NCBI GenBank assembly: GCA_026399735.1
Contig: JAPLQK010000022.1
Location: 1 to 33,503, forward strand
DNA from: Pseudomonadota bacterium
GTDB taxonomy: Bacteria > Pseudomonadota > Gammaproteobacteria > Burkholderiales > Gallionellaceae
Length of the DNA stretch: 33,503 bases
Direction: 5' to 3'
Both the position numbers and the translations under genes were made by a program. Under the pieces are notes generated by a model, which did no database searches, was not told the DNA's origin, and worked only from the letters and a program-made list of their open reading frames with translations. Positions 1-33,503 of this stretch are shown here, one piece after another (the stretch's first letter is position 1; every line of letters starts with the position of its first letter).

Positions 1-1863
1 ACGGCGATGTATGGTGATGCCTCTGTCGCGCGTGACATAGGCAGTGATCACATCCGGCGGTGCGGGATTGCAGCATTTGGCTGATCTGGTCACCAGATTT
101 CCCATGCCTTCGATCAGGATGCCGGTTGAGGAACTGCGTTCCGCTGACGGCTTAAAGACGGGTTTTGTGATCGCAATGACCCTGGTCGGCAACTCTTCCT
201 GGAGGGCGACGGCGATGCGTCGCTGGGTGATTTTATTGCGCCCGATGGCAGCGAGCAAATCATCCAGTTTGTTATAGTGCAGTCTTTGCGCGAGCTTTTC
301 CTGGTTGACCGAGGTGACGCCGTGCCGGTGCAATTCGCGATCCAGTTGTATTCTGCCCTGTGCCACGGACTCATCCAGATTCTGGTTGTTGAACCAGGCG
401 CGCACCTTGGCCCGTGCACGCACGCCTTGTAAAAAACCCAATGCAGGGTTCAGCCAGTCACGACTGGGCCCGCCAATTTTAGTGGTGAGGATTTCCACGC
501 GCTGGCCGCTCTGTAATTTGTAGTTGAGCGGAACGATGGCGCCGTTCACTTTTGCGCCGCGCGTGCGGTGTCCGAGATCGGTGTGCAGCAGGTAGGCGAA
601 ATCGACCGGCGTCGCGCCTTTAGGCAGGTCGATAACACGGCCTTGCGGCGTGAGCACGTAAACCTGATCGTGGAATAACGGGTTTTTAAACTGCGTACCG
701 ATTTCTGATGTAAGCTCTTGCTTCCATTCAAGTATTTGTCTTAGCCAGACAATTTTTTCATCAAGTTTGGCGTCCGTCTTGCCGCCTTCCTTGTAGCGCC
801 AGTGCGCAGCGACGCCCAATTCGGAATGCTGGTGCATCTCATGGGTGCGGATCTGCACTTCGAAGACTTGTCCGCGCGGGCCGGTCACAGCCGTGTGCAG
901 CGAACGGTAGTCGTTGCTCTTGGGGCGTGCGATATAGTCGTCATATTCGCTGGCAATCGGCTGCCACAGTTCATGCACCAGGCTCAGGGCCGCATAACAA
1001 CGCTGCACGTCTTCAACCAGAATCCGTACCGCGCGCACGTCGTATAACTCGTCGAACGCCAGATGCTTGCGTTTCATCTTGTTGATGATGCTGTAGATAT
1101 GTTTGGGGCGGCCCGTCACGGAGGCCTCAATGCCGGCTTTGCGCAATGCCTGTTTTAATTGTTGTACCACGTTGTCGATGTAGCGTTCCCGATCGATACG
1201 GCGCTCATCGAGCAGCTTTGCAACCTTCTTGTACAGATCGGGATCCAGATAACGCACGGACAAATCTTCAAGTTCCCATTTGATTTGCCACACGCCAAGA
1301 CGGTTGGCCAGCGGTGCGAACAGACTTTGGGTTTCCTGCGCGATTATTTTTTGCAGTTCTTCGCCGGCACCGGATAAGCAGCGCAGGGTCTGGGTTCGTT
1401 CCGCCAGTTTGATGAGTACCACGCGAATGTCGTTCACCATCGCCAGCAGCATTTTGCGCAATACTTCAATTTGCTGGTTGTCTTCGCTGTTCAGACTGCG
1501 AATTTCGCGAAATTGCCTGATTTGCTCCAGACGTGAAATGCCTTCAACCAAACCTTTGATATTGCTGCCAAAACCGGATTCGATAAGCTCGCGCCAGTCA
1601 TTTTGATATTCAGGAACCGCATGCAAAATGGTGGCGGCAAGGGTTTCGAAGTCCATGTTCATGCCGACCAGGATGGCTGCTGCGCCGATCGCATGCTGTA
1701 TCAGCGGCGTGCCGGTCAGCTCAAACTGTCCTGCGTAAAGCGGTTCGGCAAGTTCGCAGGCGCGGCGTATCACGCCGATTTCGTCGGAAGTGTAGGCGGG
1801 CGCCAGCGTGGCAAGCCAGGCTGCGGTGTCTTCAGTTTGTGGTGAGCTGTGGATGGAAACCAT
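1..1863 (-). CDS. relA: RelA, GTP pyrophosphokinase ((p)ppGpp synthetase), 3' end cut by window
   Basis: The minus strand from the ATG at 1863-1861 is open to base 1 (621 codons), so the C-terminus lies outside the window. It makes pppGpp/ppGpp from GTP/GDP and ATP at stalled ribosomes. An N-terminal HD-like region (about residues 40-170) is followed by the synthetase core with GRPKHIYSIINKM, LAFDELYDVRAVRI and SNDYRSLHTAV, then EVQIRT..MH..ELGVAAHWRYK. A TGS domain follows (VYVLTPQGRVIDLPKGATPVDFAYLLHTDLG in register), and the start of the zinc-finger/CC domain is seen at KCCNPAPPDVITAYVTRDRG. Where hydrolase-active SpoT/Rel proteins carry an HD..ED motif, this protein reads ILHAVPEYQND, so hydrolase activity is probably lost and RelA fits better than SpoT. 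The preceding TauE gene stops directly next to this start, which suggests co-transcription. Confidence 0.93.
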   Translation of the reverse strand, partial: MVSIHSSPQTEDTAAWLATLAPAYTSDEIGVIRRACELAEPLYAGQFELTGTPLIQHAIGAAAILVGMNMDFETLAATILHAVPEYQNDWRELIESGFGSNIKGLVEGISRLEQIRQFREIRSLNSEDNQQIEVLRKMLLAMVNDIRVVLIKLAERTQTLRCLSGAGEELQKIIAQETQSLFAPLANRLGVWQIKWELEDLSVRYLDPDLYKKVAKLLDERRIDRERYIDNVVQQLKQALRKAGIEASVTGRPKHIYSIINKMKRKHLAFDELYDVRAVRILVEDVQRCYAALSLVHELWQPIASEYDDYIARPKSNDYRSLHTAVTGPRGQVFEVQIRTHEMHQHSELGVAAHWRYKEGGKTDAKLDEKIVWLRQILEWKQELTSEIGTQFKNPLFHDQVYVLTPQGRVIDLPKGATPVDFAYLLHTDLGHRTRGAKVNGAIVPLNYKLQSGQRVEILTTKIGGPSRDWLNPALGFLQGVRARAKVRAWFNNQNLDESVAQGRIQLDRELHRHGVTSVNQEKLAQRLHYNKLDDLLAAIGRNKITQRRIAVALQEELPTRVIAITKPVFKPSAERSSSTGILIEGMGNLVTRSAKCCNPAPPDVITAYVTRDRGITIHRR

Positions 1864-2661
1864 TTAGCCTAATACCTTGAATAACAATTTGGTGGCGAGG
1901 GAGAGCAGCAGCACGGCGAACAATTTGCGCAGCACGTTTATATTTATCCGGTGTGCGGCCCTGGCGCCCAGCGGGGCGGTGATCACGCTGGCCAGTGCCG
2001 TAAAGAGCAGGCAAGGCAAATAGACGTAACCCAGTGTGAACGGCGGGAGTCCCGTCGCGTTCAGGCCGGTTGCGACATAACCTGCCGTGCCGCCGATGGC
2101 GACCGGGAAGCTGATCGCGGCCGAGGTGCCGATCGCCTGACGTATCGTCAGATTGCTCCACAACAGGTAGGGAATCACCAATGTTCCGCCGCCGATGGAG
2201 ACCAGACTGCTCAACGATCCGGTGAATACGCCGAACAATCCGACAGCGAATTTGCCGGGCAGTTGACGAGAGGCGTGCGGACGCAGGTCGAGCAGGATTT
2301 GTGCGGCGGCAAAATACACGAACAGCGCGAAGAACAGGCCTAAAAAATGCGTCGGGACGCCGGCGGCCAGCAGTGTGCCCAACGCCGTGCCAATCAGGAT
2401 GCCCGGGGTGATGGTGCGCACCACATGCCAATTTACGGCGTTGTGCTGATGGTGTTTGTACAGGCTGGCCGTCGCTGTGAAGATGATGGTCGCCATCGAG
2501 GTGCCCAGCGCCAGATGCATCAAATGTTCAGGCGGGAAATGTTGTGCGTCAAAAAGGAATAACAACACCGGTACCAGCACCGTGCCGCCGCCGATGCCGA
2601 AAAGTCCGCCCAGCAGCCCTGCAACCGCGCCCAGCAACAGGTAGGCAGCCATCCATTCCAT
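1864..2661 (-). CDS. TauE/SafE-family sulfite exporter-like permease
   Basis: This is a 265-residue, very hydrophobic protein of the TauE/SafE family (COG0730), inner-membrane permeases for sulfur-containing or small organic anions; the substrate cannot be told here. I start it at the ATG at 2661 (MEWMAAYLLLGAVAGLLGG). The 34 codons available upstream are polar, lie inside the EVE gene in another frame and precede the first membrane helix. Two family-typical glycine-rich repeats are visible: GLLGGLFGIGGGTVLVPVLL near the N-terminus and SLSSLVSIGGGTLVIPYLL in the second half. About eight TM segments fit. Its stop is immediately before relA and its start is one base after the EVE gene stop, so the three genes look like one transcript. 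Confidence 0.88.
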   Translation of the reverse strand: MEWMAAYLLLGAVAGLLGGLFGIGGGTVLVPVLLFLFDAQHFPPEHLMHLALGTSMATIIFTATASLYKHHQHNAVNWHVVRTITPGILIGTALGTLLAAGVPTHFLGLFFALFVYFAAAQILLDLRPHASRQLPGKFAVGLFGVFTGSLSSLVSIGGGTLVIPYLLWSNLTIRQAIGTSAAISFPVAIGGTAGYVATGLNATGLPPFTLGYVYLPCLLFTALASVITAPLGARAAHRININVLRKLFAVLLLSLATKLLFKVLG

Positions 2662-2662
2662 G

Positions 2663-3127
2663 TCAGTCTTGTACCAGTTTGCCGGTGATGAAGTTCCACT
2701 CAGCCGGGTCGAGCGGGGTGATGGACAGACGGTTGCCCTGCTGCAAGGTGCGCATGCGCGCAAGTTCCGGGTGCAGGCGCAATTCGGCCAGCGGAATCAG
2801 CACGATTTTTTTGACCAGTTGCACATCGACATTGAACCAGCGCGGCTGCGCTTCGGTGGCTTTTTCGTCAAAATACTTGCTGCTCTTGTCGAATTGTTTG
2901 GCGTCGGGATAGGCCGTGCTGGCAACCCGTGCGATGCCGGCGATGCCGGGTATTTTGCAATTGGAATGATAAAACAGCACGCCATCCCCTACGGTCATCT
3001 GGTCGCGCATGAAATTGCGCGCCTGGTAATTGCGCACGCCGTACCAGGCCACGCTTTGATCGGGGAAGGTCGCCAGATCGTCAATGCTGACGTCGGCTGG
3101 TTCGGATTTCATCAGCCAGTAACGCAT
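2663..3127 (-). CDS. EVE-domain (DUF55-type) protein
   Basis: A 154-residue single-domain protein of the EVE family, PUA-like folds thought to bind modified bases in nucleic acids. The start MRYWLMKSEPADVSIDDL is the classic EVE N-terminus, so I use the ATG at 3127 with GGAAT a few bases upstream rather than the ATG 16 codons further out. Other family marks are VAWYGVRNYQARNFMRDQM, GDGVLFYHSNCKIPGIAGIARV, and the C-terminal PLAELR..PELARMRTLQQGNRLSITPL. It heads the minus-strand set EVE-TauE-relA. The cellular role of such stand-alone EVE proteins is not established. Confidence 0.9.
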   Translation of the reverse strand: MRYWLMKSEPADVSIDDLATFPDQSVAWYGVRNYQARNFMRDQMTVGDGVLFYHSNCKIPGIAGIARVASTAYPDAKQFDKSSKYFDEKATEAQPRWFNVDVQLVKKIVLIPLAELRLHPELARMRTLQQGNRLSITPLDPAEWNFITGKLVQD

Positions 3128-3334
3128 ATATATTCCATTACAAGATATTATCTTTAAAATATTAAAATTAATCAATGTGTTGCAAATTCATGATGCGGCA
3201 ATAACGCCACCGTGCACTCATGGTACCCGAACATCGTAAATTGATTCTACTTTCAATGGCGCAAGACGGGAAGTTGCGCTACCCTTCGCGGCGGGAAAAT
3301 GATCTTTGCATTACAACACGACAGAAAATAAACG

Positions 3335-4591
3335 ATGACAAATCTTGCAGAACGCGCCATTGCGGCCGAAAACACCCTCAGGCAACAGGATCTTGCCAGA
3401 ATGAAATGGATCGCCGCCGGATTGCTGGGGCTTGCCGCCTGTCTGTATATTTTAGGCAAAGTGCTGGCCTGGGGCTATCTGGCTGCTTTTGCCGAAGCGT
3501 CGATGATAGGCGCGCTGGCGGACTGGTTCGCCGTGGTCGCGCTGTTCCGTCATCCGCTGGGTATTCCCATTCCTCATACCGCGATTGTGACCCGGAACAA
3601 GCGCACGATCGCAAACAGTCTGGCGGATTTTGTGGTAGGGCAGTTTTTGAGTGCACAGGTCATCGGGCAACGACTCAAGCGCTACGATGCTGCGCGCCAC
3701 CTGTCGCAATGGTTGCCCGCGAATCGGGAAAAGGTGGCGGGTTATCTTGGCCGTGCCATCGCATATGGCGTGAAATCGCTGGATGACAGGCGTATCCATG
3801 ATTTTATTGCCGAAGCTGCCCGCAACAAGTTGCAAAGCATCGATCTGTCGGGTTTCATGGCGAGCGGACTCGAACTGGTCACGCGTGGCGGGCGGCATCA
3901 TAAAATTCTGCACGGCGGGCTGAACCGTTTCGCCGACTATGTGGAGAGCACCGATAATACGGAAAAAATTTCCGCATTTATCAAAGGCTGGAGCGATAAC
4001 GCCTTCGTGCAAAGCATGATTGAGCCGTTCGTGCCGACGATACGCACGGCGGTCGTCAACAAGCTGCGCGAAGTGGCGGAGGATGAAACCAACGGCCTGT
4101 ATCTGGAGTTCGACGAACAGGTGAAAAGCTATCTGTTGCGGTTGCAGCAGGATGCCCAATTGCAGGAGTGGGTGACGGTGCAAAAAAATACCTGGCTTAA
4201 TCATCCCGGGTTCGGTCATCAGATTGAATCGTTGTGGAATCAGCTGCGCGACTGGGTGGTGCTCGATCTGTCGCATCCTGAATCGGCGATTGACGCAAAA
4301 ATTATGAATCTGCTCGGTGAACTGGAGCAGCATCTTGCCGGCAACATTGAGATACGCGCGTGGATCAACGAGCAAATTCAGGCCGCGCTGATCCAGGCGG
4401 CGAATGCCAACAAGGGGATGGTCGGGGACCTGATCCGCGAGGAGTTCGGCAACTGGGACGATCGCTACATGGTCGATAAACTGGAACTTTATCTGGGTCG
4501 TGACCTCCAGTACATCCGCATCAACGGCACGCTGGTCGGCGGACTGTTCGGGTTGCTGATTTATACGGTAACGATGCTGCTGGCAGGTTAG
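3335..4591 (+). CDS. DUF445-family membrane protein (YjiN-like)
   Basis: A 418-residue protein of the DUF445 family. A hydrophobic N-terminal hairpin (about residues 24-75) contains the family signature EASMIGALADWFAVVALFRHPLG, where the GALADWFAV core is diagnostic. A long, mostly helical soluble region follows, and a final TM helix (about residues 398-417, GTLVGGLFGLLIYTVTML) ends the protein, so it is anchored at both ends. The function of the family is not known. It is divergent from the EVE gene across about 200 bp of AT-rich DNA that should hold both promoters. No strong Shine-Dalgarno sequence is visible before the ATG. Confidence 0.88.
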   Translation: MTNLAERAIAAENTLRQQDLARMKWIAAGLLGLAACLYILGKVLAWGYLAAFAEASMIGALADWFAVVALFRHPLGIPIPHTAIVTRNKRTIANSLADFVVGQFLSAQVIGQRLKRYDAARHLSQWLPANREKVAGYLGRAIAYGVKSLDDRRIHDFIAEAARNKLQSIDLSGFMASGLELVTRGGRHHKILHGGLNRFADYVESTDNTEKISAFIKGWSDNAFVQSMIEPFVPTIRTAVVNKLREVAEDETNGLYLEFDEQVKSYLLRLQQDAQLQEWVTVQKNTWLNHPGFGHQIESLWNQLRDWVVLDLSHPESAIDAKIMNLLGELEQHLAGNIEIRAWINEQIQAALIQAANANKGMVGDLIREEFGNWDDRYMVDKLELYLGRDLQYIRINGTLVGGLFGLLIYTVTMLLAG

Positions 4592-4620
4592 CACCTGCTG
4601 GAAATAGTGGATAGCAACCT

Positions 4621-5097
4621 ATGGAATCGTGGAAATTCGAAAGCAATTCCGGCAAGCAGACCGCGCTGGCGCTGGCTTGTATTGCGGCGGGCATCATCCT
4701 GGCAATGGGTTTTCGCCACTTCGATGCATCGGGCATGACTAACAGTCTGGCGGGGTTTTTGTTGGGGATGATGTTGCTTCTTATCGGTATCTCTGCGTTT
4801 TTGGCGGGGGGAAAACAAACCATCGTCGTCGATCCGAAATCTCGCCGTATTGTTGTCGAAGACACGAACCGGTTCGGGGTGAAAAAACGATTTATTTTAT
4901 TCGGCGACATCGTTGATACCGGTATAGGCTATTTCGGCAAGCGGTCGAATGATGTCAATTTCTATTACATCGTCCTTAAACTCAGAAGCGGCGAGAAATA
5001 TCCGCTGTTCGCACCAGGGCGTTTCTATGAGGGCGGGTCGGACAGGCAAGTCATGGAAAACCGACGGCAGCGTCTTGAAGAGTGCATCAGGCAGTAG
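4621..5097 (+). CDS. Small membrane protein of unknown function
   Basis: A 158-residue protein that I do not recognise by family. It has two predicted TM helices, about residues 14-30 (ALALACIAAGIILAMGF) and 43-65 (LAGFLLGMMLLLIGISAFLAGG). A soluble part rich in beta-strand-like sequence follows (TIVVDPKSRRIVVEDTNRFG, YYIVLKLRSGEKYPLF), resembling small PH-like membrane proteins, though that is only an impression. It lies 29 bp after the DUF445 gene and may be co-transcribed. Its stop codon lies just 2 bp before the target duplication of the IS66 transposon, so the insertion spared the coding region but may have removed its native terminator. Confidence 0.7.
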   Translation: MESWKFESNSGKQTALALACIAAGIILAMGFRHFDASGMTNSLAGFLLGMMLLLIGISAFLAGGKQTIVVDPKSRRIVVEDTNRFGVKKRFILFGDIVDTGIGYFGKRSNDVNFYYIVLKLRSGEKYPLFAPGRFYEGGSDRQVMENRRQRLEECIRQ

Positions 5098-5099
5098 CC

Positions 5100-5107
5100 G
5101 TTGATGT
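5100..5107. repeat. Left target-site duplication (8 bp) of the IS66 transposon
   Basis: GTTGATGT at this position is repeated exactly at 12346-12353, directly outside the two inverted terminal repeats. Eight base pairs is the known target duplication length for IS66-family elements. Confidence 0.95.
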
Positions 5108-5123
5108 GTAAGCGCCAATTTCT
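5108..5123 (+). repeat. Left terminal inverted repeat of the IS66 transposon
   Basis: The sequence GTAAGCGCCAATTTCT is the exact reverse complement of 12330-12345. Pairing continues weakly after one mismatch (three more matching C positions). Confidence 0.95.
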
Positions 5124-5187
5124 CCCCGCCTTCCAATTAGCCTGGTAATCAACGAACATCCCTCATAACTTAAATTCGGGGTGTCAG

Positions 5188-5592
5188 ATGGAACGTGATC
5201 AACGAACAGCAAAGTGGTTGGAACATTTAAGAGTTTGGCATAAAAGTGGAGCAACGCAAGCAGCTTATTGCAAAAAAAATAGTTTGCACGAAAAAACCTT
5301 CTCCAACTGGAAACGACGACTCCGCGATCACTTTCCCAGTCTTCCTAAACTGACCAATTCAACAATTGTTTCACCAAATCCAGTTGCCCCCTTCGTGGCC
5401 GTAAACCTAATCGACGATCTTATTCCTCAAACGGCAAAGCGGTTGGAACAGGAAGTTCAGACGGCAGACTGCGCTGGAAAAGCATCAGGCATAAACTTAT
5501 CAGTGGGCGGCAAATATCACATTTGTGTCTCGACTGATTTCGATAGCGCAGCACTTGGGCGTGTATTGGCGGTTTTAGCTGACGCCTCATAA
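5188..5592 (+). CDS. tnpA: IS66 accessory protein TnpA
   Basis: A 134-residue protein of the IS66 TnpA (OrfA) type, needed together with TnpB for transposition, probably as a DNA-binding accessory. The N-terminal helix-turn-helix-like stretch WLEHLRVWHKSGATQAAYCK followed by KNSLHEKTFSNWKRRLR is typical of the family. The C-terminal half ends with the usual small domain (GGKYHICVSTDFDSAALGRVLAVLA). The gene begins 80 bp inside the left end. Its TAA overlaps the ATG of tnpB by one base (TAATG), indicating translational coupling. Confidence 0.9.
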   Translation: MERDQRTAKWLEHLRVWHKSGATQAAYCKKNSLHEKTFSNWKRRLRDHFPSLPKLTNSTIVSPNPVAPFVAVNLIDDLIPQTAKRLEQEVQTADCAGKASGINLSVGGKYHICVSTDFDSAALGRVLAVLADAS

Positions 5593-5942
5593 TGTTCGAC
5601 ATTATCGCACAGCAGGTTTGGCTCGCTTCGGGGGCAACCGACATGCGCAAATCCATCGACGGACTGGCCGCCATCAGCAGCTACGTGCTCAAGCAGAATC
5701 CTATGTCACAGCACCTGTTCGTATTTTGCAGCAAAGATCAGACAAAAATCAAAATTCTTTATTGGGATCGCAACGGCTTTTGGCTGTTCTACAAACGATT
5801 AGAAAAAGGCCGTTTCCGCTGGCCGGTCGCCAGCGGTGCTGCGTTGAGTATCAGTCGTCGCCAATTGGCATGGCTTTTGGATGGGCTTGCTGTCGAGCAG
5901 AAACAGGCACACTGCCCTGTAAATGTCGAAATTGCGATTTAA
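5592..5942 (+). CDS. tnpB: IS66 accessory protein TnpB
   Basis: A 116-residue protein of the IS66 Orf2/TnpB family. Diagnostic stretches are VWLASGATDMRKSIDGLAAI, FVFCSKDQTKIKILYWDRNG, and GFWLFYKRLEKGRFRWP, ending in LSISRRQLAWLLDGL. Length is normal for the family, so the gene seems intact. In ordinary IS66 elements tnpC follows almost at once. Here a toxin-antitoxin pair and two intergenic spacers intervene, so tnpC is uncoupled from tnpB. Confidence 0.93.
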   Translation: MFDIIAQQVWLASGATDMRKSIDGLAAISSYVLKQNPMSQHLFVFCSKDQTKIKILYWDRNGFWLFYKRLEKGRFRWPVASGAALSISRRQLAWLLDGLAVEQKQAHCPVNVEIAI

Positions 5943-6032
5943 TCAGCGTCATTCAAGATTACACCCATGCCGGGCATATATTACGATTTCAAGTCAGCGG
6001 AAATATTTGGATGTGCAACACCGCTATGCTGC

Positions 6033-6061
6033 TTGCTATCTAAATCAATTTTAATTACACT
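6033..6061 (+). promoter_or_regulatory. Possible sigma70 promoter for the toxin-antitoxin pair
   Basis: TTGCTA (6033-6038) and TACACT (6056-6061) are separated by 17 bp in an AT-rich stretch, 29 bp upstream of the antitoxin ATG. A competing -10 (TAGTAT/TATAAC) lies just downstream. A strong ribosome site (CGGAGGTG) sits before the start at 6091. The call is by eye only. Confidence 0.4.
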
Positions 6062-6090
6062 TTAGTATAACTTTATTTCGGAGGTGTATT

Positions 6091-6348
6091 ATGCACACCA
6101 CAAATCTGCGCAGGGTCGGCGGCTCAGTCATGCTGGCTGTCCCTCCAGCATTCCTTGATCAGCTGCACTTACAAGCCGGGAACACCGTAGGCATGGTCGT
6201 CACTGATGGTCGTCTGGTCGTTAATCCCAAGCCACGGACGCGCTATACGCTCGCCGAGTTGCTTGCCGCTTCCGACTATTCACAGCCGCAATCGGCTGAA
6301 GAACGCGAATGGGTCGATGCGCCTGCCGTGGGTGGTGAGTTGATATGA
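6091..6348 (+). CDS. MazE/ChpBI-like antitoxin (AbrB-fold)
   Basis: An 85-residue protein with a swapped-hairpin AbrB/MazE DNA-binding domain at the N-terminus: LRRVGGSVMLAVPPAFLDQL, then GNTVGMVVTDGRLVVNPK. The acidic C-terminal tail (SAEEREWVDAPAVGGELI) is the part that would mask the toxin. It has its own strong ribosome binding site and its end overlaps the toxin start by 4 bp (ATGA), the usual coupled arrangement. By family knowledge it should bind its own promoter and neutralise the downstream endoribonuclease. It lies inside the transposase operon, between tnpB and tnpC. Confidence 0.88.
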   Translation: MHTTNLRRVGGSVMLAVPPAFLDQLHLQAGNTVGMVVTDGRLVVNPKPRTRYTLAELLAASDYSQPQSAEEREWVDAPAVGGELI

Positions 6349-6671
6349 ATCGGGGTGATATTTATCTGGTTTCGCTTGATCCAACCGAAGGGCACGAACA
6401 GCACGGAAGCCGCCCTGTTCTGATCGTATCTCCGGGCGAGTTCAACGAAGCCACCAAATTGCCGGTAATCTGCCCGATCACGAGCGGCGGGGATTTCGCA
6501 CGTCGCATTGGGTTTGCTGTTCCTATTACCGGCATCAAAACAACAGGTGTTGTTCGTTGCGACCAGCCGCGCGTGCTTGATCTTGCTGCTCGCAATGCGC
6601 GCAAGGTGGATACTTTACCAACGTCCATTATGGACGAAGTATTGGCAAAACTTGCTCCAATTTTTGAGTGA
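6345..6671 (+). CDS. MazF/PemK/ChpBK-family endoribonuclease toxin
   Basis: A 108-residue MazF-type toxin that cleaves mRNA at short sequence motifs. The N-terminal signature MNRGDIYLVSLDPTEGHEQ and GSRPVLIVSP is diagnostic. The EGHEQ..SRP form matches the ChpB branch more than MazF proper. Other family stretches are PVICPITSGGDFARRIGFAV, GVVRCDQPRVLDLAARNARK and the C-terminal LPTSIMDEVLAKLAPIFE. Length is normal and no key region seems missing. With its antitoxin it could act as a maintenance device for the transposon by penalising loss of the element; this role is inference. Confidence 0.92.
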   Translation: MNRGDIYLVSLDPTEGHEQHGSRPVLIVSPGEFNEATKLPVICPITSGGDFARRIGFAVPITGIKTTGVVRCDQPRVLDLAARNARKVDTLPTSIMDEVLAKLAPIFE

Positions 6672-6736
6672 ATTGCCGCTGTAATCCTTCCCAATGATGT
6701 GGAATATTTGAAGTGAAAATTCATTGAAATACGCAC

Positions 6737-6764
6737 TTGACTCAATGCTGTCTTGGTTTATATT
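6737..6764 (+). promoter_or_regulatory. Strong candidate sigma70 promoter immediately before tnpC
   Basis: TTGACT (6737-6742) and TATATT (6759-6764) are separated by 16 bp. The -10 box ends six bases before the tnpC ATG at 6771, so transcription would start at or next to the start codon and give a leaderless or nearly leaderless mRNA. Confidence 0.55.
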
Positions 6765-6770
6765 CGTGGT

Positions 6771-8486
6771 ATGACCTCCGTAGACATACCTCAGCCCACA
6801 GTATCTTATTCGGTTAGCGAAGAGACGCGTGCGGCTTTTGCAGCGGAATTTATAACAGATGCGCCAGATGGCTACTATGTCGAATCCGGCCCTAATATGG
6901 ATCAGATCACGCTCATCAATGTTTCCAAGGGGTTTCGTTTCTCGGTTATTTTCGACAAGGACGACGGCACCTGTTTTTACCCGATGCTGATTAATGCCGT
7001 GATGGACATGGGTAGAAATGCCGGACAAGTAAGTTTGCTTGAGCAGGAAAACAAGCTGCTCAAGGAGCAACTGGCAATCGCTCGCCAGAATCAGTTTGGC
7101 ACCAGCTCTGAACAACAGCGCTTACCGGAAAATATTGAACCCGTCGATGTTCAACAGGCTGAACCAGCAGCCCAGCCTGACTCACCAAAACTGAGGCTGG
7201 TGAGCAATGCAGGACGAAAACCTTTACCACCGCATCTGCCACGGGAAGAAGTAAAGCACACGCTGCCTGAATCGGAATGCACCTGCGCCTGTTGCAATGG
7301 CCGGATGTCCAAGATTGGCGAGGACATAACTGAGCGAGTGAAATATATCCCTGCGCGCGTCGTTGTGACAAAGCACCTGAACGCCAAGTACGTTTGCCGA
7401 AAATGTGACCGCTTTATCACCGCCTCCGTACCAAAATCAATGGTGCCCGGCAGCAACTATGGCAGCCCGGAATTCCTGGCTCAAATCGCCTGCTCAAAAT
7501 ATCAATTCGGCTTGCCCTTCTATCGTCAGGAAACGTTATTCGCTCAGGCTGACTTGTCTATCAATCGCACAACGTTATCCAATTTGATGATCACGTGTGC
7601 TGACAGGCTGACGGCGCTTCATCTGGCCTTGAAAGACGAACTGTTGTCGCAACGCATCATTCACGCTGATGAAACAACATTTCAGGTATTGAAAGAAACG
7701 GATCGCAAGGCAGAATCGAAATCTTATGCTTGGCTGTTCCGTAGCGCCGCCAGCGCTTCACATCAGGTGGTCCAGTTTGAATATCAGCCAACGCGCGCAG
7801 GTGAACACCCCAGAACATATTTGCAGGGTTTTAAGGGGTATCTGCATGTTGATGGATATGCAGGGTATAACAACATTCCAGATACGTTGCGTGTCGGCTG
7901 CATGGCGCATGTACGCCGCAAATTTGTGGAAGCCGCCAAGGTTATTCCTGAAAAATATACGGAGCATGCCCATGCACAACAAGCCATCAAGCTGATAGGC
8001 CAACTATATGGCATCGAAGAAAAGCTGAAGGGCGAACACCACAAAATCAAATTCGAAGTACGACACAAGGACAGTATGCCGATCCTGCTAAACCTCAAGA
8101 AATGGCTGGATGATATGAAACCCAAAGTATTGCCGAAGAGCGCACTGGGCAAAGCCATTGGTTATGCAACCGAGCAGTGGCCTACGGTACTCCGCTATGT
8201 TGACGACGGCGAGCTTGCCATCGACAACAATATTGCCGAGCGTTCGATTAAGTCATTCGTCATCGGGCGCAAGAACTGGCTATTTGCTGACAGTGTGGAC
8301 GGCGCTTATGCCAATACCGTTATGTACAGCCTGATCCAGACGGCAGTAGCGAACAAACTCGACCCATACAAATATTTGATTCACGTTTTTGAAACCATGC
8401 CAAACTTGCATGCTCCCGAAGCTATCAAGCTGCTACTACCGTGGAATGTCAGGCTGGACGAAACATTGGAGCTGCTTGCGGCATAG
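6771..8486 (+). CDS. tnpC: IS66-family DDE transposase TnpC
   Basis: A 571-residue IS66 transposase. A leucine-zipper-like helix (SLLEQENKLLKEQLAIAR) is followed by an IS66-type zinc-finger region (CTCACCNG and YVCRKCDRF). The DDE core has catalytic candidates D300 (HADETTF), D361 (LHVDGYAGYN) and E490 (DNNIAERSIKSFVIGRKNW). The C-terminal IS66 tail (DPYKYLIHVFETMP...LLPWN) is complete. I choose the ATG at 6771; an in-frame TTG lies at 6753, but its mRNA start would have to be further upstream than the best promoter allows. There is no good Shine-Dalgarno sequence. The N-terminal about 80 residues before the zipper are longer than in many IS66 transposases. Confidence 0.95.
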   Translation: MTSVDIPQPTVSYSVSEETRAAFAAEFITDAPDGYYVESGPNMDQITLINVSKGFRFSVIFDKDDGTCFYPMLINAVMDMGRNAGQVSLLEQENKLLKEQLAIARQNQFGTSSEQQRLPENIEPVDVQQAEPAAQPDSPKLRLVSNAGRKPLPPHLPREEVKHTLPESECTCACCNGRMSKIGEDITERVKYIPARVVVTKHLNAKYVCRKCDRFITASVPKSMVPGSNYGSPEFLAQIACSKYQFGLPFYRQETLFAQADLSINRTTLSNLMITCADRLTALHLALKDELLSQRIIHADETTFQVLKETDRKAESKSYAWLFRSAASASHQVVQFEYQPTRAGEHPRTYLQGFKGYLHVDGYAGYNNIPDTLRVGCMAHVRRKFVEAAKVIPEKYTEHAHAQQAIKLIGQLYGIEEKLKGEHHKIKFEVRHKDSMPILLNLKKWLDDMKPKVLPKSALGKAIGYATEQWPTVLRYVDDGELAIDNNIAERSIKSFVIGRKNWLFADSVDGAYANTVMYSLIQTAVANKLDPYKYLIHVFETMPNLHAPEAIKLLLPWNVRLDETLELLAA

Positions 8487-8543
8487 TTTTTTGCCCTCGC
8501 GTTGGCCGTTTGCACACTGGCAACCTGAACTGCCTTCCGCTCC

Positions 8544-8945
8544 CTATTGGTAAATGGCTTCCCATCCTGTTTCTGTTTTAACAAATCTAATGCTATAAAT
8601 ATGAGGTTTCTGAACAGTCTTTGTCGTATCGAATATCCTGGGATCTGCTCTTGATTCTGTCACTTTAACGTCACATGAAAAACCTGGTTTATCTTTAGCC
8701 GTAACGCATGCAATTTTTTCAGCCGATATTAGCTCGGCCCATCGAGAACCTTGCTTGATATATTGAGCCTTTAAAGTATCACTAACCTCGGTGGCAGTGG
8801 GTTCTGAAGAACCCAAACAACCCGTCAAAAGCACGGCAATAGATAAAAGGCAAAGCGATCTTTTCTTAAAATCTCCTTTGAATGGACTGGTGGTTGAGGT
8901 GGGTTTTGTTACTTTACCCAAGCGCTTTTTCCTTGATCGCATCAA
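8544..8945 (-). CDS. Putative lipoprotein, unknown function (transposon cargo)
   Basis: A 133-residue frame containing a lipoprotein signal sequence: KKRSLCLLSIAVLLTGC, with lipobox LTGC. A soluble part of about 90 residues follows with two cysteines (IACVTAKDKPGFSCDV). The start is uncertain: the ATG used here gives an unusually long, basic n-region of nearly 30 residues and overlaps the upstream SHOCT gene by 32 bp. The best ribosome-site-like sequence (AAAGGAG) lies inside the frame, just before the signal peptide, but no in-frame ATG follows it. I do not recognise the family. It is the last gene of a minus-strand cargo operon. Confidence 0.65.
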   Translation of the reverse strand: MMRSRKKRLGKVTKPTSTTSPFKGDFKKRSLCLLSIAVLLTGCLGSSEPTATEVSDTLKAQYIKQGSRWAELISAEKIACVTAKDKPGFSCDVKVTESRADPRIFDTTKTVQKPHIYSIRFVKTETGWEAIYQ

Positions 8946-9156
8946 ACTCTTTCTGGTTTATTGCGCCGGCTTCAAGCAAATCTTTGGCATTTTTGAGGTC
9001 TGTAAGCGAGTGTCCGGCTTCGCTGCCTTTTTTGTAAGATTTGTAGGCCAGCCACCAAAAAAAAGGGAGTGTTATCGGCCATAGGGGAATAATCAGCCCA
9101 AGGGCAAAGTACATAATTGTTGAAAACTTTATGGTATTGGTTTGCTCTTTTGCCAT
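8914..9156 (-). CDS. Small membrane protein with C-terminal SHOCT domain (transposon cargo)
   Basis: An 80-residue protein. One hydrophobic hairpin (about residues 10-38, IMYFALGLIIPLWPITLPFFWWLAY) is followed by a SHOCT-type short C-terminal domain: LTDLKNAKDLLEAGAINQKEFDAIKEKAL. SHOCT domains are often found at the ends of bacterial and phage membrane proteins and may mediate oligomerisation; the specific role is unknown. The ATG at 9156 has GGAGAG upstream. It sits between two putative lipoprotein genes on the same strand, so the three may act together at the envelope. Confidence 0.75.
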   Translation of the reverse strand: MAKEQTNTIKFSTIMYFALGLIIPLWPITLPFFWWLAYKSYKKGSEAGHSLTDLKNAKDLLEAGAINQKEFDAIKEKALG

Positions 9157-9198
9157 TTTGAAATCTCTCCGGGGTTATCTTGAAATGTCGTATGCTGA

Positions 9199-9840
9199 TT
9201 ACTTACCTATGGACGCCAGAATTTTGCCGCCGATCCCGGCACCGATCATTTCAGCGTACTCAGCCTGACTTTTTTGGCTATTGATCCCAACGTCATATTC
9301 CAATGCGCCATCAAAAGACTGGAATGTTTTCGCGCGACAAGAGAGCATTTCGATTGTCCAATTTTCCTTGAAGGTTACTCGACCAGCTAAAGTCCCAATG
9401 AAGCCGCTTTTGCTACTGTCGGTCTTAGTGATGCGCCCCAACAGTGCCAAATCGGTTTGACGTGAACTGCACAGTTTTTGCAGGTGATTGCGACGTTCAG
9501 AACCTGTCATCTCACCGGCAGTAACCCGGTCGAGCTTGACGATGTAGCCGCCTCGCTTTTCAAATACGTCAGCCACTTTTATGGCAGTCGGGTCGGCTGC
9601 CACGATGCCCATGTATTTGGCATTCAAAAAGGCGTTGCGCACATCACTGGTAAAAGTTTTATCGTCAATTGTGGTCTGGATCGTACTTTCGCGTGCGCCA
9701 TTAAGGTTGGTTGCGGCTGGTATGGCAAGACTGGCAACCGCACAGCCGCTCAATATTACCGCCGAGGCGCAGACGCCAATGGTTCTTATATATCCCGGAA
9801 TCGAGAATCTGTTTTGAACCGTTTTCCTTTGTGGCTGCAT
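9199..9840 (-). CDS. Putative lipoprotein, unknown function (transposon cargo)
   Basis: A 213-residue protein with a signal sequence and lipobox (TIGVCASAVILSGCAVASLA; Cys33), so probably a lipid-anchored envelope protein. The mature part has no family I can name; it is mixed alpha/beta in composition, with a two-cysteine stretch (LQKLCSSRQTDLALLGRI) and a glycine-rich C-terminus (MIGAGIGGKILASIGK). The start has GGGATGAG upstream. It is the first gene of the minus-strand cargo operon and is divergent from the XRE gene. Confidence 0.7.
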   Translation of the reverse strand: MQPQRKTVQNRFSIPGYIRTIGVCASAVILSGCAVASLAIPAATNLNGARESTIQTTIDDKTFTSDVRNAFLNAKYMGIVAADPTAIKVADVFEKRGGYIVKLDRVTAGEMTGSERRNHLQKLCSSRQTDLALLGRITKTDSSKSGFIGTLAGRVTFKENWTIEMLSCRAKTFQSFDGALEYDVGINSQKSQAEYAEMIGAGIGGKILASIGK

Positions 9841-9925
9841 TTACTCATCCCCTTATAAGTCAAACACACAACATGGTATCTTTATACATCACATATACAT
9901 CATATCACGTCATAATATAACCCTG

Positions 9926-9981
9926 TGCATCATTCTTGAAATCACCTAATCGCACGACACTTTGCGTCATTAAATGATGCA
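9926..9981. promoter_or_regulatory. Inverted repeat upstream of the XRE gene, possible operator
   Basis: TGCATCATT (9926-9934) is repeated as its exact reverse complement AATGATGCA at 9973-9981, the second copy ending 11 bp before the XRE start codon. The outer flanks CCC and GGG extend the symmetry. The whole 9841-9992 region is the divergent spacer between two cargo operons and is AT-rich, as expected for paired promoters. Binding by the XRE protein is a guess. Confidence 0.35.
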
Positions 9982-9992
9982 GGGGTGGTTGT

Positions 9993-10352
9993 GTGAAAAA
10001 CGAAACTGAAGCCGGCAATAAAAAACTATCCAAGGCAGTCGGTGCTTTGATTGCCACGCGCAGAAAAGCGCTTGGTCTGACGCAAAGCGAACTTGCCGAG
10101 CAGGTCAATATTGAACAGGAAAGCATGTCCAGAATTGAAACCGGGACAATTACCCCTTCGCTTAGCCGATTGGTGTCGCTGGCCGATGCGCTGGATTGTC
10201 CAGTGGAAACCTTATTACGCCCTGCATCGCACAGAAAGCAGGATCAGGCCTTGGTGATGGCGGAGTTGCTTGATGAGTTGAGCAGTGCGGAGCGAGCCTT
10301 TGCGCTCGGTGTGATTAAAGATTTCGTGAGCTTGGTCAAAGCAAAGAAATGA
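9993..10352 (+). CDS. XRE-family helix-turn-helix transcriptional regulator (transposon cargo)
   Basis: A 119-residue protein starting at GTG, with a GGGGTGG ribosome-site-like sequence upstream. The N-terminal HTH_3/Cro-C1 domain (about residues 15-70) reads ALIATRRKALGLTQSELAEQ, then VNIEQESMSRIETGTITPSLSRL and LADALDCPVETLL. The C-terminal part is short and helical (QALVMAELLDELSSAERAFALGVIKDFVSLV). Its stop overlaps the ATG of the next gene by 4 bp (ATGA), so the regulator and the two membrane proteins are probably co-translated and perhaps autoregulated. This operon is the third cargo module of the IS66 transposon. Confidence 0.88.
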   Translation: MKNETEAGNKKLSKAVGALIATRRKALGLTQSELAEQVNIEQESMSRIETGTITPSLSRLVSLADALDCPVETLLRPASHRKQDQALVMAELLDELSSAERAFALGVIKDFVSLVKAKK

Positions 10353-11308
10353 CTATGAGTAAATGGCTGCTAAAAATACGCTGGATACTTTTGGTATTAG
10401 CACTGACTGTACCGCTGTCGTCATTTTCAGGCGAAAATAAAAATCATCATTCCCAAGATGCTCAGCACGCCTCCAATACCGAGAAGCGCGGCACTGATGC
10501 TGATCCTATTGCGATAAAGATACTCCCCGGCCCAGATGCCGAAACCAAGGCCGCAAAAGATGAGAAGTGGCGCGATGAAAAATCGCAAGAAGATCGTGTA
10601 CTTACTAGGGCAATGATAATACTGGCAGGCTTTACCGCTCTCCTCACTGTTTTTACTGGTTGTTTGTGGTGGGTAACTAAAAAGCTTGCTACTGATGCTA
10701 GTGTTACCGCTCAGCGACAAGCTGAAGATATGAAAATGTCCCTCAAACTCGCTGAACAGCAAATGACTTTGGCTGGGCGTCAAGCTGATCTTGCCGAAAA
10801 ACAACATGGACTTCAGCGATGGCAATATCTCGCTACGCACAGACCAAAGCTGATTATTCGTAGAATATGGCTTGATGAGGGGGATGGGGATTACTTCAGC
10901 CAAGGAAGCAGGTGCCCGCAAATCCAATTTAATATCGCGAACATCGGCGGTAGTCTTGCAACAATAATCGAAAGCAATGCAACATTTGCCAAAATAGAAG
11001 GGACTTTCCCTGCCATTCCTCCCTATAGCGTGGACACCAATACAATTAAATGCACAATTCGAGAAGCGGGGCAGTCCGACCCCACGGAAATTCTGGACAT
11101 TGAAGACGTTGAGGTTAGTCGTGACGTAAGAAGTTGGCGTGGCAAAACCATTACTGGCGGTGACAGCAGCCCGTATTATTTTTTGGGCTACATTCAATAT
11201 CGTGACGGCATTGACATTGTAAGACGAATGGCTTTCTGTCGAAGATATAATCCCGCAACCAAACGCTTTGTTGAAATAGACGATCCAGAATATGAATATG
11301 CCGATTAA
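10349..11308 (+). CDS. Two-TM membrane protein with soluble C-terminal domain, unknown function (transposon cargo, first of a pair)
   Basis: A 319-residue protein I cannot assign. An N-terminal hydrophobic segment (about 8-27; uncleaved anchor or signal peptide) is followed by a polar linker rich in D, K and H (28-85), a TM helix (about 88-110, ILAGFTALLTVFTGCLWWV), a coiled-coil-like stretch (MKMSLKLAEQQMTLAGRQAD) and a beta-rich domain (RPKLIIRRIWL, IQFNIANIGGSLATI, YYFLGYIQYRD). The large domain would lie on the same side as the N-terminus. It shares architecture with the next protein and overlaps it by 17 bp. An alternative ATG lies two codons downstream. Confidence 0.75.
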   Translation: MTMSKWLLKIRWILLVLALTVPLSSFSGENKNHHSQDAQHASNTEKRGTDADPIAIKILPGPDAETKAAKDEKWRDEKSQEDRVLTRAMIILAGFTALLTVFTGCLWWVTKKLATDASVTAQRQAEDMKMSLKLAEQQMTLAGRQADLAEKQHGLQRWQYLATHRPKLIIRRIWLDEGDGDYFSQGSRCPQIQFNIANIGGSLATIIESNATFAKIEGTFPAIPPYSVDTNTIKCTIREAGQSDPTEILDIEDVEVSRDVRSWRGKTITGGDSSPYYFLGYIQYRDGIDIVRRMAFCRRYNPATKRFVEIDDPEYEYAD

Positions 11309-12254
11309 TACCTTTCTGGCATCAATTCGCGCATTGCCTCGGACGGGAATGCTTTGGATAATTCTATCGCTGGTATTCATTGGGAATATTTCATATTCAA
11401 TAGCTCAACAACAAAGTCCACAGGGTACAAATACCGTCGAGAAAGAGCAGATAGCAAGTGCAGATCCAAGACAAGCCACAAAGAACATACCAAGCAGCCC
11501 CCCGAAACTGAAGGTTGTAGCGCAAAGCGTCATTTCCGCACCCAGCAGTCCAGTTGATGCAAGTCAGACAAAGTGCCCCGAAAAAAAGCCAGATGAAAAT
11601 TGGGTGGATAAAATCCGGACAGACCCTGTGGCTACTTTTACAGGACTGTTGTTTTTCGCCACCTTCGCTTTGTGGTGGTCTACCAGAAGTTTGGTATTGG
11701 GGGCTGAGGAAACTTCCCGCAAGGAGTTGCGTGCCTACGTTGCCACTGATGATATTTTCTTTGATAGTTATGAGAGCATCAGTCCACTTTCGGCTAGGTT
11801 TGGCGGGCCAAGCACTATTACCAAACACACGAACCAACTCAAAATCGCGATCAAAAACTATGGGCGTACCCCGGCCCATAGACTGACGATCCGCTGCGAG
11901 TGCAGCTTTAACATTCATGATCTCCGATATAAGCATGGTATTACTGAATTGCTTGAAGCTGAACAGATGCTGCATCCTAGCCAGTGTCTCAATTTTTCCA
12001 TCCCAACGGTCGGAGAGTTTCAAGCTATTACCAGCCGCTTTTACGTGATCGGCAACATCCACTACTGCGATATTTACAACCAATGGTGGGTTACTGAGTT
12101 TTGTTACAGGTACGAAGGCGACGGCAGATTCACTCCATACGGAAATCAGAATTGCGAAAGCGGACCATTTAAACAGAGTCCCGATCAGTGTGACGCACAA
12201 CTTACACAGTATGGAAATTTGTCTCTCAAGACAGAACCGCCCAATTTGATTTAG
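11292..12254 (+). CDS. Two-TM membrane protein with soluble C-terminal domain, unknown function (transposon cargo, second of a pair)
   Basis: A 320-residue protein built like its upstream neighbour: N-terminal hydrophobic segment (about 19-38, GMLWIILSLVFIGNISYSIA), a long polar linker with many S, P, Q and K (40-105), a TM helix (about 113-130, FTGLLFFATFALWWSTRSL), then LVLGAEETSRKELRAYVATD. The last stretch leads into a beta-rich domain with QLKIAIKNYGRTPAHRLTIR. The W-T-R-L..GAE.T...LRAYV plus N.G.TPA pattern is one I associate with a widespread group of uncharacterised proteobacterial proteins. Several cysteines cluster at the C-terminus (NCESGPF, DQCDAQL). It ends 91 bp before the right tip of the transposon. 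No function is known to me. Confidence 0.75.
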   Translation: MNMPINTFLASIRALPRTGMLWIILSLVFIGNISYSIAQQQSPQGTNTVEKEQIASADPRQATKNIPSSPPKLKVVAQSVISAPSSPVDASQTKCPEKKPDENWVDKIRTDPVATFTGLLFFATFALWWSTRSLVLGAEETSRKELRAYVATDDIFFDSYESISPLSARFGGPSTITKHTNQLKIAIKNYGRTPAHRLTIRCECSFNIHDLRYKHGITELLEAEQMLHPSQCLNFSIPTVGEFQAITSRFYVIGNIHYCDIYNQWWVTEFCYRYEGDGRFTPYGNQNCESGPFKQSPDQCDAQLTQYGNLSLKTEPPNLI

Positions 12255-12277
12255 GAGTGGCATGCTAGTGTCAGGTT

Positions 12278-12313
12278 TTCGTAATCGTTACGAATTGTGG
12301 CGCCGCGAGCGCC
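12278..12313. repeat. Two small hairpins beside the right transposon end
   Basis: TTCGTAA and TTACGAA (12278-12294) form a 7-bp stem with a 3-base loop. GGCGC and GCGCC (12299-12313) form a second stem with a 5-base loop. They lie 17 bp or more inside the right terminal repeat and could be subterminal transposase-recognition structure or a weak terminator for the cargo operon. Confidence 0.45.
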
Positions 12314-12329
12314 TTGTGACCACGAGGGT

Positions 12330-12345
12330 AGAAATTGGCGCTTAC
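12330..12345 (-). repeat. Right terminal inverted repeat of the IS66 transposon
   Basis: AGAAATTGGCGCTTAC is the exact reverse complement of 5108-5123 and directly abuts the right copy of the target duplication. Confidence 0.95.
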
Positions 12346-12353
12346 GTTGATGT
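12346..12353. repeat. Right target-site duplication (8 bp) of the IS66 transposon
   Basis: GTTGATGT, identical to 5100-5107. Immediately after it, at 12359-12383, the octamer AAATTAGG occurs three times nearly in tandem and leads into the next inverted repeat. Confidence 0.95.
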
Positions 12354-12374
12354 GGGAGAAATTAGGAAATTAGG

Positions 12375-12463
12375 GAAATTAGGGTCAGACTCGATTTAAT
12401 TTTATTTGTATAAAAATCAATATATTGCAATTTTTTGAATAAATCGAGTCTGACCCTAATTTC
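12375..12463. repeat. 24-bp perfect inverted repeat of the GGGTCAGACTCG type
   Basis: The arm 12375-12398 (core AGGGTCAGACTCGATTTA) is the exact reverse complement of 12440-12463, with 41 bp of AT-rich spacer between. From memory, sequences with this GGGTCAGACTCG core recur in many proteobacterial genomes, often near REP-associated (IS200-like) tyrosine transposases. This would then be a non-autonomous repeat; no such transposase is in the window. It could also fold into a long hairpin in RNA from either strand. Confidence 0.8.
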
Positions 12464-12469
12464 TCTGAG

Positions 12470-12501
12470 GGCAATAAAAAGTGCGACCTTCCGGTCGCAC
12501 T
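12470..12501 (-). terminator. Rho-independent terminator of the zapA/6S RNA unit
   Basis: AGTGCGACC and GGTCGCACT form a perfect 9-bp stem with a 4-base loop (12480-12501). On the minus strand it is followed by TTTTTATT. The opposite strand lacks a T run, so it serves the minus-strand transcript. Confidence 0.88.
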
Positions 12502-12511
12502 GAAATTAAAG

Positions 12512-12690
12512 CCCCCCGCCTGTGCCGTTGACCCAGCATCTCGAACCTAAAGGTTCAAGAGGGTCACTTCCCTGCCATATCAGGATCATCCGCAAGGGAC
12601 ATTCACAACAACGGCGTATGAGTCGCGACCTGTAAAGTTACTTGGTTCAAAGAATATATGAGTCTGTCGAACACCGCAGGGGACAACTCG
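12512..12690 (-). ncRNA. ssrS: 6S RNA
   Basis: The stretch directly after zapA on the same strand has the expected place and look of 6S RNA, which binds sigma70 RNA polymerase holoenzyme and damps transcription in stationary phase. On the minus strand it begins near GTCCCCTGCGGTGTTCG and ends near GGCACAGGCGGGGGGC, which can pair as the closing stem. Near the 3' part is the hairpin CTTGAACC-TTTA-GGTTCGAG, like the TTGAACC hairpin of enterobacterial 6S RNA, enclosed by GTGACCC and GGGTCA. A terminator follows. The ends are approximate. The usual neighbour on the far side (a 5-formyltetrahydrofolate cyclo-ligase gene) is not present; repeat and transposon sequence lie there instead. Confidence 0.8.
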
Positions 12691-12710
12691 AATTTTCTGG
12701 TCAGCTTTGA

Positions 12711-13016
12711 CTAAAACAGATTGTCTTGTTCGGCAAGTGACTGATCGATTGCTGCCTGCATGGAACTCATTCTACGCGTTAAGTCGGCGAGGTCAACCCC
12801 GCGGCCCACCTTTGTTGAAAGTAATTCATGTGCAATATTGAGTGCGGCCATGATCGCGATGCGCTCGACATTTACGATCTTTCCGGCATCGCGAATTTCA
12901 GTCATTTTTTTGTTCAGATATGTGACTGCAGACAGCAGCGCCTCTTGTTCTTCTTCCGGACAGGCGACCCGCAGTTCACGATCGAGAATCTTGACATCCA
13001 GCGTATTTTTGCTCAT
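12711..13016 (-). CDS. zapA: Cell division protein ZapA
   Basis: A 101-residue ZapA, which binds and bundles FtsZ at the division ring. The N-terminal part LDVKILDRELRVACPEEEQE is followed by ALLSAVTYLNKKMTEIRDAG, and then VNVERIAIMAALNIAHELL, the family-typical core. The C-terminal coiled coil (DLADLTRRMSSMQAAIDQSLAEQ) is complete. It overlaps the upstream small coiled-coil gene by 4 bp and is followed about 20 bp later by the 6S RNA, an arrangement conserved across many proteobacteria. Confidence 0.93.
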   Translation of the reverse strand: MSKNTLDVKILDRELRVACPEEEQEALLSAVTYLNKKMTEIRDAGKIVNVERIAIMAALNIAHELLSTKVGRGVDLADLTRRMSSMQAAIDQSLAEQDNLF

Positions 13017-13213
13017 GACAGATCCTCGGGGAAGGTGGGCAGCAATTTCTCCAGTCGCGCTCTCGCGCTTTCTATTTTGTCATTGCACAGCCGGTTGTGA
13101 CTCAGGGCATGCGCCAGCTCCTGGCGTAGCCGGTGATTTTCTGTGCGCAACTGACTGCTGACCTGTATCAGTTGAGTCAGTTTTTGCTCCAGTGCGTTTA
13201 GTTCGTTTTCCAT
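13013..13213 (-). CDS. Small coiled-coil protein, ZapB-like (TIGR02449-type)
   Basis: A 66-residue, almost wholly coiled-coil protein (LNALEQKLTQLIQVSSQLRT, then ENHRLRQELAHALSH). Proteins of this kind are regularly found immediately before zapA in beta- and gammaproteobacteria and are thought to be ZapB-like partners in division. The 4-bp overlap with zapA (ATGA) supports translational coupling. The gene is divergent from the btuB riboswitch across about 80 bp. Confidence 0.85.
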   Translation of the reverse strand: MENELNALEQKLTQLIQVSSQLRTENHRLRQELAHALSHNRLCNDKIESARARLEKLLPTFPEDLS

Positions 13214-13290
13214 GCGCTAATATAGTTTGGAAAGTGCTGAAAAGTCAAATGCTAAGACGCGCTTTCGCAGGTATTTTATAAATCCGGGTT

Positions 13291-13318
13291 TTGCACTGCG
13301 TGGTGCGCGTGTTAAAGT
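13291..13318 (+). promoter_or_regulatory. Candidate sigma70 promoter of the btuB leader
   Basis: TTGCAC (13291-13296) and TAAAGT (13313-13318) with 16-bp spacing would start transcription around 13325, just before the first conserved bases of the cobalamin riboswitch. Confidence 0.55.
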
Positions 13319-13330
13319 GTGCGCGCTTTG

Positions 13331-13540
13331 AGGTGCTTTACTGCATTGCAGTCAAGTTAAACGGGAAGCAGGTGCGTTGTCAGAGCCGAAAAACAAGTGA
13401 ATTTTCGGCGTCTTCAACAAAGCCTGAGCTGCCCCCGCAACGGTAAGTGAGTGCGGATTTGTCATCATGCCACTGTGAGTCATCATGGGAAGGCGACAAA
13501 TCAAGACTTGCGAGCCCGGATACCGGCCCCACAGCATACG
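13331..13540 (+). ncRNA. Cobalamin (AdoCbl-type) riboswitch
   Basis: The leader of btuB has the conserved cobalamin aptamer landmarks in order: AGGTGCTTTAC, then GTTAAACGGGAAGCAGGTGCG, then GCTGCCCCCGCAACGGTAA (the B12 box region), a GCCACTG segment, GGGAAGGCG, and the closing CGAGCCCGGATACCGGCC. It should shut down btuB and possibly the downstream B12 genes when cobalamin is abundant. The ends are approximate. Confidence 0.95.
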
Positions 13541-13543
13541 AAC

Positions 13544-13621
13544 AGAAGAAGGCGCGGGAGGCGACTTCGTGGCGGCAACACGCATCGCTGTTGTTCGCCG
13601 CCCGCATTTCTTCTGATTTTT
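13544..13621 (+). terminator. Terminator hairpin forming the riboswitch expression platform
   Basis: A long interrupted stem: AGAAGAA (13544-13550) with TTCTTCT (13608-13614), GCGGG (13554-13558) with CCCGC (13601-13605), and GGCGA (13560-13564) with TCGCC (13595-13599). GATTTTT follows at 13615-13621. It lies right after the aptamer, so ligand binding would favour termination before btuB. Confidence 0.75.
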
Positions 13622-13664
13622 AATGCTCCAGCGGGGTCGCTGGATCCTTGATCGGAAAACTTAA

Positions 13665-15524
13665 ATGAATCAAAAGCTTGTCTCTATTGCACTGTTCGGT
13701 GTGATCGCATTCCCGTTTGTTGCCTCTGCTGAAATCGCCAGTCTGGATGAAATTGTCGTGACCGCCACGCGTATGCCGCAGGCGTTGAATAAATCCATCG
13801 CCGACACCAGCGTTTTGAACGAACAGGATATCAAGAAATCCGGCGCGCCGGATGTTTCAACCTTGCTGCGTTCTGTGCCCGGAGTCGAAATTGCACAAAA
13901 TGGTGGGCTGGGTACGATCTCCGCTATCTACATGCGCGGCACCAATTCGAATCAGGTGCTGGTATTGCTCGACGGCGTACGTATCAACTCCGCCACGTTG
14001 GGTTCGACGGCGCTTGAACATATCATGCTGGATAGTATCGAACGCATCGAAGTGGTGCGCGGCAATGTCAGCAGTCTGTATGGTTCGGAAGCGATCGGCG
14101 GCGTAATTCAGCTGTTCAGCAAACAGGGACATGGCGCTCCGGCATTCAATGTCAGTGCAGGCGCGGGTAATCAGGGTGCGCAGCATATGGCGGCGGGGTT
14201 CTCGGGTGCGATGAATGACACCTCGTTCAGCGTGAATGCAGGACGTATCAAAACAGATGGCATATCCACAATGAATCCGCTGCTCCTGACAGGTGCGAAT
14301 CCTGATAAGAATGGCTACGACAATACGACTGTTAACGCACAAATCAAACAGTTCATCAATTCAGATCATGCCTTGACAGCTTCGGTATTCAGCACGCGCG
14401 GCAATAGCTCTTATGATATTTCAGGTTTGCCAACAGCCATCAATAACATCATTGCAAACATCGACAAATTTTCGCTGGCATCCGATGATCAGATAAATGA
14501 AATATGGCACAGTCAACTGCGTCTGTCGCAAGGAACTGACGACAGTCAGACTTTCGGTACCTATCCCGGGCGTTTCCAGACACGGAGCAATCAGATCGCC
14601 TGGCAAAACAATCTAAAGATTGCCCCAGGGCAGCAGCTGAGTTTTTCGGTGGAGAATCTTGGTCAGGCGGTCACTTCCAGCACGCTTTTCTCGCAAACCA
14701 GCCGCAATGTGAACAGCCTGTTGGGCGGCTATGTGGGTGAATATGGCGTTCAGCAAGTGCAATTGAATCTGCGTCAGGATCGTTATTCCGATTTCGGTAC
14801 GGCGAACACGGCTCTGTTGGGTTATGGCGTGTCTTTTGCGGACAACTGGCGTGCGACTGCCAGTATCAGCAATGCCTTCAAGGCGCCGACCTTTGACGAT
14901 ATGTATTGGCCGTTCGCCGATTACGGCTTTGGCTATACTTATGCGGGTAATCCAAACCTGAAGCCGGAACGTTCGGTAAATAAGGAAGCCGGGCTGCATT
15001 ATGCGGCGAATGGACAGCGTGTCGATGCGGTGTACTTTGACAATCGCATTGGCGATCTGATTGTGGGTAACGGCTTGCCTGCGTTGACTTATATCAACAT
15101 CAGTCAGGCGAAAATCAACGGTCAGGAATTGAGCTATGCGGGCGATTTCGGTGATACGCATTTAAGGGCCAGTGCAACTTTCCAGAATCCTTGCGATGCG
15201 ACGACAGGTCAGATTCTGGCGCGCAGAGCCAGGGCGTTTGGCAGATTCGGTGTGAATCAGGACATTGGCGCGGTGAATCTGGGCGCTGAAGTGCGTTACA
15301 GCGGCGTGCGTCAGGATGCCTACTACAATATAAATACATTTGCGAATACTGCGGTCACCTTGCCAGGTTATCAGTTGATGAGCCTGACAGCCCGTTATCA
15401 GATCGACAAGAGTTTGAGTTTGTCGGCGCGTGCGGGCAACCTGTTCAATCGCAGTTACTCCGAAGTGTATGGTTATAACACGCCGGGCCGGACACTGTTT
15501 GTGGGTTTGAATTACCAGCAGTAA
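13665..15524 (+). CDS. btuB: TonB-dependent vitamin B12 receptor BtuB
   Basis: A 619-residue outer-membrane receptor that takes up cobalamins using TonB energy. A signal peptide (residues 1-22, ending VASA) is followed by the TonB box DEIVVTATRM (28-37) and a plug domain with DVSTLLRSVPGVEIAQNGGL and VLVLLDGVRINSATLGS. The motif IERIEVVRGNVSSLYGSEAI then leads into the beta-barrel. The C-terminus NLFNRSYSEVYGYNTPGRTL and FVGLNYQQ is the last barrel strand, although it ends in Gln rather than the usual aromatic residue. The cobalamin riboswitch upstream makes B12 the likely ligand. A terminator after the gene probably limits read-through into btuM. Confidence 0.95.
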   Translation: MNQKLVSIALFGVIAFPFVASAEIASLDEIVVTATRMPQALNKSIADTSVLNEQDIKKSGAPDVSTLLRSVPGVEIAQNGGLGTISAIYMRGTNSNQVLVLLDGVRINSATLGSTALEHIMLDSIERIEVVRGNVSSLYGSEAIGGVIQLFSKQGHGAPAFNVSAGAGNQGAQHMAAGFSGAMNDTSFSVNAGRIKTDGISTMNPLLLTGANPDKNGYDNTTVNAQIKQFINSDHALTASVFSTRGNSSYDISGLPTAINNIIANIDKFSLASDDQINEIWHSQLRLSQGTDDSQTFGTYPGRFQTRSNQIAWQNNLKIAPGQQLSFSVENLGQAVTSSTLFSQTSRNVNSLLGGYVGEYGVQQVQLNLRQDRYSDFGTANTALLGYGVSFADNWRATASISNAFKAPTFDDMYWPFADYGFGYTYAGNPNLKPERSVNKEAGLHYAANGQRVDAVYFDNRIGDLIVGNGLPALTYINISQAKINGQELSYAGDFGDTHLRASATFQNPCDATTGQILARRARAFGRFGVNQDIGAVNLGAEVRYSGVRQDAYYNINTFANTAVTLPGYQLMSLTARYQIDKSLSLSARAGNLFNRSYSEVYGYNTPGRTLFVGLNYQQ

Positions 15525-15533
15525 TCGGGTCTC

Positions 15534-15581
15534 GCCCACCTTTGAAACACGAGTTGTGATAAGGTGGGTGCGTTTTATTTT
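15534..15581 (+). terminator. Rho-independent terminator after btuB
   Basis: CCCACCTT (15535-15542) pairs with AAGGTGGG (15561-15568) across an 18-base loop, followed by TTTTATTTT after GTGCG. It lies between btuB and btuM, so the downstream genes need either read-through or their own promoter, which I could not pick out. Confidence 0.7.
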
Positions 15582-15602
15582 CAATGAATGAGGAGTTGCA
15601 AA

Positions 15603-16175
15603 ATGAATATTACAAAGAATAAATCACTCGTACTGGGCGCGCTCTTAGCTGCGTTGATGGCAGCGACGCGCATGCACCATTTCGGCAGCGCACTACACTT
15701 GCCCGATGCCTCGCTTGCGGTATTCTTGCTGGCGGGGTTTTTTATCGTCAGTCCGTTATTGTTCGGAATGTTGATGCTGGAGGCGGTTGCACTCGATTAC
15801 GTGGCGATTACCCAACTGGGTGTCGACAATTATTGCGTGACCCCGGCTTACTGGTTTCTGGTTCCGACCTATGCGGTGCTGTGGTTTGCGGGCCGCAGCT
15901 ATGCAAGAGTTCATCAGGACAGTTTGCGTAGTATGGGCATTTTTTCAGCGATTTCGTTTGCGGCTGTCAATGTGGCGTTCGTCATTTCCAACGGTTCGTT
16001 CTACCTGTTGTCGGGGAATTTCGCCAAAATGAATATCGCTGAATATGCTGCTCGTGTTGCGCAATACTATGTACCCTATGTTTCCGGCGCGGTCGTCTAT
16101 CTCGTTCCTGCCGTGATGTTGTACGTGCTAATCACCCGCCGCAGCGCCGTTGTTCAGGCGAGCCATGCCGGATAA
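15603..16175 (+). CDS. btuM: BtuM-type vitamin B12 importer (solitary ECF S-component)
   Basis: A 190-residue integral membrane protein with about six TM helices. I start at the ATG at 15603, eight bases after GAGGAG; the ATG at 15588 would place the ribosome site inside the gene. BtuM proteins, described from Thiobacillus denitrificans, bind cobalamin and support its uptake without an ECF ATPase module, using a conserved cysteine (Cys80 there) that coordinates cobalt. Here Cys78 occurs in GVDNYCVTPAYWFLVP, at practically the same place. LPDASLAVFLLAGFF near the N-terminus is also in keeping with the family. It sits between btuB and btuR, overlapping btuR by 11 bp. No btuCDF genes are in the window. 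Confidence 0.82.
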   Translation: MNITKNKSLVLGALLAALMAATRMHHFGSALHLPDASLAVFLLAGFFIVSPLLFGMLMLEAVALDYVAITQLGVDNYCVTPAYWFLVPTYAVLWFAGRSYARVHQDSLRSMGIFSAISFAAVNVAFVISNGSFYLLSGNFAKMNIAEYAARVAQYYVPYVSGAVVYLVPAVMLYVLITRRSAVVQASHAG

Positions 16176-16764
16176 CAGCGAACAACACAGCCGTCGCATG
16201 GGGCGCAAGAAGGCCGTGATCGATGCGGCGATTGCGAAAGCAGATGGGGATAAGGGGCTTTTGTTGGTGCTGACCGGCAACGGCAAGGGCAAGTCCAGTT
16301 CCGCGTTCGGTATGGTCGCGCGCACACTGGGTTACGGTTACAAGGCGGGCGTTGCGCAATTTCTCAAGAGCCGTCGCGACACCGGTGAAGAGCGTTTTTT
16401 AGGCGATCAACCGGGCGTGCAATGGCATGTACTGGGCGATGGTTTTACCTGGGATACACAGAATCGCGACGCGGATATTGCCACGGCGCAACGCGGTTGG
16501 GCGATCGCTCAAAGTCTGTTGACGGACGTCTCGCTGCATCTGGTGGTGCTCGATGAACTGACTTATCTGCTCAATTACGGCTATCTGGATGAGGCGCAGG
16601 TTTGCAAGGATTTGGCGGCGCGTCCGCCTATGCAACATGTGGTGATCACCGGCCGCGCCGCGCCCGACGCTTTGCTGGAAATGGCCGACACCGTCAGTGA
16701 AATTCAGGACATCAAACACGCCTTCCGCGCAGGTGTGCGCGCCCAAGCCGGCATCGACCTTTAA
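16165..16764 (+). CDS. btuR: Cob(I)alamin/cob(I)yrinic acid a,c-diamide adenosyltransferase (BtuR/CobO)
   Basis: A 199-residue ATP-dependent corrinoid adenosyltransferase that attaches the 5'-deoxyadenosyl ligand to Co(I) corrinoids. The P-loop GNGKGKSS is at residues 38-45; other family marks are ARTLGYGYKAGVAQFLK, GFTWDTQNRDADIATAQRGW, LVVLDELTYLLNYGYLD and the C-terminal IQDIKHAFRAGVRAQAGIDL. I use the ATG at 16165 (MPDNSEQHSRR), which overlaps the btuM end. A more upstream ATG at 16150 would only add five residues inside btuM. In this operon it follows import and precedes lower-ligand synthesis. Confidence 0.95.
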   Translation: MPDNSEQHSRRMGRKKAVIDAAIAKADGDKGLLLVLTGNGKGKSSSAFGMVARTLGYGYKAGVAQFLKSRRDTGEERFLGDQPGVQWHVLGDGFTWDTQNRDADIATAQRGWAIAQSLLTDVSLHLVVLDELTYLLNYGYLDEAQVCKDLAARPPMQHVVITGRAAPDALLEMADTVSEIQDIKHAFRAGVRAQAGIDL

Positions 16765-16771
16765 CTTCCTC

Positions 16772-17434
16772 ATGAATTCTCCACACCGTTATTCCGACGC
16801 TGAGCGCGACGCTATTTATCGCGTGATCGCCGAGCGGCGCGACATGCGCCATTTTAATCGTGACCCTGTGCCAATAGACGTTTTGCAGCGCGTGCTGCAC
16901 GCCGCACATCAGGCGCCCTCGGTCGGCTTGATGCAACCGTGGCGCTTTATCCGCGTAAGCGATGCCGCGTTGCGTGAGCAAGTCCACGCGCTGGTGGAGA
17001 CGGAACGGCATTTGACGGCGCAGGCATTGGGCGAACGCGACACGGAATTTTTGCGGCTGAAGGTGGAGGGGGTGCGTGATTGCGCCGAATTGTGGGTCGC
17101 CGCTTTGATGGATCAGCGCGAATCGCATGTTTTTGGCCGTCGCACCTTGCCGGAAATGGACTTGGCATCGGTCGCCTGTGCGATCCAGAACATGTGGCTG
17201 GCGGCGCGCGCCGAGGGGCTGGGTATGGGCTGGGTGTCGCTGTTCGACCCGGTGGCACTGGCAAAACTGTTGAACATTCCGGCGGGCGGCAAACCCGTCG
17301 CGATCCTGTGTCTGGGGCAGGTCGAGGAATTCTATTCGGCACCGATGCTGCAACTGGAGGGCTGGCGCACACCGCAGCCGTTGGGCGAGATGTTGTTCGA
17401 GAACAGTTGGGGATGTATGGATGCCGCCGTCTGA
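16772..17434 (+). CDS. bluB: 5,6-dimethylbenzimidazole synthase BluB
   Basis: A 220-residue flavin-destroying nitroreductase-fold enzyme that converts FMNH2 and O2 into 5,6-dimethylbenzimidazole, the lower ligand of B12. Family features: ERRDMRHFNRDPVPIDVLQR, AHQAPSVGLMQPWRFI, LASVACAIQNMWLAARAEGL and GMGWVSLFDPVALAKLLNIP. The start at 16772, 8 bp after btuR, gives normal BluB length; a longer frame from 16697 would overlap btuR heavily. The end overlaps cbiB by 14 bp. Oxygen is needed for the reaction, so the host makes B12 ligand under at least microaerobic conditions. Confidence 0.95.
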   Translation: MNSPHRYSDAERDAIYRVIAERRDMRHFNRDPVPIDVLQRVLHAAHQAPSVGLMQPWRFIRVSDAALREQVHALVETERHLTAQALGERDTEFLRLKVEGVRDCAELWVAALMDQRESHVFGRRTLPEMDLASVACAIQNMWLAARAEGLGMGWVSLFDPVALAKLLNIPAGGKPVAILCLGQVEEFYSAPMLQLEGWRTPQPLGEMLFENSWGCMDAAV

Positions 17435-18341
17435 ACTGATTGTACCCATGCTGGCAGCGGTATTGCTCGACCGTCTGCTTGGCGAGCCTGCGCGTTTTCA
17501 TCCTCTGGCAGGGTTCGGTTATCTGGCCAAGTTTATCGAAAAGTACGGCTATCGCGCAAACTACCTGAATGGCGTGCTGTCTGTTTGTATTATATTGATT
17601 CCAATGGGTTTTTTTGCTTTTATGCCGCATGGCGTTTTCGGAGCGCTGTTTTCGGTTGTGGTGCTGTATTTTGCGATTGCGCCGCGCAGTCTTGCCGAAC
17701 ATGCGCAGCGCGTGTCGGCGGCTTTTACTGACAACGATCTGCCTGCGGCCAGAGTGGCTGTGGGCAGGATGGTCAGCCGCGACACCACGCAACTGGACGA
17801 GGCGGGCGTATCACGCGCCACGGTGGAATCGGTGCTGGAAAACGGCAACGATGCGATCTTTGCCGCGTTGTTCTGGTTCGTTTTGGCAGGTGCGCCGGGC
17901 GTGTTGCTGTACCGGCTCACCAATACGCTGGATGCGATGTGGGGCTACCGCAATCAACGCTACAACGAATTCGGCTGGACGGCGGCGCGGTTGGACGATG
18001 TGCTCAATTACATCCCCGCCCGACTGACGGCCTTGAGTTATACCTTATTGGGAAATACGCGCAGTGCGTGGCATTGCTGGCGGCAACAGGCACCCGTCTG
18101 GGACAGTCCGAATGCGGGGCCGGTGATGGCGGCAGGGGCAGGCGCGTTGCAGGTGAAACTGGGCGGCGCGGCGGTTTATCACGGCCAACTGGAGCCGCGC
18201 CCTGAACTGGGTTGCGGTGCGATGGCCTGTCGCGCCGACATTGCGCGTGCGGTGAATCTGGTACAGCACACCCTCTATCTCTGGCTGGCGGTTATTAGTC
18301 TGGCAACGCTTGCGATTGCGGGGTCTAAACATGGCGCTTGA
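17421..18341 (+). CDS. cbiB: Adenosylcobinamide-phosphate synthase CbiB (CobD in the Pseudomonas naming)
   Basis: A 306-residue inner-membrane enzyme that joins the aminopropanol (phosphate) arm to adenosylcobyric acid. The start MPPSELIVPMLAAVLLDRLL, then GEPARFHPLAGFGYLA, is characteristic (the D..LGEP..HP motif). Also seen are VGRMVSRDTTQLDEAGVSRA, VESVLENGNDAIFAALFWF, MWGYRNQRYNEFGWTAARLD and DVLNYIPARL. Several TM helices occupy the N-terminal third and the C-terminus. It overlaps the following cobD by 11 bp. Confidence 0.95.
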   Translation: MPPSELIVPMLAAVLLDRLLGEPARFHPLAGFGYLAKFIEKYGYRANYLNGVLSVCIILIPMGFFAFMPHGVFGALFSVVVLYFAIAPRSLAEHAQRVSAAFTDNDLPAARVAVGRMVSRDTTQLDEAGVSRATVESVLENGNDAIFAALFWFVLAGAPGVLLYRLTNTLDAMWGYRNQRYNEFGWTAARLDDVLNYIPARLTALSYTLLGNTRSAWHCWRQQAPVWDSPNAGPVMAAGAGALQVKLGGAAVYHGQLEPRPELGCGAMACRADIARAVNLVQHTLYLWLAVISLATLAIAGSKHGA

Positions 18342-19326
18342 ACACGGCGGTCGCGTACGGGCAGCGGCGCAGCGCTACGGTATTGCTGAGGATTGCTGGC
18401 TGGATTTGTCTACCGGCATCAATCCCGATGGTTGGCCGGTGCCTGCTATCCCCGGCGAAATCTGGCAGCAACTGCCGCAGGACGATGACGGTCTTGCAGA
18501 TGCGGCGCGCAATTATTACGGTACGGCGCGACTGCTCCCTGTCGCCGGTTCACAGGCCGCCATTCAGGCTTTGCCCAGACTGCGAACGCCTTGCCGCGTG
18601 GCATTACTTGCAACGAGTTATGCCGAGCACGCACATGCCTGGCAGCAGCACGGTCATCAGGTGCGTTGCGTTGCCGAGACGGAAATATTGCAAGCGGATG
18701 CACAAGTGGTGGTGATTGTTAATCCTAACAATCCTACCGGCAAACGATATAGCGTCGCCGAACTGCTGGAACTGCACGAACGGCTGGCTGCGCGCGGCGG
18801 TTGGTTGGTGGTGGACGAAGCCTTCATGGATGCCACGCCCGAACATAGTCTCGCGCCGTTTTGTCCGCGCGCAGGACTGATCGTGCTGCGTTCTCTGGGC
18901 AAATTTTTTGGTCTGGCGGGTGCGCGGGTCGGCTTTGTGCTGACGCAAGACAGCGTGTTGCAATCACTCGCAGAAATGCTCGGCCCCTGGACTATTGCCG
19001 CCCCTGCGCGTTACGTGGCAACACTCGCGCTTCGCGATACTGACTGGCAGCAGGCGTCCAGATCGACTTTGCAGGTGGCGGGGTTGCGTCTGTACGAACT
19101 GCTTATGCGGTACGGCCTGCAACCAACTGGCGGCAGCAGCCTGTTTCAGTGGGTGTGTTGCGATGATGCCGCAAGTATTCACGAGCAGCTTGTCCGGCAG
19201 GGCATTTTGACGCGCCTGTTCGATGCGCCCGCCAGCCTGCGTTTCGGCTTGCCGTGCGGTGAGGGAGAGCGTAGCGAGGGTGCCTGGGCGCGACTGGATG
19301 CCGCATTAGGAAAAATTAAACAATGA
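18331..19326 (+). CDS. cobD: Threonine-phosphate decarboxylase (CobD; CobC in the Pseudomonas naming)
   Basis: A 331-residue PLP enzyme of aminotransferase class I/II fold that makes (R)-1-aminopropan-2-ol phosphate from L-threonine phosphate for the CbiB step. Seen in order: [57 protein letters not shown] and the PLP lysine K191 in [18 protein letters not shown]. The ATG at 18331 gives the canonical MALEHGG start; seven extra codons upstream lie within cbiB. It overlaps cobQ by 4 bp. Confidence 0.94.
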
Positions 19327-20807
19327 ATGCCATCACGGTGATGGTGCAGGGCACGACCTCGGATGCGGGCAAAAGCACGCTAGTGGCTGCGTTGTGCCGC
19401 TGGTTGGTCAGGCGGGGCGTTTCCGTTGTTCCGTTCAAGCCGCAGAACATGGCGCTCAACAGCGCGGTCACCTCCGATGGCGGCGAGATCGGAAGGGCGC
19501 AGGCGGTACAGGCGCAAGCCGCCAGGCTGGAACCGCACACCGACATGAACCCGGTTTTATTGAAGCCCAACAGCGACACCGGTGCGCAGGTCATCATACA
19601 CGGGCGCGCTGTCGCTAACATGGAAGCGCTGGAATATCACGCTTATAAGCCGACGGCGCGTGCGGCGGTGCTGGCATCCCACCAGCGATTAGCGGCGCAA
19701 TATCCCGTCATCGTGGTGGAAGGGGCGGGCAGTCCCGCCGAAATCAATTTGCGCGAGGGCGACATCGCCAATATGGGTTTTGCCGAGGCGGTGGATTGCC
19801 CCGTGATCCTGATCGCCGACATCGACAAAGGCGGCGTGTTTGCGCATCTGGTCGGCACGTTGGCGCTGCTCAGTGAGAGCGAGCAGGCGCGCGTGGTGGG
19901 TTTTGTGATCAACCGTTTTCGCGGCGACATCGCGCTGCTGCAACCCGGTCTGGACTGGCTGGAGCAACGCACCGGCAAACCGGTGATCGGCGTGTTGCCC
20001 TATTTGCATGGACTGCATCTGGAAGCGGAAGATGCGGTTCCATGCAATAAAATAATTAATAATCAAATAGATACAAAAATACGCGTCATTGTGCCCGTTT
20101 TGCCGCATATCAGCAATCACACCGATTTCGATCCGCTGCGCCTGCATCCGCAAATCGAATTCAGCTATATCACGATGGGGGAGCCGATTCCTCCAGCCGA
20201 TTTGATTATTCTGCCGGGCAGCAAGTCGGTCTGCCGCGATTTGGACAGTTTGCGCCGAGCCGGCTGGGAAGCTGCGATACAGCGCCATCTGCGCTACGGC
20301 GGCAAACTCATCGGTATTTGCGGCGGCTTGCAAATGCTGGGCCTTGCGATTCACGATCCGCTGGGGATGGAAGGCGAAATTGGCAGCAGTGTCGGTCTGG
20401 GTTTGCTGGAATTGAGCACCACGCTGGATTCCGAAAAACAGTTGCGCAATGTGCGCGGCACGCTGACGCTAGAGGCTGCGCCGGTATCGGGTTATGAAAT
20501 TCATGCCGGGATTTCAACAGGCGTGGCACTTGAATATCCGGCACTGCAACTCGAATGCGATGGCGCGCTTGTTTCTGATGGTGCGATTAGCAAGGATGGA
20601 CAAATCTTTGCTACTTATCTGCACGGTCTGTTTGAGTCACAAGCTGCGACCGATGCGCTGTTGCGTTGGGCCGGATTGCGCGAGGTGATGACGCCCGATT
20701 ATCAGGCGCGCCGCGAGGCAGACATCGACAGGCTGGCCGATGCGGTTGAAGAACATCTTGATGGTGCGCAGCTACGACGTCTGTTTGGTTTTCTGCAATC
20801 AGAATGA
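19323..20807 (+). CDS. cobQ: Cobyric acid synthase CobQ/CbiP
   Basis: A 494-residue glutamine-dependent amidotransferase that amidates four side chains of adenosylcobyrinic acid a,c-diamide. The N-terminal dethiobiotin-synthetase-like ATPase has the P-loop [11 protein letters not shown], then [11 protein letters not shown] and [20 protein letters not shown]. The C-terminal type-1 glutaminase has its nucleophile C333 in [12 protein letters not shown] and a catalytic-type His434 in YLHGLFES. All key parts are present and length is normal. Since cobyrinic acid a,c-diamide synthase (cobB/cbiA) is not in the window, the substrate must come from elsewhere in the genome or from salvage. Confidence 0.96.
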
Positions 20808-20822
20808 CTACCTGTCAATTTC

Positions 20823-20926
20823 GTCATTCCCGCGCAGGCGGGAATCCAGCTAAAGGTAAACAGCACTGCGCAGCAGTGACAAACACTCTAATCAAGCGAC
20901 TGGATTCCCGCTTTTGCGGGAATGAC
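20823..20926. repeat. Palindromic intergenic repeat (MITE/dRS3-like) between cobQ and cobU
   Basis: Two 27-bp units, 20823-20849 and 20900-20926, are inverted copies that differ only at three central bases. Each is itself a palindrome with the core ATTCCCGC....GCGGGAAT, recalling neisserial dRS3-type elements. The 50 bp between them contains a third small palindrome (CACTGC-GCA-GCAGTG, 20864-20878). The element fills most of the gap in an otherwise tightly overlapping B12 operon. It could fold into hairpins that affect cobU-cobT expression, or simply be a mobile repeat. Confidence 0.88.
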
Positions 20927-20946
20927 AGAGCTTTTATGGGAGATAT

Positions 20947-21474
20947 ATGCGTGAACTGATATTGGGCGGCGTGCGTTCCGGCAAAAGCCGTCTGGCGGAA
21001 CAGCACGCGCAGGAATCAGGGCTGGAAGTGTTGTATGTCGCGACCGCCCAGGTGCGCGACGAGGAAATGCGGCAACGCATCCTTCATCATCAGGTGCAGA
21101 GGCCTGCGAGCTGGCAATTGGTCGAGGCGGGGCTGGATCTGGCGGCGGTGTTGCAGCGCGAGGCCGCAGCCGGGCGGTGCGTGCTGGTGGATTGCCTGAC
21201 GCTGTGGCTGACGCAACTGTTGTGCGATACCGATGAAGCGCAACTGCGATTTGAAGTGTCTGAATTTATTAAAGTTTTACCAGGGTTGCCGGGTCTAATT
21301 ATTCTGGTTTCCAACGAGACTAACATGGGTATCGTGCCGATGGGTGAGTTGTCGCGGCGCTATTGCGACGAAATGGGCAGACTGCATCAACAGCTTGGGG
21401 CAATTTGTGAACGCGTAATTTTAACCGTGGCAGGGTTGCCATTGATTATAAAAGGAACAGACGATGGAAAATAA
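20947..21474 (+). CDS. cobU: Bifunctional adenosylcobinamide kinase / adenosylcobinamide-phosphate guanylyltransferase
   Basis: A 175-residue enzyme that phosphorylates adenosylcobinamide and then transfers GMP from GTP to give adenosylcobinamide-GDP. The P-loop GGVRSGKSR is at residues 7-15. [13 protein letters not shown] holds the likely guanylylated His48. [14 protein letters not shown] and [20 protein letters not shown], then [13 protein letters not shown], are the usual later motifs. GGGAG lies before the ATG. It is separated from cobQ by the palindromic repeat and overlaps cobT by 11 bp. Confidence 0.95.
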
Positions 21475-22516
21475 CTGGTTAGATCAGCCTTGTGCTGCAT
21501 TGAATGAAACTGCCGGTTTACAGGCGCTGGAGCGACAAGGGCAATTGACCAAACCGCCCGGCGCTCTTGGGCAGCTTGAATCTGTCGCGGTGATACTCGC
21601 GGCGATGCAGGGCGCGGAAAAACCGCAAGTGGATCGCGTGCAGATCAGTATTTTTGCCGCCGATCATGGCGTCGCAGCGGAAGGCGTGTCGGCTTTTCCG
21701 CAGGCGGTGACCGGCGAGATGGTGAAGAATTTTGCGCGCGGCGGGGCGGCGATCTGCGTGTTGGCGAACTCGCTGGATGCTAAATTGGAAGTGGTTAATT
21801 TGGGTACGGTCAATGATCCGGGCGACTTGCCGAATGTGCTGCGCGCAGTGATTGCGGCTTCGACGGCGAATTTTGCAGTTGAACCGGCCATGACGAAAGC
21901 ACAATTAGCGCTTGCCCTGCAAGCCGGACGCGACAGTGTATTGCGCGCTCAGCAGGCGTCAGTTCAGCTATTTATCGGTGGCGAAATGGGTATCGCCAAT
22001 ACCACCTCGGCTGCCGCGATTGCCTGTGCCTTGTTGCAGGAATCGCCGCAATTGTTAGCCGGTCCCGGCACCGGCCTGGATAGTCATGGCGTGGCGCACA
22101 AGGCCGAGGTTATTGCCCGCGCACTGGCGTTGCATGGCCTGTCCGGCGATGAACCGCTGGACGTATTGCGTTGTCTTGGCGGCTTTGAAATTGCCGCGCT
22201 GACCGGTGCGTATCTTGCCGCCGCGCAGCACGGCATGCCCGTTTTGATCGATGGTTTTATCACCACCGTCGCCGCGATGCTCGCTGTGCAAATAAATCCT
22301 GACGTGCGCGGTTGGCTACTGTTCGCCCACACTTCCGCCGAGCCGGGTCATCAGCGCGTATTGGATGCACTCGTCGCGAAACCCTTATTGCATCTGGGTA
22401 TGCGACTAGGTGAAGGCAGTGGCGCGGCGGTTGCCGTGCCACTATTGCGATTGGCTTGTTCCTTGCACAATGAAATGGCGACGTTTGCAGAAGCGGCGGT
22501 GTCTGGGAAGATCTAA
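21464..22516 (+). CDS. cobT: Nicotinate-nucleotide--dimethylbenzimidazole phosphoribosyltransferase
   Basis: A 350-residue CobT that activates 5,6-dimethylbenzimidazole to alpha-ribazole phosphate using nicotinate mononucleotide. Visible motifs: [79 protein letters not shown] and [16 protein letters not shown]. The glutamate in RLGEGSG is residue 317, the position of the catalytic Glu in the well-studied Salmonella enzyme. Full length. It uses the product of BluB from the same locus and is the last plus-strand gene of the B12 cluster. Confidence 0.96.
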
Positions 22517-22565
22517 GGCCGGGGGGCGGCTACGGAACTAAATGGCAGCCGAACGAAATATAGAC

Positions 22566-22645
22566 TGCCGAATGCCTGCTGTTCGGCAAGCAATTCAGCA
22601 TGAGGAAATTCTGGAATCGAGACATACCGGAATCTCGGAATTTCC
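22566..22645. terminator. Hairpin pair between convergent cobT and the HDOD gene
   Basis: TGCCGAA and TTCGGCA (22566-22588) form a 7-bp stem with a 9-base loop. GGAAATTC (22604-22611) pairs with GAATTTCC (22638-22645), enclosing an inner CGAGA/TCTCG stem. There is no T run after either, so termination is uncertain; the place between convergent genes fits a bidirectional stop. The rest of the 22517-22790 spacer shows nothing recognisable. Confidence 0.4.
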
Positions 22646-22790
22646 CACAAGGTGTTCAGTATGGTCTGCAATCAATGAATAACGTCAACAAATACGTATT
22701 TATTAATCGCGCGGACGGTCAATGCTGACTATAAGCTTAATATTTATTTACCCTGTCGTATATCTTGCGGTGAAACAGTACAGGTTAAAC

Positions 22791-23630
22791 TTAACCGTTG
22801 CGGTTTTGCATTATTTCCTCAGTAATATCGGAAAACTCATTATCCGAAATGCCAACGTAGTCCAGCAGCATAGGGCCATTAGTCAGCCAAGACGCATCCT
22901 CGCGCATATGCGTGATATCGCTAAGCGCCTCGGCTATCTGGATTACGGCGATCAAGCCGCATACTTCAGCAGGCAAATTTTCCCGCGATGAAAAAATTTC
23001 GAGATTATGGTGGTGCAAGATAGTGAGTGAGATGCTTTCAGACAGGTTCCAATTCTTGGCTAGCAAATAACCGATGGTTGCGTGGTTTGTACTGTGACGT
23101 TCATCTTCAACTTCGGTGAATGTTTTATCGGCACTGGTCGAGGCGAGCTTTAGCGTTTCCATGTAATCCGGAAAACGCGCCATCATTAGAGGAATGCCGC
23201 AATCGTGGAACAAACCGACGGTATAGGCAATATCTCGAGAAAAGTCAGGGATGCGCCGAGCTATGAGTGCCGCGATAAACGCTGTGTTCTCTGCAGTATC
23301 CCAGAACCGGTTTAATTGCGCGCTCTTACCATCATTCATGTTGCGCATTACCAAACCGGTCAGAATATTGAATACATTGTTCGAACCCATGGCCATTACA
23401 GCCTGTTCGATGGAGTCGATCTTGCGGCGCAAGCCGAAAAATGGTGAATTGACTGTTTTAAGCATCGCGGCAGAAAGTACGACATCACGAGAGACAATAT
23501 GGGCAATCGTTGTCAAATTTGGGTCGGATTTATTACGTTCTGCCATTAAATCAACGAGGATGCTCGGACGTGGTGGAATGCGAATATTGCCAAGAATCTT
23601 CTCTGCACTCTCTTGTGAAATTGGAAGCAT
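22791..23630 (-). CDS. HDOD-domain signalling protein
   Basis: A 279-residue protein that is essentially one HDOD domain, an HD-related output domain of bacterial signal transduction which usually lacks proven hydrolase activity. Typical stretches are ILGNIRIPPRPSILVDLMAE, IVSRDVVLSAAMLKTVNSPF, FFGLRRKIDSIEQAVMAMG, AYTVGLFHDCGIPLMMARFP and TNHATIGYLLAKNWNLSESI, ending with LTILHHHNLEIF. HD-like pairs (FHDCG, LHHHN) persist. A GGAGAG ribosome site precedes the ATG. It is clearly paralogous to the protein at 28672-29535, with the same motifs in the same order. Its signalling partner is not evident. Confidence 0.9.
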   Translation of the reverse strand: MLPISQESAEKILGNIRIPPRPSILVDLMAERNKSDPNLTTIAHIVSRDVVLSAAMLKTVNSPFFGLRRKIDSIEQAVMAMGSNNVFNILTGLVMRNMNDGKSAQLNRFWDTAENTAFIAALIARRIPDFSRDIAYTVGLFHDCGIPLMMARFPDYMETLKLASTSADKTFTEVEDERHSTNHATIGYLLAKNWNLSESISLTILHHHNLEIFSSRENLPAEVCGLIAVIQIAEALSDITHMREDASWLTNGPMLLDYVGISDNEFSDITEEIMQNRNG

Positions 23631-24601
23631 ATTTTTCTTTTCTCTCCAGCGTGTATGTAACGTAAAGCAACATTGGTAATAACATCACTTCAAGTTAACT
23701 GTTAACTAAATTCCGCACTACAAACTGTCCGCGTCAAGCATTACAATGGCGGGCAATTGGCGAATAGCCGTATATTGATTGTACGCTCTGCAGCACATGT
23801 GACTCGCCACGAATAACAGTTTCCTGCCGACCATTTTACATCGCGACCAACTGCTATGGCGCGACAATGGCAAGAACTTGCCCATCGCCTTCCGTTATTG
23901 CACGGCAAAAAACTGTCATTGAGATTTTCACACGGCTCGTTTTTCTACGTGCTCAAACCTACCATTCACAAAATCACCCCTACGGTACTGATGACACTCT
24001 AATTTTCTGAAAAATTCCAGATACCATCCCAATCGATGCAGGGCGGTTTTGCGCGAAACAAAACAATTCTGGACAAGAACACTGACGCAGCCTGCTCTTG
24101 CGTATTGAGTTCAAGACACTTTTCGAATTTGGTTATTTTTTCAGATCAATTATTTTTCCTGTTCCGATATAGTCATTCGCAAACTCACCCTTGCGAGACA
24201 CCGGAACCTCGCATTTCCCGCATACTGGCTAAAACAGATCAATGCCACAGTCTTGATTTTCCGTATTTTTCGGAACGGATTCGATTTGTATTGCAATGGC
24301 TTCAAGGGTCTTGATAACAATCGCACTGTATTTTTCCATTGCAGCTACATTTTCGACCATACGTACATTGCAGTAAGCGACGATGAGACGGAAAAAATGC
24401 AGCATGGTTTCGAAAAACTTGTGATAAGAGAACATTACGTTGTCCTCTTGCCACCATTCCACGAACGGCAAGTTTATAGCCGCGTTTTCCCAACTTTGAC
24501 CTATTCCGTTTTACGAACGTCAACTTTTTACTGTGAATTTCACACATTGACGGGCAGCAAATGGCACATTCTACCAGTTCACCAACGCCTGCTTTAGGCG
24601 A
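23631..24601. other. Long poorly coding region upstream of the HDOD gene
   Basis: This stretch of about 970 bp has no convincing gene. It should contain the HDOD promoter at its left end and the 3' side of the PIN gene at its right. Short frames occur (one minus-strand frame is listed separately; another of 48 codons on the plus strand at 23856-24002), but none shows a family I know. AT-rich, with stops in all frames, it may hold decayed genes. I see no tRNA, CRISPR array or transposon end. Confidence 0.5.
24229..24435 (-). CDS. Hypothetical small protein, doubtful
   Basis: A 68-codon frame from an ATG with GAGGAC upstream: MFSYHKFFETMLHFFRLIVA, then YCNVRMVENVAAMEKYSAIV and IKTLEAIAIQIES. 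It looks helical and amphipathic and could be a remnant or a short real protein. I do not recognise it. A plus-strand frame covers the same bases. Its TAG stop is followed by more minus-strand sequence without a clear continuation. Confidence 0.22.
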   Translation of the reverse strand: MFSYHKFFETMLHFFRLIVAYCNVRMVENVAAMEKYSAIVIKTLEAIAIQIESVPKNTENQDCGIDLF

Positions 24602-25033
24602 TCAGAATCCTGCGTGTTCGGCCCAAAAAATGGCGGGAGTCACGATTGGGTAACGCTCGGCCAGCACCAGCAAATCCTTATCGCCGGTGATGAGGTAGTC
24701 CGCGCCAGATGTTTTAAGCGCCGCCAACAACGTACCCAGCACAGGCTGATCGTCAATGTCGCGCAGCTCCGGATCTGCCACTGGCAGTGGTTCAATGACT
24801 TCGGCTTGCAAGGAAAGCGCATCGACTAAGTCTTCAATCTCCGCCGATGTCAAACCGTGACGGCTTGCCAGGCGGGGCAGCACGCGGCGCAACTCTTCCA
24901 GGATATAAACAGACAGCAAAACCTCTATCGAACCATGCCGCCAGGCGGACAGAATTTTACCCGGCACACTGGCAGGATAAGCAATCCCGGAAAGAAGCAC
25001 ATTGGTATCGAGAACAACACGCAGCGTAGCCAT
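24602..25033 (-). CDS. PIN-domain toxin of a Phd/PIN-type toxin-antitoxin pair
   Basis: A 143-residue PIN-fold protein of the COG1569 type, metal-dependent ribonucleases often acting as toxins. The first acidic residue lies in RVVLDTNVLLSGIAYPAS, a conserved Glu in YILEELRRVLPRL, and further acids in ELRDIDDQPVLGTLLAA and ADYLITGDKDLLVLAERYPI. It ends FWAEHAGF. It follows the antitoxin gene after 6 bp on the same strand. The pair sits between B12 genes but has no evident link to B12. Confidence 0.9.
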   Translation of the reverse strand: MATLRVVLDTNVLLSGIAYPASVPGKILSAWRHGSIEVLLSVYILEELRRVLPRLASRHGLTSAEIEDLVDALSLQAEVIEPLPVADPELRDIDDQPVLGTLLAALKTSGADYLITGDKDLLVLAERYPIVTPAIFWAEHAGF

Positions 25034-25039
25034 GATGGC

Positions 25040-25333
25040 TCAACGGGTTTTAGCGGAAGTTCGCGCCAGCGTTCGCTCAACTTCAATGGCGGCATTAATT
25101 TCAGCAATTCCCTCCGTCTCCGGTACATTTGAAAACCCTGACTCAATACGCTGGCATAGCGCATCAAAGCGAGCTTGCATGCGTCGAATACGTTCGAACA
25201 ACCTGGCATCAACCAATGCGGCAACTGGCCTGCCGTCCCGATTGATGACGACGCTGTCGTGTCTGTACTGCACCTGATTGAGCATTTTCCCAAGATTTTG
25301 TCTAAAGGTCACTGCACTAGTTTGAGTAATCAT
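25040..25333 (-). CDS. Phd/YefM-family antitoxin
   Basis: A 97-residue antitoxin. The N-terminal DNA-binding Phd/YefM fold reads TSAVTFRQNLGKMLNQVQYR, then HDSVVINRDGRPVAALVDAR. The helical C-terminal half (FERIRRMQARFDALCQRIES, IAEINAAIEVERTLARTSAK) would wrap the toxin. It precedes the PIN toxin by 6 bp, the usual antitoxin-first order, and should autoregulate the pair from the AT-rich spacer at 25334-25490. Confidence 0.9.
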   Translation of the reverse strand: MITQTSAVTFRQNLGKMLNQVQYRHDSVVINRDGRPVAALVDARLFERIRRMQARFDALCQRIESGFSNVPETEGIAEINAAIEVERTLARTSAKTR

Positions 25334-25490
25334 GTTGGCTCACCATTATGGTCATATTGGTCACTATGCATTAAAATTAATTGTTGGTCAATGACCGTTC
25401 TTGCCGAGTGACTGTTGTTGGCAGGTAAGCCGAAGTCCAACTCACTGATTTTTAAATCAATGAATGGCGACTATGGCACGTTCATCCAAT

Positions 25491-26024
25491 TCACAGGCAA
25501 ATTCTCACCGTTATCATCGCCCCATATTCGATTTGCCAGTTCAGCGTATCGATTAGCGGTATATCGGCCAGCAGTGCCAAGATGGCGCGGATCGTGCCGC
25601 CGTGCGCGACCAGCGCGATATTCCGCTGGGGCAGTTGCGCCACATCGTGCAAAAAATCTTGCACCCGTTGCATCAACTGTTGCGCCGATTCACCGCCCGT
25701 CGGGGCGTAGCCCATGACATCGGCGGCCCAGGTATCTATTTCGCTGCGCGGAATGTCGTCCCAGGCACGGCCTTCCCAACTGCCGAAGTGTTTTTCCATC
25801 AGGCGCGCATCAACACGAACTTCGCAGCGCTGCGCCAGAAATTCGGCAAGTTTTCGGGTGCGCAGCAGCGGTGAACTGACGATTAAATCCAGCGGGAGTA
25901 TTGATGTAAGTATTTGATTTGCTTCATATTTAAAGCTATCGGCAACGTCGATATCGAGTTGTCCGTAACAGATGCCGGGTGGGATGTCAGGCCGGGTGTG
26001 GCGAATCAAATACAGGGTCTGCAT
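25491..26024 (-). CDS. cobC: Alpha-ribazole phosphatase, histidine phosphatase family
   Basis: A 177-residue histidine-phosphatase enzyme likely to dephosphorylate alpha-ribazole-5'-phosphate (or adenosylcobalamin phosphate) in the last B12 steps. Phosphoacceptor motif LIRHTRPD lies near the N-terminus, then CYGQLDIDVAD, SSPLLRTRKLAEFLA, EKHFGSWEGRAWDDI and the second catalytic His in LVAHGGTIRAIL. The start at 26024 gives the canonical MQTLYLIRHTRPD and shares one base with the cobS stop (TGATG); the 35 codons further upstream are in cobS and not conserved-looking. Adjacency to cobS supports the B12 assignment over a generic phosphoglycerate mutase. Confidence 0.92.
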   Translation of the reverse strand: MQTLYLIRHTRPDIPPGICYGQLDIDVADSFKYEANQILTSILPLDLIVSSPLLRTRKLAEFLAQRCEVRVDARLMEKHFGSWEGRAWDDIPRSEIDTWAADVMGYAPTGGESAQQLMQRVQDFLHDVAQLPQRNIALVAHGGTIRAILALLADIPLIDTLNWQIEYGAMITVRICL

Positions 26025-26803
26025 CAGATTGCAGCCAGCAGTCCCAGATAGAACGCCAGTTCGGTGAGTTGCTGTACTGCGCCCAGGCAGTCGCCGGTGT
26101 AACCGCCGAGGCGCTTTTGCAGTCGCCAAGCAAGATAGGCGCGCATCAGCAACGCGGCGAGTACGGCTGCGAGCAGTTTGGCGGCGGGTGCGCCTGCGGC
26201 GAACAGGAGGACGAGCACTGCGAGGCAGGTAAGTAAAGCGATGGCGAAGCTGGCAGGGCTGATCTGTTGTGCGGCGGGTTTGGCACGCGCGCTGTCGTCA
26301 TCGCGTATGTAGTGCTGTGTCAGCATCAGGCTGGCCGCCATTAGACGGCTGAAACTGTGTGCGGCGATCAGGGTTACGGCCACGAACAGCAACGAATGTG
26401 CGCGGCACAATTCCACTAGCGCCTGATATTTCAACAGCAGTATCAGTATCAGCGAGATGGCGCCGTAAGCGCCGACCCGCGAATCCTTCATGATAGACAG
26501 CGCCTTGTCCGGTGTAAAACCGCCGCCCAGTCCGTCGGCAAAGTCGGAGAGTCCGTCTTCGTGGAAGGCACCGGTGACGAGGATGCCGACTGCCATAGAA
26601 AGTCCCACTGACAGCGGCAGCGGCAGTATTTGCGCGCACAGCCACAGCGAGGCGGCGGATAACAGGCCGACAAGGATGCCGACCAGCGGGAAATAGCGCG
26701 ATGCCTGGTTTAGTTGCTGCGGGCAATGACCTACCCACGCGGGCACCGGAATGCGCGTGAAGAACTGGACGGCGGTGAGGAATAAGCGCAATTCTTGCAA
26801 CAT
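26024..26803 (-). CDS. cobS: Adenosylcobinamide-GDP ribazoletransferase (cobalamin synthase)
   Basis: A 259-residue integral membrane enzyme that joins adenosylcobinamide-GDP to alpha-ribazole(-phosphate). The family signature RLFLTAVQFFTRIPVP opens the protein. The conserved acidic loop VTGAFHEDGLSDFADGLGGG is followed by KALSIMKDSRVGAYGAISLI, and TM helices fill the rest. It is coupled to cobC. The two genes are on the opposite strand from cobU-cobT and about 3.5 kb away, so the nucleotide-loop pathway is split into two transcripts here. I see no second cobalamin riboswitch before cobS. Confidence 0.95.
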   Translation of the reverse strand: MLQELRLFLTAVQFFTRIPVPAWVGHCPQQLNQASRYFPLVGILVGLLSAASLWLCAQILPLPLSVGLSMAVGILVTGAFHEDGLSDFADGLGGGFTPDKALSIMKDSRVGAYGAISLILILLLKYQALVELCRAHSLLFVAVTLIAAHSFSRLMAASLMLTQHYIRDDDSARAKPAAQQISPASFAIALLTCLAVLVLLFAAGAPAAKLLAAVLAALLMRAYLAWRLQKRLGGYTGDCLGAVQQLTELAFYLGLLAAI

Positions 26804-26905
26804 GATGGACAGGGTAGATGGAAGCGCTGCCAGACTAGCAGCGGCTATTCAAACTGTCCAGCGCCCGAGTGCCTGAAAGAGCGCTTTTCTGATAAAGTGC
26901 GGCCT

Positions 26906-28660
26906 ATGAACTTATCCAGCACAGAGCTCTATTTACGCCTCCTGAAATACGTCAAACCCTATTGGCGCATCTTTGCAGTTTCGCTGCTCGGCATGATTGT
27001 GGTGGCCTCTACCGAACCGCTGGTGCCGGCGCTGATGAAACCGATGCTGGACGGCACCTTCGTCCACAAGGATCAGGCGATGATGCACATCGTGCCGGCG
27101 ATCATCATCCTGATTTTTCTGGTACGCGGCATCGCCACGTTTGTCGGTACATTTGCGATCAGCTGGGTCGGCAACAAGCTGGTGATGGATTTGCGGGAAG
27201 AGATGTTCGCTAAGCTGCTGCGTCTGCCGACCGGATATTACGACGAACATGCTACAGGTTCCTTGCTCTCCAAACTGACGTACGATGTAACTCAGGTCAC
27301 CAATGCCGCGACGGTGGTGGTGACCATTTCGGTGCGCGATTCGATCGTGATGATCGGGCTTTTGGGCTGGCTGTTTTATCTCAACTGGAAGCTGACGTTG
27401 CTCACCCTGCTGATGGCGCCGGTGATCGCGGTGATCATCAGCACCATCAGTAAACGCATGCGTCTGTCCAGTCGCGATTCCCAGCAGTCCATGGGCGACA
27501 TGACGCAAGTGATCGAAGAAAGCGTTTCGGCGCACAAGGTGGTCAAGCTGTTCGGCGGACAGCAATACGAACGCGACCGTTTTCATGAGCAGGCCAACTG
27601 GGTGCGCCGCCATGCGATGAAGCAGGCATCGGCATCGGCTGCCAACGTGCCTATCGTGCAGATGGTCGCGGCAGTCGCGCTGGCGGTGGTGGTATATCTG
27701 GCGACGTTGCAGTCCAACTCGGATGAAGTTACGGTAGGCGGTTTTGTATCGTTCATCATGGCGATGCTGATGCTGACCGCACCGCTCAAGCGTCTGACCG
27801 GCGTGAGCGAATATTTGCAACGTGGTCTGGCCGCAGCGGAGAGCGTGTTTGCACTGCTCGATACGCTGGGTGAACAGGATGAAGGGCAAGTCGCGATAGG
27901 TCGGGTGCAGGGCGAATTGCATTTCGATGACGTGCAGTTTACCTATGCGCCTGATGCACGTCCGGTGCTGAAAAATATCCGGCTGGACATCCGGGCCGGC
28001 GAACACGTCGCCTTCGTCGGAGCGTCCGGTAGCGGCAAGACCACGCTGGCCAATCTGGTGCCGCGTTTTTATACGGTGACCGGCGGCGAGATTCGCCTGG
28101 ACGGGTATAACCTGACGGAGCTGACGTTGAGTTCTCTGCGCGCCAATATCGCGCTGGTGAGCCAGGAAGTGGTGCTGTTCAACGACACCATCTCAGCCAA
28201 CATCGGCTACGGGCAGATGCGGGTGGTGCCTGAGCACGAAATCATCGCTGCTGCAACTGCCGCGCATGCGATGGAGTTCATACGCGAATGGCCGGAAGGT
28301 TTGAATACGCTGGTCGGGGAGCGCGGCGTAAAACTGTCCGGCGGACAGCGTCAGCGCATCGCGATTGCCCGTGCGATTTTGAAAGATGCGCCGGTGCTGA
28401 TTCTCGATGAAGCGACTTCCGCGCTTGATTCCGAATCGGAACGCTATGTGCAGGCGGCGCTGGAAACCCTGATGCAGGGGCGCACCACGCTGGTCATCGC
28501 GCATCGGCTGTCCACCATCGAGAAAGCTGACCGCATTGTGGTATTGCAAAAAGGCGAAATTGTCGAAATCGGCACGCATGTCGAGCTACTGGCTAAATGT
28601 GGTGTGTATGCCCAGTTGCACAGCATTCAGTTCGCGGTAAGCGGTGTCGAAAAGGGTTAA
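26906..28660 (+). CDS. msbA: Lipid A export ABC transporter MsbA
   Basis: A 584-residue half-transporter (TM domain fused to ATPase) that flips lipid A-core across the inner membrane. Six TM helices span about residues 15-310. The ATPase shows Walker A GASGSGKTT near 372, Q-loop ALVSQEVVLFNDTISANI, signature KLSGGQRQRIAIARAIL near 477, Walker B VLILDEATSALD (D501, E502) and the switch IAHRLSTIEKADRI. The ATG at 26906 (MNLSSTELYLRLLKYVKPYW) matches MsbA length; an upstream frame from 26795 would begin inside the cobS coding region. Divergent from cobS and convergent with the second HDOD gene (11 bp apart). Confidence 0.94.
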   Translation: MNLSSTELYLRLLKYVKPYWRIFAVSLLGMIVVASTEPLVPALMKPMLDGTFVHKDQAMMHIVPAIIILIFLVRGIATFVGTFAISWVGNKLVMDLREEMFAKLLRLPTGYYDEHATGSLLSKLTYDVTQVTNAATVVVTISVRDSIVMIGLLGWLFYLNWKLTLLTLLMAPVIAVIISTISKRMRLSSRDSQQSMGDMTQVIEESVSAHKVVKLFGGQQYERDRFHEQANWVRRHAMKQASASAANVPIVQMVAAVALAVVVYLATLQSNSDEVTVGGFVSFIMAMLMLTAPLKRLTGVSEYLQRGLAAAESVFALLDTLGEQDEGQVAIGRVQGELHFDDVQFTYAPDARPVLKNIRLDIRAGEHVAFVGASGSGKTTLANLVPRFYTVTGGEIRLDGYNLTELTLSSLRANIALVSQEVVLFNDTISANIGYGQMRVVPEHEIIAAATAAHAMEFIREWPEGLNTLVGERGVKLSGGQRQRIAIARAILKDAPVLILDEATSALDSESERYVQAALETLMQGRTTLVIAHRLSTIEKADRIVVLQKGEIVEIGTHVELLAKCGVYAQLHSIQFAVSGVEKG

Positions 28661-28671
28661 ATCGCAGGCTA

Positions 28672-29535
28672 TCAGCGGTAGGCGCGTATTTCCTCCAGCT
28701 CAGTTAACGCATCCTCTGTAATATCCAAAAGATCATCGTCGCTGAGGCAGAGATAGTGCAGTGCCTCCTGGCCGCTGAGATGCCATTCCGCATCATCGGG
28801 CTTTTGCAGGAAGGTGGCGACAATATGCTCAGAAACCAGTTGAATCGCTACCAGTGCGCAGACCAGCGGCGTAGTGCTGCGTTGGGTGAAGATGGTATGG
28901 TCATGGTGTGCCAGAATGGCCTGGCTGATATAGTCCGGCAGACACCAGTTGCGGGCCAGCATGTTGCCGACGATGGCATGGTTGGTAGCATAGTGCTGGT
29001 CTTCGATGACGATGATGAGTTCTGCTGACTTGTTTGAAGCGGCCAGCGTCTCTTTGTAGTCAGGGAATTTCGACATCAGAATCGGAATGCCGCAGTCGTG
29101 AAACAGTCCGTAAGTATAGGCTTCCTCGCGGGAGACACCTTCTACATGGGCTGACATATGTGACGCCACCACTGCGGTGAAGGTGGAGCGATCCCAGAAC
29201 CGCTCCATGTGCACCTTTTCGCCTCCCAGCGCATTTTGCAGCGCAGAACCTCTGACGATCTGCATCAGATTCTTCAGTCCCAGCACCGACACAGCCTGCT
29301 GGACAGAACCTGCTTTGTTGCGCAGCGCGAAAAACGGAGAGTTTGCCGTCTTCAGCATGGAAGCTGCCAGTCCCACATCGCCGCTGATCAGTTTGACCAG
29401 TTTGGTAAAGTCCACGTCCTCCTGCGCCGTTTCTTTCATCAGTGCCACCACCACCTCCGGGCAGGGCGGAATGCGTATGCTTTTCAGAATATTTTCAGCG
29501 ACCTGGCTTTCAATTTGCGTTTGATTCGTTTGCAT
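28672..29535 (-). CDS. HDOD-domain signalling protein (paralogue of the gene at 22791-23630)
   Basis: A 287-residue HDOD protein. In order: ENILKSIRIPPCPEVVVALM, LISGDVGLAASMLKTANSPF, FALRNKAGSVQQAVSVLGLK, AYTYGLFHDCGIPILMSKFP, YATNHAIVGNMLARNWCLPD, ISQAILAHHDHTIF. It keeps the FHDCG and AHHDH positions that would form the HD-like site. It lies just upstream, in transcription terms downstream, of the broken chemoreceptor and the diguanylate cyclase on the same strand, so it may belong to the same signalling cluster (chemotaxis or c-di-GMP). Confidence 0.9.
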   Translation of the reverse strand: MQTNQTQIESQVAENILKSIRIPPCPEVVVALMKETAQEDVDFTKLVKLISGDVGLAASMLKTANSPFFALRNKAGSVQQAVSVLGLKNLMQIVRGSALQNALGGEKVHMERFWDRSTFTAVVASHMSAHVEGVSREEAYTYGLFHDCGIPILMSKFPDYKETLAASNKSAELIIVIEDQHYATNHAIVGNMLARNWCLPDYISQAILAHHDHTIFTQRSTTPLVCALVAIQLVSEHIVATFLQKPDDAEWHLSGQEALHYLCLSDDDLLDITEDALTELEEIRAYR

Positions 29536-29605
29536 GTTGTCGGTGCGCTTATAAAAAATGGCCAGTCAAGCGGCTGTTATGTTTTCTGCCGAAGTAAACG
29601 CGCGG

Positions 29606-31772
29606 CTACGCGTGCGTGTAAAGGGCGCACTTGGTCAACGGATGTCCTGCACGGCTCAACTCGTCCGCAGATTTCGCCAGTTTCTCAGCCGCCAACTTGG
29701 CATCTCTGGCGGATTGTGTGTTGTTATCCACCAGTCCTGCGATGCGTTCCAGACTCTGCGCAACACTCATTCCCGCCGTTGTTTGTTCGCCTGATGCCGC
29801 TGCGATATGATCGATGCGATTCGCCACGTTAATGGCTGCTTCCATGATCTCTTTCAACCCCTCGCCATTTTTGCGAATCAGGCTGATGCCGGTCTCGACC
29901 TCGCCTGATGCGCCGCGCATGGACTGGACCGCAGCTTCGGAAGTCGTGTTGATCTCGGTAATGGTCAGCGCGATGTCTTTGGTGCTGGTCGCAGTGCGTT
30001 CTGCCAGTTTGCGCACTTCGTCTGCCACCACTGCAAATCCGCGCCCCTGTTCGCCGGCACGTGCCGCCTCAATCGCTGCATTCAGTGCCAGCAAATTGGT
30101 CTGCTCGGCGATCTCCTTGATGGTGTTGGCGATGGCGCCAATCTTCATGATCGACAAGCCAAGGTCGCTGATCGTTTTGCTCGATGATTGCACGGTGTCG
30201 GCCACTTTGCTGCTGGCACTGATGCTCAGTTCCATGTTGCGGTTATTCTCTTCGACGACTTTTTGCATCACACGGGCGTCACCCAGCGAATCCGCTGCCA
30301 TGCTGGCCACGACCGCTACCGACTGCCTGAATTGTTCCATGGTCGTCGAGATTTGCTGGATTTGCTGCTGCTCGCTCACCGCATTGTCCGCCACCCCGCT
30401 CACGCGGCCATCCAGGTCCACGACACGCTCGTGTATCTTGCCCACCTCGGTGAAGACTTCATCCATCATGGTGCGCAGGTAGGACTGCATGGTCTGTATC
30501 TCGCACAGCAACATGCCCATGTCATCATGGGTGGAAATATCCAGTTCTCCGTCCAGATTGCCTTCCATGATGTTACGGAATTCATTTTTCACCTGATATG
30601 CCGGAACCGTAATGAATTTTTTGGTGCAATAAGCAATAAAAATATACAGGAAAAGTTGCAGTCCGATTTGTCCGGCTAAGGTGATCAATTCGATTTTATG
30701 GATGCGTTGATAATCGGATTTAAGCTCAATCACCACATCCGAAGCGCCGTTTACGCTGCCGTCCTGCACGGTATGGCACGATAAACAGTCAGTGCCGTGA
30801 AAATCGTGGCTGACCAGATAGGGGGTGACAAGGCGCAATGACGGATAACCTTGAGCGTCGTTGCTGAAGGCCGAAACCGGCTGCCGGCTTTCAATCGCCT
30901 GGCGCTGCACGTCGTCCTGGATATGCTCTTCCGGCAATCCGGCGCCGAATTGATCTATGACCTGTTGTGCCCTGACAAACTGTACTGATTTGACAATGCC
31001 TGAAGACAGGACCTTTTTCAGTACCAGACGGCGATTGTTCGGGTCGGAAAACTGACCCGTCACCATCAGCATATTGGCACTGTCGATGATTTCATTGGCG
31101 ACCTGAGCGCCTTTTTCCCGCGCGGAGGTTTTGGCTTCATCGCGCATGTTGCTGGATGGCACTGTCGATGATTTCATTGGCGACCTGAGCGCCTTTTTCC
31201 CGCGCGGAGGTTTTGGCTTCATCGCGCATGTTGCTGGACACGAACAGTTGCGCGCTGCTTAAGATGAGCAGCAAGGTGAACTGGATAAAGAACTGCAACT
31301 TGGTGGCCAGCGACCAGTTCTTGAATTTATATTTCTCATATTTAGAGACGATCTGTGCGCCGCTCGCATTCAGTTGCCGGTACAGCGTTTCCGCTTCAAG
31401 AATCTGCTCGCGTGTCGGGGCTCTGCGCACCGAGACGTAGCCTACGACTTTGCCGCCTTCGACAATCGGGGCTACGGTGGCCCGTACCCAGTAATGGTCG
31501 CCGTTTTTGCAGCGGTTCTTGACCTGACCTCGCCATGGCCGGTTTTCTTTCAGGGTACTCCATAACCATTCGAAGGCCTGCGGAGGCATGTCCGGATGGC
31601 GCACCAGATTGTGGCTCTTGCCCATCAGCTCTTCGCGCGAGTAGCCGGAGATGTTCACGAACGCATCATTTGCGTAGGTAATGATTCCTTTGGTGTCGGT
31701 CTTCGACACCAGCGCGGTTCCTGCCGGGAAAGGCACTTCCTTTTGAGAAACGTAGGCATGTTTGTTTTGCAT
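29606..31772 (-). pseudogene. Aer-like PAS/haem-c methyl-accepting chemotaxis protein, frameshifted by an 82-bp tandem duplication
   Basis: One receptor gene is split into two frames. The 5' part (31772-31137) has a PAS domain (TDTKGIITYANDAFVNISGY, NPVRHPDMPP-like RHPDMPPQAFEWLW, WRGQVKNRCKNGDHYWVRAT) and a TM helix ([20 protein letters not shown]). The rest (to 29606) has a periplasmic-type sensor with one CXXCH haem-c motif (DCLSCHT at 30773-30787), a second TM, a HAMP-like region and a full signalling domain ([40 protein letters not shown]). The two frames overlap at an exact 82-bp tandem repeat. Deleting one copy restores a single 695-codon frame, 694 residues long. As written, the product would stop at ...[11 protein letters not shown] and lack the signalling half. 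Confidence 0.9.
31075..31238. repeat. Exact 82-bp tandem duplication inside the chemoreceptor gene
   Basis: Bases 31075-31156 are identical to 31157-31238, with no mismatch, and the identity stops exactly at the unit ends. Eighty-two is not a multiple of three, so the duplication shifts the frame. Perfect identity suggests a very recent event, a reversible phase-variation-like state, or an assembly artefact. Confidence 0.95.
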
Positions 31773-31838
31773 TATGGTTCTCCCTGTTCGGCGCTGATCT
31801 GGCGCATTATTTCTGAATATTTTTATAAAATGGGTGAC

Positions 31839-33455
31839 TCAGGTTTCGAAGCCGCCTGAGTAAAAACAGTAACGGTTGCGACCCTGGCGTTTGGCCTCAT
31901 ACATGGCAATGTCGGCCTTGGCGACTAAATCGTAGGCATCGGTGGTGTTGTCCGGATACAGAGCAACGCCGATACTGCCGGAAATGTTCAGTGTAATTTC
32001 GTTGATGACGAAGGGCAGCGCCAGCGCATCGCAGATGTTGCCGGCCACTGACTCAACCCGGGTGGTTTCAGCGAGTTCGGTGAGAATCAGCGTGAATTCG
32101 TCGCCCCCCAGACGCGCGACCGTATCGGTGCTGCGTACGCAGGCATTCAGTCGTTGCGCGGCCTCAATTAGCAAATGGTCGCCGATATCATGGCCGTGGG
32201 TGTCGTTGACTTCCTTGAAATGATCCAGGTCGATGAAAAATAGTGCCAGATATTGAGTAGAGCGGCGACATTTTTTGATCTCCTGATCGAGGCGGTCAAA
32301 GAAAAGACGGCGGTTAGGCAAGTCGGTGACCGTGTCGTAGTTGGCCTGACGCCACATCAGATCCTCAGCCTGCTTCTTTTCGGTGATGTCGGAGAAAATG
32401 GCAACATAACGATGTACGCTGCCATCCTTGTTGGTGATCACATTGATGCTCAATTGTTCTGCATAAATCTGACCATTTTTACGCAGATTCCACAGTTCCC
32501 CGTGCCAGTGTTTGTTGTGCGCAAGACTCTGCCACATTGCACGGTAGAACTCATTCGACTGCTTGCCGGAACTCAGCATGCTCGGGGTGCGGCCGATGAC
32601 TTCTTCAGATTCATAGCCTGTGATGGTGGTGAAGGCAGGATTGACGCTGACGATCCGGTTGTCCTTGTCGGTGATGACGATCGAAGCGCTGCTGGCATTG
32701 AATACCGATGCGGCCAGCCGTAACTCATCTTCCTGGCGCTTGCGCGCTGAGATGTCGCGTACAAACACGAAGATCACACCGCCGCGTATGTCTGAGTAAC
32801 CCACGCTCGCTTCGATTTCAACCAGATGGCCGTCCTTGTGGCGATGACGGGTTTCGAAGAAGTCATGGCCGGTAGCGATGATTTTTTTGATATGTGCTGC
32901 CGTATCCGCCGGGGATTCGTCCGCCTCCAGATCGGAAATATGCATGGACAGCAGTTCGTCGCGCGAATAGCCGATCATCTGACAGTAAGCCTCATTGGCG
33001 TCCAGAATCCGTGCGTCATTGATGCAGGTGATCCAGAATCCATCCGTGCTTGTCTGCACGATCGCCTGATATTCGATTTCCTGTTGTTTGCGCTCGGTAA
33101 GATTGCGGCAAATATTGACAATTAAAACTTGTTCGTCACGCTGGATCAGGCTGACGTGCATTTCGACCGGAACAGACCGGCCCTGCTTGTGTATTACGAC
33201 CGATTCAAAGGTGATCCGGCGATCGCGTGCCAGTTGCGCCATGCGCCCCGGTATCTTCTCGCGCGAAGCGGCATCGTCAATGTGCTCTGGTCGCATGTGC
33301 AGCAATTCATCGCGGGTGTAGCCGATAAGATCACAGGCAGCCTGATTGACCTCAATAAAATTACCCGCCATGTTCAGGATAAAAATGGGATCTGCGGCAA
33401 GTTCAAAAATCTGGCGGAAAACGTCCGGCGTCAAGGTTTTGTTCTTATGCGTCAT
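31839..33455 (-). CDS. Diguanylate cyclase with three PAS domains
   Basis: A 538-residue cytoplasmic protein predicted to make cyclic di-GMP. Three PAS domains span about residues 10-120, 125-240 and 245-370, each with typical pieces (DPIFILNMAGNFIEVNQAAC, GFWITCINDARILDANEAYC, IVITDKDNRIVSVNPAFTTI) and PAC-like ends (ERKQQE, ARKRQEDEL, EKKQAEDL). The GGDEF domain follows (DTVTDLPNRRLFFDRLDQEI) with an intact active site GGDEF at 450-454 and an inhibitory-site motif RSTD at 441-444, five residues before it. There is no EAL domain and no TM segment. The start lies 2 bp after the stop of a preceding gene, so it is likely the second gene of an operon. Confidence 0.94.
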   Translation of the reverse strand: MTHKNKTLTPDVFRQIFELAADPIFILNMAGNFIEVNQAACDLIGYTRDELLHMRPEHIDDAASREKIPGRMAQLARDRRITFESVVIHKQGRSVPVEMHVSLIQRDEQVLIVNICRNLTERKQQEIEYQAIVQTSTDGFWITCINDARILDANEAYCQMIGYSRDELLSMHISDLEADESPADTAAHIKKIIATGHDFFETRHRHKDGHLVEIEASVGYSDIRGGVIFVFVRDISARKRQEDELRLAASVFNASSASIVITDKDNRIVSVNPAFTTITGYESEEVIGRTPSMLSSGKQSNEFYRAMWQSLAHNKHWHGELWNLRKNGQIYAEQLSINVITNKDGSVHRYVAIFSDITEKKQAEDLMWRQANYDTVTDLPNRRLFFDRLDQEIKKCRRSTQYLALFFIDLDHFKEVNDTHGHDIGDHLLIEAAQRLNACVRSTDTVARLGGDEFTLILTELAETTRVESVAGNICDALALPFVINEITLNISGSIGVALYPDNTTDAYDLVAKADIAMYEAKRQGRNRYCFYSGGFET

Positions 33456-33457
33456 TT

Positions 33458-33503
33458 TTAATACTGATCCTTGTTTTTGCGCATTTCTTCAATGAACATG
33501 ACG
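33458..33503 (-). CDS. 3' end of an upstream gene, unknown
   Basis: The minus strand from the window edge reads VMFIEEMRKNKDQY and then stops (TAA at 33460-33458), two bases before the ATG of the diguanylate cyclase. The tight spacing suggests an upstream co-transcribed gene. Fourteen residues are too few to identify it. Confidence 0.5.
   Translation of the reverse strand, partial: VMFIEEMRKNKDQY

Follow-up and report, generated by a model that had tools for sequence, protein, structure and literature searches.

A probably complete passenger-carrying IS66 transposon with a toxin–antitoxin gene pair between tnpB and tnpC

Insertion sequences are usually regarded as bare, and those of the IS66 family have tips that start with GTAAGCG and duplicate 8 bp of their target. 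Passenger-bearing IS66 elements, which the initial annotation of the DNA studied here had called uncommon, form a recognized class, tIS66; in the available part of the source (PMC12888890), 7 of the 25 IS66 members that ISfinder lists for Pseudomonas belong to it. The same part of that source describes ISPa75, a Pseudomonas tIS66 whose 2,996 bp include a single known resistance passenger, fosZ (PMC12888890). The element reported here shares with ISPa75 the genes tnpA and tnpB, a gene for a DDE transposase, a GTAAGCG-type left tip and the placement of passengers downstream of the transposase gene and inside the ends, but differs in its length of 7,238 bp, its six cargo ORFs of putative roles, its toxin–antitoxin (TA) pair between tnpB and tnpC and its tip sequence beyond GTAAGCG. 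TA-bearing transposons of the Tn3 family offer a second comparison, because, in the available part of PMC7157771, they too hold their TA pair within the transposition gene block, apart from the passengers, and related elements carry different TA families at the same position, as does the clade described below. The Tn3-family elements differ in having another transposase family and a TA pair close to a res site (PMC7157771, same part); among the ORFs of the present element, none was recognized as a resolvase gene.

We consider it likely that the locus is a complete tIS66 from a small betaproteobacterial clade with an exchangeable slot and exchangeable cargo, filled here by a TA addiction module and by envelope cargo. 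Passenger-bearing IS66 elements being already known, it is the clade that looks new.

Ends, genes and target site of the element

One IS66-family transposon occupies positions 5108–12345 of the window, the whole 33,503-nt stretch of DNA that was analysed (Table 1). Both GTAAGCGCCAATTTCT tips start with GTAAGCG and are identical at all 16 positions, and the 8-bp duplication GTTGATGT occurs in the window only as the two copies that abut the element ends. Because about one chance match to GTTGATGT is expected in the whole window, the evidence lies in the position of the copies rather than in their count; a perfect 16-bp inverted pair with identical outward 8-mers occurred once in the window and in none of 20 shuffles. 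A shorter IS66 nested inside the element was considered and rejected, because the best internal tip-like sites had 5 mismatches in 16 positions, no better than 50 shuffles with minima of 2 to 5. Between the IS66 ends lie the passenger genes and no second IS, and tnpA, tnpB and the DDE transposase gene tnpC follow each other in IS66 order, are all open and match IS66 models. These observations bear out the initial annotation, which had described a complete IS66 element with cargo, perfect inverted tips of 16 bp, a perfect 8-bp duplication and intact tnpA, tnpB and tnpC; the three extra gene groups that it had described all exist, but the TA pair stands between tnpB and tnpC, apart from the other cargo. 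Promoter and terminator scans gave results at chance level.

Table 1. Features of the element, with positions in the window
Feature	Position	Strand	Evidence
Left target duplication copy, 8 bp	5100..5107		GTTGATGT
Left terminal inverted repeat	5108..5123	+	GTAAGCGCCAATTTCT, then CCCC
tnpA, IS66 accessory protein, 134 aa	5188..5592	+	NF047593 E 9e-14; no Pfam match
tnpB, IS66 Orf2, 116 aa	5592..5942	+	PF05717 E 3e-39; NF033819
mazE-type antitoxin (tnpB–tnpC slot), 85 aa	6091..6348	+	PF04014 E 1e-5; NF052488 E 4e-18, below its cut-off
mazF/pemK-type toxin, 108 aa	6345..6671	+	PF02452 E 2.5e-28; PDB 1m1f Kid E 8e-41
tnpC, IS66 DDE transposase, 577 aa from TTG	6753..8486	+	PF03050 E 2e-94; NF033517 E 2e-126
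Putative lipoprotein	8544..8945	-	lipobox-like LLTGC by eye; no Pfam, NCBIfam or PADLOC match
Small membrane protein, C-terminal SHOCT-like motif, 80 aa	8914..9156	-	PF09851 21.8 bits, cut-off 27
Putative lipoprotein, 213 aa	9199..9840	-	no Pfam, NCBIfam, PADLOC or PHROGs match
XRE/Cro-type regulator, 119 aa	9993..10352	+	PF01381 E 9e-13
Membrane protein 1, 319 aa	10349..11308	+	segments by eye; no Pfam, NCBIfam, PADLOC or PHROGs match
Membrane protein 2, 320 aa	11292..12254	+	no NCBIfam, PADLOC or PHROGs match
Right terminal inverted repeat	12330..12345	-	GTAAGCGCCAATTTCT, then ACCC
Right target duplication copy, 8 bp	12346..12353		GTTGATGT

The acidic residues D306, D367 and E496 of TnpC are invariant among the four TnpCs compared; an ATG at 6771 is a possible alternative start. 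TnpC carries an N-terminal extension of roughly 90 aa, which may be a fused host gene and showed no significant similarity to the extension of the Methylotenera or Comamonas testosteroni TnpC. Residues 1–48 of it match a relic beside a mazEF in G011, and residues 1–62 a relic that stands alone in G000:C103. The extension sequence was probably translated, because the relics differ from it mainly at third codon positions (16 of 31 and 22 of 42 changes). Peptide patterns of TnpC found nothing in genome_contigs. The element would move, presumably to this day, as IS66 elements ordinarily do: TnpC, together with TnpA and TnpB, would act on both 16-bp tips, and insertion would duplicate 8 bp of the target.

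The flanks of the element, aligned through a DUF445-like gene on the left and 6S RNA/zapA on the right, lie 13–70 bp apart without the element in eight places in eight related genomes, and a gap of 0.96–3.5 kb separates them in seven further places. The initial annotation had named cargo genes standing here in close relatives, but lacking the IS66 ends, as evidence against it; the 48 flank loci of relatives, which span all gaps except about 0.5 kb of the 3.5-kb gap, yielded no match to any of the 11 genes of the element, and host genes merely enclosed by IS66 ends are rejected on that ground. An empty site with a single GTTGATGT, which it had also proposed, was found in part: the flanks do come close together without the element, but the sites are not base-exact and no single GTTGATGT was seen, because a 158-aa ORF to the left of the element (4621–5097) was likewise not found in the relatives' flank loci. 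We regard it as very improbable that the right part, 8544–12254, is host DNA trapped between the ends of two neighbouring IS66 copies by deletion or recombination. In the genome, whose assembly is rated 82% complete, only the element itself and one short relic were found, with no second copy, and movement as a unit is seen only indirectly, as such trapping would allow; it is contradicted by the matching perfect duplication at the outer ends with no internal tip left, by the failure to find the cargo at the relatives' locus and by a sister element with the same layout and its own duplication. For a transposon complete from tip to tip, we infer mobility from the duplication alone; no recent movement was seen.

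The clade and its tnpB–tnpC slot

In a TnpB tree, the window grouped with Methylotenera, C. testosteroni and an uncultured betaproteobacterium (support 99/96, 4 of 35 rows), and in a TnpC tree it grouped with Methylotenera and two Comamonas (support 100/100, 4 of 37 rows); the trees omit the rows L204 (C. testosteroni again), L209, L211, L029 and L034 (repeat copies). In all three clade members that are readable across the junction, the space separating tnpB from tnpC contains an antitoxin-type gene or a TA pair, namely MazEF/Kid-like in the window, RelE plus HTH in Methylotenera and HTH alone in C. testosteroni, so that two of the three slots include a toxin gene. An HTH gene also follows tnpB in the uncultured betaproteobacterium, where the contig ends before any tnpC and the ORF after the HTH gene is unlike the start of the C. 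testosteroni TnpC. At the 34 other IS66 loci whose junction could be read, no such gene lay in the slot; outside the clade, tnpB and tnpC of the plasmid IS66 pAACI02 are also separated, by a small gene and a further IS. Comparison of the few clade members indicates that the clade keeps an exchangeable antitoxin or TA gene set in the stretch from tnpB to tnpC and, from tnpC to the right end, a block of cargo that is exchangeable too.

The pair in the window has the type II layout of MazEF/Kid, with the MazE-type antitoxin gene upstream and overlapping the PemK/MazF toxin gene by 4 bp, and the closest solved structure to the toxin is Kid (PDB 1m1f). It is like Kid/PemK (MazF) pairs in its toxin match (PF02452, Kid) and in the overlapping MazE-type gene, and unlike them in sitting inside an IS66 gene block. 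By analogy with the Tn3 family, the pair would most likely serve for addiction, penalizing cells that lose the element, and it may couple its own expression to the transposase genes.

A possible but doubtful alternative is that an ordinary IS66 captured a chromosomal mazEF and its neighbours by chance, in which case the passengers would do nothing for the element and its likeness to its kin would be coincidental. Capture of passengers by IS66 is known (available part of PMC12888890), and close MazEF pairs are present elsewhere in same-genus genomes, at 94–96% (MazE) and 91–94% (MazF) amino acid identity in two and at about 80% in a third; in one of these genomes, of another species (L004), the search next to the pair detected no IS66 gene. 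The full-length tnpC relatives found, by contrast, did not exceed 57% identity. Chance capture is hard to square with a slot filled in every readable clade member, and after tnpB in the fourth, but in none of the 34 other loci, and the different families in the slot speak for repeated replacement and against one accident.

Cargo behind tnpC and elements with the same tip

The cargo behind tnpC differs among clade members. In the window, the true start of the first lipoprotein is probably inside its ORF (8544–8945), which gave one weak PHROG match (E 0.002), and the two membrane proteins are distant paralogues, 24% identical over their best-matching stretch (pairwise E 9e-6). Membrane protein 2 is present in 1 of 76 genus genomes, that of the window itself, and no homologue was found in the other 75 or in plasmids; neither was a homologue of membrane protein 1 found in plasmids or phages, or one of the 213-aa lipoprotein in plasmids. 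For none of these three proteins was a match found in viral_contigs, in a search that needs near-exact peptides. The element DNA gave no cargo match in the genomes of 60 other relatives, and among the 20 listed of 3,031 plasmid records it matched only in the mazEF region. Judging from the lipoprotein and membrane features, the cargo would probably provide an accessory trait that is directed at the envelope and controlled by an XRE regulator of its own.

Scanning genome_contigs for the tip pattern returned 15 stretches. The initial annotation had named other loci with the same ends and cargo as possible support; the tip pattern and IS66 genes do recur elsewhere, but with different cargo. In Comamonas testosteroni NFYY023 (L129:560–12087), both ends are present with an own 8-bp duplication, AATGAAAG, and this element shares with that of the window the identical 16-bp tips, the C/A signature after the left/right tip, a gene between tnpB and tnpC and a multi-gene cargo after tnpC. 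It differs in its length of 11,528 bp, in an HTH gene alone in the slot, in a defective tnpC without an internal part, whose called start the HTH gene overlaps, and in an unrelated cargo of 1276, 225, 360 and 777 aa. In C. composti, matching CATCTTTG flanks were found on two contigs, and a third contig holds part of tnpC followed by cargo and the right end; in C. suwonensis only the right end was found, with about 515 neighbouring bp that match C. testosteroni at about 90%. The Methylotenera TnpC found none in 399 Comamonas-family genomes at E 1e-130, a search of low power given that the Comamonas copy itself is broken.

Two Comamonas elements carry defence-like matches, one Upx-like and weak (E 4.5e-6) and one to VPA1262_N (PDC-S05) and strong (E 5e-112). 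These matches to anti-phage or candidate families, and the fit of membrane proteins and lipoproteins controlled by an XRE regulator with an envelope block of infection, would suit cargo operons that form an anti-phage or phage-exclusion system, making the element a defence carrier. We think this unlikely, because the Upx match scores 24 bits against a curated cut-off of 1900 and, of the six cargo proteins of the window, only the HTH regulator matches PADLOC, through HTH-containing models. For the passenger-carrying clade as a whole, we tentatively propose a modular carrier, in which a fixed slot swaps TA families as an addiction module and interchangeable blocks, some of them defence-like and the lipoprotein/membrane operons of the window among them, follow tnpC. 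If true, a TA slot and large exchangeable cargo would put IS66 beside Tn3 and Tn7 as carriers of selfish and defence functions, and the clade would be a second, independent transposon family for testing TA stabilization or regulation of transposition.

The exact 20-bp tip pattern also occurs as solo tips in Limnohabitans T6-20, Rhodoferax U11-2br and Ferrigenium straubiae, with no IS66 gene found and no partner end within 4 mismatches in 15 positions over 40, 44 and 22 kb; these may be remnants or passive ends. The tip matches in Qipengyuania and two Spirochaetes may be due to chance. A Paraburkholderia tip match is accompanied by IS66 genes only 31–39% identical to the present ones, and the tip of Ca. 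Burkholderia pumila resembles that of Paraburkholderia.

Ends, genes and cargo of the element

Both tips of the IS66-family element read GTAAGCGCCAATTTCT and form perfect 16-bp inverted repeats, outside which the 8-bp target duplication GTTGATGT is present on each side. Perfect 16-bp inverted tips with identical outward 8-mers occurred once in the window and in none of 20 shuffles, which bears out the ends and duplication reported in the initial annotation. The genes tnpA, tnpB and tnpC, described there as intact, are indeed all open and each matches IS66 models; in an alignment of four TnpCs, residues D306, D367 and E496, which we take to be the catalytic triad, are acidic and invariant. We suggest that TnpABC would drive movement of the element. 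The same annotation had named internal IS66 ends as evidence against a single element; the best internal tip-like sites had 5 mismatches in 16 positions, no better than shuffles, and a nested shorter IS66 was therefore ruled out.

Features of the element and its flanks (window coordinates)
Feature	Position	Strand	Remark
Presumed DUF445-like gene	3335-4591		left of 158-aa ORF and element
158-aa ORF	4621-5097		
Target duplication, left copy	5100-5107		
Element	5108-12345		7,238 bp; defined by inverted tips and target duplication
mazE	6091-6348		between tnpB and tnpC
mazF	6345-6671		between tnpB and tnpC
Putative lipoprotein gene	8544-8945	minus	behind tnpC
Target duplication, right copy	12346-12353		
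Palindromic repeat	12379-12459		
6S RNA	12509-12685	minus	right of element
Cobalamin riboswitch	13314-13545		
ORF	13665-15524		

All three extra gene groups claimed for the element are present, with the toxin-antitoxin (TA) pair placed between tnpB and tnpC. Among solved structures, Kid is nearest to the toxin MazF. Behind tnpC, genes for a putative lipoprotein, a SHOCT-like small protein and a second putative lipoprotein lie on the minus strand, and genes for an XRE regulator and two membrane proteins, distant paralogues of each other, on the plus strand. The SHOCT match was below threshold, and the SHOCT protein and the lipoprotein at 8544-8945 gave weak PHROG matches; beyond these and the HTH gene, the libraries scanned gave no cargo match (NCBIfam covered all but the SHOCT protein, Pfam all but membrane protein 2). 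The cargo would have an envelope-related role.

Related elements and the slot between tnpB and tnpC

Scanning the contig collection for the tip plus CCC returned 15 stretches, from which IS66 genes close to the window's TnpB and TnpC were reached in four genomes: Comamonas testosteroni NFYY023, Comamonas composti DSM 21721, Methylotenera sp. STC_22 and an uncultured betaproteobacterium. The C. testosteroni element spans 11,528 bp, with both ends and the duplication AATGAAAG. In C. composti the left and right ends are on separate contigs with matching flanks CATCTTTG, and a third contig runs from the 3′ part of tnpC through 5.3 kb with cargo genes to a right end. Wherever seen, tips in this clade carry CTCCCC at the left and CTACCC at the right; the one exception is a right end on contig C3 of C. 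composti, with a single tip mismatch. The window and its kin grouped together, separate from controls, in the TnpB tree (99/96; 4 of 35 rows) and in the TnpC tree (100/100; 4 of 37 rows, both Comamonas rows being partial sequences).

The slot was filled in 3/3 readable clade junctions: by mazEF in the window, by a RelE-family toxin gene (PF06296, E 3e-42) with an HTH antitoxin-like gene in Methylotenera, and by an HTH gene alone, overlapping the called tnpC start, in C. testosteroni. An HTH gene also directly follows tnpB in the uncultured betaproteobacterium; this junction counts as partly read because its 3,363-bp contig yielded no tnpC and the next ORF is unlike the start of TnpC in C. testosteroni. 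For control we used 38 other IS66 loci (29 from a class search, 9 earlier), setting aside one that was the C. testosteroni element again and three for which a script found no tnpB upstream. None of the remaining 34 had a gene between tnpB and tnpC, although the set includes repeats of a single IS within its genome (L189/L209, L205/L211, L017/L029/L034). The called tnpC start lay at most 114 nt past the tnpB stop in 32 of them; in L197 and L073, which lack a called start, TnpC aligns from no more than 153 nt past that stop. Outside this set, in an element on the Alicyclobacillus plasmid pAACI02, the slot is occupied by another IS as well as a small hypothetical gene.

Cargo proteins of C. testosteroni measure 1276, 225, 360 and 777 aa, the first giving a weak hit to Upx, an anti-phage protein (24 bits, E 4.5e-6), and the last carrying a SEC-C motif. 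Those of C. composti measure 695, 207 and 532 aa, and the 532-aa protein matched VPA1262_N strongly (E 5e-112) and also a PADLOC candidate. Because these lists differ and no window cargo protein had a tblastn match in either Comamonas element, the cargo varies among clade members behind a related transposition block.

The Methylotenera element sits 3′ of an ORF resembling, by eye, a DUF4007 gene, and its contig stops 630 bp past tnpC in an ORF resembling a P-type ATPase gene, likewise by eye. Exact 20-bp IS66 tips also occur in stretches from Limnohabitans T6-20 (L134, ~12622), Rhodoferax U11-2br (L135, ~793) and Ferrigenium straubiae (L136, 579), with no IS66 genes or partner ends within the stretches read. 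Some kb from the first two tips lie large genes that by eye suggest a Tni-type transposon and possible defence genes; the Ferrigenium tip is ~200 bp from a tRNA-Arg gene.

Origin and context of the TA pair

MazE/MazF relatives occur elsewhere in two same-genus genomes (96/94% and 94/91% identity) and in a third (80/80%). In genome G011, from another species, a relic (locus L003, 1482-2449) matches at 87% over 950 bp, from just past the tnpB-stop position through mazEF to tnpC codon 48, in a region without tnpB or the remainder of tnpC. Contig C103 of the window's own genome holds a shorter relic of the tnpC start (locus L002, 1501-1706) without the rest of IS66. Substitutions in the tnpC-start relics are concentrated at third codon positions (16/31 and 22/42). 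On the simplest reading, these would be what decay has left of IS66 elements that carried mazEF in the genus; capture by the element of a unit comprising mazEF plus an ORF is a tenable alternative.

Passenger-bearing IS66 elements are already known as tIS66 (PMC12888890), and PMC10214660 mentions TA genes near IS66 in Acidithiobacillus. PMC7157771 describes, for Tn3-family elements, the same kind of TA placement as in the window element, with several TA families; by analogy, the TA pair would stabilise the element. Literature searches of open-access PMC texts turned up no title or abstract opening on a TA slot within IS66 genes, which is a weak negative.

The insertion site in related genomes

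The target duplication starts 2 bp past the stop of the 158-aa ORF, and genes that we take to be zapA/zapB-like follow the 6S RNA. Among 76 genus genomes, the window's own counted, the left flank matched in 21 and the right flank in 69 (G034 by a short repeat only). By coordinate comparison, both aligned flanks lay less than 4 kb apart on one contig at 15 places in 14 genomes. The gap was 13-70 bp at eight (G033, G098, G011:C66, G065, G063, G003 with a partial flank match, G031 and G002) and 0.96-3.5 kb at seven (G028, G010, G029, G011:C138, G015, G079 and G001). The initial annotation had asked about relatives with the cargo here and no IS66 ends; a tblastn search of 48 flank loci returned no hit to any of the 11 genes of the element. 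These loci extend 1.5 kb into each gap from both sides and cover everything but ~0.5 kb in G010. At the flanks of the relatives the 158-aa ORF was likewise not found, and the short-gap sites are therefore not base-exact empty sites. The gap between the DUF445-like and 6S RNA genes (4591-12509 in the window) is an insertion-prone spot.

The seven longer gaps hold other ORFs. Beyond the element's right end by 33 bp, TTAGGGTCAGACTCGATTTA and its reverse complement form a palindromic repeat, which is probably a small dispersed element because similar short copies occur on other contigs of the same genome and in related genomes. Further right, the Cobalamin riboswitch lies upstream of an ORF that by eye resembles a TonB-dependent receptor gene.
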